Assembly (NCBI GenBank): GCA_016214695.1
Contig: JACRNY010000001.1
Location: forward strand, 806,001 to 870,000
DNA length: 64,000 nt
Direction: 5' to 3'
Source: Nitrosomonadales bacterium
GTDB lineage: Bacteria; Pseudomonadota; Gammaproteobacteria; Burkholderiales; Gallionellaceae
Shown: in pieces, positions 1 to 64,000 of the stretch
Layout of the letters: every line of letters starts with the position of its first letter
How positions within the stretch are numbered: the stretch's first letter is position 1
Position numbers and translations under genes: made by a program
Notes under the pieces: generated by a model
Told to the model about the DNA's origin: nothing
Seen by the model: the letters and a program-made list of their open reading frames with translations, nothing else
The model's database searches: none

Positions 1-694
1 GATTGACGGCGCCCTGCACCACCATCTCGCCCAGACCGAAGGAAGAAGTGACGAACACCGCGTCACGGAAACCGGATTCGGTGTCCAGCGTGAACAGCAC
101 GCCGGAGCTGCCCAAGTCGGAACGCACCATGCGCTGCACGCCGGCCGACAGCGCCACGTCGGCATGGGTGAAGTCCTTGTGCACGCGGTAGGAGATGGCG
201 CGGTCGTTATACAGCGAGGCGAACACTTCGCGGATGGCATGCAGGATGTTCTCGATGCCGTGGATGTTGAGGAAAGTCTCCTGCTGGCCGGCGAACGAAG
301 CGTCCGGCAAGTCTTCCGCCGTGGCGGAGGAACGCACCGCAAAACTGCCTTCGCCTTCGGCGGACAGCTTGGCGTAGTGGGTGCGGATCTCGTCTTCCAG
401 GCGCTTGGGCAGCGGCGCTTCGACGATCCAGCTGCGAATCATGCGACCGGCCTCGGCCAGCGCGGTGACATCCTCGATGTTCAGCTTGACCAGCGCCTGC
501 TCGATGCGCTTGTCCAGTCCGTCATGCGCCAGGAAATCGCGATACGCCTGCGCCGTGGTGGCGAAGCCGCCGGGCACGTGGACGCCGGACGAACTCAGGT
601 TGGAGATCATCTCTCCCAGCGATGCGTTCTTTCCGCCCACTTCCGGGATGTCTGCTATTCCCAGAGACTGGAAAGGAATGACGTACGGTTGCAT
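1..694 (-). CDS. ppsA: Phosphoenolpyruvate synthase, N-terminal part (cut by window edge)
   Basis: Converts pyruvate, ATP and water to PEP, AMP and phosphate, the entry step of gluconeogenesis from C3 acids. The 231 visible codons begin [20 protein letters not shown] and contain the PPDK/PEP-synthase nucleotide-binding signatures [11 protein letters not shown] (about residues 20-30) and [22 protein letters not shown] (about 117-138), so the family call is firm. The start at 694 has a strong Shine-Dalgarno (AGGAGAAG). The rest, including the catalytic His domain, lies outside the window. It reads in the same direction as the rnf-nifJ operon and follows it across a 177-bp gap with a repeat, which suggests that pyruvate made or used by NifJ is linked to PEP here. 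Its regulator ppsR is at 13.6 kb. Confidence 0.95.
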
Positions 695-732
695 GAACTT
701 CTCCTGTTTTATTAACTACAAAATCAAAACTA

Positions 733-854
733 GCCACAGAGATCACAGAGCCCACAGAGAGTGAATCGAAATGTCCAACTATCGCACTTCGAATCGAATG
801 ATCCACTCTACTAATTAAAGCCGTTTTCTCTGTGATCTCTGTGTCCTCTGTGGC
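733..854. repeat. Inverted-repeat element with CACAGAG arms, copy 1
   Basis: Two 27-bp arms (733-759 and 828-854) are inverted copies of each other at 23 of 27 positions. Each arm is three CACAGAG words with a 9-bp period. The 68-bp centre is AT-rich and carries no ORF. It fills most of the gap between ppsA and the end of the rnf operon. A second copy is at 26371-26495. Short elements of this look are widespread intergenic repeats in many bacterial genomes; function unknown. Confidence 0.85.
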
Positions 855-871
855 TATTTGTTTTTCAAGGT

Positions 872-1057
872 TTAATGCTTCTCTCTCTTGCACTGATCTT
901 CGCCGCACTTGTGGTTGCCGCAACCGCAACCTTCGCCCTCTTCGCGATGCGCGCCGAATTCGGGATGCAGCAAGGCGAAGCGGCGCGCGATGGCGCGTAC
1001 CACCAGCCAACCGGCCAGCAGGCCCAGCACGATCAATATCGTCTTTAAATAGATCAT
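872..1057 (-). CDS. Small membrane-anchored Cys-rich protein at the end of the rnf operon
   Basis: A 61-aa protein with one N-terminal membrane helix (about residues 3-23, YLKTILIVLGLLAGWLVV) and a short tail with the Cys cluster CGCGNHKCGEDQC near residues 44-56, ending in KREKH. Its start codon overlaps the rnfA stop (ATGA), so it is probably translationally coupled to rnfA. I do not recognise a named family. The layout (one helix, then clustered Cys) resembles NqrM, the small protein that helps mature the related Na+-NQR complex, and also FeoB-associated Cys-rich proteins. A role in iron or Fe-S delivery to RnfA/RnfE is inference from position and Cys content only. Confidence 0.7.
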   Translation of the reverse strand: MIYLKTILIVLGLLAGWLVVRAIARRFALLHPEFGAHREEGEGCGCGNHKCGEDQCKREKH

Positions 1058-1638
1058 TCGCCCGCTCCCAATCCGGCAAAGCCCATGAAGGTCAGCGACA
1101 ACAGGCCCGCCAGGATCAGCGACAACGCCGTGCCCTGCACCAGCGTCGGCACATTGGAGAGTTGCAGGCGCTCACGCAGCGAGGCCATCAACACCAGCGC
1201 GAGCGTGAAGCCGGCACCGCCGCCGAGCGCGAACACCAGCGATTGCGAAAGGCTGTACTCGCGCGCGGTCTGGAACAGCGCCACCGCCAGCACCGCACAG
1301 TTGGTGGTGATCAGGGGCAGGAAGATGCCGAGCGCGCGGAACAGCGCGGGGCTGTATTTCTTCATCACCATCTCGACCAGTTGCACCGACGAGGCGATCA
1401 CCACGATGTAGGAGATCAGCCGCAGGAACTCGAGCTGAAAGTAGTTCAGCAACAGGTTCAGCGCGTAAGCGCATACCGATGCAACCAGCATCACAAAAGT
1501 GGTCGCCACGCCCATCGGGACAGCGGTGCCCAGCCGGCTCGATACACCGAGGAAGGGGCACAGCCCGAGGAACATTGCCAGCACGAAGTTGTTGGTCAGC
1601 AGCGTGCCGATGAATATCTGGCTCAATGATTCATTCAT
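1054..1638 (-). CDS. rnfA: Rnf electron transport complex subunit A
   Basis: Integral membrane subunit (194 aa, six predicted helices) of the Rnf complex, which exchanges electrons between ferredoxin and NAD(H) coupled to ion movement. Typical RnfA/NqrE features are LTNNFVLAMFLGLCPFLGVS near residues 14-33 and LITTNCAVLAVALF near 108-121; Cys residues in these two half-helices are known to hold an iron centre between RnfA and RnfE. Start overlaps the rnfE stop by 4 bp (ATGA), as do the other joints in the rnfD-G-E-A block, indicating one tightly coupled message. Confidence 0.96.
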   Translation of the reverse strand: MNESLSQIFIGTLLTNNFVLAMFLGLCPFLGVSSRLGTAVPMGVATTFVMLVASVCAYALNLLLNYFQLEFLRLISYIVVIASSVQLVEMVMKKYSPALFRALGIFLPLITTNCAVLAVALFQTAREYSLSQSLVFALGGGAGFTLALVLMASLRERLQLSNVPTLVQGTALSLILAGLLSLTFMGFAGLGAGE

Positions 1639-2270
1639 GCCTGCACCTTTCCTTCCTTGCGGCTGCGCAGCAGCGCGAACAGCAACAGCCAGCCGCCCAG
1701 CACGAAGAATCCGCCCGGCGGCAACACCATCACCACCCAGGGTTGGAAGTTATCGCCGAACAGCGTGATGCCGAACAGCTTGCCCGCGCCCAGGATCTCG
1801 CGCGTGGCGCCCAGTGCGAACAGGCCGATGGCGAAGCCGACACCCATGCCCAGCGCGTTCACCACGGCCTTGAGCGGCGGGTTCTTCGACGCGTGCGCTT
1901 CGGCGCGGCCGAGGATGATGCAGTTCACCACAATCAGCTGGATGAACGCGCCCAGCGCCTCGTACAGCGCCAGACTGGCCGCCTGGATCAGGTAGTCGAC
2001 CAGCGTCACGAACGTGGCGATGATCACGATGTAGGTGGCGATGCGCACTTCCTTGGGCACCAGATGACGGATCAGCGATACCAGCAGGCAGGAGCTGACC
2101 AGCACGAACAGGGTGGCGACACCCATCGACAGGCCGTTGACGGCGGAGACGGTGACCGCCAGCGTCGGGCACATGCCCAGCACCATCACGAACACCGGGT
2201 TCTGGCGCCACACGCCTTCCATGAAGGTGTCGAAGGTGATGCCTTCGTCGGCTTGATTGGGCAGGCTCAT
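1635..2270 (-). CDS. rnfE: Rnf electron transport complex subunit E
   Basis: Membrane subunit of 211 aa, homologous to NqrD and inverted in topology relative to RnfA. Seen: VFVMVLGMCPTLAVTVSAVNG near residues 26-46 and QLIVVNCIILGRAEAHASKN near 111-130, the two Cys-containing half-helices characteristic of RnfE. Length and order (G-E-A) fit the family. It overlaps rnfG and rnfA by 4 bp on either side. Sits in the inner membrane next to RnfA and RnfD. Confidence 0.96.
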   Translation of the reverse strand: MSLPNQADEGITFDTFMEGVWRQNPVFVMVLGMCPTLAVTVSAVNGLSMGVATLFVLVSSCLLVSLIRHLVPKEVRIATYIVIIATFVTLVDYLIQAASLALYEALGAFIQLIVVNCIILGRAEAHASKNPPLKAVVNALGMGVGFAIGLFALGATREILGAGKLFGITLFGDNFQPWVVMVLPPGGFFVLGGWLLLFALLRSRKEGKVQA

Positions 2271-2944
2271 GATTTCAACTCCGCAATATGTGGAACAAGC
2301 AGCGGCATCAGTTTCTGCGCGCTGTCATTGATGCCGCGTCCGACCGCTTTGGACGTCACGGTGGCGCCTGCGATGGCGTCGATCTGCCAGGGGCTGGTCT
2401 TGGTGCCGTGCTTGACGACTTTCACCGCATTGACCAGCGCCGTCATCTCGGCATTCACGCGCACGTCCAGTGCCTCGAAATTTTTCAGGAACGCCTGGTC
2501 GGTGATGATCTTGTCGCCGATGCCGGGCGTCTCGCGCATGAACACCACGCCGATGCCGATGATGACCTGGCGCTCCGCGTCGTAACCGTAGAGCACACGC
2601 ACCACGTCGGCATAACCCTTGCCGGCCGCCTCGGCGGCGACACCTTTCAGCACGCCGGCCTGGTCGTAGGCCGCATAGAATTTCACGCCGCCTTCAGGCA
2701 GGGATGCGCCGGCTGCCAGTGGCTGGATGCCTGCACTCGTCGCGGCGTATTCGCGCACGCTCGCCGCGCCCGGCAACACCTTGAACACCGCGCGCTCGAG
2801 CATGATGCGTTTATTCTCGGCGATGGCATCCTGCGTACCCTCGAAGGCGCCGACGATGAGCACCCCGCAGATGCTGGCGACCAGCGCCATGGTAGCGATC
2901 ATCTTGCTGCCGGGGGTGGTCTGGGGTTGTATCGGCTCGCTCAT
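2267..2944 (-). CDS. rnfG: Rnf electron transport complex subunit G (FMN-binding)
   Basis: 225-aa subunit with one N-terminal membrane helix (about residues 15-34) and a periplasmic FMN-binding domain. The motif AGATVTSKAVG near residues 191-201 supplies the Thr to which FMN is covalently attached by ApbE in this family; RETPGIGDKI near 136-145 is the second family signature. No apbE gene is in the window, so flavinylation must be provided from elsewhere. Start overlaps the rnfD stop by 4 bp. Confidence 0.96.
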   Translation of the reverse strand: MSEPIQPQTTPGSKMIATMALVASICGVLIVGAFEGTQDAIAENKRIMLERAVFKVLPGAASVREYAATSAGIQPLAAGASLPEGGVKFYAAYDQAGVLKGVAAEAAGKGYADVVRVLYGYDAERQVIIGIGVVFMRETPGIGDKIITDQAFLKNFEALDVRVNAEMTALVNAVKVVKHGTKTSPWQIDAIAGATVTSKAVGRGINDSAQKLMPLLVPHIAELKS

Positions 2945-3981
2945 TTCTTCTTCCCTTGCTGGCGGGTGCCGAACACGCGCGGCTGCGTGTACAGATCGAT
3001 GAACGGGGTCAGCGCGTTACCCAGCAGGATGGCGTACATCACGCCTTCCGTCAGTCCGCCGAAATAACGGATCATCACCGTCACCACACCGATCACCGCA
3101 CCGTAGATCCACACGCCCAGCGGCGTCACCGGCGAGGTCGCCATGTCGGTCGCCATGTACACCGCACCCAGCATCAGGCCGCCAGACAGCAGCACGAAGG
3201 TCGGTGCCGGATAGTGGGCCGGATCGTACAACTGGAACATCCAGGCGGTGAGCGCGGCAGACGCCAGCACCGCCACCGGGATGCGCCAGTCCATGAATTT
3301 GCGCGCGGCCAGGTAGGCGCCGCATAACAGGATGAGGATGGCCGAGGTCTCGCCCGCGGAGGCGGTCACCACGCCGGTCAGCAGATCGTAGCTCGATGCG
3401 ACCACGTTCTCGAACTTCCAGCGCGCCAGCGGCGTCGCACCGGTGAAGGCATCCACCGCCTGCAGCTTGATCCACTCGACGATATCCGGCGGCATCATCA
3501 GCGGCGCGGTCAGCGTGGTCGGTACGAATTCGCTGAAGCGCTGCGCCGAGAACGCCGGCACCCAGGTGGTGATGGCGACCGGGAAGGCGGCCTGCACGAA
3601 GGCGCGGCCGATCAATGCCGGGTTGAACACGTTGAAGCCGAGTCCGCCGAACAGCGCCTTGCCGATCGCGATGGCGACGAAACCGGCGACCACCGCCATC
3701 CACAAGGGGAACGCGGGGGGCAGCGTCAGCGCCAGCAGCACGCCGGTGATCGTCGCACTCCAGTCGTTGAGCGTACTCGGCTGTTTGGCGGCACGGTTGA
3801 GCAGGCGCTCGGTGGCAAGACAGGTCGCGGTCGTGACCAGCAACAGGGCCAGCGCCGACAGGCCGTATTGCCAGACCGAGAAGCCGCAGACCGGCAGCAG
3901 CGACAGCACCACATGCTTCATGATGCGCTCCACGCTGCGGTCGCTGACCTGGTGCGGAGAAGTTCTAAGTTCCATGCTCAT
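2941..3981 (-). CDS. rnfD: Rnf electron transport complex subunit D
   Basis: Membrane subunit with a covalent FMN site: DAFTGATPLA, matching the SGATxL-type motif, lies near residues 178-187, and PALIGRAFVQAAFP near 120-133 is family-typical. The frame is open upstream to 4059, but the region upstream of 3981 is repeat-derived and the protein from MSMELRTSPHQ onward matches the usual RnfD N-terminus, so 3981 is chosen (346 aa); an AAAAGG sequence lies upstream. A second Met at 3975 is also possible. The start overlaps the stop of a 72-codon reading frame that fills the rnfC-rnfD gap. Confidence 0.94.
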   Translation of the reverse strand: MSMELRTSPHQVSDRSVERIMKHVVLSLLPVCGFSVWQYGLSALALLLVTTATCLATERLLNRAAKQPSTLNDWSATITGVLLALTLPPAFPLWMAVVAGFVAIAIGKALFGGLGFNVFNPALIGRAFVQAAFPVAITTWVPAFSAQRFSEFVPTTLTAPLMMPPDIVEWIKLQAVDAFTGATPLARWKFENVVASSYDLLTGVVTASAGETSAILILLCGAYLAARKFMDWRIPVAVLASAALTAWMFQLYDPAHYPAPTFVLLSGGLMLGAVYMATDMATSPVTPLGVWIYGAVIGVVTVMIRYFGGLTEGVMYAILLGNALTPFIDLYTQPRVFGTRQQGKKK

Positions 3982-4196
3982 GCGGATGCCTTTTCTCGGT
4001 TGAACCGGGAGTCGGTAGTTAAACGGAGCGCAGTGTGCGTTGCCCGCAGTGCAGGGCAAGGCGCGACAACGAGGAATGGTCGTTCCATTCCGAGGCGGAG
4101 TAACGCCGCCATGCGCTGCGGGAAACGTGCAATGCGCTTCGTAGCGACTACTGCACCCGCTATGCGTATATAAGAAGAGAGTAAAGTCCTGCTCAT
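3978..4196 (-). CDS. Doubtful 72-codon reading frame bridging rnfC and rnfD, inside a repeat
   Basis: This frame starts on the rnfC stop (ATGA at 4193-4196) and ends on the rnfD start (ATGA at 3978-3981), so formally it is coupled on both sides. Almost all of it lies in the interspersed repeat 4001-4242, and the peptide (MSRTLLSSYIRIAG..., Arg/Ala-rich, no recognisable domain) resembles no family I know. It may be translated merely to carry ribosomes from rnfC to rnfD across the insertion rather than to make a useful protein. Existence of a stable product is unsupported. Confidence 0.3.
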   Translation of the reverse strand: MSRTLLSSYIRIAGAVVATKRIARFPQRMAALLRLGMERPFLVVAPCPALRATHTALRLTTDSRFNREKASA

Positions 4197-4242
4197 TTTG
4201 TTGCGGCCTCGGTGGAGCGGTTAGCTGCCGACTCCCGGTTTA
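4001..4242. repeat. MITE-like element with 22-bp terminal inverted repeats in the rnfC-rnfD junction
   Basis: Ends 4001-4022 and 4221-4242 are inverted copies with 19 of 22 matches (shared core CCGACTCCCGGTT on one strand). The middle carries a hairpin GGAATGG-TCGTT-CCATTCC at 4074-4092 within a larger imperfect palindrome. The right end lies inside the 3' end of rnfC, so the last 15-16 RnfC residues and the rnfC stop codon are element sequence. No transposase is encoded. Confidence 0.75.
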
Positions 4243-5557
4243 CAGCCTTGGCGATACGGAATTGTTGAACCAGAGGAATATGCGACGGGCAGACATAGCT
4301 GCAACAGCCGCACTCGAAGCAGCGGTCCAGGTTGTATTGCTCGGCCATCGCGGCATATTCGCGCTTGGCCGCCAGCAGGCCGAGCTGCGACGGGTTGAGG
4401 AACTTCGGGCACACCTTCAGGCATTCGCCGCACTTGATGCAGGCGTAGACACGCGGCTTCTCCGCCGGCAGCTCACCCTTGCCGAAGGCCAGCACGCCCG
4501 AAGTACCCTTGGTGATCGGCACGTCCAGCGAAGAGATGGTCATGCCCATCATCGGCCCGCCGAGGATGATCTCCTGCGCACTGCTCTTCGCGCCGACTTG
4601 CTCCAGCAGGAAGCGCAACGGTGTGCCGATAGGGACGATGTAGTTGCCGGGCTTCTCCACAGCGGGGCCGGCCACGGTGAGCACGCGCTCGATGATGCCC
4701 TCGCCCGCCGGCAGCAGACGGCCGAGGTAGGCCAGCGTCATCACGTTGTTGACCAGCACGCCGATGGAAGCGGGACGCTGGCCGGCCGGGATCTCGCGCC
4801 CGAGCAGCGCATAGATGATGGTGTCTTCCGCGCCCTGCGGGTATTTGGTCTCCAGTGCCTGCACGGTGATGCTGCCGTCGGCGGGCAAGGCGGCCCCGAT
4901 CGCGGCGATGGCGTCCGGCTTGTTGTCCTCGACGCCGATGACGGTGCGCGGCGCACCGCTGACCTTCATGGCGATGCGGATGCCGCGGATCAGGTCCTGC
5001 GTGCGCTCCACCATGATGCGGTGGTCACAGGTGAGGAAGGGTTCGCACTCGGCGCCGTTCACCACCATGGTGTCGATGACGACATCCGGCGGCACGCTGA
5101 GCTTCACGTGCGCCGGGAAGGTGGCGCCGCCAAAACCGGATACGCCGGTATCCTGGATCGCAGCCAGCAACTCTTTCTTGTCCATCGCGTCGATGTCGCG
5201 CGGTGTGCGCACCTGCACTTCCTGACTGTCGGCCTCGTACACGCGGATGGTGATGGAATCCACCATCTTGCCGTTGGCTGCCGGCATCACGCCGATGGCT
5301 TCCACGACGCCGGTTGCCGGGGCATGCACCGGCAGCGAGACGAATCCGTCCGCCGTGGCGATGACCTGTCCTCGCAACACTTCCTGCCCCACGCTCACAC
5401 AACACAGCGCCGGTTTGCCGATATGCTGCGACAGCGGCACGATCAGGCGCGGCGCAAAGGCCAGGCGCTTGATCGGCAGGCATCCGGTCTCCTTGTGATA
5501 GGCCGGATGGATGCCGTGCTCAAAGGTCGCCGCGCGCTTGAAGAAAGGCAGTCTCAT
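4193..5557 (-). CDS. rnfC: Rnf electron transport complex subunit C
   Basis: 454-aa membrane-associated subunit carrying the NADH/FMN-binding (Nqo1-like) fold and two [4Fe-4S] clusters. Seen: GVSGFGGATFPAHVK near residues 139-153, NGAECEPFLTCDHR near 168-181, and two cluster motifs CIKCGECLKVCP (about 375-386) and CFECGCCSYVCP (about 414-425). It passes electrons between NAD(H) and the ferredoxin side (RnfB). The start lies 7 bp after the nifJ stop with GAGACGAAG upstream. The C-terminal 15-16 residues come from the repeat at 4001-4242 and are probably not ancestral. Confidence 0.96.
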   Translation of the reverse strand: MRLPFFKRAATFEHGIHPAYHKETGCLPIKRLAFAPRLIVPLSQHIGKPALCCVSVGQEVLRGQVIATADGFVSLPVHAPATGVVEAIGVMPAANGKMVDSITIRVYEADSQEVQVRTPRDIDAMDKKELLAAIQDTGVSGFGGATFPAHVKLSVPPDVVIDTMVVNGAECEPFLTCDHRIMVERTQDLIRGIRIAMKVSGAPRTVIGVEDNKPDAIAAIGAALPADGSITVQALETKYPQGAEDTIIYALLGREIPAGQRPASIGVLVNNVMTLAYLGRLLPAGEGIIERVLTVAGPAVEKPGNYIVPIGTPLRFLLEQVGAKSSAQEIILGGPMMGMTISSLDVPITKGTSGVLAFGKGELPAEKPRVYACIKCGECLKVCPKFLNPSQLGLLAAKREYAAMAEQYNLDRCFECGCCSYVCPSHIPLVQQFRIAKAVNRESAANRSTEAATK

Positions 5558-5564
5558 CTTCGTC

Positions 5565-8500
5565 TCAGTTGAACTTGGCTGCGCGCGCTTTCAGCTTGTC
5601 CAGGTTCGCCTCGTTCATGTTCCAGGGCGTGCCGGGGTGGATGATGCCGGCGGTGCATTTTTCCGCCGCTTTGACGAGATCCAGATAACTGCCCGCCTTC
5701 GGGTCGAGGACAACTGCTTTCTTCGTTGCGTCATAACCAAATACCTTGGAGTTGATATTCATGCACTCGTCACAGGCCGTGCATTCGGGCGTGTCTACCC
5801 ATACCGGTTCGTAACCGCCGGCCGGAGCGGCCACTGCCGGGGCTGCCGCAGCGGCAGGCGCCGCAGCGCCGGCTCCGAGAGGCAGACCGGAAGACAGTTG
5901 CTGGATGAGTTCCTGGCGCACGCGGTTGGCGATGGCGCTCTCATCCAGCGCACCGGCGGCGGCGCGGCCGAGGCCTGCCACATCCTTGAGCTGGTGCCAG
6001 AACTGCATGCGTTCTTCGCAGGAACGCACCATCTCGACCGAGGTCAGCACGCGCATCAGGTGCTGCTTCTTGTCCACCGCCCAGATGAACGGGAATTTGC
6101 CTTCGCGCTCATCCTCGGACATGCCGAGGAAGTCGGCCAGCAGCACCTGTTCGTCGTTCCAGGTCTCCGGCGGCGCTTTCTTGAACTGCTTGGCGAAGCG
6201 GCCTTCGGAGAGGGCGAAGTCGGCGAAGGTCATCGGCAGCGTCATGCTCTTCTTCTCGCCGTCTTCCAGATACTCCAACTTGTAGCTCACCCAGTCGCCG
6301 TCCAGCCCCGGATTGCCTTGCAGCGAGACGCTCTCGGAGAAAGTCACGCCCGCATCCGGGTTGAAGACGAACAGCGGGAAGGCGCGCGATTCGGTCGCCA
6401 TCTTGCTCTGCGCCACGGCGCTGTTGTCGCCGACGCCGTGCTCCGGTGGGCACACCGCATACACGTTGAACAGCGCGGGATGGCGGCTGTTGATGCCGTC
6501 GATGAAGCTCTCCAGCATGTGCGTGATGTTGGCCTGCGACAGCTGCGCGACATAGGCGGTACGGTGCGCCATGCCGATGATGCTGATCTCCTTGCGCTTC
6601 TCGCTCTTGCCGTGTTGGCTCGCCCCGTAGGGCGACATGTCGGCCACCTGGCCGATGAAGCCGGAGGTGCAGGCCTGGCCGCCGGTGTTGGAATACACCT
6701 GCGTGTCGACGATGAGGATCTTGACCGGCTTGCCCGACATCAGCGCGCGCGACAGGTTCTGGAAACCGATGTCGAACATCGCGCCGTCGCCGCCGATCGC
6801 CACCACCGGCGGGCACAGGTGCCACTCTTCATCGCTGAACTGTTCCCAGTTGAAGCGCGCGTAGAAATCGTCCTGCTCGGCGGGTTCGTAACCGCCCGCG
6901 AGTTCCTTTTCGACCTGGCGCACGACCTTGAAACCTTCCGCCATCTTGGCCATGTGGCCCTCGAACACACCCATCGCCACCGACGGCGAATCCTGGAACA
7001 GGTGCGAGGTCCACGGGAAGGGATAGGGATTGAACGGGAAGGTGGATGCCCACACCGAGGTGCAGCCGGTAGAGTTGATGATGCCCATCTCGGCGCGTCC
7101 GTTCTTGCTCGGGCCTTCCATGTAACGCCAGCGCAGATCCTTCAGCTTGTCCAGCATCTGCGAGACGCGCTTCAGCCATTGCGGATCAATGGGCTGGCCC
7201 GGATGCTTGGCCAGCAGGCTCTCGGACAGGTTGGCCAAGGTGAGGTCGTGCCCCTTGTTGGCTTGCACCGCATCCAGCAATGCCTGCGTGTCGGTCAGGT
7301 TGACGCTGCTGCTCAACTTGGTGCGGATATGGTCTTCCAACTCGCCGATCAGCTTGTCCAGTTTGGCGACGAACTTCTTCACGCGCGGCTGCTGCAGCGC
7401 GGTGACGGTGGAAGTGAACAGGTGGATGGAGCCCTTCTCGCCGCAGCCCAGGCAGGCACCGTCGCCGCTGACCAGGGACATATAGTTGTGTTTGTCCAGC
7501 AGCAGGGTCTCCAGCGCGCCGACCTTCTCGTCGAGATCGTCGATGCGGCTGTATTGCGCCGGGGTGGTCGGCAGGTCGAGCCAGAAGTTCCAGTCGCTGC
7601 GCAGCTCAGCGATACTTTCGCTGGTCTGGGTGACCATCTTCAGCGCGCCGTCGCCGCACTCTTCCACGCACAGTGCGCAGCCCTTGCAGGTGTAGGGATT
7701 GACGGTGATGGAGAACAGGCCGCCCGCGCCCTTTTCCTTCTTCTCTTTCTGCGTCCAGTACGGTTTGGTGGTGGCGAACTTGAAACTGCCCAGTTCGGTG
7801 CGCAGCAGGTTCAGTTCGGCTTCCAGACGGGCGCGGTCTTCGCCCTGGGTCGGGTCTTCCGCGAACGCTTCGGTGATGGCATTGCCCAGCAAGGCGCGGA
7901 CGTCGAGGCCGTCCTTCTCCAGCGAGATCCGCAGTTTCTTCTCGATAGTGCGGCTGAACTTGCGCAGGAAGCGGGTCGGACGACCGCCGATCTCGATGTT
8001 CTGGATGGCGGTACCGAGCACGTCGGCCGGGGTCGAGACCAGGCCGGGGATGGCACTGTCCGGACACACGGTATAGCAGTTGCCGCAGGCGGTGCAGTTC
8101 TCGGCGATCCACTCGGGATGCTCGAAGCGCACGCCGGTCATATCGCGGTACACACCGGTCACGGCGGGGATGACGGACAGGCCCATGAAGGGATCGACCA
8201 GGTTGTCGGAGCCCTGGCCCTTCATGTAGAAGCTGCCGGTCTGCTCCCAGAAGCGATGCACATCGGAGATGCCGCCGTCGCCTTCGGGCAGGCGCTTGAG
8301 CATGATGGGCAGCGATGGTGCGATCTTGCCCGTACCCTGTGTGCGCTGACCGACCTTCATCACTTCCGCCTTGATCTCGTGCAGCTCTTCATAGCCGCGG
8401 CGCACCACGCGCAGGTTGTCCTCGACGATGCGTTTGCCCTTCTTGCCGAACTTGGCTTCGAGCTGATTCTCGATCGCGGTGAACAGCGTCTCTTCGGAGA

Positions 8501-10496
8501 GTCCCGCGCGGTCCTTCACGTCGGAAGCATGGAAGAATGCGCCCTGGAAGGCATTGCCCTGCATGCGCAACTGCAGGTCGGCATTGCTCGACTCCTCGCG
8601 CGCGATCTTGAACGCGTCGAGGAAGAACACGCGGATCTGCTTGTCCACGATGTATTTCTGGATGTGCATGGGGAAGCTCGCCCACAGCGCTTCGGCGCTG
8701 CCGAGGTTGCTCTGGATGATGAACACGCCGCCCTTGCCGAGGCCTTCCACTGCATTGGTGTGGCCGAACACTTGCGGGTCCGGCGACATCACCACATCGA
8801 CGTTGGTGTATTCGCAATTGATGCGGATGGGTTCCGGCGCGGCCGACAGGTAATAGGTGGTCGGCTGGCCCTTCTTCTCGGAACCGTATTTCGGATTGGC
8901 CTTGATGTCCCAGCCCAGCAGTTCGAACAGTGTCATCGCCAGGTTCTTGCCGGTGGTCACCATGCCCCAGCCGCCGATGGAGTGCATGCGCACCGCGATG
9001 GCGCCTTTGGGCAGCAGATTGGGGTTCTCGGAGCCGCGCAGCGCCAGATCCTTGATGCCGGGATAGGCGGCTTGCAGTTCCTGCTGGCGAATCTCCTGTT
9101 TCGGATTGGCCGACTCGGCACGCACGAAGTCCACCGACAGGTAGTAGAACTTGCGGTGGGCTGCGCCCGGCAGCATGTTCTCGACAGCGGCGATCAGGCC
9201 TTCGGGTTGCAGGTCGCGCGAACCCAGACCGTAGCAGCCGGAGTACAGCGAAGGCATGTCCCTGGCGCTCTCGTAGGCGGCGTAATCGGCATAGGTCTTG
9301 TCGCGCCCGTTCTCCAGGCACTTGGTCACGGTGGAGCGTACTTCGCGCATCAGCGGCAAGTCTTCCGATAGCGGCTGGTCGGTACGCTCAAGCACGGCGA
9401 CGCCCTTCTTGCCCTTGAGGATCTGGCCCAGCACGTCGCCGGGGAAAGGACGGAACATGGTGATGTTGACCACGCCCACCTTGAGCTTGCGGTTCTCGCG
9501 CAGCCAGTCCGCCACGGCGGCGGCCTGCACGGTCATGCTGCCCTGGCCGAGGATGATGTAATCGGCATCCTCGCAGCGGTAAGCATCGACACGGCTGTAA
9601 CGGCGGCCGGTCAGGTTGTAGAACTCTTCCGCACTCTTGTCGAACAGCGCGGGAATATGGTCGAAGAAATAGGGGCGCTGTCCGGCCACAGCCTGCATGT
9701 AGGCGTCCTGGTTGGCGACCACACCGGTCTGCATGGGATTGTCCACATCCCAGATCGACGGCACGCGACGGCGCTTGGGCCCGTACAGCATCTGCTGCGC
9801 GGGGGTGGGCGTGTCGATGAGGTCGTCTGCATCGCCGAGGAACTCGGCGACCAGTTCCTTCTCGGGCACCATCATCGGCTCGATCAGGTGCGTGGTGAGG
9901 AATCCATCCTGCGCCACTATGGCCGGCGTCAGCGACAGCTCGGCGGTCTTGCGACCGATCATATTGAGGTCGGCGGCTTCCTGCGCGTTCTTGGCGAACA
10001 CCTGGATGAAGCCGGTGTCGTCGGCACAGTGGTAGTCGTCGTGCGCACAGTGCACGTTCAGCGAAGCCTTGGTGATGGCGCGGCAACCGAGGTTGAGCAC
10101 ATAGGGCAGGCGCTTGCCGACCGCGGCATACAGCGATTCGTGCATGAAGGCCAGGCCCTGTGCGGAAGTGAAGTTCACCGCACGCAGACCGGTCATCGAC
10201 ATGCCGGCGGTGACACCGGCGGCGGCGTGTTCGGACTCCGGTTCGACGAAGATCAGCGCCTTGCCGGCGGCGTTGAGGTGGCCCTTGGCCACTTCTTCGG
10301 CCCAGTATTCGCCCATCTGGGTGGAAGGCGTGATGGGATAAGCGCCCGCGCCCTGCGAGGCTTCGCGCTCCACCATGATCACGGCGGTGTTGCCGTCGAT
10401 GGCATCGCGCGTGCCGGGGTATTTGAATTTGGTGCGGCTGCCGTCGGTTCCGGTGGCGGCGCCTGCCAGCTTGAATTGCTTGAGTTTGTTCAACAT
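5565..10496 (-). CDS. nifJ: Pyruvate:ferredoxin/flavodoxin oxidoreductase, extended single-chain form
   Basis: Catalyses pyruvate + CoA + oxidised ferredoxin <-> acetyl-CoA + CO2 + reduced ferredoxin. Domain order seen: TPP-family alpha domain with YPITPSTQMGE (about residues 53-63), gamma domain around GGWGMVTTGK (about 507-516), two [4Fe-4S] motifs CTACGNCYTVCP (about 800) and CKGCALCVEECG (about 936), third cluster ligand region CLGCGEKG (about 1013), and the TPP/Mg motif GDGAMFDIG...QVYSNTGGQ (about 1230-1265). At 1643 aa it is roughly 450 aa longer than common NifJ. Extra parts are a helical insert after CLGCG and a C-terminal Ala/Pro linker (about 1535-1560) leading to a ferredoxin-like domain CTACDEC (about 1569). 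It sits between rnfB and rnfC, 8 bp and 7 bp from them. Confidence 0.95.
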   Translation of the reverse strand: MLNKLKQFKLAGAATGTDGSRTKFKYPGTRDAIDGNTAVIMVEREASQGAGAYPITPSTQMGEYWAEEVAKGHLNAAGKALIFVEPESEHAAAGVTAGMSMTGLRAVNFTSAQGLAFMHESLYAAVGKRLPYVLNLGCRAITKASLNVHCAHDDYHCADDTGFIQVFAKNAQEAADLNMIGRKTAELSLTPAIVAQDGFLTTHLIEPMMVPEKELVAEFLGDADDLIDTPTPAQQMLYGPKRRRVPSIWDVDNPMQTGVVANQDAYMQAVAGQRPYFFDHIPALFDKSAEEFYNLTGRRYSRVDAYRCEDADYIILGQGSMTVQAAAVADWLRENRKLKVGVVNITMFRPFPGDVLGQILKGKKGVAVLERTDQPLSEDLPLMREVRSTVTKCLENGRDKTYADYAAYESARDMPSLYSGCYGLGSRDLQPEGLIAAVENMLPGAAHRKFYYLSVDFVRAESANPKQEIRQQELQAAYPGIKDLALRGSENPNLLPKGAIAVRMHSIGGWGMVTTGKNLAMTLFELLGWDIKANPKYGSEKKGQPTTYYLSAAPEPIRINCEYTNVDVVMSPDPQVFGHTNAVEGLGKGGVFIIQSNLGSAEALWASFPMHIQKYIVDKQIRVFFLDAFKIAREESSNADLQLRMQGNAFQGAFFHASDVKDRAGLSEETLFTAIENQLEAKFGKKGKRIVEDNLRVVRRGYEELHEIKAEVMKVGQRTQGTGKIAPSLPIMLKRLPEGDGGISDVHRFWEQTGSFYMKGQGSDNLVDPFMGLSVIPAVTGVYRDMTGVRFEHPEWIAENCTACGNCYTVCPDSAIPGLVSTPADVLGTAIQNIEIGGRPTRFLRKFSRTIEKKLRISLEKDGLDVRALLGNAITEAFAEDPTQGEDRARLEAELNLLRTELGSFKFATTKPYWTQKEKKEKGAGGLFSITVNPYTCKGCALCVEECGDGALKMVTQTSESIAELRSDWNFWLDLPTTPAQYSRIDDLDEKVGALETLLLDKHNYMSLVSGDGACLGCGEKGSIHLFTSTVTALQQPRVKKFVAKLDKLIGELEDHIRTKLSSSVNLTDTQALLDAVQANKGHDLTLANLSESLLAKHPGQPIDPQWLKRVSQMLDKLKDLRWRYMEGPSKNGRAEMGIINSTGCTSVWASTFPFNPYPFPWTSHLFQDSPSVAMGVFEGHMAKMAEGFKVVRQVEKELAGGYEPAEQDDFYARFNWEQFSDEEWHLCPPVVAIGGDGAMFDIGFQNLSRALMSGKPVKILIVDTQVYSNTGGQACTSGFIGQVADMSPYGASQHGKSEKRKEISIIGMAHRTAYVAQLSQANITHMLESFIDGINSRHPALFNVYAVCPPEHGVGDNSAVAQSKMATESRAFPLFVFNPDAGVTFSESVSLQGNPGLDGDWVSYKLEYLEDGEKKSMTLPMTFADFALSEGRFAKQFKKAPPETWNDEQVLLADFLGMSEDEREGKFPFIWAVDKKQHLMRVLTSVEMVRSCEERMQFWHQLKDVAGLGRAAAGALDESAIANRVRQELIQQLSSGLPLGAGAAAPAAAAAPAVAAPAGGYEPVWVDTPECTACDECMNINSKVFGYDATKKAVVLDPKAGSYLDLVKAAEKCTAGIIHPGTPWNMNEANLDKLKARAAKFN

Positions 10497-10504
10497 GATT
10501 CCCC

Positions 10505-11386
10505 CTAGGCCTCGGTAGTGGCAGGTAATGGTTCGATACGGATGATCTTCTTTGCTGCTTTACCTTTGCTGATGCGGCCGCCCTCGAGCCAGACGATGGC
10601 GCCGGTGGGGCAACGCTCGATCGCCTCGCGGCTTGCCGTCTCATTCTTGCCGTAATCGATGACAGCAAGATTGCGTTCCAGATGGATCAGGCCGGGCGCG
10701 CCATCGACCACGCAGCGCCCGCAGGCAGTACAGGCCACTTCGCAGGCCGCTTCGGCGGCATCGCCGTCGTCCTCGTTGCGGCAGGCCAGCCACAGTTTGT
10801 GCGACATGACCTGCAGCGAGAACAGGTCTTTCGGGCAGATATCGACGCAGTCGCCGCAGGCCGTGCATTTGTCCACGTCCACCACCGGCAGACCGTGTGC
10901 ATCCATGGTGATGGCGTCGAAATCGCACACATCGGCGCAATCGCCCAGTCCCAGACAGCCCCAGGCACAGCTCTTGCCGCCGCCTCCCGCCAAGACCGCC
11001 GCACGGCAGGAAGACAGGCCGGAATAGTTGGCGCGCATCTTCGCGACATGCGTGCCGCCGGCGCAGGCCAGACGCGCCACACGCTTCTCGATATCGCCCA
11101 GGGCGACACCCAGCAGCGCGGCGATGTTCTTGTTCTGGTCGGGAGTGTTCACCGTGCAGCGGCCGGGTTCGATCTCGCCTGCCACGGCCTTCTCGGCGAA
11201 GTTATGGCAACCTGCCGTGCCGCAGGCGCCGCAATTGGAATGAGGGAGGAGTTCTTCGACTTGCTCGATGCGGGGATCTTCAAAGACATACAGTTTCTTG
11301 CTGGCGATAGCCAGCAGGATGGCCAGCAGACCGCCCAGACCGGCCATGAAGGCTCCTGTGATCAGGATACTGTAAACAATACTCAT
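10505..11386 (-). CDS. rnfB: Rnf electron transport complex subunit B (ferredoxin-type)
   Basis: First gene of the operon. 293 aa with an N-terminal membrane helix (about residues 4-28), the Fe-S motif NCGACGTAGC near 51-60 with a downstream Cys (GRC), then CxxC-rich ferredoxin domains including CTACGDCVDICP (about 172-183) and CTACGRC (about 217-223). RnfB is the subunit that takes electrons from or gives electrons to soluble ferredoxin, so its position directly before nifJ is meaningful. SD GGGGAGAG precedes the ATG at 11386. The sequence beyond the usual length extends to a Lys-rich tail. Confidence 0.95.
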   Translation of the reverse strand: MSIVYSILITGAFMAGLGGLLAILLAIASKKLYVFEDPRIEQVEELLPHSNCGACGTAGCHNFAEKAVAGEIEPGRCTVNTPDQNKNIAALLGVALGDIEKRVARLACAGGTHVAKMRANYSGLSSCRAAVLAGGGGKSCAWGCLGLGDCADVCDFDAITMDAHGLPVVDVDKCTACGDCVDICPKDLFSLQVMSHKLWLACRNEDDGDAAEAACEVACTACGRCVVDGAPGLIHLERNLAVIDYGKNETASREAIERCPTGAIVWLEGGRISKGKAAKKIIRIEPLPATTEA

Positions 11387-11613
11387 GTCTCTCCCCGCTG
11401 CAATAAATTTGCGCAGAGAACCCGAAAAACCGGCTCTCTATCGCTACACTTATTTACGCCCCACTAGCGCCAGGTGAATCAATACACCCTTTTATCTCTA
11501 CTGTTTTTCTTGTTAGGCGGAGACTAAACAAACTACAATCATTTCACGAATCAATTGTTTCAATCATTACTATTAAGAAATGAAATGTACAGTAACGGCA
11601 CGGGGAGGCCGGG
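11387..11613. promoter_or_regulatory. Divergent control region between rnfB and the LysR-type regulator
   Basis: A 227-bp AT-rich region (clearly poorer in GC than its flanks) separates the two start codons. It holds a direct repeat CAATCATT (11536-11543 and 11561-11568) around TCAATTG, and an inverted pair CATTTCA/TGAAATG (11540-11546 and 11581-11587). LysR regulators usually bind T-N11-A dyads in such divergent gaps, so the region is the likely operator, but I cannot assign the exact box or the -10/-35 elements. Confidence 0.5.
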
Positions 11614-12561
11614 ATGAACAACGAAAAACAAAGCTACTATAAAAACAACAGACTGAAACAGATGCGCGCATTTTGCGAAGTCGTCCGTACTGGTAGTGTG
11701 ACACTGGCCGCACAGCATCTGTTCCTCAGCCAACCGTCGGTGACTTTACAGATCCAGGCACTGGAGCGGGAACTGGAAGTGACCTTGTTCGAAAGACGCG
11801 GCCCTGTGTTGAAGCTTACTCCCGATGGCGAAGCTTTGTATACCCTGGCGGAACCCCTGGTCAAAGGCATAGACGGACTGGAGGAGAACTTCGCCGCACA
11901 GCACGGCAAGCTGGAATCGGGCGAACTCAACATCGGCGCCGGCGAATCCACCATCCTTTATATATTGCCGGAAGCGGTGCGCCGTTTCGTCACCGCGCAC
12001 CCGCGCATCCAGCTCAAGATCCACAACGAGACCGGGCGCGACGGCCTCAAGATGTTGCGCGGCGACGAGATTGACCTGGTGGTCGGCTCCATGCTGGACG
12101 TGCCGGACGACATCACCTATCAGCCGGTGGTGACGTTCGATCCCGCGCTCATCGTGCCGCTCGATCACCCTCTGGCCAGCCGCACCGAGGTCACTCTGGA
12201 AGACATCAGCCATTACGGCCTGATCCTGCCGCCGCGCCACCTCTCCACCTGGCGCATGGTGAAATACGTGTTCCAGCAGCACAACCTGACCTTCACGGTG
12301 ACACTGGAAGCGGGCGGCTGGGAAGTGATTAAGAAATATGTCGAACTGGGGATGGGCATCTCCATCGTCACCGACATCTGCCTCACCGGAAATGAAAAGC
12401 TGGTGCGCATCCCGCTCAAGCAATACTTCCCGCAGCGCGGCTATGGATTGGTGTTGCGCAAGGGACGCTTCCTGTCGCCGCAGGCGCGGCGCTTCGTCGA
12501 GATCCTGTACGAGGTCTACGGCATCCAGTCGGTGCCGGCGGAGATCAGTACCCGGGATTAA
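11614..12561 (+). CDS. LysR-family regulator, CysB/Cbl type
   Basis: 315-aa transcription regulator. The N-terminal winged helix-turn-helix spans about residues 15-75 (LKQMRAFCEVVRTGSVTLAAQHL, then SQPSVTLQIQALERELEVTLFERR), followed by the effector-binding domain with LDHPLASR and a MGISIVTD segment near 248-255 as in CysB relatives. Effector unknown. It starts with a GGGAGG SD at 11614 and is transcribed away from rnfB, the classic arrangement for a LysR protein that controls the divergent operon and itself. Control of rnf-nifJ is therefore inferred from position. Confidence 0.9.
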   Translation: MNNEKQSYYKNNRLKQMRAFCEVVRTGSVTLAAQHLFLSQPSVTLQIQALERELEVTLFERRGPVLKLTPDGEALYTLAEPLVKGIDGLEENFAAQHGKLESGELNIGAGESTILYILPEAVRRFVTAHPRIQLKIHNETGRDGLKMLRGDEIDLVVGSMLDVPDDITYQPVVTFDPALIVPLDHPLASRTEVTLEDISHYGLILPPRHLSTWRMVKYVFQQHNLTFTVTLEAGGWEVIKKYVELGMGISIVTDICLTGNEKLVRIPLKQYFPQRGYGLVLRKGRFLSPQARRFVEILYEVYGIQSVPAEISTRD

Positions 12562-12623
12562 AAATATATTCAATTCGGCGCCGCCGGTATTCCATCAATC
12601 ATCTTTAAACACGGATAAAAGTA

Positions 12624-13517
12624 ATGATCACTACTCAAGCAAAGCTTCAGATCCTGTCCGGATTGATTCTTGCAGTCTTGTGTTCTTTTTCACACGCTTC
12701 AGATATGTTTGGCAACCCGAGTCAGATCGGGAATCCGGGGACTATTGGACTTCAATTCGGCGGAGGCACGACCGATCTGTATATGAATGCCAGCGACATG
12801 GTCGCGACAACGACTGTTGGCAACATAGCTACAACCCGAACAGTCTCAACCCTGTCCTTGACGGATAAGGAAGACGTCATGTTCGCGGGAGTGTCATTTG
12901 CCCCAAACTCTCAGACCGAACTGTCTGTCACTCTCGGTTCTGGGCGCAACACAGGTCAAAAGACGAACAGCCGATCCATAGGCATGAAGCTATCCCCCGG
13001 TAACGAGACTTCCAAGACCAGGTTGGGCCTGATGTTGCGCGCACAGCGAGTAAAGACAGAGATTAGTGGAGATTTTTATCTTGCGGCACCGTACAACTCG
13101 GTCAATGACGGCATCAACGTCTATACAATCAACTTCCCGATCGGCGGCGCTACTCTCTCTCCGCTTCACGGCAGCGAAAAGCTCGAATACTCACGACTCG
13201 ATGCATTCCTGGGGATTGGCGGCAACACCGGCAGTTTCCGTCCCTATGGAGGATTCGCCCTGACACGGATTTCCGGCACAGACTCAATAGCATTGAGTGG
13301 CAATACCAGCGTCAGTTCTTGGCCTGTCGGCGGAGGAGCCATAACAACATCAAACCAGAACGTTACTTTCAGCTCCACATCCTCCATTTCAAATAGCAAG
13401 ATATTCTCTATCGTCGTCGGTTTCAGCGCTGTCGTATCGGACAACGCGAATATATCCATGGAATACAAATCCGGGGCACAAGAATCCCTGATGCTATCCG
13501 GAGATATTTCCTTCTGA
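12624..13517 (+). CDS. Putative outer-membrane beta-barrel protein, unknown function
   Basis: 297 aa with a Sec signal peptide (LQILSGLILAVLCSFSHASD, cleavage probably after HAS) and a mature part of alternating Ser/Thr/Gly-rich strands (GTIGLQFGGGTTDLYM, LDAFLGIGGNTGSFRPYGGFAL) ending in ...LMLSGDISF with a terminal Phe, the usual outer-membrane insertion signal. I do not recognise the family. Base composition is visibly less GC-rich than the flanking genes and codon use is mixed, which may point to transfer. It stands alone between the LysR gene and convergent ppsR. Confidence 0.7.
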   Translation: MITTQAKLQILSGLILAVLCSFSHASDMFGNPSQIGNPGTIGLQFGGGTTDLYMNASDMVATTTVGNIATTRTVSTLSLTDKEDVMFAGVSFAPNSQTELSVTLGSGRNTGQKTNSRSIGMKLSPGNETSKTRLGLMLRAQRVKTEISGDFYLAAPYNSVNDGINVYTINFPIGGATLSPLHGSEKLEYSRLDAFLGIGGNTGSFRPYGGFALTRISGTDSIALSGNTSVSSWPVGGGAITTSNQNVTFSSTSSISNSKIFSIVVGFSAVVSDNANISMEYKSGAQESLMLSGDISF

Positions 13518-13573
13518 ATATCAATGCATCACAGGACCCGATGTGGTCAACCAATGTGAAAGAACTGCGCCCT

Positions 13574-14389
13574 TCACCGCTCCAGATTCAATTCCTGCAT
13601 CAACTGCACGGCCAGTTCCTCGATGGAGCGCGAGGTGGTGTCGAACCATTTGATGCCCTCGCGCTTCATCATCTTCTCGGCTGCCGCGACTTCGTAGCGA
13701 CAGTTATCCAGCGATGCATATTTGCTGTTCGGGCGCCGCTCGAAGCGGATACGCTGCAATTGCTCGGGGTCGATGGTCAGACCGAACAGTTTGTCGCGAT
13801 AGGGCAATAATCTCGACGGTAACTGGCCGCGCTCGAAATCTTCCGGGATGAGCGGATAGTTGGCGGCCCTGAGCGAGAACTGCAGGGAGAGATACAGGCT
13901 GGTCGGCGTCTTGCCGCTGCGCGATACGCCGACCAGGATGATGTCGGCGCTCTTCAGATCGGCATCCGACACACCGTCGTCGTGCGCCAGCGCGAAGTTC
14001 ATCGCAGCGATGCGCGAGTTGTATTCCGGGTTGGCCTGGCCGTGCGAACGACCCATGGCGCGCGTGTAGCGGCTGCCCAGCTCCTTCTCCAGCGGCACGA
14101 TGAAGGCATCGAACAGATCGATGAAGAAGGCGCCGGCCCGGTGCAGGATGGCGCTGTATTCCGCGTTGGTCTGCGTCATGATGACGATGGGACGTACGCC
14201 TTCGCGCCGGCCCACCTCGTCGATGCGCGCCACACAATCCCGCGCCTTGTCTCCGCTATCGATGAAAGGAAAGCGCATGGGGCGGAATTCGATGCCCTCG
14301 AACTGCGAAAGCAGACCGTGCCCCAAAGTCTCGGCAGTGATGCCGGTGCCGTCCGACACGTAGATGACGGTCCGTTTGAGACTGTCCAT
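13574..14389 (-). CDS. ppsR: PEP synthase regulatory kinase/phosphorylase (DUF299)
   Basis: Bifunctional enzyme that inactivates PEP synthase by ADP-dependent phosphorylation and reactivates it by Pi-dependent phosphorolysis. 271 aa; the family hallmarks are VSDGTGITAETLG near residues 11-23 and the P-loop GVSRSGKT at 154-161, followed by TPTSLYLS. It pairs functionally with ppsA at the left edge although the two are 13 kb apart. No clear SD. It follows the YggT-like gene by 11 bp on the same strand, so the two may be cotranscribed. Confidence 0.96.
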   Translation of the reverse strand: MDSLKRTVIYVSDGTGITAETLGHGLLSQFEGIEFRPMRFPFIDSGDKARDCVARIDEVGRREGVRPIVIMTQTNAEYSAILHRAGAFFIDLFDAFIVPLEKELGSRYTRAMGRSHGQANPEYNSRIAAMNFALAHDDGVSDADLKSADIILVGVSRSGKTPTSLYLSLQFSLRAANYPLIPEDFERGQLPSRLLPYRDKLFGLTIDPEQLQRIRFERRPNSKYASLDNCRYEVAAAEKMMKREGIKWFDTTSRSIEELAVQLMQELNLER

Positions 14390-14400
14390 TGCGGCTACGA

Positions 14401-14712
14401 TCAGCTCGGGACGCAGGCCAGGTTCTGCGCGTGGCAGACGTAGCCCTTGGCGTAGATCAGGGCGATCCAGATCCAGAACAGCACGAAGAAGCTGACCAGA
14501 CCGAGATGTTGCTCGGCGATGAACTTGGGCGTGATCTTGCGCACCGCCTTGTAGATCGGGCCGGTGACGACCTGAAACAGGCGATAGACGAAATTATTGT
14601 CTTTCGCCTTGCCGGACAGGAATCCGATCAGGCCCTGGGCAAGCAATGCCAGAGCGGCGACTTCGACCAGTGCTTTCAGCACGCTGACGATGAACAGTTC
14701 GGGAGAGGACAT
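14401..14712 (-). CDS. Small YggT-like membrane protein
   Basis: 103 aa, start chosen at 14712 (MSSPELFIVSVLKALVEVAA); the open frame upstream overlaps the opposite TPR gene and is not coding. Two hydrophobic segments (about residues 6-28 and 78-95) flank FQVVTGPIYKAVRKITPKFI, which resembles the YggT-family pattern (TePil-piRriiP). YggT proteins are inner-membrane proteins of uncertain function. It lies immediately upstream of ppsR in the same direction. Confidence 0.65.
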   Translation of the reverse strand: MSSPELFIVSVLKALVEVAALALLAQGLIGFLSGKAKDNNFVYRLFQVVTGPIYKAVRKITPKFIAEQHLGLVSFFVLFWIWIALIYAKGYVCHAQNLACVPS

Positions 14713-14826
14713 GATCTTGTGATTGGATTGAACAGGCCCGGATTTTAGCACCCCGCGGCGATTATGCTTGCGGCCCCAGTGTGCAATGCGCAGAATGTCG
14801 CCTGCTTCCACCGAGGGATCACTGCA

Positions 14827-15417
14827 ATGAACTACGAGAAATGGCAACACCTGCTGCGCGCGCGCTTCTTTCAATTCATGAACAAGGAAGATGCGGCACT
14901 GGATGAATACCGGCTGACGCTGGCCGCCGCACCCGAATACACCCGCGCCACCGTCGCCATGGCCTTCATCTACGCCAAGCGCAACGATTTCGGCCAGGCG
15001 GCGAAACATTTCCGCGAGGTGCTGAACAACGAACCAGACAATGCCGAGATACTTTTCAATCTCGGCTTTGCCTGCGACAAACAGGGGGAGTTGGCCGAAG
15101 CGATCACTTCTTTTCAATCGGCCACGCGGTTGAATCCTCAATTCGACCGCGCCTGGTACGGACTGGGCATCTGCCATGCCAAACTCGGCCAGCACGCCGA
15201 AGCTGCCAAGGCATTGCATGAAGCCGCCAACCTGCAACCGATGAACCCGCACGCCTGGTATGCGCTGGGCATGGCCCACCATCATCTGAACGATCCCGAG
15301 CGTGTGACCGAAGTGATCAAATACCTGCACCGCTTCGACCCGATCATGACCCGCCACCTGATCCAGGATACCGGCCGTTCCGATCTGGCCTATATGGTCG
15401 CCGATCTGGCGGTCTGA
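14827..15417 (+). CDS. Tetratricopeptide-repeat protein
   Basis: 196 aa made of TPR units from about residue 15 to 165, for example AEILFNLGFACDKQGELAEA, FDRAWYGLGICHAKLGQHAE and PHAWYALGMAHHHLNDPERV, which show the W/G/A/P pattern of TPR helices. The frame opens earlier at 14764, but the ATG at 14827 follows GAGGG and begins a sensible protein, so it is preferred. Probably a cytoplasmic scaffold or binding protein; partner unknown. Divergent from the YggT-like/ppsR pair. Confidence 0.85.
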   Translation: MNYEKWQHLLRARFFQFMNKEDAALDEYRLTLAAAPEYTRATVAMAFIYAKRNDFGQAAKHFREVLNNEPDNAEILFNLGFACDKQGELAEAITSFQSATRLNPQFDRAWYGLGICHAKLGQHAEAAKALHEAANLQPMNPHAWYALGMAHHHLNDPERVTEVIKYLHRFDPIMTRHLIQDTGRSDLAYMVADLAV

Positions 15418-15464
15418 GTCCGCAGCCGGAACCGGCTATACCCTTCTTTTTCCTCGTCCAAAAA

Positions 15465-15494
15465 CAAAGAGGCCTGCTTGCGCAGGCCTCTTTG
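15465..15494 (-). terminator. Intrinsic terminator of the DUF4212-symporter operon
   Basis: Perfect 13-bp stem (15465-15477 with 15482-15494), loop TTGC, followed on the minus strand by a TTTGTTTTTGG tract. It lies 21 bp after the symporter stop codon. The plus-side tail is poorer in T, so it may act only weakly for the TPR gene. Confidence 0.9.
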
Positions 15495-15515
15495 ACTTGC
15501 TACGACGACTTCAGC

Positions 15516-17603
15516 TTATGCAGCCTTGGTGTCGATGTCGCCTGTCAGGTTCGGGTAACGAACGTGGTCGACCAGTTCCTGGATCTCTTTGCTCGGTGCC
15601 GCGGTCAGCAAGCTGCCCACGACCACGCCGATGATACCGGCGGGCATGCCGAAGATACCGGCAGAGATCGGGTTGATGTCCCACCACAGCGGTGCGTTGA
15701 CGCCGAAGAACGGATAGGTCATGTACATGTAGTACATACAGATACCCAAGCCGCTAGACATACCGACGATCGCACCCCACTTGTTGGCACGCTTCCAGAA
15801 CACGCCCAGCGCCAGGGCCGGGAAGAACGCGGAAGCAGCCAGCGAGAACGCCGCACCGACCAGGAACAGGATGTCACCCGGTTTCAGCGAGGTGATGTAG
15901 GCAGCAAACACGGCGACCACCAGCAACAGACCCTTGGAGATAGCCAGACGACGGGTCGTCGGGGCATGCGGGTCGATCATCTTGTAGTACACGTCGTGCG
16001 ACAGCGCGTTGGCGATGGTCAGCAGCAGACCGTCGGCGGTGGACAGCGCGGCAGCCAGACCGCCCGCTGCGACCAGACCGGTGATCACATACGGCAGACC
16101 CGCGATCTCCGGCGTCGCCAGCACGATCAGGTCACCACCGATGGTGATCTCGGCCAGTTGCACGATACCGTCCTTGTTGATGTCAGTCACACTCATCAGC
16201 GTCTTGTCCACAGCGGCCCACGATGCTACCCAGCTTGGCAGTTCGGAGAAGCTGGAGCCGACCAGCAAGGTGTAGACGTCGAACTTGGCCAGCACCGCCA
16301 GCGCAGGCGCGGTGAAGTAGAGCAGGAAGATGAAGAACAGCGACCAGAACACCGATTTGCGAGCTTCCTTCACCGACGGAGTGGTGTAGTAGCGCATCAG
16401 GATGTGCGGCAACGCGGCCGTACCCACCATCAGGCACAGTACCAATGCCAGGAAGTTCTTGCGCTTCTTGTCGATGGCAGCCTGGTCCTTGCCGGCGAAC
16501 GGCTCGGCGTGGGAAGCGATCGGACCGGCTTTAGCCTTGGCACCGGCTGCGGCCTTGGTCCATGCGGCTTTCGCTGCGGCAGCATCTGCCGGGAAGTCGG
16601 TCACCGCCTTGTCGGCTGCAGCCACGGCTGCCGGATCGGCATCCTTGGCGGCCTTCAGGTCGGCGGCGGCTTTTTCAAGCTTGGCCTTCTCTTCTGCCAG
16701 GTAGGTTGCGCCGCCAGCTTCCAGCGCCTTCAGCTTGGCTTCCGTGGCTTCCTGACGCTGCTTGAAGATCGCGCGGACTTCGGCCTCTTTCGCTCCGTCC
16801 GGTGTGGTCGGGTCGTTCAGCACGACTTCGCGTGCAGTGACCTTCTCCAGCACATAGCCGTAGGCGACTTGCGGAACCGGGTTGCCGGTGTGCTTAACGG
16901 ACAGCCACACCACTGGGATCATGTAAGCCACGATCAGGATGATGTACTGCGCGACTTGGGTCCAGGTAACAGCACGCATACCGCCGAGGAAAGAACACAC
17001 CAGGATGCCGCCGAGACCGGCGAACACACCGATGCCGAACTCCAGACCGGTGAAACGGCTGGTGATCAGACCCACGCCGTAGATCTGCGCGATCACATAG
17101 GTGAAGGAGCACAGGATCGCGGCGAACACGCCGATGGAACGCGGGATGTTGCCGCCGTAACGGGCGCCCAGAAAGTCGGGAATAGTGAACTGGCCGAACT
17201 TGCGCAGGTACGGTGCCAGCAGCAGCGCCACCAGGCAGTAACCGCCGGTCCAACCCAGCACGAAAGCAAGGCCGTCATAGCCGGACAGGTACAACGTACC
17301 GGCCATACCGATGAAGGACGCAGCCGACATCCAGTCCGCGCCGGTCGCCATGCCGTTGAACAGCGCCGGTACGCGGCGTCCGGCCACGTAGTATTCCGAC
17401 ACGTCCGCGGTGCGGGACATCACGCCGATACCAGCGTACAGCAGAATGGTCGCTGCCAGGAACATGTAGCCCAGCATCTTGTTCGGCACACCCATCTGCT
17501 CGAGGATGGCGACCAGAATAACGAACGCGATGAAACCTCCGGTGTAGAAGGAGTAATAGCGCGTCAGCTGGGATTTAAATGATGCGGTGGATTGGGTAGC
17601 CAT
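15516..17603 (-). CDS. Sodium:solute symporter, VC_2705 type, acetate-like, with coiled-coil insert
   Basis: 695-aa SSS-family transporter for a monocarboxylate, probably acetate (substrate inferred from family). N-terminal helices include EYYVAGRRVPALFNGMATGADWMSAASFIG (about 70-99), the conserved SSS core, and RYYTTPS after the central loop. An Ala/Lys/Glu-rich, charged insert without membrane helices occupies roughly residues 256-380 (KEAEVRAIFKQRQEATEAKL...), likely a coiled coil on one side of the membrane; common family members are about 100 aa shorter. The start overlaps the stop of its DUF4212 partner (TAATG). Confidence 0.9.
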   Translation of the reverse strand: MATQSTASFKSQLTRYYSFYTGGFIAFVILVAILEQMGVPNKMLGYMFLAATILLYAGIGVMSRTADVSEYYVAGRRVPALFNGMATGADWMSAASFIGMAGTLYLSGYDGLAFVLGWTGGYCLVALLLAPYLRKFGQFTIPDFLGARYGGNIPRSIGVFAAILCSFTYVIAQIYGVGLITSRFTGLEFGIGVFAGLGGILVCSFLGGMRAVTWTQVAQYIILIVAYMIPVVWLSVKHTGNPVPQVAYGYVLEKVTAREVVLNDPTTPDGAKEAEVRAIFKQRQEATEAKLKALEAGGATYLAEEKAKLEKAAADLKAAKDADPAAVAAADKAVTDFPADAAAAKAAWTKAAAGAKAKAGPIASHAEPFAGKDQAAIDKKRKNFLALVLCLMVGTAALPHILMRYYTTPSVKEARKSVFWSLFFIFLLYFTAPALAVLAKFDVYTLLVGSSFSELPSWVASWAAVDKTLMSVTDINKDGIVQLAEITIGGDLIVLATPEIAGLPYVITGLVAAGGLAAALSTADGLLLTIANALSHDVYYKMIDPHAPTTRRLAISKGLLLVVAVFAAYITSLKPGDILFLVGAAFSLAASAFFPALALGVFWKRANKWGAIVGMSSGLGICMYYMYMTYPFFGVNAPLWWDINPISAGIFGMPAGIIGVVVGSLLTAAPSKEIQELVDHVRYPNLTGDIDTKAA

Positions 17604-17866
17604 TAATCGTCTCCTTCATGCACGCCGTATTCCTGGTCGAGCTTGTTCATGTAATGGGCGTAGTACCAGATGATCGCCACATAGATCACGAGCGAACCCT
17701 GCGCCGCCATATAGAACGGGAACGGGAAGCCGATGATGGTGATGGTTTGCAGGTCTCTGGCGAACCAGCCGATGACGAAAGTGGCGACGAACCACAGTGC
17801 CAGCAATATCCCCGTGATGCGGAGATTCTTCTGCCAATACTCCTTATGTTTCTGTGAAAGTTGCAT
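17603..17866 (-). CDS. DUF4212 small subunit of the symporter
   Basis: 87-aa membrane protein with two helices (about residues 17-38 and 50-72), motif KEYWQKNLRITGILLALWF and WYYAHYMNKLDQEYG near the end, all typical of DUF4212 proteins that accompany VC_2705-type symporters. The start at 17866 is preferred over 17899 because GGGGGA lies just upstream and the usual family N-terminus is LSxKHKEYW. Probably required for the partner transporter; translationally coupled to it. Confidence 0.92.
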   Translation of the reverse strand: MQLSQKHKEYWQKNLRITGILLALWFVATFVIGWFARDLQTITIIGFPFPFYMAAQGSLVIYVAIIWYYAHYMNKLDQEYGVHEGDD

Positions 17867-18067
17867 GTTTCCCCCAAATAAAAAGTAAATCGCTTGCACG
17901 AATTACAGGAAAGGCGATCCAAAACAGCGCAATCGCGATGCCACTTACCGGATCCAGCTGGTCTGCGGCTTGGACAATTCACGCCATCCACTTAGAATAG
18001 CCCCACGAGAGACGGGTGTGATACTCCCCTACCCATCCGTCCCACAATCGCACCATAATGCCCCATC

Positions 18068-18083
18068 CTTACAGAAAACTTAC
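18068..18083. promoter_or_regulatory. CTTAC direct repeat (11-bp period) between DUF4212 and the response regulator
   Basis: CTTACAGAAAACTTAC: two CTTAC words, centre spacing 11 bp, 7 bp before the response-regulator ATG and about 200 bp upstream of the divergent symporter operon. The same word with the same 11-bp period occurs in two pairs upstream of DUF485-actP (23603-23639). PmrA/QseB-type OmpR-family regulators bind CTTAA-type half sites with this period, so this is a probable binding site of the regulator encoded at 18090. Confidence 0.6.
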
Positions 18084-18089
18084 AGAGCC

Positions 18090-18773
18090 ATGCGCATCCT
18101 GATCGCCGAAGACGACGAAGTCCTGTCCGACGGACTGTGCCGCTCCATGCGGCAGACCGGCTATGCTGTCGACTGCGTCAGGGACGGCCTTTCCGCCAAT
18201 ACCATCCTCAGCGGTGAACAGCCTTTCGACCTGGTGATCCTCGATCTGGGGCTGCCCAAAGTCGACGGTTTCACTGTGTTGAAGGGCCTGCGCGAAAAGA
18301 ACCGCCAGGTCCCGGTGATCATCCTCACTGCGCGCGATGCCGAAGAGGACCGGGTTAAAGGATTGGACCTGGGGGCGGACGACTACATGATCAAACCGTT
18401 CAGCCTGCCGGAGCTGGAAGCGCGCGTGCGCGCCTTGATCCGGCGCGGCCAGTGCGGCGTGAACCCGGTGTACAGCTGCGGCACGCTGACCTATGACAGC
18501 GTGGGACGACGCGCCGCCATCGACGGCGAGACGCTGGATCTCACCACGCGCGAACTCAGCGTGCTGGAAGCGCTGATGTCGCGCATCGGCTGGGTCATCA
18601 GCAAGGAACAGTTGCTGGAGCGCCTGTACAGTTATTCGGAAGAAGCCAGCAGCAATGCCATCGAGGTCTATATCCACCGCCTGCGCAAGAAGATCGAGCC
18701 CGCCGGGGTGACCATCCGCACCATACGCGGGCTGGGCTACATCATCGACAGGGTGAACAGCGCGCATGACTGA
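18090..18773 (+). CDS. OmpR-family response regulator (QseB/TctD-like)
   Basis: 227 aa: receiver domain (residues 1-115) with acidic pocket EDD near 7-9, phospho-acceptor Asp52 (LVILDLGLPK), and switch Lys in MIKPF (about 102), then an OmpR winged-helix domain (about 125-220, ending RTIRGLGYIID). The ATG at 18090 is the natural N-terminus of the fold. It overlaps its kinase gene by 8 bp. Flanked by two acetate-type symporter operons and preceded by CTTAC repeats; it probably controls both operons and perhaps itself (inference). Confidence 0.95.
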   Translation: MRILIAEDDEVLSDGLCRSMRQTGYAVDCVRDGLSANTILSGEQPFDLVILDLGLPKVDGFTVLKGLREKNRQVPVIILTARDAEEDRVKGLDLGADDYMIKPFSLPELEARVRALIRRGQCGVNPVYSCGTLTYDSVGRRAAIDGETLDLTTRELSVLEALMSRIGWVISKEQLLERLYSYSEEASSNAIEVYIHRLRKKIEPAGVTIRTIRGLGYIIDRVNSAHD

Positions 18774-20232
18774 GGAGGATGACGTCCGCGAAGGCCGCAT
18801 CGAATCGCTGCGCGTCCACCTCATCAACTGGCTGCTGACGCCGCTGTTCGTGCTGTGGCTGTTCAGCACCATCGCCGGGTATGTCGCCACCCTGAACTAC
18901 GCCAACAAACCTTACGACGAGGTATTGCTGCAACGTGCGCAGGCGGTGGGAGAGCAACTGCGGCTGGGCGGCGGCAGGGAGCGCCTCGGTATTGACCTGC
19001 ATCTGCCGGACGGCACTTCGCCCACCGAACCGGACAAAGTGTTCTATACCGTGAGCGACCGCGACGGCAAGAAACTCGCAGGCAACGCCAACCTCGGCCG
19101 CCCGCTGGCCTACCGCGGCGGCAAGATCGGCCCGCTGTTCAGCAACGGCGAGCGCGACGGCGCAAAGACGCGCAACGTGAGCCTGATCTTCTACAACCCC
19201 GACAGCCAGAAGTTGTACCAGTTATATATGTCGGAAACCATCCAGCAACGGCAAGCGCTGATACGCGGCATCCTCGCCAACATCGTGATCCCGCAACTGC
19301 TGCTGATCCTGATTGCGGTGGCCGCCGTGTGGTTCGCGCTGAAACAGGGGCTGGCCCCGCTGGAACGGCTGCGGCGCAAGGTCACCGAGCGCAGGCGTGA
19401 CGACCTCAGCCAGCTCGACAGCAGCCTGGCACCGGAAGAGGTGCGCCCGCTGATCGACGCGGTGAACAATCTGCTCGAACGCCTGCGCCAGGCGATGCAG
19501 GCGCAGAAACGTTTCGTCGCCGATGCCGCGCACCAGCTGCGCACCCCCATCGCCGGGCTCAAGACCCAGTCCGAACTGGCCTTGCGCACCGACGACCCGG
19601 AACAGAAACAACAGGCGCTCGAACACATCCTCACCAGCACACGGCACGGCATCCGCCTGGTCAACCAACTGATGGCGCTGGCACGCAACGAGCCGGGCGG
19701 ACAGGGCACCGAGAATTTCGTCGCGCTGAACCTCAACCTGCTGGCGCAGGAATGCACCCTGAACTGGATACAGACGGCATTGGAGAAGAACATCGACCTC
19801 GGCTTCGACGGCGCACCGGCACTTGAAGAAATACTGGGCGATGCGAACAGTCTGACCGAGATGTTGAACAACCTGATCGACAACGCCATCCGTTACACCC
19901 AGCCGGGCGGGCACATCACCGTCAGCGTAGATGCAAGCACGCAGGGCGTCGTGCTCAGCGTGGAGGACAACGGCCCCGGCATCGACCCGCAACACCGCGA
20001 GCGCGTGTTCGAACGTTTCTACCGCGTGCTCGGCACCGGCCAGAGCGGCAGCGGACTCGGCCTCGCCATCGTCGCCGAGGTCGCCAAACGCCACCACGCC
20101 ACGCTACGGCTGGATGCCGGCAGCGGCGGCAAGGGTACGCTGATCAGCGTGCGTTTCCCGCGTCGCCCGCCTCCGCCACCCCCTGATTTTGACGATCCAA
20201 GAAAAAGCCCCGCGTTCTACGGCGGGGCTTGA
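18766..20232 (+). CDS. Sensor histidine kinase (TctE/QseC-like)
   Basis: 488 aa: first membrane helix about residues 22-44, periplasmic sensor of about 125 aa, second helix about 170-192, HAMP, dimerisation domain with His256 in VADAAHQLRTPIAGL, and ATPase domain with N-box (MLNNLIDNAIRY), G1 (VEDNGPGID) and G2 (GSGLGLAI). It should phosphorylate the regulator encoded just upstream. The ligand is unknown; context suggests a small carboxylate. The C-terminus (PPPPPPDFDDPRKSPAFYGGA) is odd because its last codons are also the stem of the terminator of the opposite gene. Confidence 0.94.
   Translation: MTEEDDVREGRIESLRVHLINWLLTPLFVLWLFSTIAGYVATLNYANKPYDEVLLQRAQAVGEQLRLGGGRERLGIDLHLPDGTSPTEPDKVFYTVSDRDGKKLAGNANLGRPLAYRGGKIGPLFSNGERDGAKTRNVSLIFYNPDSQKLYQLYMSETIQQRQALIRGILANIVIPQLLLILIAVAAVWFALKQGLAPLERLRRKVTERRRDDLSQLDSSLAPEEVRPLIDAVNNLLERLRQAMQAQKRFVADAAHQLRTPIAGLKTQSELALRTDDPEQKQQALEHILTSTRHGIRLVNQLMALARNEPGGQGTENFVALNLNLLAQECTLNWIQTALEKNIDLGFDGAPALEEILGDANSLTEMLNNLIDNAIRYTQPGGHITVSVDASTQGVVLSVEDNGPGIDPQHRERVFERFYRVLGTGQSGSGLGLAIVAEVAKRHHATLRLDAGSGGKGTLISVRFPRRPPPPPPDFDDPRKSPAFYGGA
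20205..20230 (-). terminator. Intrinsic terminator of the minus-strand outer-membrane gene, inside the kinase 3' end
   Basis: Stem AAGCCCCGC/GCGGGGCTT (20205-20213 with 20222-20230), followed on the minus strand by TTTTTC. No T tract follows on the plus strand, so it serves the gene at 20250-20921, not the kinase within whose last codons it lies. Confidence 0.85.
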
Positions 20233-20249
20233 GCGATACCGGTTGTCGT

Positions 20250-20921
20250 TTAGAACTTCAACACCAGGCTGGCAAGGGCTGAGGTCGTTTTGAACCGGTA
20301 AGTGGTGCCGTCCAGCTGATAGGCGCCCGGCAGCTTGTTATAGCGGTTGACCTGGAAGCGCACGCCGACATCGCGGTTGAAATCGTACTGGATGCCGCCG
20401 CTGACTGAAGTGGTGTTCCTGGTCTCATGGTAGTTGCCATGCCACAACTCGCCATTCAGCGCGTAATACCAGACCTCTTCTTCCATGTTGGCGCGCAGCC
20501 ACCCCGCCTTGCCATGCACTGACAGATGCTCGCCGAAATGCAGCGTGGCTACCGCAGCGAGTTCCCAGCCGATCACTGACCAGGTGCGATAGTAAGGTAT
20601 GGGGCCGCCACCCGGAATCACCGCCGGCGGAGTCGGATCGATACCGTCCTCGCGGGCATGCGCAAAATCGCCATAACTGATCTCCACCCCCAGCAACGAA
20701 TTGAAGTTGTATCCGTAGCCGAGCCGGTAGACCGTGCCCTTGGAACTGCAAGACGAATTAGCCAGCCATTTGTTATCGCAAACCGCCGGTGTGCTGGAGC
20801 GCCCGGCGCTGAGCAAGACATACGATTTTGTTGCAGCGACGTTGTGGTCGCCTTCCTGAGCCAATGCTGGCATAGCAACCGCGCAGCCCATCAACATCCA
20901 TCCCCACGACCTGATATCCAT
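20250..20921 (-). CDS. Putative small outer-membrane beta-barrel protein (OmpA/OmpW-like)
   Basis: 223 aa with a signal peptide (SWGWMLMGCAVAMPALAQ, cleavage after ALA) and an eight-strand-like barrel: YVLLSAGRSS, YRLGYGYNFNSLLGVEISYG, LAAVATLHFGEHLSVHGKAGWL, GGIQYDFNRDVGVRFQVNRY, ending SALASLVLKF with terminal Phe. Two Cys near residues 44 and 53 could pair. The open frame extends upstream to 20969, but AAAGGGAAGC precedes the ATG at 20921 and the signal peptide starts there. Function unknown; possibly a porin-like stress protein. Confidence 0.75.
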   Translation of the reverse strand: MDIRSWGWMLMGCAVAMPALAQEGDHNVAATKSYVLLSAGRSSTPAVCDNKWLANSSCSSKGTVYRLGYGYNFNSLLGVEISYGDFAHAREDGIDPTPPAVIPGGGPIPYYRTWSVIGWELAAVATLHFGEHLSVHGKAGWLRANMEEEVWYYALNGELWHGNYHETRNTTSVSGGIQYDFNRDVGVRFQVNRYNKLPGAYQLDGTTYRFKTTSALASLVLKF

Positions 20922-21068
20922 CGCTTCCCTTTCGTCCCGTTCGGTTTTAAGTCGGCCAACGGGCGGCATTCTGGCATTGGCCGTAAAAGCAGGTCAATCG
21001 ATATTCCTGAACTCGGCTCTCGCAGAAAACAGAAATGCAACAAGCCCCCCGCGAGTGAAGCGAAAAAA

Positions 21069-21092
21069 AGCCCCGCCGGCGACGGCGGGGCT
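21069..21092 (-). terminator. Intrinsic terminator of the DUF485-actP operon
   Basis: Ten-bp stem AGCCCCGCCG/CGGCGGGGCT with loop GCGA, followed on the minus strand by TTTTTTTCG. It lies 26 bp after the actP stop. Confidence 0.9.
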
Positions 21093-21118
21093 GCAGGGAC
21101 ATGCTGCCTGTCTTTTTG

Positions 21119-23200
21119 TTAGTGGACCGATGCAGCCTCGGCGTTGATGCCGGTGTTCTGGCGCACGTAGAGCTCGTCCCACATCTCTTCAGCACGCTTG
21201 TCACGTGTGAACAGCGAACCCAGGATGACCAGCAGGAAGCCCAGCGGGATGGAGATGAGGCCGGGGTTCTTCAACAGGAAGAATGGCTTCTCCAGACCCA
21301 TGATGCTGGTGGTCTGACCTTCGAATTTGGACAGGTCGGCCTCAGCCTTGGCCTTGGCCTTCTCTACCGCGGCGATGTCTTTCTTCACCTTGGCGAGGTC
21401 CGCCTCGATGCTCGCCTTGAGCTCGGGGGTGGCAGCCTTGGCGAGGTCCGCTTCCAGCGTCGGCAGCTTGGCATTCAGGCCGGCCAGCTTCTCGGCAGCA
21501 CCCGGCTTGGCGGGTTTTTCAGCCGCTGCGGCTTGTGCCGGCTTGGCCAGCACGCAACCGTCCATGGCGAACAGCTCGCACATGAAGCTCGAACGTTCCA
21601 CAGCAGGCGTGGCTTCCTTTGCAGGAACCGCAGGCTCACCGTTCAACACTTTATTGGCCGTGGCGATGACTGCCTTCGGATAAGTCATGTTGGGGGAGAT
21701 CATCACCAGACCGATGGCGGTCACTGTGCCCACGATCATGCCGAGGATGATGCCGGTGGTGTTGCACTTCTTCCAGTACAGCGTGAGGAACACCGCCGGC
21801 AGATTGGATGAAGCGGCCACCGCGAACGCCAGCGCCACCAGGTGCGCCACGTTCTGGCCCTTGGCCAGGATGCCCACGGTGATCGCGATCACGCCGACGA
21901 CGCCGGAGGCGACGCGCGCTGCGACCACTTGTTCCTTCGGAGTGGCATGGTCGCCGCGGATCACGCCGACGTAGATGTCGTGCGCCATCGCGGAAGCGGC
22001 AGCCAGCACCAGACCGGCCACCACCGCCACGATGGTGGCGAATGCGACCGCTGCCACGAAGGCCAGCATGAAGTTACCCAGCATGGAGTTCTCGCCGCCG
22101 CCGAGGAACTGCGCCAGCAACGGGCCGGCCATATTGCCGCCCGCGTCGATCGCAGCGATCTTGTCCGGACCGACCAGCATCGCAGCGCCCGTGCCCAGGA
22201 ACAGGGTCAGCACGTAGAAGCCACCGATGATGCCCATCGCCCAGATCACCGAAGTGCGGGCTGCCTGTGCGGTCGGCACGGTGAAGAAACGCATCAGGAT
22301 GTGCGGCATACCGGCAGTACCCAGCACCAGCGCCAGACCCAGCGAGATCTGGTCGATTGGGTTCTTCAGGAACAGGCCTGGTTCGAGGAAGCGCTGACCC
22401 AGTTCTTCCGGTGTCATCGTGGCAGCTTTGTCGCCCAGCAGCTTGGCGACCTGCTTCTGCACATCGGGATCGGCAACCACTTGGCCCAGATAGCCCGGCA
22501 GGCTGAAACCGTAAGGCGCCCACACCATGAACACGAGGATGATGGAAGCGGTCACCAGCAGCACGGCCTTGGTGATCTGCACCCAGGTCGTGGCCTTCAT
22601 GCCGCCGAACACCACGTAGGCCAGCATCAGGATACCCACGCCGATCACGGAGATCTCGTAGTCGATACCGATCAGCGTCTTGATCAGCACGCCGCCGCCG
22701 ACCATCTGCGCGGTCAGGTAGAAGGTGGATACGGTGATGGTGGACAGCGCCGCCACGGTCTTGGTCTTCTTCGGATCGTTGCGGAAGGCGAGGATGTCGC
22801 CCATGGTGTACTTGCCGATGTTGCGGCAAGGCTCGGCGATCACCAGCAGCACGGTGATGTAAGCCACCAGCCAGCCCACGGAATACATGAAGCCGTCGTA
22901 GCCGTACAGGGAGATCAGACCGGCGATACCGAGGAAGGACGCGGCGGACAGATAGTCGCCCGCGATCGCCCAGCCGTTCTGGATGCCGCTGACCGAACGG
23001 CCCGCCGCATAGAACTCGGAAGTGGTATGGGTGGAACGCGCCGCCCAGAAAGTGATGGCCATGGTGATCGCGATGATCACGCCGAACACGGTGAAGGTCA
23101 TCCACTTGAATTCGTCGGCCACCGCGCCGTTGCCCGCGAACGCAGCACCGCTGGCGCCCAGGGCAGCCGCGGACAGCATCAATTTATTCAACATGCTCAT
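21119..23200 (-). CDS. actP: Cation/acetate symporter with a coiled-coil insert
   Basis: 693-aa SSS-family transporter for sodium- or proton-coupled acetate uptake. ActP features: N-terminal signal-like helix, FYAAGRSVSGIQNGWAIAGDYLSAASFLG near 63-91, GTAGMPHILMRFFTVP near 300-315. Before the last membrane helix an Ala/Lys/Glu-rich stretch of about 110 residues (about 520-635, KLPTLEADLAKAATPELKAS...) is inserted, different in place from the insert in the first symporter. Start at 23200 has GGGAGAA upstream and overlaps the DUF485 stop by 4 bp. Confidence 0.93.
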   Translation of the reverse strand: MSMLNKLMLSAAALGASGAAFAGNGAVADEFKWMTFTVFGVIIAITMAITFWAARSTHTTSEFYAAGRSVSGIQNGWAIAGDYLSAASFLGIAGLISLYGYDGFMYSVGWLVAYITVLLVIAEPCRNIGKYTMGDILAFRNDPKKTKTVAALSTITVSTFYLTAQMVGGGVLIKTLIGIDYEISVIGVGILMLAYVVFGGMKATTWVQITKAVLLVTASIILVFMVWAPYGFSLPGYLGQVVADPDVQKQVAKLLGDKAATMTPEELGQRFLEPGLFLKNPIDQISLGLALVLGTAGMPHILMRFFTVPTAQAARTSVIWAMGIIGGFYVLTLFLGTGAAMLVGPDKIAAIDAGGNMAGPLLAQFLGGGENSMLGNFMLAFVAAVAFATIVAVVAGLVLAAASAMAHDIYVGVIRGDHATPKEQVVAARVASGVVGVIAITVGILAKGQNVAHLVALAFAVAASSNLPAVFLTLYWKKCNTTGIILGMIVGTVTAIGLVMISPNMTYPKAVIATANKVLNGEPAVPAKEATPAVERSSFMCELFAMDGCVLAKPAQAAAAEKPAKPGAAEKLAGLNAKLPTLEADLAKAATPELKASIEADLAKVKKDIAAVEKAKAKAEADLSKFEGQTTSIMGLEKPFFLLKNPGLISIPLGFLLVILGSLFTRDKRAEEMWDELYVRQNTGINAEAASVH

Positions 23201-23520
23201 TTGATTCTCCCGCTATCCACATCGTTGATGATCTCCTGCGCCATCGCGTCGAACTGGGCATTGGCCTTCTTCGAATAGACGAACGCGATGACCCAGGCCA
23301 CCACGAACTCGGACAAGGCGAACAGCAGGCCGACGTTCACCACACCCCACACCTTGGTCTTGAACAGGTCCTGGTAATACGCGGCGCCGATCGGCAACAG
23401 GAAGTAATAGATGATGGAGAAAACCATCAGCCCCCACAGGAAGAAAGTCTTCTTCCTGTGCAGAGCCTGGAACTTGGGATTGGCGTCGATCGCCGCCCAA
23501 TTGAAGTTAGTGCTGGACAT
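23197..23520 (-). CDS. DUF485 membrane protein (YjcH-like) upstream of actP
   Basis: 107 aa, two membrane helices (about residues 25-47 and 60-85), with the family pattern NPKFQALHRKKTFFLWGLMVFSI near 13-35. The start at 23520 follows TAGGAGCG; the longer frame to 23577 lacks support. In enterobacteria yjcH lies between acs and actP, and here too it is coupled to actP by an ATGA overlap. Likely an accessory subunit of the acetate transporter. Confidence 0.92.
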   Translation of the reverse strand: MSSTNFNWAAIDANPKFQALHRKKTFFLWGLMVFSIIYYFLLPIGAAYYQDLFKTKVWGVVNVGLLFALSEFVVAWVIAFVYSKKANAQFDAMAQEIINDVDSGRIK

Positions 23521-23602
23521 ACTCGCTCCTATAGATTGACTACAGATCAGGACTGTTTCCCTGACCCCCTGAAACAACGGGGCGCGAGACTACGGCAGGA
23601 GA

Positions 23603-23639
23603 CTTACGATCAACTTACGGAGGCTTACGGTCAGCTTAC
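23603..23639. promoter_or_regulatory. Four CTTAC half sites upstream of DUF485-actP
   Basis: CTTAC begins at 23603, 23614, 23624 and 23635, so spacing is 11, 10 and 11 bp. The two pairs are CTTACGATCAACTTAC and CTTACGGTCAGCTTAC. They lie 83-119 bp upstream of the DUF485 start and read GTAAG in its direction, the same orientation as the pair at 18068 has toward the DUF4212 operon. The fourth site overlaps the stop end of the exonuclease gene. Probable operator of the OmpR-type regulator. Confidence 0.65.
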
Positions 23640-24338
23640 AGCGCTGACCCAGCGTTGATTCTTTTCCAGATCATGCAGGCCGGCCATGTCGGATATCTTC
23701 TTCCGGACAGCCTGGGCATGCGCCACCTGGAACAGTTGCGCGGTGGCGAGCGCATCGGCCAGCGCGTTGTGGCGCGCGTCGATGCGGATGTTGAAATGGC
23801 CGATCCAGTGGTCGAGCGCGCGGTATTTGCGCGCCAGCGGCGGGTTGAGGCCGGGCATCACATAAGCCAGGTCCGTCCACGGATGCTTGAAGTTGAGACC
23901 AAGATGGTCGCGCAGGGCGCGCTTGATCATGGTCTCGTCGAAGGTCACGTGGAAAGCGACCAGCGGCGACTTGCCGAGAAATTCGAGGAAGGACAGCAAC
24001 GCTTCGACCGGCGGTTCGCCTTCCAGCTGCACCGAAGTGCTGATGCCGTGCAGCAGGATGTTGCCCTTGTCGCTGGCGGCCTGCTGCTGCAACACCACAT
24101 AAAAACTGTCGCCCAGCGCGATCTTGCCGTTGACCACCGCCACCGCGCCGATCGAGATGAGGCGATCCTGCATCAGATTGAGACCGGTGGTCTCCACGTC
24201 CACCACCACGCAGCGCGACTCGACCACCGGTGTTTTCAGCTCGGCCGAAGGCAGGGCCTGCCACGCCGATAAGCGTGACTGCTGTTCCGGGCTCAGCTGC
24301 GGCTTGCTTCTGAACCAGCCTGTCAGCCTAAAGAGCAT
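23631..24338 (-). CDS. DnaQ-like 3'-5' exonuclease (DEDDh)
   Basis: 235 aa. The exonuclease I motif VVDVETTG has Asp47 and Glu49, motif II is AFHVTFDETMIKRAL with the second Asp, and motif III is HNALADALATAQLF with the His and last Asp, so all DEDDh catalytic residues are present. Related stand-alone proteins act in DNA repair or RNA processing; substrate unknown. In betaproteobacteria such a gene often lies with the DUF294/CBS gene and acetate transporter, as here. It is downstream of the DUF294/CBS gene on the same strand. Confidence 0.9.
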   Translation of the reverse strand: MLFRLTGWFRSKPQLSPEQQSRLSAWQALPSAELKTPVVESRCVVVDVETTGLNLMQDRLISIGAVAVVNGKIALGDSFYVVLQQQAASDKGNILLHGISTSVQLEGEPPVEALLSFLEFLGKSPLVAFHVTFDETMIKRALRDHLGLNFKHPWTDLAYVMPGLNPPLARKYRALDHWIGHFNIRIDARHNALADALATAQLFQVAHAQAVRKKISDMAGLHDLEKNQRWVSAVS

Positions 24339-24365
24339 GACATATCCTTATTGTCGATTTCGACA

Positions 24366-24412
24366 TGCTCTTTTCCCTCTCTCTAACTCTCTCCCGCAAA
24401 CGGGAGAAAGAA
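24366..24412. repeat. Interspersed repeat with hairpin (CCCTCTC...CTCTCCCG type)
   Basis: The intergenic 24339-24443 segment contains a CT-rich track followed by the hairpin TCTCCCG-CAAA-CGGGAGA. It resembles the common CCCTCTCCC...GGGAGAGGG interspersed repeat of many proteobacterial genomes and may also act as a transcript end. It lies between the DUF294/CBS gene and the exonuclease gene. Confidence 0.55.
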
Positions 24413-24443
24413 CAAACGCGAAGAGCAATTTTCAACTCCGCCA

Positions 24444-26345
24444 TCACAGGTGATACTCCAGCGCCAGCCTTGCCTGCAGCTTGCGCGCCTGGCGGAACGC
24501 TTCCTTGAGGATGCGGCGGTCGAGCTCGTTCAGTTTCTCCGGATCGATCAGGTTGTCGAGTTCCCCGTCGCCGGCGCCCTGCGCGCTCACCTCATCGTGA
24601 TGGCGCAGGCGCAGCACCTGGATGAACAACAGCGCGTCGATCCAGGCATCGATCTCGGACGCGTGCATGTTCAGCTTCTCTGCGCTCGCGCGCAGGCGCT
24701 GGATGGTATTGGTCTGCGCCACCCCGGCCGCCAGGCTGAAGATGCGCGCCGCGTCGACGAACGGCGTGATGCCGTTGAGCTTGAGATCGAGCTTGTTCTC
24801 CTTGCCCACCACGAAATCGCGCACCATGCCCAGCGGCGGACGATTGCGCAGCGCGTTCTCGGCCATCATGTGCAGGAAACGGCTGTTGTCGCTGGCGACG
24901 CGCGCCAGCCAGCCGCGCAGGTCGTCGGCCAGATGTTCGGCACCGTAGAGCGAACGGAAATCGAAGAAGATGGAGGCGTTCAGCAGCGACTCCGGCGATC
25001 CGCCGCTGATCCAGGCGTTGAAGGTGCGCTTCCACTCCTCCAGCGACAGGCACCACTTCGGGTTGCTCGCCATGATCTCGCCCTTGCACAGGGGGAAGCC
25101 GCACAAGGCCAGCGTCTCATTGATGCGGCGCGCGACCGGTAGCAGCTTCTCGCGCACCTGGTCCGCCGTCATGCCGGCGGGCACCTCGAAGATGATGGCG
25201 TTGTCCTGGTCGGTGTTCAGGGTCTGCTCGAAGCGGCCTTCCGAGCCCAGCGCCATCCAGCACAGGCCTTCGTGCAGCGGCGTGCCGGTCAGACCGCTGG
25301 CCTTGCACTCCAGCTCCACGATGCGCGCGGTGAGCAGGTCGTTGAAAGCGGAGATGAACTGGGTCAATTGTTCCGGCGCCACGCCCTGCGCCATCATGTT
25401 GTGCGCCATGCGGCGGATATCGGCAGCGCCCTGCTGCAACACCTGCGGCGTGGCCGCATGGCGTATGGTCGAACCGATCTGGCGCAGGCCGACGCGCTGC
25501 AGCGCGAACAGGTCCTTCTCCGACACCAGTCCGACCAGCTTCTCGTTCTCGACCACCAGCACATGGCGGAAGCCGTGCTTGGCCATCATCAGTGCCGCCT
25601 CGTGCGCCAGCGCCTGCGGCGGCAGGGTGTTCAGCTGCGTGCTCATCACCTCGATGACCGGCTGCTCCAGATCGATCTGCGGGATGGCGATGCGGTCGAG
25701 CACATCGTGCAGCGTCATGATGCCGAGCGGCCGCCCATCCTCGTCCGCCGCCACCATGGAACCGATGCGCTTCTCGCGCATTGTCTCCAGCACCTGGCGT
25801 ACCGAGGTCTCGGGCGAGCAGGTGACCGGCTTGCGCCGGATGATGGCCGACAGCGGGCTGGCCAGCGATTGCTGTTCGACGCTGGACTGGCTGTATTGCG
25901 CCTGGATGACCTGCTTGGAATGCTCCAGCAGGTTGGCGATGCGGCGCGTGCAGAAATCGCGGAACGCGGCGCTCAGACCGATCAGTTCGCGGAAAGCATC
26001 CGCCGGCAGTTCATAACAGAAGGTATCGCTGCCGGCGCGATAGACGCTGGCCACCGGACGGCTGGCCAGCAAGGCGCCGAGCGGGAAGCACTCGCCTTCC
26101 ATCAGCTCCAGCCAGGTATCGGCGTCCGACGCCTTGGCCACGCTCTGCTCGCCGTGCACCACCCCCTGCTTGATGACGAGGAAACGGTCCACCGCGCCCT
26201 GCTCCGGCGACACGATCACCTCGCCTTCGGCGTAGTAGCCGAGATTCATGCGTTCCATCATCCACATCACATGCCCCAGCTCCATGCGGTCGAACGGTGC
26301 GTGTTTGGTGATGAAGGCTAGTTCTGATGGATGGATGGCGCTCAA
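24444..26345 (-). CDS. Cyclic-nucleotide-binding / CBS / DUF294 putative nucleotidyltransferase
   Basis: 633 aa: cNMP-binding-like domain (about residues 15-140), paired CBS domains (about 170-290, with GIMTLHDVLDRI and GLVSEKDLFAL), then the DUF294 nucleotidyltransferase-like domain with WMALGSEGRFEQTLNTDQDNAIIF (about 363-386, GSxGR and DxD-type motif), and DUF294 C-terminal domain. Such proteins are signal-transduction proteins related to GlnD-type nucleotidyltransferases; substrate unknown. The start codon is TTG at 26343-26345 with AGGAGA upstream; no in-frame ATG gives the full first domain. Upstream of the DnaQ-like gene on the same strand. Confidence 0.88.
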   Translation of the reverse strand: MSAIHPSELAFITKHAPFDRMELGHVMWMMERMNLGYYAEGEVIVSPEQGAVDRFLVIKQGVVHGEQSVAKASDADTWLELMEGECFPLGALLASRPVASVYRAGSDTFCYELPADAFRELIGLSAAFRDFCTRRIANLLEHSKQVIQAQYSQSSVEQQSLASPLSAIIRRKPVTCSPETSVRQVLETMREKRIGSMVAADEDGRPLGIMTLHDVLDRIAIPQIDLEQPVIEVMSTQLNTLPPQALAHEAALMMAKHGFRHVLVVENEKLVGLVSEKDLFALQRVGLRQIGSTIRHAATPQVLQQGAADIRRMAHNMMAQGVAPEQLTQFISAFNDLLTARIVELECKASGLTGTPLHEGLCWMALGSEGRFEQTLNTDQDNAIIFEVPAGMTADQVREKLLPVARRINETLALCGFPLCKGEIMASNPKWCLSLEEWKRTFNAWISGGSPESLLNASIFFDFRSLYGAEHLADDLRGWLARVASDNSRFLHMMAENALRNRPPLGMVRDFVVGKENKLDLKLNGITPFVDAARIFSLAAGVAQTNTIQRLRASAEKLNMHASEIDAWIDALLFIQVLRLRHHDEVSAQGAGDGELDNLIDPEKLNELDRRILKEAFRQARKLQARLALEYHL

Positions 26346-26370
26346 AATTTTTCTCCTAAAGAGCTATTTA

Positions 26371-26495
26371 GCCACAGAGGACACAGAGCTCACAGAGATG
26401 TCCGGTGGGTAATTTTCAAATTTGCGCATCTATTTGGGCACAGCCACATCATGGTCCGCAGCTTCTTTCTCTGTGATCTCTGTGCCCTCTGTGGC
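26371..26495. repeat. Inverted-repeat element with CACAGAG arms, copy 2
   Basis: Arms 26371-26397 and 26469-26495 are inverted copies at 25 of 27 positions, each three CACAGAG words at 9-bp period, about 71 bp apart. Same design as the element at 733-854. It fills the gap between trpC and the DUF294/CBS gene. Confidence 0.87.
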
Positions 26496-26507
26496 AAATG
26501 TATTTTT

Positions 26508-27314
26508 TCAAATACCAAAAACCTTTGCCAGCTCCACCCCCGGATCATCCGCGCGCATGAAGGCTTCGCCGACGAGAAAAGCGTGCACATCATGGTCGCG
26601 CATCAGCTTCACATCCGCCGCGGTGAAGATGCCGCTCTCGGTGACGACGATGCGATCCTGGCCTTTGTCCGATCTGGCGATGAACGACAGCAGGTCGAGC
26701 GTGGTCTGCAGGGTGACGTCGAAGGTGCGCAGGTTGCGGTTGTTGATGCCGATCAGCGGTGTCGCCAGTTGCAGCGCGATCTCCAGCTCCTTGCTGTCGT
26801 GCACCTCGACCAGCACCGCCATGCCCAGCTTGTGCGCCAGCGTTTCCAGCGTCTTCATCTGGTGCAGGGTCAATGCCGCCGCGATCAGCAGGATGGCATC
26901 GGCCCCCATCGCCCGCGCCTGGTAGACCTGGTATTCGTGCACCATGAAGTCCTTGCGCAACACCGGCAGCTCGCAGGCGGCACGCGCCTGCTGCAGATAT
27001 GCGGCGCTGCCCTGGAAGAACTGCTCGTCGGTCAGCACGGAAAGACAGGCTGCGCCGTGCTGCGCATAGCTGGCGGCGATCTCGGCCGGGCGGAAGTCCG
27101 CGCGGATGACCCCTTTGCTCGGACTGGCTTTCTTGATCTCGGCGATCACCGCCGGCTTGCCCGCGGCGATCCTGCTGCGGATGGCACCGACGAAATCGCG
27201 CGCGGCTGCGGCCTGTTCCGCTTCGGCACGGATGGCGGGCAAGGGTTTGGCCGACAATGCGGCGGCGACTTCCTGGTTCTTGACGGCGAGGATCTTGTTG
27301 AGAATGTCGGACAT
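26508..27314 (-). CDS. trpC: Indole-3-glycerol phosphate synthase
   Basis: 268-aa TIM-barrel enzyme that converts CdRP to indole-3-glycerol phosphate in tryptophan synthesis. Seen: [16 protein letters not shown] (about 56-71, catalytic Lys), [21 protein letters not shown] (about 120-140), [12 protein letters not shown] (about 189-200) and VTESGIF. The start at 27314 ([12 protein letters not shown]) is the family N-terminus; the longer frame to 27482 runs through a repeat and is not coding. It stands alone here, and the repeat 27344-27493 occupies its promoter region. Confidence 0.96.
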
Positions 27315-27343
27315 GCTGGGCTTTCTTGTATAAGGCCCGCATT

Positions 27344-27493
27344 CTAGCAGGCTGTCGAAAAACGTAGCGAGGATGGTCATATGCAAGGCGCACGGAGCGG
27401 AGCGACCGAGACATATCAAGTAGATAGGCGACGGAGTGAGCACCGCGCAACGCAGCAGATGACCACCGCAGTAGTTTTTCAACAGCCTGCTAG
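27344..27493. repeat. 150-bp MITE-like element between trpC and proA
   Basis: Terminal inverted repeats of 20 bp (27344-27363 and 27474-27493) match at 19 of 20 positions, starting CTAGCAGGCTGT. A CGCAT word lies on each side (27338-27342 and 27494-27498), a possible target duplication. No transposase. It covers the upstream DNA of both trpC and proA. Confidence 0.8.
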
Positions 27494-27540
27494 CGCATGC
27501 GCAATGCTAAAATACCCGCCTGTCTAGTGAGAAAAGCAAC

Positions 27541-28800
27541 ATGGAAAACATCAAGGACTATATGAAATCGGTCGGGCAGCAAGCCCGCGCCGCCTCGCGC
27601 ATCATGGCTCAGGCCGACACCAACGCCAAGAACCACGCGCTGGAGAACATCGCCACGGCCATCGAACTCAACAGCAGCAAGCTCCTCGCCGCGAATCGCA
27701 CAGATGTCGACGATGCAAAGAAGAGAGGCCTCGACGCAGCCTCCGTCGACCGCCTCACCCTCACCGAGAAGACCATCAAGGGCATGGCCGAGGGCCTGCG
27801 CCAGATCGCCGCTCTGCCCGACCCCATCGGCGAGATCAGCGACATGAAGTACCGCCCGTCCGGTATCCAGGTCGGCAAGATGCGCGTGCCGCTGGGCGTC
27901 ATCGGCATCATCTACGAATCGCGTCCGAACGTGACGGCGGATGCGGCCGGCCTATGCCTGAAATCCGGCAACGCCTGCATCCTGCGCGGCGGCTCCGAGG
28001 CAATTTATTCCAATCAAGCCATCGCAGACTGCGTGCAGCAAGGGCTGCGCGAAGCGCACCTCCCTGCCAATGCGGTACAGGTAGTCACCACCGTTGACCG
28101 CGCCGCGGTGGGCGAGCTCATCACCATGAAGGAATACGTGGACGTGATCGTGCCGCGCGGCGGCAAGAGCCTCATCGCGCGCATCTCGGAAGAAGCCAAG
28201 GTGCCGGTCATCAAGCATCTGGACGGCATCTGCCATGTGTATATCGACGACGAAGCCGATCTGCACAAGGCCGTGCGCATCGCCGACAACGCCAAGACCC
28301 ACCGCTACGGCGTGTGCAACGCGATGGAGACCCTGCTGGTGAACGCGAACGTCGCGGCGAAAGTCTTGCCCGAGCTGTGCAAGATCTATCTCGACAAGGG
28401 TGTGGAGCTGCGCGGCGACGAGGCTGCACGCAAGTTGATCGCGCAGATGAAGGCGGCGACCGAGGAAGACTGGCGCACCGAATATCTCGCGCCCATCCTC
28501 TCCGTGCGCGTGGTGACGAACCTCGACGAGGCCATCAACCACATCAACACCTACAGCTCGCAGCACACCGACAGCATCGTCACCGAGAACTACAGCAAGG
28601 CGATGCGTTTCCTGCGCGAGGTGGATTCGGCCAGCGTGATGGTGAACGCCTCGACGCGTTTCGCCGACGGTTTCGAATACGGCCTGGGCGCGGAGATCGG
28701 CATCTCCACCGACAAGATCCACGCGCGCGGCCCGGTTGGACTGGAAGGGCTGACATCGCAAAAATTCATCGTGCTCGGCAATGGGCAGATCAGAGTCTGA
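27541..28800 (+). CDS. proA: Gamma-glutamyl phosphate reductase
   Basis: 419-aa aldehyde-dehydrogenase-fold enzyme; reduces gamma-glutamyl phosphate to glutamate semialdehyde with NADPH, second step of proline synthesis. Seen: [20 protein letters not shown] (about 125-144), IVPRGGK and the catalytic Cys231 in [28 protein letters not shown] near the end. No proB nearby. Upstream GCTAAAAT near 27505 may be a -10 element just outside the repeat. Confidence 0.97.
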
Positions 28801-28826
28801 ATAAGAAAATATAAAGAGGAGCGAAT

Positions 28827-30599
28827 ATGAGTCAAACCATCGAAATCAAGGTGCCGGACATCGGCGGGTTCAAGGGCGTGGCGATCATCGAGATCGCGGT
28901 GAAGCCCGGCGACAAGGTCGAGAAGGAGCAGGCGCTCATCTCGCTGGAGACCGACAAGGCCACCATGGAAGTGCCCTCCCCCGCCGCCGGTACCGTCAAG
29001 GAAATGAAGGTCAAAGTAGGCGACAAGGTCAGCGAAGGCTCGCTGATCCTGCTACTCGACAGTGCTGAGGCACGAGTGCCGAGTGCCGAATCCAAAGCAG
29101 CCGCCGCTCCGGCCACTCCCCAGCCATCCACCGCCCCGACTCAGCACTCAGCACCCAGCACTCAGCACTCCGTTAAGGGCGACATCCACGCCGAAGTGGT
29201 CGTGCTTGGCGCCGGCCCCGGCGGCTACACCGCTGCCTTCCGCGCGGCCGACCTCGGCAAGCAGGTGGTGCTGATCGAGAAGCACGCATCATTGGGTGGC
29301 GTCTGCCTCAACGTCGGTTGCATCCCGTCCAAGGCGCTGCTGCATGTGGCCAAGGTCATCAACGAGGCGGAAGAGGTATCACATCACGGCGTCACCTTCG
29401 CCAAACCGAAGGTCGACATCGACGCCATCCGCGGCTGGAAGGAAAGCGTGATCGGCAAGCTCACCGGCGGCCTCGCTTCGCTCGCCAAGCAGCGCAAGGT
29501 ACAGGTGGTGCAGGGCGTGGCGAAGTTCACCTCGCCCAACAGTCTCGAAGTAGAGACGGCGGAAGGCAAGAAGGTCGTCACTTTCGACAACGCCATCGTC
29601 GCGGCCGGTTCCAGCGTGGCGCGCATCCCCGGTTTCCCCTACGACGATCCGCGCATCATCGACTCCACCGGCGCGCTCGCGCTGAAGGATGTCCCCAAGC
29701 GCATGCTGGTCATCGGCGGCGGCATCATCGGCCTGGAGATGGCGACGGTGTATGACGCCCTGGGCAGCAAGATCTCCGTGGTCGAGCTGATGGACCAGCT
29801 GATGCCCGGCGCGGACAAGGACATGGTCAAGCCGCTGCACACGCGCATCGCCAAACGCTACGAATCCATCATGCTGAAGACCAAGGTGACGAAGATCGAG
29901 GCGACCAAGGCCGGCCTCAAGGTCACCTTCGAGGGCGAACAGGCACCGGCCGAAGCGCAGGTGTACGACAGGGTGCTGATGGCCGTGGGCCGCCGCCCGA
30001 ACGGCCGCGAGATCGCCGCCGAAGCGGCCGGACTCATCGTCAACGAGCGCGGTTTCATCCCGGTGGACAAACAGATGCGCACCAACGTGCCGCACATCTT
30101 CGCCATCGGCGACATCGTGGGCGACCCGATGCTGGCACACAAGGCGGTGCATGAAGGCAAGGTCGCGGCCGAGAACATCGCCGGACACAAGGCTTTCTTC
30201 GAACCGCTCACCATCCCTTCCGTCGCTTACACCGATCCGGAAGTGGCCTGGATGGGCCTGACCGAGACGCAGGCCAAGGCACAGGGCATCGAGTACGAGA
30301 AGGGCGTGTTCCCTTGGGCGGCCTCGGGCCGCGCACTGTCCATCGCGCGCGAAGAAGGCGCCACCAAGGTACTGCTCGATCCCAAGTCACGCCGCATCCT
30401 CGGTGCAGGCATCGTCGGCAGCAACGCCGGCGAGCTGATCGCCGAAGCCGTACTGGCGCTTGAGATGGGTGCGGACATGGAAGACATCGGCCTCACCATC
30501 CACCCGCACCCGACGCTGTCGGAGACCTTCAACTTCGCGGCGGAGATGGCGGAAGGCACCATCACCGACCTGATGCCGCCGAAGAAGAAAACCCACTAA
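28827..30599 (+). CDS. lpdA: Dihydrolipoyl dehydrogenase with N-terminal lipoyl domain
   Basis: 590 aa. Residues 1-80 form a lipoyl domain with the attachment Lys44 in [12 protein letters not shown]; residues about 120-590 are the E3 flavoprotein with [13 protein letters not shown] (FAD), redox pair Cys160/Cys165 in [16 protein letters not shown] motif [17 protein letters not shown], and C-terminal HPHPTLSE with the catalytic His. It reoxidises dihydrolipoamide of 2-oxoacid dehydrogenase complexes; no E1/E2 gene is adjacent. The linker (about residues 79-113) is partly encoded by inverted short repeats. SD AGAGGAG. Followed at once by yqaA. Confidence 0.95.
29061..29171. repeat. Inverted GTGCTGA/TCAGCAC short-repeat arms inside lpdA
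   Basis: Left arm 29061-29090 (AGTGCTGAGG..., with GAGTGCC repeats) and right arm 29137-29171 (CTCAGCACTCAGCAC words) are inverted versions of each other around an Ala/Pro linker segment. The translated right arm reads [15 protein letters not shown]. Such GAGTGCTGA-type repeats are usually intergenic. Confidence 0.6.
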
Positions 30600-31010
30600 T
30601 TGGAAACATTCACCCACTGGCTGGACAGCGACCTCAGCCTGTGGGGACTGTTCATGTCCAGCCTGCTCGGCGCGACGCTGCTGCCGGGCGGCTCCGAGCT
30701 GGTGCTGACCGGCGTGCTGAAGCTGCATCCGGAGCTGTTCTGGCCGGCCCTGCTGCTCGGCACCCTGGGCAACACATTGGGCGGCATAATCACCTTCGGC
30801 ATGGGCTGGCTGTTGCCGATGACGCAGCAGCTCAAGCATGTGGACAAGGTTCGAGGTTATGGCACGCCCTCGCTGCTGTTCGCCTGGCTGCCGCTGGTCG
30901 GCGACGGACTGTGCCTCGCGGCGGGATGGTTGCGGCTGAACCCCCTGGCCGCGCTGGGATTCATGGCGGCAGGCAAGTTCGCGCGCTATGCCCTGGTCGC
31001 CGCCGCCTGA
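30600..31010 (+). CDS. yqaA: YqaA-family membrane protein (VTT/DedA-like)
   Basis: 136 aa, TTG start directly after the lpdA stop. The signature SSLLGATLLPGGSELVLTGVL (about residues 20-40), LGTLGNTLGGIITFGMG (about 53-69) and WLPLVGDGLCLAAGWLRL (about 95-112) match E. coli YqaA closely in order and length. Inner-membrane protein with four helices; distant VTT/DedA relatives move lipids, but the function of YqaA is not known. Cotranscribed with lpdA by position. Confidence 0.88.
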   Translation: METFTHWLDSDLSLWGLFMSSLLGATLLPGGSELVLTGVLKLHPELFWPALLLGTLGNTLGGIITFGMGWLLPMTQQLKHVDKVRGYGTPSLLFAWLPLVGDGLCLAAGWLRLNPLAALGFMAAGKFARYALVAAA

Positions 31011-31083
31011 TCTTCACGAACGGCGCCGGAAGCCGACGCAAGGTGGTTTGCACAAAGCGCCCGCAATGGCATCATAGCCCCCC

Positions 31084-31857
31084 ATGAGCACTTTCAAAGT
31101 CATGCAGTTCAACATGCAGTTCGGCCAGATATGGGATGCGGCCGATCCTGAGCGTGCCCCCATCGATCTCGACCTGACCATCGCCGAGATCCTGCGCACC
31201 GATGCCGACATCGTGATGCTGCAGGAAGTGGAACGCGCGCAACCGGGGGGAATGCAGATCGAGCCGCCGCCCAACTACACACGCATCAAGGCGGCGCTCA
31301 AGGGCTACCACAGTTACTTCTCCTACCCGAAAGCCGATCCGCGCGAACTGCCCTTCGGTATCGGACTCGCCATCTTCTCCAGGACCCCTTTGCACGACAC
31401 CTTCCGCCTCGACCTGCCATCGTCCCCGGTCGAATTCGAATTCGCAGGCCAGAGAAAGACACCGACCGACCGTCTGCTCATCGGCGCCACCACGACGCTC
31501 GACGGCCACGAGCTGCAACTCTTCAACACCCATCTGCTGGCGTACTTCATGCTCAACTCTTCGAGTGAGCGACATCTGGATCAGCGCCAACTGGTGGTCG
31601 ACCGATTGAGTCAGGCAAAGGGGGCCGCGCTGATCGCCGGCGACTTCAATGTCAGCAACCGCGACTCGCTGGTGCGCCAGTTCGCCGACGCCGGATATCA
31701 GACCGTGCAGACCACCGAGATCACCTGGCGCCACCGCCCGTATGTGCTCGATCACATCTTCTACAGCAAGCACCTGCAGCCGGTGCGCCACCGCGTGGAA
31801 CCGACCCCGGCGTCGGATCATCACATCCTGATCGCGGAACTCGAATTCAATAAGTGA
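31084..31857 (+). CDS. Endonuclease/exonuclease/phosphatase (EEP) family protein
   Basis: 257 aa with the EEP metal-site pattern: FNMQFG (Asn, residues 9-14), VMLQEVE (Glu near 46), FNTHLLAY (about 145-152), AGDFNVS (Asp/Asn near 183-186) and terminal SDHHILIAELE (Asp-His near 248-249). These residues build the DNase I-like active site that cuts phosphodiesters or phosphomonoesters. No signal peptide, so probably cytoplasmic; substrate unknown. Convergent with the M17 peptidase. Confidence 0.85.
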   Translation: MSTFKVMQFNMQFGQIWDAADPERAPIDLDLTIAEILRTDADIVMLQEVERAQPGGMQIEPPPNYTRIKAALKGYHSYFSYPKADPRELPFGIGLAIFSRTPLHDTFRLDLPSSPVEFEFAGQRKTPTDRLLIGATTTLDGHELQLFNTHLLAYFMLNSSSERHLDQRQLVVDRLSQAKGAALIAGDFNVSNRDSLVRQFADAGYQTVQTTEITWRHRPYVLDHIFYSKHLQPVRHRVEPTPASDHHILIAELEFNK

Positions 31858-31875
31858 TCCGGGATTTGCCCCTGG

Positions 31876-33321
31876 TCATTTCCCCTGCAGCATCTGCAAG
31901 CCCCAGGCCACGCCGAAACCGTTCACGTCATGGGCGACGATGCCCAGCCCGCCCTCGCAGCGGCTGGCCGACAGGTCCACGTGCAGCCACGGCGTGTCGT
32001 GCTCGACGAAGCGCTTGAGGAAACGCGTGGCGAGGATGTGGTCGGCTTCGCCGTCCAGCGTGCATTGCTTGATGTCGGCGACCTTTGAATCCAGCGCCGG
32101 TTCGTAATCCTCGTCCTGCGGGAAAGCGCACAGGCGCTCACCGCTCTGCCTGCCCACGCTCACCGCTCTTTGTGCCAGTTCATCGCTGGTGGCGAACACG
32201 CCGCTGTAACGCGCGCCCAGCGCCATCGCCATGCTGCCGGTGAGCGTGGCGAAATCGATCATCAGATCCGGTTTGGCGCGCGAGGCCAGCGTGAGCGTGT
32301 CGGCCAGCACCATGCGGCCCTCGGCATCGGTGTGCATCACTTCGATACTGGTGCCGTTGAGCGCCTTGACGATGTCGTTCTGTTTGTAGGCTTTCGGGCT
32401 GATGTGGTTCTGCGCCAGCGCCAGCCAGCAGTCGATGTTCACGGCGAGCTTCTGCTGCGTCGCCGCAAGCAGGATACCGAGCGAAACTGCCGAACCGTTC
32501 ATGTCCTCGTGCATGTTGTGCATGTAGCGCGACGGCTTGAGGTTGTGGCCGCCGGTGTCAAAGCAGATGCCCTTGCCTACCAGCGCGATGGTCTGCCTGG
32601 CTTTCGGGTGTTTGTAAGTCAGATGCACGATGGCCGCGTCCTCCGGATCGCTGCCCTGCGCCACCGCGACGAACGCGCCCGCGCCCATCCTGCGCAGCTT
32701 GGGCATGGTGAACTCCTCGAACTTCCAGCCGTTGGCCTGCGCCAGTTTTTTCACGCGCAAACGGTACGCGCCCGGTGTCAGCTCGTTCGGCGGCAGCACG
32801 GTCAGTTCACGGCACAGCAGGTTGCCCGCGGCCTGTGCCTTGAGCGCGTCGAACGGCTTCTTGTCGCTGCAACCGTACAGTTCGATCTTCTGCAGCGGCT
32901 TGCGTTCGTCCTTCTTCTTGTGCACCGGCAGCAGCGCGCCGTTGACCCAGGCGCCGTACACCGCCAGTTCCGCGGCACGCTGCGCCGTCGCACCGGAGAC
33001 GTGGATGCCCAGCACCCTGGGTTGCTCTTCCAGCAGCAGTTGCAGCGCCTTGCGCACCACCACCTGCTGTGCGAAGGCATCCTTCTTCTCGTCCAGCATC
33101 GCCCACGCCACCAGCGTGCCGTCGGCCGCATTCGCCGCGACGGGCGACTTCGCCAGTTCCTCCGCTTTCATGTCGCGGCGCTTGAGCACGCTGGCGAGCA
33201 AATCGCCGTGCGCGATTGATGCTATTCCATTCTTTGGGGGCAGAGTCTTGGCCTTGGGGATGAGGATGAGTTGGTGGGTGGCGGAAAGAGTGTTGGCAAA
33301 GGCAAGTGAAGCGAGGGTCAT
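31876..33321 (-). CDS. M17 leucyl-aminopeptidase-family protein
   Basis: 481 aa. The two-metal and catalytic residues are all present though motifs deviate: VGKGICFDTGG (Lys and Asp), LKPS (catalytic Lys), MHEDMNGSA (Asp, usually KxDMxGAA) and HTDAEGRM (Asp, Glu, Arg; usually NTDAEGR). It should remove N-terminal residues from peptides in the cytoplasm. The His for Asn in the last motif marks a divergent subgroup, distinct from classical PepA. Alone, between two convergent or divergent neighbours. Confidence 0.9.
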   Translation of the reverse strand: MTLASLAFANTLSATHQLILIPKAKTLPPKNGIASIAHGDLLASVLKRRDMKAEELAKSPVAANAADGTLVAWAMLDEKKDAFAQQVVVRKALQLLLEEQPRVLGIHVSGATAQRAAELAVYGAWVNGALLPVHKKKDERKPLQKIELYGCSDKKPFDALKAQAAGNLLCRELTVLPPNELTPGAYRLRVKKLAQANGWKFEEFTMPKLRRMGAGAFVAVAQGSDPEDAAIVHLTYKHPKARQTIALVGKGICFDTGGHNLKPSRYMHNMHEDMNGSAVSLGILLAATQQKLAVNIDCWLALAQNHISPKAYKQNDIVKALNGTSIEVMHTDAEGRMVLADTLTLASRAKPDLMIDFATLTGSMAMALGARYSGVFATSDELAQRAVSVGRQSGERLCAFPQDEDYEPALDSKVADIKQCTLDGEADHILATRFLKRFVEHDTPWLHVDLSASRCEGGLGIVAHDVNGFGVAWGLQMLQGK

Positions 33322-33383
33322 TGTTGTTCTCCTGAAATCGTGCGCGGATTATACGGGCAGGGAGGTTGCCCTGCCGCGCATGC

Positions 33384-34430
33384 CTATTTGTGCAGCCATT
33401 TTTTGATTTCCAATTCCGGGTATTGGCGATTCAGCGCAGTCATCCCGAGATTGAGCCTGCCCTGCCAGCCGCGTCCCCTGCTGCGCAGATCCGCCCATGC
33501 TTCTTCCGCTTCCCACGCACGATGCTCCTTGAAGAAAGCCAGCAGCGCTGCTGCCTGTTGCAAGTCCTTGCCGGACTTGGTGGCGAATGTCCCCTCCCTT
33601 TCGCCATACACCAGCAGCTTGTGCAGCGCATAGCGTGCGGGGTGCGGCACATTCACCAGCACCGCATCGCTGCGGTTGAACACCACCGCCTGCTGCACCT
33701 GTTGCAGGGAAAACTCCATGAATTTCAGCGGCTGCAACATCACATGCAATTGCGGATGCTCATACGGTTTCTCTCCGCCGCGATGCAGCGTCGTCAGGAA
33801 ATCCAGGCGGAAAGCGGGATCGCGGGGAGAAAGGAAGGTCGCACCGGACTTGCCTGAAAGACCGGACACCGGCAGCAGTCCCATTGCCAGAGATTCGACC
33901 GCGTCGCGTGTCTGTACCTCGATATTGGCCGGCAATGCCAGAGAGAGATTCTTTCCCGCATGGGCGAAGTCGATATCCTGCGTGCTGGCCGCATCGCCCC
34001 AACGCACGCCCAACATGTTGCCGTAAGCAAGGAAGGCATGCGTGCCCACCAGCAAGCCGCCCGCCCGGAAAAAACCATATTCAGCCAGGCGATGGATCAC
34101 ACGCAAATGCTTGGGCAACACCTCGGCACAGCCATGCGCCACCGCCGCACCCGACAGCGGCCCAAGCCCGGCGGAGACCGGCGGCTGCGTCTTGCTGGCG
34201 ACCAGCGCCCTTACCCCCTCATTGTCCGGCCCCACAAAGACCTGGCGCAGCTTGCCCGACGGCTCAGAGTACTGGTAGTACCAATACTTGTTACCCTTCA
34301 CCACCTTGGAAGAAAAAGAGCCGGAAAGATCCGCCACCGAACGCGCATGCTCAGTCGCCAGCGCAGCATCGGCCAACTGCGCATAAGCCGCCTGCGCGCT
34401 GGAAGATAGTTCCGTGTAAAGAGATGACAT
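33384..34430 (-). CDS. GSU2403-type nucleotidyltransferase-fold protein
   Basis: 348 aa. The C-terminal two thirds (from about residue 100) resemble the NTP_transf_8 family: FFRAGGLLVGTHAFLAYGNMLG followed by STQDIDFAHAG (the DxD metal motif) and PHPARYALHKLLVYGER. The N-terminal part has KYWYYQYSEPSGKLRQVFVGP, also usual for this family. Members are predicted nucleotide-transferring enzymes of unknown target; some relatives of such folds act as toxins. A perfect palindrome lies 47 bp upstream of the start, suggesting dedicated repression. Confidence 0.75.
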   Translation of the reverse strand: MSSLYTELSSSAQAAYAQLADAALATEHARSVADLSGSFSSKVVKGNKYWYYQYSEPSGKLRQVFVGPDNEGVRALVASKTQPPVSAGLGPLSGAAVAHGCAEVLPKHLRVIHRLAEYGFFRAGGLLVGTHAFLAYGNMLGVRWGDAASTQDIDFAHAGKNLSLALPANIEVQTRDAVESLAMGLLPVSGLSGKSGATFLSPRDPAFRLDFLTTLHRGGEKPYEHPQLHVMLQPLKFMEFSLQQVQQAVVFNRSDAVLVNVPHPARYALHKLLVYGEREGTFATKSGKDLQQAAALLAFFKEHRAWEAEEAWADLRSRGRGWQGRLNLGMTALNRQYPELEIKKWLHK

Positions 34431-34476
34431 GAACCACCCCTGTTCTTGAGAAGCGACGGGGACAGTATAGACTGAC

Positions 34477-34511
34477 GGTTATACTAATTCAAAGTGTTTT
34501 TTAGTATAACC
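34477..34511. promoter_or_regulatory. Perfect 11-bp palindrome upstream of the nucleotidyltransferase gene
   Basis: GGTTATACTAA (34477-34487) and TTAGTATAACC (34501-34511), 13-bp loop. It sits in the 199-bp gap between the divergent nucleotidyltransferase and thyA starts and contains TATACT, a possible -10 element. Probable operator; the binding protein is not encoded next to it. Confidence 0.6.
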
Positions 34512-34629
34512 ATCCAGCACCATGGCTGGCATCGCCCTCGTATACTCATCCGCAAGCCAACAATCCCCCCTGTGCTAGCATTACACCCCTGAACGCGTCG
34601 CCCGACGCCGCAACACAACGAGTCATTCC

Positions 34630-35424
34630 ATGCGCCAATACCTTGATCTGATGCAACACGTGCTGGACCACGGCACCCTTAAATCCGACCGCACCGGCAC
34701 CGGCACTACCAGCGTGTTCGGCTACCAGATGCGTTTCGATCTTTCACAGGGCTTCCCGCTGGTCACCACCAAGAAGTGCCACCTGAAATCCATCATCCAT
34801 GAGCTGCTGTGGTTTCTGCAGGGCAGCACCAACACCAAATACCTCAAGGAGAATGGGGTCAGCATCTGGGACGAATGGGCGGACGAGAACGGCAACCTCG
34901 GCCCCGTTTACGGCAAGCAGTGGCGCTCGTGGGAGACCATCGACGGGCGCGTGATCGACCAGATCAGGATCGCCGTCGAGCAGATCAGGACCAACCCCGA
35001 TTCGCGCCGCATCATCGTTTCGGCCTGGAACGTGGGCGAGCTGGACAAGATGGCGCTGGCGCCCTGCCATGCCTTCTTCCAGTTCTACGTCGCAGAGGGG
35101 AAATTATCCTGCCAGTTGTACCAGCGCAGCGCCGACATCTTCCTCGGTGTGCCCTTCAACATCGCCAGCTACGCGCTGCTGACCATGATGATGGCGCAGG
35201 TGTGCGGACTGAAGGCGGGCGATTTCGTGCACACCTTCGGCGATGCGCACCTGTATTCCAACCACATGGAGCAGACTGCACTGCAGTTGTCGCGCGCGCC
35301 GCGCGCGCTGCCGACGATGAGGATCAACCCGGACGTGAAGGACATCTTCGGCTTCAGGTTCGAGGACTTCACGCTGGAAGGCTACGATCCGCACCCCGCC
35401 ATCAAGGCACCGGTCGCGATCTGA
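34630..35424 (+). CDS. thyA: Thymidylate synthase
   Basis: 264 aa, the same length as E. coli ThyA, with catalytic Cys146 in LAPCHAFFQ, dUMP-binding [18 protein letters not shown] and N-terminal RTGTGT loop. Methylates dUMP with methylene-tetrahydrofolate, producing dihydrofolate that FolA (37335) recycles. Heads a thyA-pyruvate-kinase-like-folA cluster. Confidence 0.98.
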
Positions 35425-35434
35425 CCCGCATACC

Positions 35435-37330
35435 GTGAGCACGGCAAAGTCTCCCGTCGACCAGAGCGGTGATGAGCAACTGCACAAGTTGCTGCAGGAT
35501 CTGCGGCATTTCCGCACCGAATCGGAGAAGACCCAGCAGGTCCTGCTGAAAAGCTGGAAGCCGCACATCCACAGCAGCGAGTTCCTTCCCTCCGCCGCCA
35601 ACATGGCCGCATACATCGGTTTGCGCCGGCAAGACATCAGAGAGATACAGAGCCAGCTCGCAGCCATCGGCCTCTCTTCGCTGGGGCGCACCGAAGGGCA
35701 TGTGCTCGCCAACCTCGATGCCGTCATCCACGCACTCGAAGCCCTGACCGGCAAACCGCAACAGCTGAAAAAGATACTGGCCACCGCGCAGACCTTCAGC
35801 GAGAACGGCAACGATCTCGCCCACCGCACCCAGCACCTGTTCGGTGCCGCACCCAGGCATCGCTCGGTGCGCATCATGGTGACCTTCCCCGGCGAGGCCG
35901 CCACCGACTACACCTTCGTCAGGGAACTGGTGCAACGCGGCATGGACTGCGCCCGCATCAATTGCGCCCACGACAGCGCGGAGGCATGGCAGAAGATGAT
36001 AGCGAACGTGCGCCGCGCCGAGCAGGAGACGGGGCGCAACTGCAAGGTGATGATGGACCTGGCCGGCCCCAAGCTGCGCACCGGCCCTGTCGCACTCGAC
36101 CAGAGCATCGTGCACCTCAGGCCTGCCCGCAACAAGCGCGGCGTCATCATCGCACCGGCCAACGTGATCCTCGACGCCAGCGGACTGCAGGGCTGCAACG
36201 CCAGCAAGGATGGCCTGGGTCGCCGGCTGCCGGCAAGGCTCGGCGTGGCGCTGGACTGGCTGCAACGGCTGCGGCAGGACGACACCATCAAGTTCACCGA
36301 CCTGCGCGGCAAGGATGGCATGCTCACCGTCGGCGAACGTCTCTCGGAGTTCGAGGTCATGGCTTCGTGCGAGTCCTCCGCCTACTTCGAGGAGAACATC
36401 TCGCTCAAGCACATCGCGCACAGCAAACACCATCCGGTGTTCGAAACGTTCATCGGCGCCATCGCGGCGACGACGATGGCCATCCTGCTGCGCGAAGGCG
36501 ATCTGCTCAGATTGACGCGAGAGGCACTTCCCGGCGAGCCCGCCGAGATCGACGAGGCCGACAACAGCATCATCCCCGCGCACATCTCCTGCGCGCAACC
36601 CGCCGTGCTCGACCACCTGCAGCCCGGCCAGCGCGTATTGATCGACGACGGGCACATCAGCACCGCGGTGGAGAGCGTGGACGCTGAAGGCGCGCTGCTG
36701 CGCGTGACCCGCGCCAAGGCACTGGGATCAAAATTGATGGCGGAGAAGGGGCTGAATTTCCCCGACACCGATCTTGACCTTCCCGCGCTCACCGACAAGG
36801 ACTTGCGCGACCTGGACTTCGTCGCCGCGCATGCCGACATCGCCGGTTACTCCTTCGTGCAGTCCGCCGCAGACATGGAGTTGCTGATCGGGGCATTGGC
36901 GGAACGCAACGCCGGCAGGCTCGGCATCGTCGCCAAGATCGAGACAAAGAAGGGATTGCACAACCTGCCCGAGATCATCGTGCGCGGCGCCGGCCGGCAC
37001 CCCTTCGGCGTAATGATCGCGCGCGGCGACCTCGCCGTGGAGATCGGCTACGAGAAGCTTGCCGAGACGCAGGAAGAGATCATGTGGCTGTGCGAATCGG
37101 CGCATGTGCCGGTGATCTGGGCCACACAGGTGCTGGAGGGCCTGGTGAAAGAAAACATGCCCTCGCGCGCCGAAGTGACCGATGCGGCGATGGCCGAGCG
37201 CGCCGAGTGCATCATGCTCAACAAGGGGCCGTTCGTGCTGGACGCCATCGACGTGCTCGACCATGTGGTGGCACGCATGCAATCGCATCAACAGAAGAAG
37301 AGTTCGCGCATGCGCGCGTTACACTGGTGA
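35435..37330 (+). CDS. Atypical pyruvate-kinase-like protein
   Basis: 631 aa, GTG start at 35435. A pyruvate kinase barrel is split: RIMVTFPGEAATDYTFVRELVQRGMDCARINCAHD (about 148-182) and MMDLAGPKLRTG (about 204-215), then after a 235-residue insert KIETKKGLHNLPEII, ARGDLAVEIG and WATQVLEGLVKENMPSRAEVTD. Catalytic-type residues Arg, Lys, Glu/Asp and Thr are visible. Differences from standard enzyme: a 145-aa N-terminal extension, a much larger B-domain region, NKGPF in place of the SGETA motif, and no C-terminal regulatory domain. Sandwiched 10 bp after thyA and 4 bp before folA. True kinase activity is uncertain. Confidence 0.8.
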   Translation: MSTAKSPVDQSGDEQLHKLLQDLRHFRTESEKTQQVLLKSWKPHIHSSEFLPSAANMAAYIGLRRQDIREIQSQLAAIGLSSLGRTEGHVLANLDAVIHALEALTGKPQQLKKILATAQTFSENGNDLAHRTQHLFGAAPRHRSVRIMVTFPGEAATDYTFVRELVQRGMDCARINCAHDSAEAWQKMIANVRRAEQETGRNCKVMMDLAGPKLRTGPVALDQSIVHLRPARNKRGVIIAPANVILDASGLQGCNASKDGLGRRLPARLGVALDWLQRLRQDDTIKFTDLRGKDGMLTVGERLSEFEVMASCESSAYFEENISLKHIAHSKHHPVFETFIGAIAATTMAILLREGDLLRLTREALPGEPAEIDEADNSIIPAHISCAQPAVLDHLQPGQRVLIDDGHISTAVESVDAEGALLRVTRAKALGSKLMAEKGLNFPDTDLDLPALTDKDLRDLDFVAAHADIAGYSFVQSAADMELLIGALAERNAGRLGIVAKIETKKGLHNLPEIIVRGAGRHPFGVMIARGDLAVEIGYEKLAETQEEIMWLCESAHVPVIWATQVLEGLVKENMPSRAEVTDAAMAERAECIMLNKGPFVLDAIDVLDHVVARMQSHQQKKSSRMRALHW

Positions 37331-37334
37331 ATCT

Positions 37335-37868
37335 ATGAGCAAACTATCCATCATCGTCGCCATGGCCAGGAACAACACCATCGGCGTGAACAACACACTG
37401 CCCTGGCGCTGCCCGGAAGACCTCAAGCATTTCAAGACGCTGACCATGGGCCATCACATGATCATGGGGCGCAAGACCTTCGACTCCATCGGCAAGCCGC
37501 TGCCCGGGCGCACCACGGTGGTGGTCACGCGCAACAACGACCTGGAGATACCCGGCTGCGTCATCGCGCATTCGCTGGGAGAAGCGATAGACAGTTGCAG
37601 CGGGGATGACGAGATATTCATCGTCGGCGGTGCGGAGCTATACCGTCAGGCCATCGCACTGGTGGAAACGCTCTACATCACCGAGATACAGCAGGACGTC
37701 CAAGGCGACGCCCATTTCCCCGAGTTCGACAAGAGCGCCTGGCGGGAGACCGCGCGCGAGATGCGCAACCAGGAGACGCCGCAGCAACTGGGTTATCATT
37801 TCGTCACGTACCAAAGGCATTACCCTCACCCCAACCCTCTCCCCGAGGGCGAGGGAGCAAGCGCATAA
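37335..37868 (+). CDS. folA: Dihydrofolate reductase with repeat-derived tail
   Basis: 177 aa; MSKLSIIVAMARNNTIGVNNTLPWRCPEDLKHF and IMGRKTFDSIGKPLPGR are classical DHFR sequence, IFIVGGAELYRQA the conserved NADPH/loop segment. Reduces dihydrofolate made by ThyA. The protein would be expected to end near residue 162 (GYHFVTYQRH); residues 163-177 (YPHPNPLPEGEG...) are the translation of a common interspersed repeat, so the native stop was lost. Confidence 0.97.
   Translation: MSKLSIIVAMARNNTIGVNNTLPWRCPEDLKHFKTLTMGHHMIMGRKTFDSIGKPLPGRTTVVVTRNNDLEIPGCVIAHSLGEAIDSCSGDDEIFIVGGAELYRQAIALVETLYITEIQQDVQGDAHFPEFDKSAWRETAREMRNQETPQQLGYHFVTYQRHYPHPNPLPEGEGASA
37821..37856. repeat. CCCTCACCCCAACCCTCTCCC-type interspersed repeat at the folA 3' end
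   Basis: Sequence CCCTCACCCCAACCCTCTC followed by a GAGGGCGAGGG arm, forming a short hairpin. It belongs to the common PHPNPLPEGEG-encoding repeat type and here supplies the last folA codons. Confidence 0.75.
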
Positions 37869-37905
37869 GACCCAAACACATAATCCCTGCCGTTAAGGAA
37901 GAACC

Positions 37906-38982
37906 ATGAAATATCTGAAATCTGAACTGCCCATCGCCATCGCGCTGATCGTCCTCGGACTCGGCTTCGCACTTGAACACGGCGCCGTCGAACACGGCGG
38001 CATCGCACTGTGGGGGCTGCTGCTGGTGATCCTTGCGGCCATCATCGGCGTCGCCTTCCGCATCGCGCACCATGCCGAAGTGCTGGCGGTGCGATTCGGC
38101 GAACCCTACGGCACACTGATCCTCACGTTGGCCGCAGTGTCGGTAGAAGTGGTGATCCTGGTGGTGCTGCTGATGGGCGAACCGAACCCGACGCTGGCGC
38201 GCGATACCGTGTTTGCGGCGGTGATGTTCGATATCAACGGCATCCTCGGCCTCGCCGCCATCGTCGGCGGACTGAAGCACGGCCAGACCAAGTACAACAT
38301 CTCCTCGGCCAACTCCTTCGTCGCCATGCTGCTGGTCGCCATCGGCATCGGCATGTTCATCCCCGACTTCGTGCCGGACGACAAATGGCAGATCTACTCG
38401 ATTTTTTCCATCGGCATGATGGCAATCATGTACATGGCCTTCCTGCGTCTGCAGACAGTGGAGCACCGCACCTTCTTCGAATACTCCAGCGAGACCGATG
38501 AAGAAGCGCATGACGAGGCACACAGCCCGAACGCGCTACACGTCGGCATCATGCTCGGCGCCATCGTGCTGGTCGGCCTGCTCTCCGAGGTACTCTCGGT
38601 GCTGCTGGATGCCGGGCTTAGCGGCAGCAGCCTGCCCAAGGCCATCCCGGCGGTGCTGGTCGCGCTGATCTCGGCCAGCCCGGAGATCCTCACTGCGCTG
38701 CGCGCAGCACAGAACAACCGCATGCAGACCACGGTCAACATCGCGCTCGGCGCCTCGCTCGCCACGGTGCTGCTGACCCTGCCGGTGATCGAGTTCATCG
38801 CGCTGGTGACGGGCGAACGCATCGTCATGGCGTTGACCCCGGTACAGGGCGGCATGCTGCTGCTCACCTTCCTTACGGTGATGAACAACCTGCACGACGG
38901 CGAGACGAATGCCATCGAGGGCATCAGCCACTTCGCGCTGTTCGCGGCGTTCATCGCGCTGGTGGCGATGGGGATGATGTAA
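37906..38982 (+). CDS. ChaA-type calcium/cation:proton antiporter
   Basis: 358-aa inner-membrane protein, eleven or so helices. Signatures of the CaCA/ChaA family are GEPYGTLILTLAAVSVEVVIL (about 65-85) and the symmetrical SASPEILTALRAAQNNRMQTTVNIALGASLAT (about 259-290), each with the conserved Glu. An acidic/His loop (ETDEEAHDEAH, about 196-206) lies between the halves. Exports calcium or monovalent cations in exchange for protons. Promoter probably in the 37-bp gap after folA or shared with it. Confidence 0.9.
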   Translation: MKYLKSELPIAIALIVLGLGFALEHGAVEHGGIALWGLLLVILAAIIGVAFRIAHHAEVLAVRFGEPYGTLILTLAAVSVEVVILVVLLMGEPNPTLARDTVFAAVMFDINGILGLAAIVGGLKHGQTKYNISSANSFVAMLLVAIGIGMFIPDFVPDDKWQIYSIFSIGMMAIMYMAFLRLQTVEHRTFFEYSSETDEEAHDEAHSPNALHVGIMLGAIVLVGLLSEVLSVLLDAGLSGSSLPKAIPAVLVALISASPEILTALRAAQNNRMQTTVNIALGASLATVLLTLPVIEFIALVTGERIVMALTPVQGGMLLLTFLTVMNNLHDGETNAIEGISHFALFAAFIALVAMGMM

Positions 38983-39007
38983 CCGAAGGAATCCGGCAGG
39001 CAAAACA

Positions 39008-39036
39008 AACGCCCTCTTCGCGAGGGCGTTCTTTTT
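39008..39036. terminator. Bidirectional intrinsic terminator between the antiporter and chrB
   Basis: Stem AACGCCCTC/GAGGGCGTT (39008-39016 with 39022-39030) with TTCGC loop, then CTTTTTT on the plus strand and GTTTGTTTTG on the minus strand. Confidence 0.9.
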
Positions 39037-39057
39037 TCCACCGGCGGGATGCTCCGG

Positions 39058-39504
39058 CTAGTATTTCCAGCTGTGCGTCTCGCCTCTCGCATGCCGACAC
39101 CACGCATACAGTGCGTCGTACATCACCAGCCCCTGCTTCAGCATCTCCTGATCATTCCTGAAGTTGTGCGACAAGCCCAACGAGATCGCCAGCAAACCCG
39201 CGCACTGCGGCGCCAGATCGTGGCGATCTGTATCCGCCCCGCGCACGATAACGGCCATATCCTGCAGAGCCGGATCGGTCAGGGCGTACTTTTTAAGGAA
39301 TGTATCGAAGCTGCACAACTCCCCCTCGTGGGATAGCTCCACTCCGGGAATGTCGAAAGGAATTGCGCCGGTTTCTGCTGCCACCTTCAATACATCGCCG
39401 GTGGGAACGAAAAGAAATTCCGGCTCTTTGTCGATAAAGCGGGCGATCAGCCACGGGCAGGCGATGCGGTCGATCTTGGGGCGTTCACGGGTGATCCATT
39501 TCAT
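39058..39504 (-). CDS. chrB: ChrB-type chromate resistance protein (C-terminal domain only)
   Basis: 148 aa matching the C-terminal ChrB domain: ERPKIDRIACPWLIARFIDKEPEFLFVP (about 7-34), ELSHEGELCSFDTFLKKY and a final MYDALYAWCRHARG. The regulatory N-terminal half of full ChrB is missing, as in many stand-alone forms. The domain is reported to reduce or sense chromate in some bacteria. Ends 9 bp after chrA on the same strand. Confidence 0.88.
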   Translation of the reverse strand: MKWITRERPKIDRIACPWLIARFIDKEPEFLFVPTGDVLKVAAETGAIPFDIPGVELSHEGELCSFDTFLKKYALTDPALQDMAVIVRGADTDRHDLAPQCAGLLAISLGLSHNFRNDQEMLKQGLVMYDALYAWCRHARGETHSWKY

Positions 39505-39513
39505 GGCGATTCC

Positions 39514-40866
39514 TCAAAGGATGATTGCGTAAACAAGCCCCATCACGGCACAGGCACCAATGACGCGCATGACATCTTGCTTGTATTTCCACAAGGCGAT
39601 GAAAGCGGCAATGGAAATAATGACGGGCAGCCATTCGAAGTTTCCGCTGAAGGGGGCTGTCCCTGTCGCATGAGGCCAGAAGGTGTGCCAGGCGAAAAAG
39701 ATCGCCAGGTTGATGATGACGCCCACAACCGCGGCGGTGATGCCTGTCAGTGGTGCGGTGAATCTCAGTTCGCCGCGCGTGCTTTCAACCAGGGGGCCGC
39801 CTGCCAGAATGAACCAGAAAGAAGGCAAAAAGGTGAAGAAAGTGGCGACGGCAGCCCCGGCCATTCCTGCGGCAACCGGGTCTGCAAACACGTCTTTTGC
39901 CACACCGCCCAGGTAACCCACCCAAGTGACGATCATGATCAGCGGGCCGGGCGTGGTTTCACCCAGCGCCAGGCCATCCATCATTTGCGCACCGGTGAGC
40001 CATTGGAATTGCTCCACGCCGCCCTGATACACATAAGGCAATACGGCGTAGGCGCCGCCAATCGTGAGGAATGCAGCCTGGGTGAAGAATTCGCCCATCT
40101 CGAACAGGGCGGGTTGCCCGTTCAACAGCCACATCACTGCCGCCCAGATGAACACGAACGCGCCGGTCATCAGGGTGAACTTTTTCCACGAGAACACTGC
40201 GTGTGCAGGCGGCGGCGTGTGGTCGTCGATCAAGGCTGCGCCGTAGGCTTTGTTGGAAGCAGCATGTCCGCCGCCGCTTTTGAATCTGGCCGGAAAGAGC
40301 TTTCCACCTATCGCGCCCAAGATACCTGCAATCAGTACGATCCACGGAAAGTCGATCTTGAAAAAGAAGATGCCGATGAAGGCCAGGGCAGAAATTCCCC
40401 AGAGCAATCCGTTCTTAAGTGCACGCGCACCGATACGCCAGGCGGCAAAAAGCACAACAGCGACGACGGCAGGTTTTATCCCGTAGAAAATACCTTGAAC
40501 CAGCGGCACATCGCCATAATTCAGATAGATCGCGGCCAGCACAGAAAGCAGGATGAAGGCGGGCATGAAGAACAGGATGCCCGCGACGAGCGCACCGCGA
40601 ACGCCGTGCATCAGCCAGCTGATATAGATCGCCAGCTGAATAGCTTCGGGACCGGGAAGCAGCATGCAGAAATTCAGACCATGAAGAAAGCGGTGTTCGG
40701 AGATCCAGCGGCGTTTCTCCACCAACTCCTGATGCATCAGGGCGATCTGCCCGGCAGGCCCGCCGAAGCTGATGAAACCGAGTTTGAGCCAATACCAGAA
40801 GGCCTGCGCCAATGTGACTTGCGCCGGGGGTTGTTGGGTGTTTTCGGAAAGTTGCGGTGCATCCAT
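39514..40866 (-). CDS. chrA: ChrA chromate transporter (long form)
   Basis: 450 aa; two homologous halves as in long CHR proteins. First half has FISFGGPAGQIALMHQELVEKRRW (about 32-55) and LLPGPEAIQLAIYISW; second half has FLTIGGAYAVLPYVYQ and LALGETTPGPLIMIVTWVGYLGG. Exports chromate. The start at 40866 (MDAPQL) is chosen for the strong AGGAGG 7 bp upstream; another ATG at 40890 is less well placed. Operon with chrB. Confidence 0.93.
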   Translation of the reverse strand: MDAPQLSENTQQPPAQVTLAQAFWYWLKLGFISFGGPAGQIALMHQELVEKRRWISEHRFLHGLNFCMLLPGPEAIQLAIYISWLMHGVRGALVAGILFFMPAFILLSVLAAIYLNYGDVPLVQGIFYGIKPAVVAVVLFAAWRIGARALKNGLLWGISALAFIGIFFFKIDFPWIVLIAGILGAIGGKLFPARFKSGGGHAASNKAYGAALIDDHTPPPAHAVFSWKKFTLMTGAFVFIWAAVMWLLNGQPALFEMGEFFTQAAFLTIGGAYAVLPYVYQGGVEQFQWLTGAQMMDGLALGETTPGPLIMIVTWVGYLGGVAKDVFADPVAAGMAGAAVATFFTFLPSFWFILAGGPLVESTRGELRFTAPLTGITAAVVGVIINLAIFFAWHTFWPHATGTAPFSGNFEWLPVIISIAAFIALWKYKQDVMRVIGACAVMGLVYAIIL

Positions 40867-41073
40867 GATTCCTCCTTGGAACATATCCAATCTGCAGCAA
40901 GCCTTGGACGAGGAATCGTCTTGAGGCGGGGAGGCTGCCTGATCCCCGATGTGAGCGATTATCTGCGCTTACCCCAAGCCCTACAAGCTTGCTCGGTCAA
41001 TACACCCGCTACGATTCCGGTCATGCGCTTGTGGCATACTTCGCCGCTATCAAAAGCCCGCGAGATATCGCCC

Positions 41074-42285
41074 ATGCATGCCGCACTGACCACCTCCGAG
41101 ATCTTCCTGATCGCGATGACGCTGATCTTCACCATCCCCTATCTGATCTGGCGCGTGGGCAGGACGGAATACTATGCACCGCTGGTGGTAGTGCAGATCA
41201 TCACCGGCATCCTGCTCGGCCCCGGCATCCTCGGCGCAGCCTTCCCCGATTACTACAACTTCGTGTTCACGCCGCAGGTCATCCAGTCGCTCAACGGCAT
41301 CGCCTGGTGGGCGGTGATGATCTTCGTGTGGATCGCGGGCATCGAGCTCGACCTGCGCCAGGCGTGGAAGTATCGGCGCGAGAGCGGCATCACCGCCGGC
41401 CTTGCGCTGGGCACGCCGTTGCTGTTCGGCTGCCTCGCCGCCGCCGGGATGCTGATGTACGACGGCTGGATGGGGCCGCAAGCCTACACCTGGCAGTTCA
41501 TCGCCGGTGTGGGCATGGCCTGCGCCGTCACCGCGCTGCCCATCCTCATCCTGTTCATGGAAAAACTCGCCATCCTGCGCCAGCCCATCGGCCAGCGCAT
41601 CCTGCGCTACGCCAGCATGGACGACGTCGCCATCTGGGGCGTGCTGGCGCTGATATTGATGGACTGGGAACGCGTCGGCCGGCAGGCCGGCTTCCTCATC
41701 GCCTTCGCCGTCGCCAGCTACCTGTTCCGCAAGCTGATGCTATGGCTGGAAGAGCGCGACCGCTGGTATGTCGGCCTGATCTGGCTGGCTGCCTGCGGAC
41801 TCGCCGCAGACTGGGCCGGCCTGCACTTCATGGTCGGCGCCTTCCTCGCCGGCGCGGTCACCGACAGCCATTGGTTCGACCAGAAGAAGATGGACCTGAT
41901 GCGCCATCACGTGCTGCTGGTGATCATGCCGGTGTTCTTCCTCAGCACCGGGCTGCGCACCAACTGGGCGATGGGCGGCTCCATGGTATTCATCGCCGCG
42001 GCCGTGCTGCTGTTCGCCTCGGTGTCGGGCAAGCTCATCGGCGTGCATGCCGCCGGCAAGATCCTGAAATGGAAGCCGGGCGAAGCCTCGCTCATCGGCT
42101 GGCTGCTGCAGACCAAGGCGCTGATCATGATCATCTTCGCCAACATTCTGCTCGACAAGCAGATCATCACCAGCGAGACCTTCACCGCACTGCTGCTGAT
42201 GGCCGTGGCCAGCACCATGCTCACCGTGCCGGTGGTGTCGCCCAAGCTGGAGCGGATGAAAGAGATCATCTTCAGGTCGAAATGA
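41074..42285 (+). CDS. CPA2-family Kef/Nap-type cation:proton antiporter
   Basis: 403 aa, about twelve helices, no TrkA-N domain. QIITGILLGPGILGAAFP (about 41-58), FVWIAGIELDLRQAW (about 84-98) and ADWAGLHFMVGAFLAGAVT are the pore-forming signatures of the family. Exchanges Na+ or K+ for protons. The frame continues far upstream only as an antisense of chrA; the ATG at 41074 begins the first helix, with only a weak GAGAT upstream. Alternative Met at 41023. Confidence 0.88.
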   Translation: MHAALTTSEIFLIAMTLIFTIPYLIWRVGRTEYYAPLVVVQIITGILLGPGILGAAFPDYYNFVFTPQVIQSLNGIAWWAVMIFVWIAGIELDLRQAWKYRRESGITAGLALGTPLLFGCLAAAGMLMYDGWMGPQAYTWQFIAGVGMACAVTALPILILFMEKLAILRQPIGQRILRYASMDDVAIWGVLALILMDWERVGRQAGFLIAFAVASYLFRKLMLWLEERDRWYVGLIWLAACGLAADWAGLHFMVGAFLAGAVTDSHWFDQKKMDLMRHHVLLVIMPVFFLSTGLRTNWAMGGSMVFIAAAVLLFASVSGKLIGVHAAGKILKWKPGEASLIGWLLQTKALIMIIFANILLDKQIITSETFTALLLMAVASTMLTVPVVSPKLERMKEIIFRSK

Positions 42286-42298
42286 CCTTTAACCAAGG

Positions 42299-42356
42299 CC
42301 GTTCGGCCTGAGCCTGTCGAAGGCCATTCATGTTTCGACAAGCTCAACACGAACGG
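42299..42356. repeat. CCGTTCG...TGTCGAA interspersed inverted repeat
   Basis: Arms 42299-42323 and 42332-42356 are inverted copies with about 21 of 25 matches. It is the common repeat whose translation reads VRPELVEG. Located between the antiporter and rlhA; a single arm of the same family lies inside rlhA at 43886. Confidence 0.88.
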
Positions 42357-42399
42357 CATCTTGTTTTCCATGGCAACCAGACCTCTCCACCCCCTCCGG

Positions 42400-42405
42400 T
42401 ATAAT
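42400..42405 (+). promoter_or_regulatory. Possible -10 element placing the rlhA transcript start on its ATG
   Basis: A consensus TATAAT ends 6 bp before the chosen ATG at 42412, and no SD is present. Transcription usually starts about 7 bp after the -10, so the message could begin with the AUG. No convincing -35 is visible. Confidence 0.4.
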
Positions 42406-42411
42406 CCGGGC

Positions 42412-44478
42412 ATGTCTGAACCCATCCAAACCCTCGAACTCCTCGCCCCCGCCAAGACCGCCGCCATCGGCCGCGAAGCCATCCTGCACGGCGCCGACGC
42501 CGTCTATATCGGCGGCCCGTCATTCGGCGCGCGCGACAAGGCCGGCAACTCGCTGGAAGAGATCGCCGGACTGGTGAACTTCGCGCACCGTTTCCACGCG
42601 AAGATCTACGTCACGCTCAACACCATCCTGCACGATGCCGAGCTGGACGCCGCGCGCAAACTGGCGCATGACTGCTACGACATCGGCGTGGACGCGCTGA
42701 TCGTGCAGGACATGGGACTGCTCGAACTCGACCTGCCGCGCATCGATCTGCACGCTTCCACCCAGTGCGACATCCGCACACCGGAGAAGGCGCGCTTCCT
42801 CGCCGACGTCGGCTTCTCGCAACTGGTGCTGGCGCGCGAACTGACCCTTTCCGAGATCGCCGGGGTGCGTGCCGCCGTGCCCGCCGATACCGTCATCGAA
42901 CATTTCATCCACGGCGCGCTATGCGTGGCCTATTCCGGCCAGTGCAACATCAGCCACGCGCACACCGGACGCAGCGCCAACCGCGGCGACTGTTCGCAGG
43001 CCTGCCGCCTGCCCTACACGCTGCAGGACCACAAAGGCCAGGTCGTCGCCTTCGAGAAACATCTGCTATCGGTGAAGGACAACAACCAGAGTGCCAACCT
43101 GCGCGCGCTGATCGATGCCGGTGTGCGCAGCTTCAAGATCGAGGGCCGCTACAAGGATGCGCCCTACGTGAAGAACATCACCGGGCATTACCGCCTGCTG
43201 CTCGACGAAATCCTCAACGAGCGCCCGGAACTGCACGCCGCCTCCAGCGGCAAAACGAAATTACTGTTCACGCCGAATCCGGACAAGACCTTCCATCGCG
43301 GCGCCACGGATTATTTCTCGCATGGCCGCCATGCCGACATCGGCGCCTTCGACACACCCACCTTCGTCGGGCTGGAACTCGGCACGGTGACCAGGCTGGG
43401 CGACAAGTGGTTCGAGATGGAATCGAACGAAGATCTGGCCAACAGCGACGGCCTCAACTACCTGCACAAGCGCGAAGTGGTCGGTTTGCAGGCGAATGTG
43501 GTCGAACACAAAGGCAATGTGTGGCGCGTGTTCCCGAACGAGCCCATGCACACACTGGCGGGCTTGCGCGTCGGCCTCGCCATCAGCCGCAACCGCGACC
43601 ATGCCTGGGAGATGAGGCTCAGCAAAAAATCAGCCGAGCGCATGATAGGCGTGAGCGCCACCTTCGCCGAGACAGACACCGGCTTCGCGCTCACGCTGCA
43701 GGATGAAGACGGCAACGTCGTCACCGCCACTGCTGCCTTCGACAAACAGCCCGCAAAGAATCCGGCAGAAGCGGAAGACAGCGTGCGTGAACAACTGGCG
43801 CGCTTCGGCAATACCGATTTCGAGTTGCTCAACCTTTCAACCCACCGCACGTTTTTGAGTTCCGTCCGCCCCGCCACTCCAAATTCCGTTCGTCCTGAGC
43901 TCGTCGAAGGAATGAACGGCGCGCCGAACGTATCCGCATCGAGCGACCACCCCACGATCACCATCAACTGGTCACAACCGCTGTTCGCCCCCAGCTCCCT
44001 ACTCAACAAACTCCGCCGCGAAGCCGTCGAAAAACTCGAATCCGCCCGCCTCGCCTCTCACACGCGCCTGCCGCGCAAAGCTGCCGCAGAGCCGCCCGCG
44101 CAATATCCGGAAGAATCCCTCTCCTTCCTCGCCAACGTCTACAACTCCGCCGCGCGCAGCTTCTACGCAAAGCACGGCGTAAAACTCATCGCGGCCGCCT
44201 ACGAAGCACACAAGGAAACAGGCGAAGTCCCGCTGATGATCACCCGCCACTGCATCCGCTATTCGCTGAGCCTGTGCCCGAAACAGGCCAAGGGCGTCAT
44301 CGGCGTGCAGGGTCAGGTGCGCGCCGAGCCGATGACGCTGATCAACGGCAGCGAAAAGTTAAGGCTGGAGTTCGACTGCAGGAAGTGCGAGATGCATGTG
44401 ATGGGCAAGGCGAAGAAACATATTCTGAAGACCGCGCCGCCGTCGGCGGTGCCGGTGACATTCCATCCATCCAGGTAA
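42412..44478 (+). CDS. rlhA: U32-family 23S rRNA hydroxylation protein with inserted repeat peptide
   Basis: 688 aa. The U32 peptidase-like core starts ELLAPAKTAAIGREAILHGADAVYIGGP and has the signature HFIHGALCVAYSGQCNISHAHTGRSANRGDCSQACRLPY with the Cys cluster thought to hold an Fe-S centre; a DUF3656-type C-terminal region follows, which fits RlhA (YdcP), needed for hydroxycytidine 2501 in 23S rRNA, better than the shorter TrhP. Near residues 485-505 SVRPATPNSVRPELVEGMNG is the translation of an interspersed repeat, inserted in frame in a variable loop. Confidence 0.87.
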   Translation: MSEPIQTLELLAPAKTAAIGREAILHGADAVYIGGPSFGARDKAGNSLEEIAGLVNFAHRFHAKIYVTLNTILHDAELDAARKLAHDCYDIGVDALIVQDMGLLELDLPRIDLHASTQCDIRTPEKARFLADVGFSQLVLARELTLSEIAGVRAAVPADTVIEHFIHGALCVAYSGQCNISHAHTGRSANRGDCSQACRLPYTLQDHKGQVVAFEKHLLSVKDNNQSANLRALIDAGVRSFKIEGRYKDAPYVKNITGHYRLLLDEILNERPELHAASSGKTKLLFTPNPDKTFHRGATDYFSHGRHADIGAFDTPTFVGLELGTVTRLGDKWFEMESNEDLANSDGLNYLHKREVVGLQANVVEHKGNVWRVFPNEPMHTLAGLRVGLAISRNRDHAWEMRLSKKSAERMIGVSATFAETDTGFALTLQDEDGNVVTATAAFDKQPAKNPAEAEDSVREQLARFGNTDFELLNLSTHRTFLSSVRPATPNSVRPELVEGMNGAPNVSASSDHPTITINWSQPLFAPSSLLNKLRREAVEKLESARLASHTRLPRKAAAEPPAQYPEESLSFLANVYNSAARSFYAKHGVKLIAAAYEAHKETGEVPLMITRHCIRYSLSLCPKQAKGVIGVQGQVRAEPMTLINGSEKLRLEFDCRKCEMHVMGKAKKHILKTAPPSAVPVTFHPSR
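43886..43919. repeat. Single arm of the VRPELVEG repeat inside rlhA
   Basis: CCGTTCGTCCTGAGC at the left and TCGTCGAAGG at the right match the arm of the element at 42299-42356; AATGAACGG closes a short inverted pair with CCGTTC. In frame with rlhA, codons about 492-502. Confidence 0.85.
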
Positions 44479-44484
44479 CAGGAG

Positions 44485-44898
44485 ATGCGCGCATCTTTTC
44501 TTGCCGCCATCCGCTTCTAGCAGCGCTTCATCTCCCCGCACAAAGGCTTCCGCTGCGCTTACCACGCGCACACCGGCCGCCAGAGCTGCTCGCATCTAGG
44601 CTTGCGTGCAGTGCGCAGGTATGGCGCGCTGTCTGGCCTCGCCGTCTTGCGTCAGCGCCTCTATCTTTGCGGCGTGGCGCACAGGCGTTTCTCGGTTCCG
44701 CACCGACGCCCGCCGCTGGGCCAGCGCGGCGATTGCGACATCATCCCCTGTGATTGCGATCTGCCCAGTGCCAGGACGTGTTCATTCGCCGGAGATGTTC
44801 TCAGCAATTGCGGAAGTTGCGACTGGCCGGAGCGGAAACGAAAGGATCAGGAGCGGGAGGTCTATCTTCCGCCGAAGAACAAGCAGGGCACCAGATGA
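44485..44898 (+). pseudogene. yidD: YidD-family membrane insertion factor, interrupted by an amber codon
   Basis: From ATG 44485 the frame reads MRASFLAAIRF, then TAG at 44518-44520, then QRFISPHKGFRCAYHAHTGR with SCSHLGLRAVRRYGALSGL and a Cys-rich tail (CDIIPCDCDLP, SNCGSCDW) to 44898. In YidD the hallmark is Y-Q-R-x-I-S-P-x-x-G, so the stop replaces the conserved Tyr (a one-base change from TAC or TAT). The rest of the frame is intact. A TTG at 44602 could start only a shortened product lacking the hallmark. The stop overlaps the ATG of the next gene. AGGAG lies unusually close to the ATG. Confidence 0.75.
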
Positions 44899-45221
44899 GC
44901 ATCGAAGAACCTCCGGAATACTCGATCTCCGAATTCCTGCTCGGCAGCCTGTTCTTCGCCGCTGCCGTGTCGGCGCTGATCTGGGCGGGGCATGCCTATT
45001 TCACGGAAGAATACTTTGATGCGATGAAGGGTGCGGGCCTGTCGCTGATCCTGTTTGCAGGCTGCACCGACCCATTGAGTTACATCGGGAATTACATTTC
45101 CTTCCCATACCGAATCGTCGAATCGGCAGGACGCGACACAAGCGTCAGCTTGATGGCCGCTGTTCTCGGCAGCATCCTGTTCACTGCGGGATGGTTACTG
45201 GGCTGGCTGGCGGGGACCTGA
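44895..45221 (+). CDS. Small hydrophobic membrane protein, unknown function
   Basis: 108 aa beginning MSIEEPPEYSISEFLLGSLF. Three hydrophobic stretches (about residues 14-33, 47-65 and 86-105) predict a membrane protein; ILFAGCTDPLSYIGNYISFPYRIVESAG is the most distinctive part. I do not recognise a family. The ATG overlaps the yidD stop (ATGA), so it depends on translation of the yidD frame, which the amber codon would reduce unless the ribosome starts again inside. Confidence 0.65.
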   Translation: MSIEEPPEYSISEFLLGSLFFAAAVSALIWAGHAYFTEEYFDAMKGAGLSLILFAGCTDPLSYIGNYISFPYRIVESAGRDTSVSLMAAVLGSILFTAGWLLGWLAGT

Positions 45222-45280
45222 ATCGCAGACGGGCGAAGCCGACCGGCTGCGCCCTCTCTCACGATCTTGCATCACAATAG

Positions 45281-45309
45281 TTGACAATATCAATACAGAT
45301 TCTTAGGAT
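45281..45309 (+). promoter_or_regulatory. Sigma-70-type promoter
   Basis: TTGACA (45281-45286), 17-bp spacer, TAGGAT (45304-45309), a near-consensus promoter reading toward the gene at 45471. The predicted leader is about 155 nt with no supported ORF. Confidence 0.7.
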
Positions 45310-45470
45310 GACTTCTCCGGGTGATCTCATCTTCGCCCGCCCGTGTCGCTATCCGGTTCAGCCATGCTCGACAGCCGAGTGGTCGCTCACATTCCCCCGT
45401 CCGATCTGACGATGCCGTCCGCAGATTTTCGTGATACGCGACCGTGAACCGTAAAGAAAGCGAGGACATC

Positions 45471-45866
45471 ATGGCCACCTTTTTCGGTATCGAAGAGCGC
45501 AATGCGCAAGGTTTCATCGACAGACACACGGTTTGCCTGCCGCACTCTGCGGACGGCAAGACCGATCTGCGCTACATCGTCTCGCCCTTCCGCAAGGAAG
45601 ACATCGTCTTCATCAAGCACTGCACTTCGCCGTCCGACCTGCACATCAGGGCCATCGGCGTGGTGCAGTCGGAGTACCCGAGCGAGCGCATACCCGATGT
45701 CTGCCTGCCGGTAGACTGGGTATGGCAGGGCGAGAAGGTCGTCGAGTCATTTGACGAGCGGATGCCCTTGTGCGGCGAGGCGCTCTACGAGGAGCACAAC
45801 ATCGTGGTGCAGCGCGAGATCATCGATCTGTTGCCGGAGCGATATCGCCTGCCGCAGGAGTGGTGA
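45471..45866 (+). CDS. Hypothetical 131-aa protein, possibly EVE/PUA-like
   Basis: Begins MATFFGIEERNAQGFIDRHT; start chosen for GAGGAC 8 bp upstream (a GTG at 45444 is in frame but lacks an SD). KEDIVFIKHCTSPSDLHIRAIGVVQSEYPSERIP followed by LPVDWVWQG resembles the beta-rich core of EVE-like domains (GDxIAIK...IKAIGxV...VDW) found beside McrB-type nucleases, which bind modified bases. The similarity is by eye and weak. No signal peptide or membrane segment. Own promoter; monocistronic. Confidence 0.55.
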   Translation: MATFFGIEERNAQGFIDRHTVCLPHSADGKTDLRYIVSPFRKEDIVFIKHCTSPSDLHIRAIGVVQSEYPSERIPDVCLPVDWVWQGEKVVESFDERMPLCGEALYEEHNIVVQREIIDLLPERYRLPQEW

Positions 45867-45953
45867 TTCCTGCACTTCGGTCGGTCCGGTAACGGAAGAA
45901 TCCATCCGCAGATGTTATCCTCTCAATTTGCATTTCCCAGCGGGAGTCCGCCC

Positions 45954-47078
45954 ATGAAGACCAGCCATTTACTGACGACCACAGCCCTTATCGCCGCGCT
46001 GCTCGCGGCCTGCGGCCCCAAAGACGCTGCCCAACAGCCCCCCGCCGGTGCCGGCGCGCCTCCCCCGCCGGAAGTGGATGTAGTCTCGGTGACATCCGGC
46101 TCGGTGGTGCTGACCCAGGATCTGCCGGGGCGCATGGAGGCGTTCCGCACGGCGCAGGTGCGCGCGCGCGTCGAGGGCATCGTGGAGAAGCGGCTGTTCG
46201 CGGAAGGCATCGACGTGAAGAAGGGCGAGGCGCTGTTCCATATCCATGCCGCCAACTACCGTGCCAACTTTGAAGCCGCCAAGGCCGATCTCGCCGCGGC
46301 ACGGCAGAATCTGGAAAGCGCGAAGAAACTGCTGGAGACCAGGTTCATCAGCCCGCAGAGCTACGACCAGACTCTCGCGAAATTCAAGCAGGCCGAAGCT
46401 GCCTATTCCAGGGCGCGCGAAGACCTCGACAACACCAGCGTGCCCGCGCCCATCTCCGGGCGCATCGGGCGCGCGCTGGTGACCGAAGGCGCGCTGGTCG
46501 GGCGCGGCGATGCCACGCTGCTCGCCACCATCGAGCAAATCGATCCCATCTATGCCAACTTCACCCGCCCCGGTTCGGAACTGCAGCAGCTGCAGAAGGC
46601 GTTCAAGTCGGGCACGCTGAAAGAGGCCGATGCGGGGAAGGTGGAGCTGGTGCTGGAAGACGGCAGCGTCTATCCGCATCCGGGCATATTGCTGTTCTCC
46701 AATCTGGCGGTCGATCCCGGCACCGGCGGCATCACGCTGCGCGCCGAGTTCCCCAACAAAGCGCATGAGCTGCTGCCCGGCATGTTCGTGCGCGTGCGCT
46801 TCCCGGAGAGCGTGGCCGACGACAGCATCCGCATCCCGCAACGCGCGGTGCAGATCGGCGCACAGGGCCAGTTCGTACTGCTGGTGGACCGCGAGGGCAA
46901 GGTCGCACCGCGTCCGGTGAAGACCGGCCAGATGGTGGGCGGTGATTTCATCGTCACCGAGGGTTTGCAGATCGGCGACCAGGTGATCGTCAACGGCGTG
47001 CAGAAGGCACGCCCCGGTTCGCAGGTGAAACCGGTACCGCTGGGTCAGGCCGACAACGCAGCCGCCGCCCAGAAATAG
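45954..47078 (+). CDS. RND efflux periplasmic adaptor (AcrA/MexA family lipoprotein)
   Basis: 374 aa. Signal peptide with lipobox LLAACG (Cys near residue 18) indicates a lipid-anchored adaptor. Barrel-sandwich halves RVEGIVEKRLFAEGIDVKKGEALFHI and NTSVPAPISGRIGRALVTEGALVG flank a coiled-coil hairpin (about residues 90-155), followed by the beta-barrel domain. It couples the RND pump encoded 9 bp downstream to an outer-membrane channel not present here. Start at 45954 rather than 45912 gives a proper signal peptide. Confidence 0.94.
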   Translation: MKTSHLLTTTALIAALLAACGPKDAAQQPPAGAGAPPPPEVDVVSVTSGSVVLTQDLPGRMEAFRTAQVRARVEGIVEKRLFAEGIDVKKGEALFHIHAANYRANFEAAKADLAAARQNLESAKKLLETRFISPQSYDQTLAKFKQAEAAYSRAREDLDNTSVPAPISGRIGRALVTEGALVGRGDATLLATIEQIDPIYANFTRPGSELQQLQKAFKSGTLKEADAGKVELVLEDGSVYPHPGILLFSNLAVDPGTGGITLRAEFPNKAHELLPGMFVRVRFPESVADDSIRIPQRAVQIGAQGQFVLLVDREGKVAPRPVKTGQMVGGDFIVTEGLQIGDQVIVNGVQKARPGSQVKPVPLGQADNAAAAQK

Positions 47079-47087
47079 AGAGACATC

Positions 47088-50000
47088 GTGCTAGCAAAAT
47101 TCTTCATCGACCGCCCCATCTTCGCCTGGGTCATCGCCATCATCATCCTGTTGAGCGGCGTGCTGGCGCTGCGCAACCTGCCGGTGGCTTCCTATCCGGC
47201 GGTGGCGCCGCCCGCACTGTCCATCACGCTTGCCTACCCCGGCGCTTCGGCACAGGTGGTGGAAGAGACCGCTGTCGCGCTGGTGGAGCAGGAACTCAAC
47301 GGCATCGAGCACCTGCTCTACATGGAGTCGTCTTCCGAGCAGGGCATCGGCACCATCACGCTGACCTTCGAGGCGGGCACCAACCTCGACGTCGCCTCGG
47401 TGGAGACGCAGAACCGCGTGAAGCGTGCAGAGGCGCGCCTGCCGGAAGATGTGCGCCGCGTCGGCGTGACCGTGGCGAAATCGGCGCGCAACTTCCTGAT
47501 GATCGTCGCGCTGATCTCGCCGGACAAGAGCCGCGACAATGTGGCGCTGGGCAGTTATGCCGCGGCCAACGTGCTGGAGAGCGTGCGCCGGGTGCCGGGC
47601 GTGGGCGAGGCGCTGATGTTCGGCACCGAGTATTCGATGCGCCTGTGGCTGAAGCCGGAGAAGCTGCATGCCTATAACCTGACGCCGGGCGATGTGAGCA
47701 AGGCGGTGCGCGCGCAGAACACGCAACTCGCCACCGGCGAGCTCGGCCAGTTGCCCGCCGCACCCGGCCAGCAATTGAATGCGGTGATCGTCACCAAAAG
47801 CAGGTTGTCCACCGCGCAGGAATTCGGCAATGTCATCGTGCGCGCCAACGCCGACGGCTCCACCGTGCGCGTGAAGGACGTGGCGCGCGTGGAACTGGGC
47901 GCGCAGGATTATTCCATCGCCGCGCGCATCGACGGCCAGCCGGCCTCGGCCATCGCCATCCGCCTGTCGCCTTCGGCCAACGCGCTGGATACCGCCAAGG
48001 CGGTGAAAGCCAAGATGGACGAACTGGCTAAGTTCTTCCCCAAGGGCGTGGACTGGCTGGTGCCCTATGACACTTCCAAATTCGTCGAGATCTCGATCAG
48101 CGAGGTGGTGAAGACGCTGGCGGAAGCCGTGGTGCTGGTGTTCCTCGTCATCTGGCTGTTCCTCGGCAATCTGCGCGCGACCTTCATCCCCGCCATCGTG
48201 GTGCCGGTCGCGCTGATCGGCGCGCTGGTGGGTCTGTACCTGGTCGGCTATTCGATCAACACGCTGACGCTGTTCGCCATGGTGCTGGCGGTCGGCATCG
48301 TGGTGGACGATGCCATCGTGGTGGTAGAGAACGTCGAACGTATCATGACCGACGAAGGCCTGTCGCCGCGCGATGCGACGCGCAAGGCGATGGACCAGAT
48401 CTTCGGCGCCATCATCGCGATCACGCTGGTGCTGTGCTCGGTGTTCGTGCCGATGATCTTCTTCGGCGGCTCGGTCGGCGCGATCTACCGCCAGTTCTCG
48501 GTGACGCTGATCCTGACCATCCTGTTCTCGGTGCTGATGGCGCTGACGCTGACGCCCGCCTTGTGCGCGGCGCTGCTGCGCAACGATGCCGGCCACGAGA
48601 TGGTGCCGAAATCGGGTCTGCTCGGCTGGTTCAACCGCGTCTTCAACCGCACCACGCAGCGTTACCGCTCGGGCGTGATCGGCGTGCTGAACCGCAGCGG
48701 CCGCGCATTGGTGGTGTATGCCGCGCTGCTGGCCGGTACCGGCTGGCTGTTCGTGACGCTGCCCAGCAGCTTCCTGCCGGAAGAAGACCAGGGCTATTTC
48801 ATCAACGTCATCCAGTTGCCGGCGGGCGCCACGCGCGAGCGCTCGCAGGAAGTGATCTCGCAGGTCGAGCAGTTCTATCTCAAGCAGCCGGAGGTGGACC
48901 ACGTGATCGGTGTGCTCGGCTTTTCCTTCTTCGGGCGCGGGCAGAATTCGGCGATCGCCTTCGTGCGCCTGAAAGACTGGGATGAACGCCCCGGCAAGGA
49001 CAGCTCGGCTTCCGCGCTGGTGAGGAAGGCCAACATGGCGCTGTTCCGCATCAAGCAGGCCTTCATCTTCGCCATCAACGTCCCGCCCATCCCCGAGCTG
49101 GCGGCGGTCGGCGGTTTTGACTTCCGCCTGCAGGACCGCACCGGACAGGGGCGCGACAAACTGATGGACGCGCGCAACATGACGCTGGGACTGGCCGGCA
49201 AACATCCGGCACTGGTCGGCGTACGTCCCGAGGGCCAGGAACCGGCACCGCAATTGCAACTCGACATCGACCGCCTGAAGGCGCGCGCACTGGGCATCGA
49301 GATGGCCGACCTCAACGAGACGCTGCAGTCGACGCTGGGTGTGGCCTACATCAACGACTTTGTGCGCGAGGGGCGCATCCTGCGCGTGCAGATGCAGGCC
49401 GAGCCAACCACGCGCACCACGCCGCAGCGGATATTGCAGATCCCGGTGCGCAACGCGCAGGGCGGCATGGTGCCGCTGTCCGAGATCGCCTCCGCCCGCT
49501 GGACGGCCAGCCTGCCCAAACTGGACCGCTACAACGGCATCCCCTCGATGAAGATCTCGGGCAGCCCGGCGCCGGGCCGCAGCAGCGGCGATGCGCTGGC
49601 GGCGATGGAGGAAGTGGCGGCGCAGTTGCCGCCCGGCTTCGGTTTCGAATGGTCGGGCTCGTCGAGCGAGGAACGACTTTCCGGCGCCCAGGCCAAGTTC
49701 CTGTTCGGCCTGTCGGTGGTCGCGGTGTTCCTGGTGCTGGCGGCGTTGTACGAGAGCTGGTCTGTGCCGGTCGCCGTGGTCATGGTGGTGCCCATCGGCA
49801 TCCTGGGTGCGCTGGCTGCCGTTCACCTGCGCGACTTGCCCAACGATGTGTATTTCAAAGTGGGTCTGATCGTCATCATCGGTCTGGCGGCGAAGAACGC
49901 GATCCTGATCATCCAGTTCGCGCGCGACCTGCAGCACAAGGGACACGACCTGGTCGAGGCCACGGTGGAAGCCTGCCGCCTGCGCTTCCGCCCCATCCTG

Positions 50001-50210
50001 ATGACCTCCATCGCCTTCATCCTCGGTGTGTTGCCGCTGGCGATCTCCACTGGTGCGGGTGCGAACGGCCGCCATGCCATCGGCACCGGCGTGATGGGCG
50101 GCATGATCGCCGCGACGGTGCTGGCGGTGTTTTTGGTGCCGGTGTTCTATGTGGTCATCCGCCGCATCTTCCCCAGCCATGTGCGTCCGCAGGATGACCG
50201 GCACGAATAA
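47088..50210 (+). CDS. RND multidrug efflux permease, HAE1 family (AcrB-like)
   Basis: 1040 aa, GTG start. MLAKFFIDRPIFAWVIAIII is the classical AcrB start; the proton-relay Asp pair lies in VGIVVDDAIVVVENVERIM (near residue 408), SDMGG-type porter loops and GLAAKNAILIIQFA near 935 are present. Drug:proton antiporter in the inner membrane. Operon with the adaptor upstream; no outer-membrane factor and no local repressor, so regulation is unknown. Confidence 0.95.
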   Translation: MLAKFFIDRPIFAWVIAIIILLSGVLALRNLPVASYPAVAPPALSITLAYPGASAQVVEETAVALVEQELNGIEHLLYMESSSEQGIGTITLTFEAGTNLDVASVETQNRVKRAEARLPEDVRRVGVTVAKSARNFLMIVALISPDKSRDNVALGSYAAANVLESVRRVPGVGEALMFGTEYSMRLWLKPEKLHAYNLTPGDVSKAVRAQNTQLATGELGQLPAAPGQQLNAVIVTKSRLSTAQEFGNVIVRANADGSTVRVKDVARVELGAQDYSIAARIDGQPASAIAIRLSPSANALDTAKAVKAKMDELAKFFPKGVDWLVPYDTSKFVEISISEVVKTLAEAVVLVFLVIWLFLGNLRATFIPAIVVPVALIGALVGLYLVGYSINTLTLFAMVLAVGIVVDDAIVVVENVERIMTDEGLSPRDATRKAMDQIFGAIIAITLVLCSVFVPMIFFGGSVGAIYRQFSVTLILTILFSVLMALTLTPALCAALLRNDAGHEMVPKSGLLGWFNRVFNRTTQRYRSGVIGVLNRSGRALVVYAALLAGTGWLFVTLPSSFLPEEDQGYFINVIQLPAGATRERSQEVISQVEQFYLKQPEVDHVIGVLGFSFFGRGQNSAIAFVRLKDWDERPGKDSSASALVRKANMALFRIKQAFIFAINVPPIPELAAVGGFDFRLQDRTGQGRDKLMDARNMTLGLAGKHPALVGVRPEGQEPAPQLQLDIDRLKARALGIEMADLNETLQSTLGVAYINDFVREGRILRVQMQAEPTTRTTPQRILQIPVRNAQGGMVPLSEIASARWTASLPKLDRYNGIPSMKISGSPAPGRSSGDALAAMEEVAAQLPPGFGFEWSGSSSEERLSGAQAKFLFGLSVVAVFLVLAALYESWSVPVAVVMVVPIGILGALAAVHLRDLPNDVYFKVGLIVIIGLAAKNAILIIQFARDLQHKGHDLVEATVEACRLRFRPILMTSIAFILGVLPLAISTGAGANGRHAIGTGVMGGMIAATVLAVFLVPVFYVVIRRIFPSHVRPQDDRHE

Positions 50211-50241
50211 GACGTCAACAACGAAAGAGATCCAGCCCCAC

Positions 50242-51072
50242 ATGAAACAGAATTCCGCATGCCCGCTGGCCGACGACCTGTCGCTGGCGATAGAACGCAA
50301 CGAACTGGTACTGCCGACCATGCCCGCCTGGGCCGCCAAGGTGCAAAGGATGCTGGATGACTTCAACGTCTCGGCCGGACAGATCGTGAGCGCCGTATCG
50401 AGCGATCCGGCCTTCGCCGCACAACTGATCAAGACTGCGAACAGCGCAGCCTATGCCGGCAAACCTAAAGTGGACAACGTCAATGCCGCTGTCACCCGGC
50501 TTGGTTACAAGATGTTGCGCAACCTGATCGTCTCGGTCTCGATGGCCAAGCTCGCCATCATCGAGAAACCGGCCCTCAAGCGGCATCTGGCCGAGTTCTG
50601 GGACCACAGCCGCGAAGTGGCGGCGACCAGCCATGTGCTGGCACGCAGCCAGAAGCATCTGAATGCGGACCAGGCCATGCTGGCAGGACTGATCCACGAT
50701 ATCGGCAGGTTGCCGCTGTTCCTGCACATCGATCACAAGAACCTGAAGGTGGACGATGCGGCGATGGATGCGGTGATCCGCAGATGCAGCGCGATGGTGG
50801 GCGAACAGTTGCTGGAGATATGGGAGTTTCCGGAAGAACTGGTCGAGATACCGATGGCCCATGAGGATATCCACCGCGAGACCGGCAGCCCGCGCGCAAG
50901 CTATGCCGACGTGGTGACGATAGCCAACATGCTCACCCGCGCCACCGCCAAGGTGGTCGACTGGGACAAGGTCACCGCTGTGCAACGCATGGGCATCCCG
51001 TCCCAGCTCTATCGTGATTTCTTCGACCGCTTCGACAAGGATCTCACCGCCGCGCGCGAGATGCTGTCATAG
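50242..51072 (+). CDS. HDOD-domain signalling protein 1
   Basis: 276 aa, HDOD domain over most of its length: LVLPTMPAWAAKVQRMLDD, SSDPAFAAQLIKTANSAAYAG, AVTRLGYKMLRNLIVSVSMA, and the HD motif LAGLIHDIGRLPLF. HDOD proteins act in cell-cycle and second-messenger signalling. Alone except for the RND gene 31 bp upstream. A related but different HDOD gene is at 55504. Confidence 0.9.
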   Translation: MKQNSACPLADDLSLAIERNELVLPTMPAWAAKVQRMLDDFNVSAGQIVSAVSSDPAFAAQLIKTANSAAYAGKPKVDNVNAAVTRLGYKMLRNLIVSVSMAKLAIIEKPALKRHLAEFWDHSREVAATSHVLARSQKHLNADQAMLAGLIHDIGRLPLFLHIDHKNLKVDDAAMDAVIRRCSAMVGEQLLEIWEFPEELVEIPMAHEDIHRETGSPRASYADVVTIANMLTRATAKVVDWDKVTAVQRMGIPSQLYRDFFDRFDKDLTAAREMLS

Positions 51073-51078
51073 TCTTTC

Positions 51079-51606
51079 TCAGAGTCCGGCCCACCACATG
51101 CGCAGCCTGATCCCGACCCCGGTGGTGTAGCCGACTTCGACGAACTTGATCTGCCCATCCGGCGCGATGATGAAGCTCGCCGGCACCGCATGCACCCCCC
51201 ACGCCCTCGCGATGCTGCCGTCGGCATCGTTCAGCACCGGGAAGTCCACGCCCTGCTCCTTCATGTAAGCGGCGACCTGCTGCGGGCTGCCGCTCTGCAT
51301 GGCGACGGTGATCACAGCGGGATCGTCCTGCGCGAAAGCGGCGATGCTGCCCTGCTCGGCGCGGCAGACCGGGCACCAGGTCGCCCAGAAGTGCACCAGC
51401 AGCGGACGCGGCGGTTGCGCCTGCAGACGGTAATGTTGCCCGGCGAGGGTGGTGCCCTGCAGGAGCGGCGCCGGGCCGCTGACCATATCGCGCTGCTGCC
51501 AGGCGCGGATCCCGGCGATGACGACGACGAACAGCAATAGCTCGACGGCATATCTGCGCCACTTTCTCGTTCGCGTGCCGGTGTCGGTTGCGGTCGCCAT
51601 TTCCAT
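51079..51606 (-). CDS. TlpA-like membrane-anchored thioredoxin
   Basis: 175 aa: N-terminal membrane anchor (about residues 18-38), then a thioredoxin fold with active site HFWATWCPVC (about 73-82), cis-Pro in VHAVPASFIIAPDGQI. Redox-active in the periplasm, perhaps reducing disulfides for cytochrome or protein maturation. The C-terminus runs to MWWAGL. Start at 51606 (MEMATATD) is uncertain by a few codons because no strong SD exists. Confidence 0.9.
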   Translation of the reverse strand: MEMATATDTGTRTRKWRRYAVELLLFVVVIAGIRAWQQRDMVSGPAPLLQGTTLAGQHYRLQAQPPRPLLVHFWATWCPVCRAEQGSIAAFAQDDPAVITVAMQSGSPQQVAAYMKEQGVDFPVLNDADGSIARAWGVHAVPASFIIAPDGQIKFVEVGYTTGVGIRLRMWWAGL

Positions 51607-51784
51607 GCATAAGCCACTTGTGATTCGGTAGCGGATTCTGACACAGCCGGGCTCCCTGGCGACAGGAATGACCATGCACTACAGCGGCCTTTGCATCGCC
51701 GCGGATACCTGCAGGAATGCCGAGATTCTTCAACGCCGGCCTGCCAATTTATTTACAATACGCGCCATTCCGAAGGGCGCGCCC

Positions 51785-53236
51785 ATGACTGAATCCCGCG
51801 AACACCATTACACCGAGAACGTGCAGGACCATCTCCAGCAGGTGCAACATCTGCTGGAGAAGCAGGCATTGGTGGAAGCGGTGACGCACCGCCAGGAGTT
51901 GCCGCGCGACGAGCGCCATGAGCTGCTGGACAAGATGGTGCACAAGCGCCACCTGGCCGAGCTGCGCGAGAAGCTGGACGAACTGCACTCCGCCGATATC
52001 GCCTACATCCTGGAAGCCTTGCCCATCGAGCAGCGCCTGATGGTGTGGGACTTGGTGAAGGCGGACCGCGACGGCGACATCCTGATCGAGGTCTCCGATG
52101 CGGTGCGCGAATCGCTGATTGCCACCATGAGCCGCGACGAGCTGGTGGAAGCGACGGAACAGCTCGACACCGACGAGATCGCCGACCTCGCCCCCGACCT
52201 GCCGCAGAACGTGATGCGCGACGTGTTCAAGTCGCTCTCCATCGAGGAGCGCGAGCAGCTGCGCGCGGCGATGTCGTATCCGGAAGACTCGGTCGGTGCG
52301 CTGATGGATTTCAACATGGTGCATGTGCGCGAGGACGTCACGCTGGAAGTGGTGTCGCGCTACCTGCGCCGTTTCGACGTGCTGCCCGACCATACCGACC
52401 AGGTGTTCGTGGTCGACCGCGACGACCGCTTCAAGGGCGTGCTGCCGATCAACATGATCGTGGTCAACGAACCGGAGGTCGAGGTCGGCAAGCTGATGCT
52501 GACCGAGACCATCAAGCTGAATCCGGACGAGAAGGCCGACCAGGCGGCGCAGGCGTTCGAGCGCTACGACCTGGTGTCCGCACCCGTGGTGGACGAGGAC
52601 GGCAAACTGGTCGGCCGCGTGACGGTGAACGTGGTGCTGGACTTCATCCGTGCCGAATCGGAGACCGACCTGTTGAACCAGGCCGGTCTGCGCGAGGAAG
52701 AGGATATCTTCGCTTCGGTGTGGAAATCGGCACAGAACCGCTGGGCCTGGCTGGCGCTGAACCTGTGCACCGCATTTTTCGCCTCGCGCGTGATCGGCGA
52801 GTTCGAGGACACCATCGTGCAATTCGTCGCGCTCGCCACGCTGATGCCCATCGTCGCGGGCATCGCCGGCAACTCGGCCAACCAGACCACCACCATCATC
52901 ATCCGCTCGCTGGCGCTGGGACAGATCACGCCGACCAACGCGCGCCGTTTGATGTACAAGGAACTGGCGATCAGCGGATTGAACGGGCTGGTGTGGGGCG
53001 GCATCGCCGGGCTGTTCGCCTACTTCCTCTACCGCAGCGTACCGCTCGGCCTGGTGATGACCAGCGCGATGATGCTCAACCTCGTGCTGGGCGCGCTGGT
53101 CGGCATCGGCATCCCGCTGCTGATGCAGCGCCTGGGGCGCGATCCGGCCATCGGTGCCAGCGTCATGCTGACCGCCATCACCGACAGCGGAGGTTTCTTC
53201 ATCTTCCTGGGATTGGCGACGATCTTCCTGATCTAG
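51785..53236 (+). CDS. mgtE: MgtE-family magnesium transporter
   Basis: 483 aa: N-domain of alpha-superhelical repeats (about 20-155), CBS pair (about 160-285) with VLPINMIVVN and VVDEDGKLVGRVTVNVVLDFI, and five helices with PIVAGIAGNSANQTTTIIIRSLALGQ, the MgtE signature, ending TDSGGFFIFLGLATIFLI. Imports Mg2+; CBS domains gate by Mg2+ level. Frame opens earlier, but ATG 51785 follows GAAGGG. I saw no M-box riboswitch in the 109 bp before it. Its stop overlaps the convergent gene by 4 bp. Confidence 0.96.
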   Translation: MTESREHHYTENVQDHLQQVQHLLEKQALVEAVTHRQELPRDERHELLDKMVHKRHLAELREKLDELHSADIAYILEALPIEQRLMVWDLVKADRDGDILIEVSDAVRESLIATMSRDELVEATEQLDTDEIADLAPDLPQNVMRDVFKSLSIEEREQLRAAMSYPEDSVGALMDFNMVHVREDVTLEVVSRYLRRFDVLPDHTDQVFVVDRDDRFKGVLPINMIVVNEPEVEVGKLMLTETIKLNPDEKADQAAQAFERYDLVSAPVVDEDGKLVGRVTVNVVLDFIRAESETDLLNQAGLREEEDIFASVWKSAQNRWAWLALNLCTAFFASRVIGEFEDTIVQFVALATLMPIVAGIAGNSANQTTTIIIRSLALGQITPTNARRLMYKELAISGLNGLVWGGIAGLFAYFLYRSVPLGLVMTSAMMLNLVLGALVGIGIPLLMQRLGRDPAIGASVMLTAITDSGGFFIFLGLATIFLI

Positions 53237-55317
53237 CTGAACGGAGCGCTGTTCCATTTCTCCAGCCATGCGGGCAGTTCCGCGGCCGGCATGGGGCGGG
53301 CGATTCCGTAACCCTGCCCGTACTCGCAATCCATCTCCAGCAGGGCGCGGAACAGATCCTCAGACTCGATGCCTTCAGCCACGGTCTTGCGCTCGAAGGC
53401 CTTGGCCAGGGCGATGACACCCTGCACGATAGCCCTGTCACCCTTGTCGTAAAGCATATCGCGGATGAAGGACTGGTCGATCTTGAGCGTGTCGACCGGC
53501 AAGCGTCCCAGGTAGGACAGGGACGAGTAACCGGTGCCGAAATCATCCAGCGCAAAACCCACACCGATCTTGCGGCAGCGCTCGATGGTATCGCTGACGC
53601 GCGGGATATCCTCCAGCGCCGCCGTCTCCAGCACTTCGATCTGCAGACTGCCCATGGCGAACTCGGGATAGCGCAGCAGCTTGCGTTTCAATTTCCAGGA
53701 AAAGTCGTTGGCCTGCAGATGGCGGGCCGAGATGTTGATGCTGAGTTCCAGCGGCAATCCGGCCTTGCGCCATGTATCGAGCTGCTTGAGCGCCGTCGCG
53801 ATCACCCAGTCGCCCAGCTCCACTTCCAGCGTCGTGCCTTCGATGGCATGGAGAAATTCGCCCGGCAAGAGCACACCCTTTTCCGGATGGTTCCAGCGGA
53901 TCAGCGCCTCTGCCCCCACCATGCGGAGCGTACGCATATCCACCTTGGGCTGGTAGTAGAGTTCGAATTCGCTGCGCACCAGCGCAACCGCCAGCCGTTT
54001 CAGGAACTCGTGATGCGACCGCGCCCGCCTGTCGTTGGCCGCATCATAAAGATGGTAGCGGTTCTTGCCCGACTGCTTGGCGACGTACATCGCCTGGTCG
54101 GCATGGCGCAATAATGTATCGGCATCGTGCTCATCCCCCGGATAGAGGGCCACGCCGATGCTGGCGCTGACCTCGAACAGCTTGCCCTTGATCTCGATGG
54201 GATGACTGATCGCTTCGAGCAGACGATTCAGGCTCGCCATGCACTCCTCGGATGCATGCAATCCCTGCAGCAATACGGCGAACTCGTCGCCGCCCAGCCG
54301 CGCCACGGTATCATCCTCGCGGATGGTGTCCTTGATGCGCCTGGTCACCTCGATCAGCACTCGATCGCCGGCTTCATGCCCCATCGTGTCGTTGACGAGC
54401 TTGAATCCGTCGAGATCGAGATAACAGACCGCCATGATGCTGCCTTCCCGCTTCGAGCGGGCCAATGCCTGCTGCAGGCGGTCGGCGAACAGCACCCTGT
54501 TCGGCACATCGGTCAGGGCATCGAAATGGGCGATATGTTCGAGCTGTTTCGCGTGCTGTTTCAGCTGGGTGATGTCCGAGGCGACACCGACGTAGTTGCT
54601 CACCCTGCCGTCGGCATCGGTGACCGCCGAGATGGTGAGCACCTCGGCCACCAGGTCGCCGTCTTTCTTGCGGTTCCATATCTCGCCGCGCCAGTGTCCG
54701 CTGGCCGTGATGGCGCGCCACATCGACTTGTAGAAACCGGCATCCTGGCGGTCGGATTGCAGGAAACGGGGGTTCCTGCCGATCACGTCTTCGCGTTCGT
54801 ATCCGGTGATGCGGCAAAATGCCTCGTTGACTTCGATGATGGAACCCTCGCTGTCGGCGATGGTGACGGCGTCGAGTGTGTTCTCGAAGACCTTGGCTGT
54901 CAGCCGCAGGCGCTCTTCTGCCTGGTTGCGCGCGGTGACATCCACCGCCAGACCGATCAGGCCGCGCGGAGAACCCTCCTGATCAAGCACCTTGACCCTT
55001 GTGATCTCCAGCATGTGCGCCTTGCCGTCTGCGAACGTCAGCCATTCCAGCGATTGATGCGGCCCCTCCTGCGCCAGGCATGCCGCGTCGGAGCGGGTGC
55101 TGCCGGCCGGGTCATTCAAGGGCAGAACCTCGGTGTAATGCTTTGCCGCCAGGAAAGTCTTCTCCGGGATCCCCACTGCTGCGCAGAAGGTTTTATTGAC
55201 GAACTGCAGGCGGCCATCGAGACCGAGGAACCATATCCCTATCGGCGCATTGTCCAATATCGCCTGGAACAGCAACTTCTCTGAGTCAGGCGACGATCCT
55301 GCCGGAGTTTCTTTCAT
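53233..55317 (-). CDS. PAS-PAS-GGDEF-EAL cyclic-di-GMP enzyme
   Basis: 694 aa: PAS domains about residues 12-120 and 135-255, GGDEF about 265-425 with RLGGDEFAVLL intact and an RxxD inhibitory site (REDD) five residues before it, EAL about 435-690 with EALIRW, NISARHLQ, DDFGTGYSSL, LKIDQSFI and AEGIES all present. Both synthesis and hydrolysis of c-di-GMP look possible. No membrane helix, so probably a cytoplasmic PAS-sensing enzyme. GGGGGAC upstream favours the start at 55317 over 55344. Confidence 0.94.
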   Translation of the reverse strand: MKETPAGSSPDSEKLLFQAILDNAPIGIWFLGLDGRLQFVNKTFCAAVGIPEKTFLAAKHYTEVLPLNDPAGSTRSDAACLAQEGPHQSLEWLTFADGKAHMLEITRVKVLDQEGSPRGLIGLAVDVTARNQAEERLRLTAKVFENTLDAVTIADSEGSIIEVNEAFCRITGYEREDVIGRNPRFLQSDRQDAGFYKSMWRAITASGHWRGEIWNRKKDGDLVAEVLTISAVTDADGRVSNYVGVASDITQLKQHAKQLEHIAHFDALTDVPNRVLFADRLQQALARSKREGSIMAVCYLDLDGFKLVNDTMGHEAGDRVLIEVTRRIKDTIREDDTVARLGGDEFAVLLQGLHASEECMASLNRLLEAISHPIEIKGKLFEVSASIGVALYPGDEHDADTLLRHADQAMYVAKQSGKNRYHLYDAANDRRARSHHEFLKRLAVALVRSEFELYYQPKVDMRTLRMVGAEALIRWNHPEKGVLLPGEFLHAIEGTTLEVELGDWVIATALKQLDTWRKAGLPLELSINISARHLQANDFSWKLKRKLLRYPEFAMGSLQIEVLETAALEDIPRVSDTIERCRKIGVGFALDDFGTGYSSLSYLGRLPVDTLKIDQSFIRDMLYDKGDRAIVQGVIALAKAFERKTVAEGIESEDLFRALLEMDCEYGQGYGIARPMPAAELPAWLEKWNSAPFS

Positions 55318-55503
55318 CGATGTGTCCCCCACCCGGGACGGCATGAAACTGCCGATGTCCTATCCCGCCCGAAAGCGGAGCGTAAATTCGCTTTTCTTAT
55401 CTCTGGAAATCATAGCCAGCCGAACACGGCTTGTGCTATTTTCCTCTGTGCGCTGCCTAACCTAAATATTGGGCAGCAATCTTATCACGCACCTGAGACA
55501 CAA

Positions 55504-56376
55504 ATGACCGACGAACAGCTGAAGTTTCACGCAAAATCCGACCCCTTACTCGAACGTTCGCTGCTTGAGGTCGACATCCCGCCCTGTCCGGAGATACTGG
55601 TCCGCATCATAGCCGAGACGCGCAAGGATGAACCGGACTTCAACAAGCTGACCGACCTCATCAGCGCCGATGTCGCGCTTGCCGCAGGACTGCTCAAGGC
55701 CACCAATTCGCCGTTCTTCATCCGCCCGCAGCGCGCACGCTCGGTGCACGATGCCTTGTCGATACTCGGGCTCAGGGTTGCCAGCCATACCATCGCCGGC
55801 ATCGTCCTGCGCAAAGCCTTCCCCGATTCGCCCAGCATGATCCGTTTCTGGGACGCCTCGGCACGCACCGCCCGGCTGTGCGCCTGGCTGGCGATGAAAC
55901 TGGATATCCCCGGCCTGAATCCCGACGATGCGTTCACCTACGGCCTGTTCCACGATTGCGGCATACCGGTGCTGATCGCCCGCTTCCCGAACTACAAGGA
56001 TGTTCTGGGAAAGGCGAACCAGGATACCGAAACGGAGTTCACCATGCGGGAAGAATCGCTGGTGCAGACCAACCATGCCGTGGTGGGCTGCGCGCTGGCG
56101 CAGAGATGGTGGCTGCCGGAAGATATGTATGTTGCCATCCTTCATCACCATCAGTTGAAGGCGATCGCGGACGGCTCGGATCTGCCGCGGAGCAGCCGCC
56201 TGTTCATCGCCACCACCCAGTTCGCCGAACATATCGTGCAGGAACAGCTCGGCCTCGACCTGACGCAGGAGTGGCCCAAGCTCGGCCCGGCCTGCCTGCG
56301 CATGCTCAAGATCGACGAGGATGACCTCGCCTTCCTCTACGAGGAAGCGAAGCAGGTCCTCAGCACCCCGGATTGA
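55504..56376 (+). CDS. HDOD-domain signalling protein 2
   Basis: 290 aa: LEVDIPPCPEILVRIIAET, SADVALAAGLLKATNSPFF, SILGLRVASHTIAGIV and GLFHDCGIPVLIA with the HD pair, the HDOD pattern. It is divergent from the c-di-GMP enzyme across a 186-bp gap, a common pairing of signalling genes. The gap has no recognisable operator. It ends 1 bp from the convergent RND gene. Confidence 0.9.
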   Translation: MTDEQLKFHAKSDPLLERSLLEVDIPPCPEILVRIIAETRKDEPDFNKLTDLISADVALAAGLLKATNSPFFIRPQRARSVHDALSILGLRVASHTIAGIVLRKAFPDSPSMIRFWDASARTARLCAWLAMKLDIPGLNPDDAFTYGLFHDCGIPVLIARFPNYKDVLGKANQDTETEFTMREESLVQTNHAVVGCALAQRWWLPEDMYVAILHHHQLKAIADGSDLPRSSRLFIATTQFAEHIVQEQLGLDLTQEWPKLGPACLRMLKIDEDDLAFLYEEAKQVLSTPD

Positions 56377-56377
56377 A

Positions 56378-59300
56378 TCAGGCCCGGGCGCGTTGTTGCG
56401 CCCAGCGCTGCAAACCGCCTTCCACCAGTGAGTACACCGCGGGCACGACCACCAGCGTCAGCAGGGTGGACGAGAACATGCCGCCGATCACCGCGATGGA
56501 GAGCGGGCCGTTGGTCTCGGCACCTGCTCCCAGTCCGAGCGCCGCAGGGAAGAGCGCCAGGATGATGGTGGCGGAGGTCATCAGCACCGGCCGCATGCGC
56601 GTCGGGCAGGCATCGAGCAATGCGTCATCGACGCCCATACCCTGCTCGCGCCGCTGGTTGGTCAGGTCGATCAGCAGGATGGAGTTCTTCGCCACCAGGC
56701 CCACCAGCAGCACCAGTCCGATCATCGAGTAGATGTTGAGCGTCGAACCGGTGAGCCACAGCGCAATGATGCCGCCGATGATGGCCAGCGGCTGCGCCAT
56801 CATGATGATGACGGGCTGCACAAAAGAATTGAACTGGCTGGCCAGCACCATATAGAGCAGCACGATGGCGAGGCCGAAGGCGAACAGCATGTAGCCTATG
56901 GTCTTGCGGAACTCGGCGGCTTGGCCGATAAGTTTGACCTGGTATCCGGCGGGCAGCATCGCATCCGCGACCTGCTGCAGCTTCTGCGTCGCCTCGCCCA
57001 GCGGGATGGTCGGCGTGGCATAGAACGTGGCCGAATACTGCAGATCGTAGCGTCCCACCACCGCCGCCCCCAGCTTCTGCTCAAAAGTCGCAACGTTATC
57101 CAGCCGCACCATGCTGCCGTCTTTGGCGCGTATATATAGACGGCGCAGGTCGTCAGGCTTGTTGAACACACCCTCGCCCGCCTTGATACGGATGTAGTAG
57201 CGCTGGCCGTCACCAGGCTCGTCGTTGTATTGCGCCACATCCACGCCGCCGCTCATGATGTTGATCGCCGTCGCCACATCCTGCACCGACAGACCAAGCG
57301 CCGCGGCCTTGTCGCGGTTCACGCGGAAAACGAGTTCCGGCAGATCGAGCTGCATGTCGAGATCGACACGCCCGAGTCCCGGCGCTTCCCTGGCAAGCCG
57401 GGTCTGCAGTTCACCCGATAACTGCCCCACCTCGTCCAGGTTGGCCCCGGTCAGCACGAACTGCAAAGGTTCGCCGCGCTGGCCGCCGACACGCGCGGTC
57501 GGCGAAGGGAAAGCTCGCACACCGGGGATGACCGCCAGCTCCTTGCGCAACTGCGCCATCAGCTCCTGCTGGCGGATATCGCGCTCGTTGCGCGGCACCA
57601 TTTTCACATTGACGAAAGCCTGGTTGACCTGACCCGATGCCCCCAGGCCGATGCCGCTGAACATGCCGCTGATCTCCTTGTGCTTTGCCAGCACCTTTTC
57701 GACCTCGATCAGGCGACCCTTGGTGTATTCGATGGAGGCACCCAGCGGTACCTTGGCATTGACGCGGAAACCGCTCTGGTCCTCGTCCGGCATGAACGCC
57801 TTGCCCACATTGGCAAAGAAGAAGCTGCTGGAGAGCACGATCAGCAAGGTCGCCGCCACCACCTTCCAGCGGTGCCGCAACGCCCGCACCAGCAGGCCGC
57901 GGTAGATATCGTCGAGGCGGCGGAACAGCCCGTCCAGCAGGTGATAGAGCCTGCCGTGTTTCTTGTCCACGTTCAGGAAGCGCGAACACAGCATGGGCGT
58001 GAGGGTGAGCGAGACGAACAGCGATACCAGCACACCCACGGTCACCACCACTGCGAACGACTTGAAGAACATGCCGATGATGCCGCTCATGAAGATGACC
58101 GGCGCGAAGATGGACACCAGCGCCAGCGACGCGGCGATCACCGCGAACACCACTTCCCTGCTGCCGTTGAAGGCGGCGCTCATCGGATCGGGATCGATCT
58201 CCTCGCGGTGGCGGAAAATATTCTCGAGTACCACGATGGAGTCGTCCACCACCACGCCCACCAGCAGCAGCAGGGCCAGCAGCGTCATCGAGTTCAGCGT
58301 ATAGCCGAGGAAATACAGCGCCGCGATGGCGCCCAGCAGCGACACCGGGATGGCGACCGAGATGATCAGCGTGGAGCGCACGCTGCGCAGGAACACCCAC
58401 ACCACGATGGCCGCCAGCAGCGTACCTTCGAGCAGGTGCTCGCGCAGGGAATCGATCATCTCGATGATGAAGGTGGAATCGTCGGAAGCGGTCTTCAGTG
58501 TCAGGCCCGGCGGCAGGCCGGGGATGATGTCGTTCTGCAAGCGTTTCTTGACCGAGTCGACCACCTCCACCGTATTGGAACCCGAGACCTTGACGATGCC
58601 GATACCCACGCCCGGCTGGCCGTTGAAACGCACCAGCTGGCGGTATTCGGAGAGGCCGTCCTCGATGCGCGCGATGTCCTGCAGGCGGATCGGCGCACCG
58701 TCGCGCCAGGCCACCACCATGCGCTTGAGTTCCTTGATGCTGTGGAACTCAAGATCGAGGCGCAGCAGGAATTCGTTGAAGTTGCCGACCAGGAAGCCGC
58801 CGGGCATCTGCAGGTGTTCGCGGCTGAAAGCGGCGGAGACGTCCTGTGCGGTGATACCCAGCGAGGCCATGCGCACCGGGTCGGCATGGATGCGGATGGT
58901 GCGGTCGCGCCGACCGCCGATGCGGACTTCGCCGACCCCGTTGATGCTTTCCAGCTTCTTCTTGATGACGTTGGCGGCGTACTGGTTAAGCTGCTGCACG
59001 GTGCGGTCGCCCTGCAGCATGACCCAGAACACGGCATTCGCACCGGTATCCATCTTCGCCACCACCGGCGCGTCGGCATCCCTGGGCAGACGGCGCAGCA
59101 CCTGGCTGATCTTGGACTGCACTTCGTTGAAGGCGATATCGACGTTCTTTTCCAGACTGAAGGTGATGACCACCACGGAAACGCCGGGCGAGGAACTGGA
59201 CTGCACATGTTCGATGCCGGGTACGCTGTTGATGGCGCTCTCGATCACGCTGGTGAGACTCATGTCCACGTTCTCGGGGTTGGCTCCGCGCAGCGTGGTG

Positions 59301-59443
59301 GTCACGGTGATGATGGGGAAATCGACCTTGGGGAACTGGTCGACGCCGACGCGCTGGTACGAGATCAGGCCGAACAGCATCAGCGCGGCGCTCAGCATCA
59401 CGGCAAGGACGTGACGCTTGATGGATAACTCGGGCAGATTCAT
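56378..59443 (-). CDS. RND efflux permease, HAE1 family
   Basis: 1021 aa. Starts MNLPELSIKRHVLAVMLSAALMLFGLISYQRV, has VDDSIVVLENIFRHREE with the Asp relay pair (about residue 405), and GLVAKNSILLIDLTNQRRE near 930. More like the MdtB/VexF subgroup than AcrB. Follows its adaptor gene by 31 bp. Probable export of organic compounds; substrates unknown. Confidence 0.94.
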   Translation of the reverse strand: MNLPELSIKRHVLAVMLSAALMLFGLISYQRVGVDQFPKVDFPIITVTTTLRGANPENVDMSLTSVIESAINSVPGIEHVQSSSSPGVSVVVITFSLEKNVDIAFNEVQSKISQVLRRLPRDADAPVVAKMDTGANAVFWVMLQGDRTVQQLNQYAANVIKKKLESINGVGEVRIGGRRDRTIRIHADPVRMASLGITAQDVSAAFSREHLQMPGGFLVGNFNEFLLRLDLEFHSIKELKRMVVAWRDGAPIRLQDIARIEDGLSEYRQLVRFNGQPGVGIGIVKVSGSNTVEVVDSVKKRLQNDIIPGLPPGLTLKTASDDSTFIIEMIDSLREHLLEGTLLAAIVVWVFLRSVRSTLIISVAIPVSLLGAIAALYFLGYTLNSMTLLALLLLVGVVVDDSIVVLENIFRHREEIDPDPMSAAFNGSREVVFAVIAASLALVSIFAPVIFMSGIIGMFFKSFAVVVTVGVLVSLFVSLTLTPMLCSRFLNVDKKHGRLYHLLDGLFRRLDDIYRGLLVRALRHRWKVVAATLLIVLSSSFFFANVGKAFMPDEDQSGFRVNAKVPLGASIEYTKGRLIEVEKVLAKHKEISGMFSGIGLGASGQVNQAFVNVKMVPRNERDIRQQELMAQLRKELAVIPGVRAFPSPTARVGGQRGEPLQFVLTGANLDEVGQLSGELQTRLAREAPGLGRVDLDMQLDLPELVFRVNRDKAAALGLSVQDVATAINIMSGGVDVAQYNDEPGDGQRYYIRIKAGEGVFNKPDDLRRLYIRAKDGSMVRLDNVATFEQKLGAAVVGRYDLQYSATFYATPTIPLGEATQKLQQVADAMLPAGYQVKLIGQAAEFRKTIGYMLFAFGLAIVLLYMVLASQFNSFVQPVIIMMAQPLAIIGGIIALWLTGSTLNIYSMIGLVLLVGLVAKNSILLIDLTNQRREQGMGVDDALLDACPTRMRPVLMTSATIILALFPAALGLGAGAETNGPLSIAVIGGMFSSTLLTLVVVPAVYSLVEGGLQRWAQQRARA

Positions 59444-59474
59444 GACTGGGGCTCTTTGCAGCAGTTCGTGGAGA

Positions 59475-60566
59475 TCACTGTGCGGCGGCAGGCGCGCGAC
59501 TTGCCGCCACCGTCACCCTGGCACCCTCGGTGAGGAAACCGGCGCCGTCCACGACCACGGTCTCATTGGCCTGCAAACCTTCGAGTATCTCGACCCGGCC
59601 GGCCTGGTTGATACCGACCCGCACCACGCGCTGCTGCGCCTTGCCGCCCTCGACCACATACACCACCTCGCCCGCCGGACGCAGCACCACGCTTTGTTCC
59701 GGCACGATCACGGCATCCGCATGCTCTTCCAGCACCACCGTCGCATTCACCGTCGCTCCGGGGCGCCAATCACCCGGATTGTCGAACACGGCATAGGCGT
59801 CGAACGAGCGATTGCTCAAACCGGCCATCGGCCGGATCTCGGAGATCTTGCCGGTCAGTGCCACACCGGCTCCGGCCACATGCATCTGCACCGGCATTCC
59901 GCGCCGGATCTGCCCGGACATCGTCTCGGGGAAAGGCAGGCGCGCGCGCAATCGCTTCAGCGACACCACCTGGAACATGGGATCACCGACCTTCACATAC
60001 TGGCCGGCGATGGCGATCTGTTTTTCGACACGTCCATCCACCGGTGCTACCACGTTGGTCTTGCCGACGTTGCGCTCGGCCAGGCCAAGCTGGGCACGCG
60101 CGCCGGAAAGCTGGTTCTCGGTGGCGGCATTCTGCGCAATGGCGTCGTCCAGAGCCGCCTGGGAGATGAAATTCTGTGCGCGCAACTGTTTCAGTCGTTC
60201 AAGATTGCGCGTCTGATTGGCGCTCAGCGACCCCACGCGCCCCGCTTCCGCCTGCGCCGCCTGGCGCGTCAAACCGGCATCGCGCCCATCCAGTACGGCC
60301 AGCACCTGTCCGGCCTTCACTTCACTGCCCGCCACCGCGCGTACTTCCGCGACGCGTCCGGCCACTTCGGCTGACACGATCGGATCGGCCAGACTCTCCA
60401 GCGCACCGACGGATTCTTCCAGCAGCTCCATCTTGCCCAACTCGCTCTGCGCCACCGTCACCGGGACAGCGGGTATCTCCGTTTTCTTCTCTTCGGCTTT
60501 TTTATTGCACCCAGCCAGAAGCAGCAACGACAACAGACAGCAGAGACCGAGATTCCTGGAGATCAT
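59475..60566 (-). CDS. RND efflux periplasmic adaptor lipoprotein
   Basis: 363 aa with lipobox LLAGCN (Cys near 20). Lipoyl/barrel-sandwich halves VSAEVAGRVAEVRAVAGSEVKAGQVLAVLD and TNVVAPVDGRVEKQIAIAGQYVKVGDPMF, coiled-coil hairpin between them, and beta-barrel segment to about 290. First gene of the operon; a palindrome 54 bp upstream (60620-60648) may be its operator. Confidence 0.93.
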   Translation of the reverse strand: MISRNLGLCCLLSLLLLAGCNKKAEEKKTEIPAVPVTVAQSELGKMELLEESVGALESLADPIVSAEVAGRVAEVRAVAGSEVKAGQVLAVLDGRDAGLTRQAAQAEAGRVGSLSANQTRNLERLKQLRAQNFISQAALDDAIAQNAATENQLSGARAQLGLAERNVGKTNVVAPVDGRVEKQIAIAGQYVKVGDPMFQVVSLKRLRARLPFPETMSGQIRRGMPVQMHVAGAGVALTGKISEIRPMAGLSNRSFDAYAVFDNPGDWRPGATVNATVVLEEHADAVIVPEQSVVLRPAGEVVYVVEGGKAQQRVVRVGINQAGRVEILEGLQANETVVVDGAGFLTEGARVTVAASRAPAAAQ

Positions 60567-60619
60567 GCGTTCACCTTAATGATGCGTAAAAGACGGACGA
60601 AGGAGTGTCGAAAAGAAGC

Positions 60620-60648
60620 ATTTCACCCACGTTCAGAGTGCGTGAAAT
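60620..60648. promoter_or_regulatory. Near-perfect palindrome upstream of the efflux adaptor gene
   Basis: ATTTCACCCAC (60620-60630) and GTGCGTGAAAT (60638-60648) pair at 10 of 11 positions with a 7-bp centre. It lies in the 217-bp noncoding gap 60567-60783, which otherwise shows only a small hairpin ACTCCGT/ACGGAGT near 60713. A TetR/MarR-type operator is plausible. Confidence 0.5.
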
Positions 60649-60783
60649 TATAAAGGAAAAGCGGGGACGGTTCGCTGAAGAGGCTCAACAAACACTGGAT
60701 AAAAACGAAACCACTCCGTGCAGAACGGAGTTTGCAGAAAGGGCGAAACGCAACGACCCGGCGCCCGCCCCAATCTACAAAGC

Positions 60784-61263
60784 TTAGGCGCCGAGGATGC
60801 CTTTGCCTGCAGCAGGAGCAGCTTTCGCTACAGCCTTCTTGGCAGGTTTTTTAGCTGCTGCTTTTTTCGCTGCCGGTTTCTTGGCGGCTACTTTTTTGGC
60901 AGCTGGCTTTTTGGCTGCTGCTTTTTTCACTGCCGGTTTCTTGGCGGCTACTTTTTTAGCGGCTGGCTTCTTGGCTGCTGCTTTTTTCACTGCCGGTTTC
61001 TTGGCGGCTACTTTTTTGGCGGCTGGCTTCTTGGCTGCTGCTTTTTTCACTGCCGGCTTCTTGGCGGCTACTTTTTTGGCGGCTGGCTTCTTGGCTGCTG
61101 CTTTTTTCACTGCCGGTTTCTTGGCGGCTACTTTTTTGGCGGCTGGCTTCTTGGCTGCTGCTTTTTTCACTGCCGGTTTCTTGGCGGCTACTTTTTTGGC
61201 GGCTGGCTTCTTGGCGGCGGCCTTCTTGGTGGTGGTGCTTTTTGCTTTGGTTGTTGCAGCCAT
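60784..61263 (-). CDS. Histone H1-like Lys/Ala/Pro-rich DNA-binding protein
   Basis: 159 aa consisting almost only of Lys, Ala, Pro and Val. After [20 protein letters not shown] a 20-residue unit ([20 protein letters not shown]) is repeated about six times, then [18 protein letters not shown]. Highly basic, like AlgP and the H1 homologues of Bordetella/chlamydia; probably binds and compacts DNA. The ATG at 61263 has AAGGA at 6-bp spacing, whereas the one at 61269 has it directly adjacent, so 61263 is preferred. Confidence 0.9.
60841..61220. repeat. 60-bp tandem repeat (six full units) in the H1-like gene
   Basis: Units 60841-60900, 60901-60960 and so on to 61141-61200 are nearly identical, then a 20-bp partial unit. 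Period is exactly 60 bp, a multiple of 3, so gain or loss of a unit keeps the frame and changes the protein by 20 residues. Confidence 0.95.
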
Positions 61264-61434
61264 TTTCATTCCTTATAAAAATTGATGGACTAACCAGTTA
61301 CAACTTTGCGTGCACCAACTGCACTCCCGATGCGTCTTTCTAGTACTTGAAATCTCCCAACACGCACGGTGATTGCATTCTATGCGCGATTAAAAAAATT
61401 GCGCAACACTTTTGTGCATTATTTGCGAAAAATT
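61264..61434. other. AT-rich gap between lysA and the H1-like gene
   Basis: 171 bp, much AT-richer than the surroundings. TGCGCGATT...AATTGCGCA (61383-61405) forms an imperfect hairpin that could end the lysA message. The promoter of the H1-like gene must lie here; I cannot place it. Confidence 0.5.
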
Positions 61435-62682
61435 TCAAGTGACGATCTTCTCCGAAGCATAGAGCTGGCGCACTGTTTCGCGCTCCCGGACAAGGTGCGT
61501 GACCGCACCGTCAACCATCACTTCGGCTGCGCGCGGTCGCGTGTTGTAGTTGGAACTCATGCTCATTCCGTATGCTCCCGCCGACATCACGGCAAGCACA
61601 TCCCCCGCCGAAACGCCCAATTGGCGGGCATGTCCGAGGAAGTCGCCGGTCTCGCAGATCGGCCCGACCACCTCATAGAGCTGGCTTGCAGCAGCACTCT
61701 TGCGGACCGGCTGAATGGCATGGAAAGCATCGTAGAGCGCCGGACGCATGAGGTCGTTCATCGCCGCATCGACGATGGCGAAGTTCTTTTCTTCCCCGTG
61801 TTTGAGATATTCGATGCGGGTCAGCAGTATCCCGGCATTGCCGACCAGCACCCGCCCCGGCTCGACGATGATCTTCTCGGAGCGCCCTTTGAGCGCTCCC
61901 AGCAGAGCCTGCGCGTATTCGGCGATGGATGGCGGCATCTCATCGTCATAGCGGATACCGAGGCCGCCGCCCAGATCCAGATGTTCCAGAACGATGCCCG
62001 CGGCGGCCAGCCGGTCGACCAGTGCCAGCACCTTCTCCGCCGCCGCGATGAAAGGACTGGTTTCGGTGAGCTGCGAACCGATGTGGCAATCCATGCCGGT
62101 GATGCGCAGATGCGGCATGGCCGCCGCCCTGCGGTACAGCTCGAACGCCTCGGTATAGGCTACGCCGAACTTGTTCTGCTTGAGACCGGTAGATATATAA
62201 GGATGGGTCCTGGCATCCACATCCGGGTTCACGCGCAGGCTGATCGGAGCCACCTTGCCCATGCTGCCCGCCACTTCGTTGAGCCGGTCCAGCTCTGACG
62301 GAGATTCGACATTGAAGCAAAGGATCTCCGCCTCCAGCGCCTGACGCATCTCGCTCTCGCTTTTGCCGACACCGGAGAACACCACTTTGCCTGCCGCGCC
62401 GCCAGCTGCCAGCACGCGCTGCAGCTCGCCGCCGGAAACGATGTCGAATCCCGCCCCCATGCGGGCAAAAAGATTAAGGATGGCGAGATTGGAGTTGGCT
62501 TTCACCGCATAGCAGATGAGATGTTCGCGACTCTTGAACGCTTCCGCGAACTGGCGATAGCCGTCGGTCAGCGCGGCACGCGAATAAACATAACAGGGGG
62601 TGCCGAAGCGTTGCGCGATCTCTTCCAGCGCGACATTCTCGGCATGCAGGCGATCTTGCTGATGATTGAAATATCCGTTCAT
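61435..62682 (-). CDS. lysA: Diaminopimelate decarboxylase
   Basis: 415-aa PLP enzyme, last step of lysine synthesis. PLP Lys61 in CYAVKANSN, HIGSQLTETSPF, GGGLGIRYDDE, EPGRVLVGNAGILLTR, and GPICETGDFLG near the end with the active-site Cys. Start at 62682 overlaps the lptM stop by 4 bp (ATGA). The frame extends far upstream only through lptM and the divergent gene. Confidence 0.97.
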   Translation of the reverse strand: MNGYFNHQQDRLHAENVALEEIAQRFGTPCYVYSRAALTDGYRQFAEAFKSREHLICYAVKANSNLAILNLFARMGAGFDIVSGGELQRVLAAGGAAGKVVFSGVGKSESEMRQALEAEILCFNVESPSELDRLNEVAGSMGKVAPISLRVNPDVDARTHPYISTGLKQNKFGVAYTEAFELYRRAAAMPHLRITGMDCHIGSQLTETSPFIAAAEKVLALVDRLAAAGIVLEHLDLGGGLGIRYDDEMPPSIAEYAQALLGALKGRSEKIIVEPGRVLVGNAGILLTRIEYLKHGEEKNFAIVDAAMNDLMRPALYDAFHAIQPVRKSAAASQLYEVVGPICETGDFLGHARQLGVSAGDVLAVMSAGAYGMSMSSNYNTRPRAAEVMVDGAVTHLVRERETVRQLYASEKIVT

Positions 62683-62822
62683 GGCTGTTTCTTCTGTTGG
62701 GGTTGATCGGGGGCCGCATGCGCGTCGCCCGGCGGTGGCGGCGGCAGGAACAACGAACCTTTGCGCCCGCATCCTTGCATGGCGACCAGCAACAGCAACA
62801 TAATGCCGAGTACACGCATCAT
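62679..62822 (-). CDS. lptM: LptM/YifL-type small lipoprotein
   Basis: 47 aa: MMRVLGIMLLLLVAMQGCGR, then KGSLFLPPPPPGDAHAAPDQ and a basic end. The lipobox MQGC, followed by GRKGSLFLPPP, is the LPAM signature (GCGxKGPLYLP) of LptM, a lipoprotein that helps LptD assembly. Position directly before lysA is usual in proteobacteria. The ATG pair at 62817-62822 leaves a 3-bp uncertainty. Confidence 0.88.
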   Translation of the reverse strand: MMRVLGIMLLLLVAMQGCGRKGSLFLPPPPPGDAHAAPDQPQQKKQP

Positions 62823-62865
62823 TTTGTCTTTCTAGCGAATTGAAAATCGGAACGAGCAGGATTAT

Positions 62866-64000
62866 ATGACGGAAAGCACCAAGCACGAGCCGGGCAGCGC
62901 ATTGTTCGCCCGCATCCAGCAGATGGTCGACGAGCGCGGCGTCGATATCCGCCCGCATCTGAGCGGCCATGCACTGCGTCTGGATTTCGCCGATGGGCAG
63001 CGCATCCTGATCAATATCGACCCGCAGACGCACAATGTGTGGGTGGCTGCACGTTCAGGCGGTGTCGAATACATCCATCATGATGGCCTGTGGCAGGCGC
63101 ACGACCATGGCGAGCTCTTCGCCAGACTGCGCGAACTCATCGAGCTGACCATCGCCAGCAATCCGCTCAATGCCCGCGCACCCGTGACCCAGCCGCAGCA
63201 AGCTCCCGAACATCCCGAACCCGCGATCTATTACGAAGCGAAGCAAAGTCACTGGCTGCGCAACGCGCTCATCATCCTGCTCGCCGGCATGATCGGTTTT
63301 TGGGCTGCACAAAGGCTGAATCCCCCGCAGGAGAAGACGGAGGAAGCGAAGCCGCAGCCGGATACCGTCTCGCTCAGCCAACTCGATCCCGGCCAGCAAT
63401 GCGAGGGCGGCTTTCCTGCCAATGGCAGCATCACCGTATTCCCCGAAAGCGGTTTGCGCACCGACGAAGTGAGCGACCCCGAGATCACCCTCCGGAACGA
63501 CCATGCCCATCCTGTGCTGCTGATCCTTTCTCCCCCCAACACCGTCATCCCCTCCATGTCGGTGCTGATCCACGCCAGGCAAAGCATCAGCCTGCACCTG
63601 CCGGCCGGGCAGTACGGCATGATGTTCGGTGTCGGCAGTGCGTGGTGCAATGCGCGGCGCGGTTTTTCCGACGGACAATTCCTGAAGTTCGACAAGTCGC
63701 TGAGCGTGGAAACGGACAAACCGATGCAGCTGACCCTGCAATCTTCCGGCCCCGGCATGGAGGATTTCCAGTTGTTCGTCAGAACCGCCGCTCCCGAAGT
63801 GGCACTGCCGCCACCGACCTTCGCCGGCGACGGCAGCATGGAGGTGCAGCGCCAGGCCAACGGGCACTTCTACCTGCCCGGCACGATAGAGAACGTCCCG
63901 GTCACCTTCATGGTGGATACCGGCGCCTCGGTCACCTCCATCTCCAGCGACATCGCGCAGCAGGCGGGCATCCGCAATTGCAAGGAGGTGCAATTCCAGA
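62866..64000 (+). CDS. Frataxin (CyaY) domain fused to a membrane-anchored retropepsin-like aspartic protease, 3' end cut
   Basis: 378 codons visible, one unbroken frame. Residues about 9-90 match CyaY: HALRLDFADGQRILINIDPQTHNVWVAARSGGVEYIHHDGLW and a C-terminal helix GELFARLRELIELTI. The acidic first helix that binds iron in CyaY is weaker here (MVDERGVDIRPH). After a Pro-rich stretch a membrane helix (about 130-148, NALIILLAGMIGFWAAQ) leads to a beta-rich segment with two Cys (about 183 and 260) and then a clan-AA protease start with TFMVDTGASVTSISSDIA, catalytic Asp351. AGGA lies 6 bp before the ATG. In relatives cyaY stands divergent from lptM-lysA, as here, but alone. Confidence 0.85.
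   Translation, partial: MTESTKHEPGSALFARIQQMVDERGVDIRPHLSGHALRLDFADGQRILINIDPQTHNVWVAARSGGVEYIHHDGLWQAHDHGELFARLRELIELTIASNPLNARAPVTQPQQAPEHPEPAIYYEAKQSHWLRNALIILLAGMIGFWAAQRLNPPQEKTEEAKPQPDTVSLSQLDPGQQCEGGFPANGSITVFPESGLRTDEVSDPEITLRNDHAHPVLLILSPPNTVIPSMSVLIHARQSISLHLPAGQYGMMFGVGSAWCNARRGFSDGQFLKFDKSLSVETDKPMQLTLQSSGPGMEDFQLFVRTAAPEVALPPPTFAGDGSMEVQRQANGHFYLPGTIENVPVTFMVDTGASVTSISSDIAQQAGIRNCKEVQFQ

Follow-up and report, generated by a model that had tools for sequence, protein, structure and literature searches.

At the end of the window, by which we mean the whole stretch of 64,000 nucleotides analysed here, G000:C2:806001–870000, we identified a single open frame for a protein of 439 residues in which a frataxin domain is followed by a single hydrophobic segment, a domain predicted to be a beta-sandwich, and a retropepsin domain with the motif DTGAS (Table 1). 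Residue comparisons indicate that the frataxin domain has switched class: its acidic ridge is mostly lost, and its surface was changed and then kept. As our best, still tentative explanation, to which we give somewhat less than even weight, we propose that a frataxin-derived cytoplasmic interaction domain governs a periplasmic retropepsin, with the sidedness, ligand, substrate and signal all presumed.

Table 1. Coordinates of the fusion gene, its parts and its divergent neighbour in the window.
Feature	Position	Strand	Remarks
Fusion gene	62866..64000 in the window, plus 185 bases past it including the stop codon, to 64185	+	439 aa; orthologues; begins with ATG at 62866, extends past the window end, stop at window-equivalent 64185 (L001:168–1487)
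Frataxin (CyaY-derived) domain	62902..63144	+	Residues 13–93, Pfam
Predicted membrane segment, single, after an H-x-x-R-N motif	63253..63315	+	Residues ~130–150
Middle domain, predicted beta-sandwich	63394..63816	+	Residues 177–317; Cys179 and Cys261 in 29/29
Cys179	63400..63402	+	29/29; putative disulphide with Cys261, pairing presumed
Cys261	63646..63648	+	29/29
Retropepsin-like domain (clan AA, TIGR02281)	63838..64000, continues past the window	+	Residues 325–439
Catalytic motif DTGAS	63916..63930	+	Residues 351–355
Cys372	63979..63981	+	29/29; putative disulphide with Cys387 (past the window), pairing presumed
lysA	61435..62682	-	Divergent neighbour of cyaY in examined fusion-free loci

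The fusion had been predicted from the sequence of the window, and comparison with other genomes bore it out. From 39 full-length loci we set aside 10 identical proteins, which left 29 distinct sequences, one per genome and the window's included. Because all 29 keep the frame intact, we exclude an artefact of the fusion; a missed frameshift, a stop codon and an assembly error were thereby ruled out. The same architecture was found full length in 29 of the 150 genomes of the family, namely in 26 of the 34 genomes of the window's genus and in three of genus g24. It was also present in 10 loci from records labelled Sideroxydans, Gallionellaceae, Nitrosomonadales or Gammaproteobacteria, with several proteins identical to those of the window's genus, and on this basis we call the family Gallionellaceae. 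We found no description of a frataxin-retropepsin architecture in the open-licence PMC literature, which is a weak negative.

The remaining genomes of the window's genus differ among themselves. Three of them (G001, G018 and G024) hold a fragment of the C-terminal end of the fusion just before cyaY; this fragment lies at a contig end in G001 and G024, and presumably also in G018. Two others (G002 and G011) have cyaY beside lysA with no fusion, and in the incomplete genomes G007, G009 and G129 neither fusion nor cyaY was found. Two frataxins in one genome were observed in 4 of 189 frataxin-bearing genomes (300 sampled from the order), all four of the window's genus, and only in the window's genome among 62 frataxin-bearing genomes (299 sampled from the phylum).

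The N-terminal region of the fusion protein matches the Pfam family Frataxin_Cyay (PF01491) over residues 13–93, with 33.5 bits for the whole protein and 37.6 bits for residues 1–110 (cut-off 21.3), and the scores of the 29 full-length fusions range from 29.8 to 48.3. A search of PDB sequences with residues 1–110 returned CyaY structures (4jpd, E 1.3e-9; E. coli 1ew4, E 4.2e-7), in agreement with the predicted frataxin homology. With the CyaY equivalog TIGR03421 the fusion scores 48.6 bits, under the cut-off of 53.25, whereas the neighbouring canonical cyaY (PF01491, 91.4 bits) reaches 108.4. The full-length model, calculated from 10 sequences with the L034 protein (81% identical) placed first, was poor (mean pLDDT 47.6). 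Within this low-confidence model residues 10–98 form a helix, five strands and a helix, with ten-residue pLDDT means of 54–83. APRc and CyaY headed the Foldseek list for the full model, in which CyaY 1ew4 and 4jpd had probability 1.00 and E ~6e-3, so that the alpha-beta sandwich fold of frataxins was recovered.

We compared the 29 fused domains with 55 canonical CyaY proteins, using E. coli CyaY numbering. Frataxin has been described as binding iron through the acidic ridge on helix 1 and strand 1 (PMC8962269). Acidic residues occupy E5 in one and D11 in seven of the 29 fused domains, compared with 54 of the 55 CyaY at either position, in a stretch of helix 1 (positions 5–11) where the alignment is less sure than in the remainder. 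The corresponding counts are 4/29 versus 52/55 at E18, 7/29 versus 55/55 at D22 and 1/29 versus 55/55 at D31, which confirms the weak ridge noted in the original prediction. Position 40 is Lys or Arg in 26/29 fused domains and Glu in 50/55 CyaY, position 70 is Glu in all 29 and His in all 55, and Arg82, present in all 55, falls in a gap in 26/29; position 47 is Gln in every fused domain. The net charge lies between -1 and -7 in the fused domain and between -8 and -15 in the 26 adjoining cyaY copies. Other features are retained, including Trp61, Trp78 and Ala63 (each 29/29), Asn52 (28/29) and acidic residues at D29 (25/29), position 3 (27/29) and D45 (29/29).

The partner face of human frataxin has been described as including N146, W155 and R165 (PMC8962269). 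At the equivalent positions the fusion retains Asn52 and Trp61 and carries Glu in place of His70, the counterpart of R165 in a correspondence that we mapped by eye. With most of the ridge acids lost, Asn52 and Trp61 kept and His70 replaced by Glu, the iron side of the domain would be largely gone and the partner face kept but recharged. A surface that is changed and yet conserved suggests a role different from the normal one of frataxin, in line with the earlier idea that the frataxin fold may be reused. Iron sensing through the classical acidic ridge, as first envisaged, is disfavoured because most of its acidic positions are lost.

The window ends within the fusion, which had been thought possibly the only frataxin of the cell. 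This is wrong for the window's genome: a canonical cyaY of 103 residues begins 13 bases after the fusion stop codon, and the cell has two frataxins. The locus had also been taken for the normal place of cyaY. It is indeed the usual site beside lysA, but here the fusion and cyaY occupy it in tandem. At the 12 loci of other genera that were examined, lysA and cyaY are divergent neighbours and no fusion separates them. Among the 26 cases in the window's genus, cyaY follows the fusion at a distance of 8–15 bases in 24; the exceptions are L012, where it lies 105 bases downstream, and L049, where the two genes overlap by 14 bases. In G102 (L054/L095) the fusion and cyaY lie about 1.5 kb apart, and the intervening DNA has a 474-codon frame on the same strand whose start looks like that of a secreted protein.

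The ATG start codon of the fusion is immediately preceded by GATTAT (62860..62868 with the ATG), which on the minus strand, toward lptM-lysA, reads TATAAT. The sequence GATTATATG is found at the start codon in 25 of the 26 fusions of the genus and AATTATATG in L014, and a clear Shine-Dalgarno sequence is not evident by eye. Because GATTATATG is likewise found before cyaY at 5 of the 11 loci from other genera (L060, L061, L066, L071 and L074), the fusion seems to have retained the old cyaY start. Elsewhere in the window, the minus strand at 60784–61269 encodes a 161-residue protein built of repeats, which presumably resembles histone H1-like proteins.

We then considered the fusion against the Fe-S assembly systems of the 150 family genomes, across which the presence of CyaY tracks the Fe-S system. 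A canonical cyaY was found in 96 of the 108 genomes with a strong NifU_N match (E-value stronger than 1e-40), a class designated IscU- or NifU-type which cannot separate IscU from the NifU N-domain (the window's own genome, G000, has both kinds of frame). It was found in none of the 35 genomes whose NifU_N matches were all weak (SufU-type), and 33 of these genomes lack any frataxin; one further genome was ambiguous and six had no NifU_N match. In two fusion carriers, G079 (100% complete) and G106 (85%), the fusion is the only frataxin found, with no cyaY. Both have SufB/D and lack IscX and any NifU_N match of IscU strength; IscX was absent too from the three other g24 genomes tested. Their weak NifU_N match lies ~1.4–2 kb from SufB/D, and because of this proximity we call it SufU. 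Outside these two genomes the fusion occurs alongside ISC, and SufB/D was not found in 10 of 11 sampled carriers of the window's genus. There is therefore no Fe-S scaffold system common to all sampled carriers, and the fusion, which G079 and G106 carry without signs of ISC, is not bound to that system.

In G079 and G106 the fusion resides at another locus, beside genes read as ubiG and gph, and their frataxin domains form a group (100/99) with those of two loci from the window's genus, L041 and L042. Based on this, the fusion likely came to both genomes by transfer, which may have followed the loss of ISC. The frataxin domains of this pair have a dN/dS of 0.12, a sign of constraint whether the fusion survived in these genomes or was acquired. 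Since the Bacillus frataxin works with SufS/SufU (PMC4934914), the fused frataxin may, by analogy, share a desulphurase.

The sole-frataxin genomes bear on the proposal that the fusion simply does the job of CyaY. We regard this as extremely unlikely: G079, which is complete, and G106 are the cases that favour it, but no CyaY job seems left in genomes of the weak NifU_N class, given that none of them has cyaY and nearly all are free of frataxin, and every one of the 26 full-length carriers in the window's genus has cyaY too. A sensor of iron or Fe-S status working by the classical route, in which the domain would bind iron or ISC proteins and control the protease, is improbable, although less so. 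The frataxin homology, the conserved Trp61 and Asn52, the position directly before cyaY in 24 of 26 cases and the relationship to Sideroxydans, which are iron oxidisers, agree with such a sensor. Against it stand the mostly non-acidic E18, D22 and D31 and the invariant change of His70 to Glu, even if D29 and D45 stay acidic, and also the fact that the carriers G079 and G106 have SufB/D and no NifU_N match of IscU strength, while 10 of the sampled carriers were free of SufB/D.

The C-terminal domain of the window protein matches the clan AA aspartic protease family TIGR02281 over residues 325–435 with 76.8 bits (cut-off 57.95), and Pfam aspartyl protease families match residues 338–424 above their cut-offs. 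Together with a hydrophobic core present in 29/29, this upholds the predicted joining of frataxin to a hydrophobic segment and a retropepsin. Among PDB sequences the C-terminal part was related to the Rickettsia retropepsin APRc (E 4.7e-9). All 29 aligned sequences have NLLG as the hydrophobic-hydrophobic-Gly motif. DTG is present in 26/29 and is replaced by DTD in L015 and L016 and by DPD in L049. These three form a group nested among members with DTG (94/85, a support that the tool does not star), so the loss of DTG is most simply explained by one event, and all three are probable pseudoproteases. An apparently separate retropepsin, 33–41% identical to the fusion protease, is encoded elsewhere in six genomes of the window's genus (G010:C23, G003:C1, G018:C33, G023:C1, G012:C24 and G005:C50).

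Between the frataxin and middle domains, a hydrophobic core of 15 residues (134–148) has a mean hydropathy of 2.34 in the window protein and at least 1.95 in all 29. The core is preceded by RN in 27/29, His129 is also found in 27/29, and the low-confidence full-length model places a helix at residues 130–150; the frataxin domain is without a hydrophobic stretch (best window 1.06). Signal peptides and membrane segments were called by eye and from hydropathy values. Lys and Arg residues beside the segment (2.14 before versus 1.59 after) weakly favour an N-in orientation and are nearly uninformative. Exactly four cysteine columns are invariant in the 29 sequences (179, 261, 372 and 387), all of them C-terminal to the segment. 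Conserved disulphide cysteines have been described in periplasmic retropepsins, as for RloA (PMC12239564). We infer that the fusion is probably a single-pass inner-membrane protein with a cytoplasmic frataxin domain and a periplasmic, disulphide-bonded sandwich and retropepsin. That the segment is no membrane helix and the whole protein cytoplasmic is very unlikely. The shortness of the segment and the 19-residue hydropathy scan, which peaks more strongly within the middle domain of several sequences including the window protein, lend this alternative some weight. It is opposed by the conservation of the core in every sequence, by the placement of all four cysteines, a mark of periplasmic retropepsins in the cited account, beyond the segment, and by the Sec-like signal peptide of a protein of the same kind described below.

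The middle domain matched no Pfam family in the five isolated stretches scanned (L004, L038, L040, L054 and one within L022), and its alignment retrieved no relative among PDB sequences. Its model (pLDDT 74.5) resembles Ig- or transthyretin-like sandwiches, with the PepT2 ectodomain (Z 9.9, rmsd 2.5, 91 aligned) and the C-terminal domain of AlgF (Z 8.8, rmsd 2.2, 88 aligned) as examples. Such Z values are common according to the tool, and we therefore claim no family for this domain.

In a tree of the 29 fused frataxin domains and 55 CyaY proteins, the fusions form one clade (100/99) within the CyaY of the family (93/87), and the nearest group is a part of that CyaY (98/92). Given the few columns of the tree (103) and the tool's warning of long branches meeting at L054, the exact sister relationship is uncertain; cyaY of G002 (L027) was left out because its open frame exceeded the length filter. 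The G102 version (L054) is the first branch of the fusion clade, and its start, MTESDFNEL, is still CyaY-like. One candidate intermediate, L074, was rejected: its tblastn match, which extends to residue 130, crosses a stop codon, and the cyaY frame there closes at 97 residues.

When 399 genomes of the order were searched with a middle-domain profile, 10 gave a match: four that carry the fusion, four of genus g16, G399 from another family, and G433, whose weak match (E 2.2e-4) we took as chance. The proteins of g16 (G039, G328, G416 and G472) and G399 are unfused. Like the fusion they combine the middle domain with a DTGA retropepsin, and all five have the four conserved cysteines, whereas a short N-tail with a membrane segment, or a signal peptide, replaces the frataxin domain; in G399 the start reads as a Sec-like signal peptide. 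The sole further match in 369 genomes of the class, in G684 (L115), has an N-tail, a membrane segment and the middle domain, and its frame stops before any protease. Neither the CyaY profile nor that of the fused domains matched any of these six unfused proteins; both profiles were built from the very sequences that they then scored, so that their separation of the two classes is descriptive and not a test. These comparisons support an origin in which a cyaY duplicate arose inside the family and became the N-terminus of a module that also exists alone, with the normal cyaY staying behind.

Selection was estimated by a simple counting method from the 131 of 406 pairs with a whole-protein dS below 1. 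In the 90 of these pairs with intact DTG, the median dN/dS was 0.225 for the frataxin domain (highest 0.59), 0.233 for the middle domain (highest 0.48) and 0.18 for the protease (highest 0.37); for cyaY copies it was 0.147 (65 pairs). In the DTG-less L015, L016 and L049 the protease has a dN/dS of ~0.33, both among themselves (three pairs) and against the rest (38 pairs), and the frataxin domain a median of 0.276 (three pairs). The protease domain of these members thus appears looser but still constrained. A decaying duplicate or chance read-through without function would fit the long stem and branches of the fusions relative to CyaY, the absence of the fusion from G002 and G011 and the single pairs that reach 0.59 in the frataxin domain. 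However, with medians far below 1 in each domain, residues invariant within the clade and 29 full-length sequences keeping the frame, this reading appears largely refuted, and we consider it scarcely credible.

The main rival to our best explanation is that the frataxin domain is a tether or adaptor, not a sensor: it would hold or position the fusion at a partner in the cytoplasm, and the protease would act, or in one clade only bind, independently of any signal. We consider this possible, if rather unlikely. The three members that lost DTG while their frataxin domain stayed constrained point in this direction, as does the existence of the same module without frataxin elsewhere. In contrast, 26 of the 29 proteins retain DTG, and the frataxin domain has invariant surface residues of its own, seemingly more than a bare tether would need.

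In the explanation that we prefer, regulation of the protease by the frataxin domain, the latter would bind a cytoplasmic partner or ligand through its exposed sheet. Binding would determine whether the protease domains dimerise or how concentrated they are locally, and the state of the cytoplasm would thereby control cleavage in the periplasm. It is improbable that this partner is the ISC machine or that iron is sensed at a classical acidic ridge. The active site of RloA lies at the dimer interface (PMC12239564), and for a retropepsin built in this way the frataxin domain could therefore set protease dimerisation. By this analogy, a cytoplasmic domain that joins chains or holds them apart would be the simplest coupling of both ends. 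More specifically, and with slightly greater reserve, we suggest a neofunctionalised frataxin outside Fe-S assembly: the ISC-independent cytoplasmic input of a one-protein transmembrane retropepsin switch, with a ligand that differs from that of CyaY. The three DTG-less members, the poor full-length model, the weak Lys/Arg asymmetry, the fusion-free G002 and G011, the retention of some acidic residues and the different locus of the gene in G079 and G106, with its likely transfer, count against the preferred explanation.

Frataxin deficiency causes Friedreich's ataxia, and the role of the frataxin surfaces is still argued. The fusion would offer a natural separation of two of these surfaces, since the ridge is mostly lost and the sheet tryptophan retained in a domain borne by a membrane protease, and the unaltered cyaY copy in the next gene provides a built-in control for the changed frataxin. 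In G079 and G106 a fused frataxin domain is under constraint without ISC. If our model is true, the fusion would represent a retropepsin of bacteria in which a cytoplasmic input domain can be recognised and its ligand looked for directly.

Among known systems, the fusion resembles CyaY and frataxin in its fold and core (Trp61, Trp78, Ala63, Asn52 and the GG turn) and in its descent from the CyaY of the family. It differs from CyaY in the attached membrane protease, the mostly lost ridge, the change of His70 to Glu, the gap at Arg82 and the sub-cut-off TIGR03421 score. With the bacterial clan AA (DTGA) retropepsins of TIGR02281 it shares the score and DTGAS, whereas frataxin and beta-sandwich domains lie ahead of its protease. 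The best PDB relative of the fusion protease is APRc of Rickettsia (PDB 5c9b and 5c9f), which is not known to have a frataxin domain. APRc is also a membrane-anchored retropepsin, with a predicted N-in, C-out orientation, but it has three predicted membrane helices and is reported in the outer membrane (PMC4140852). RloA of Pseudomonas is an exported, dimeric retropepsin with an N-terminal signal peptide, unlike the fusion (PMC12239564), and is not known to have a membrane-attached cytoplasmic domain. In layout alone the fusion corresponds to the SpoIIGA type, with an input part, a membrane part and a retropepsin in one chain, although the input part of SpoIIGA differs from frataxin. The protease domain of SpoIIGA faces the cytoplasm. 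This membrane-embedded aspartic protease of Bacillus subtilis has been called signal-transducing (PMC4140852).
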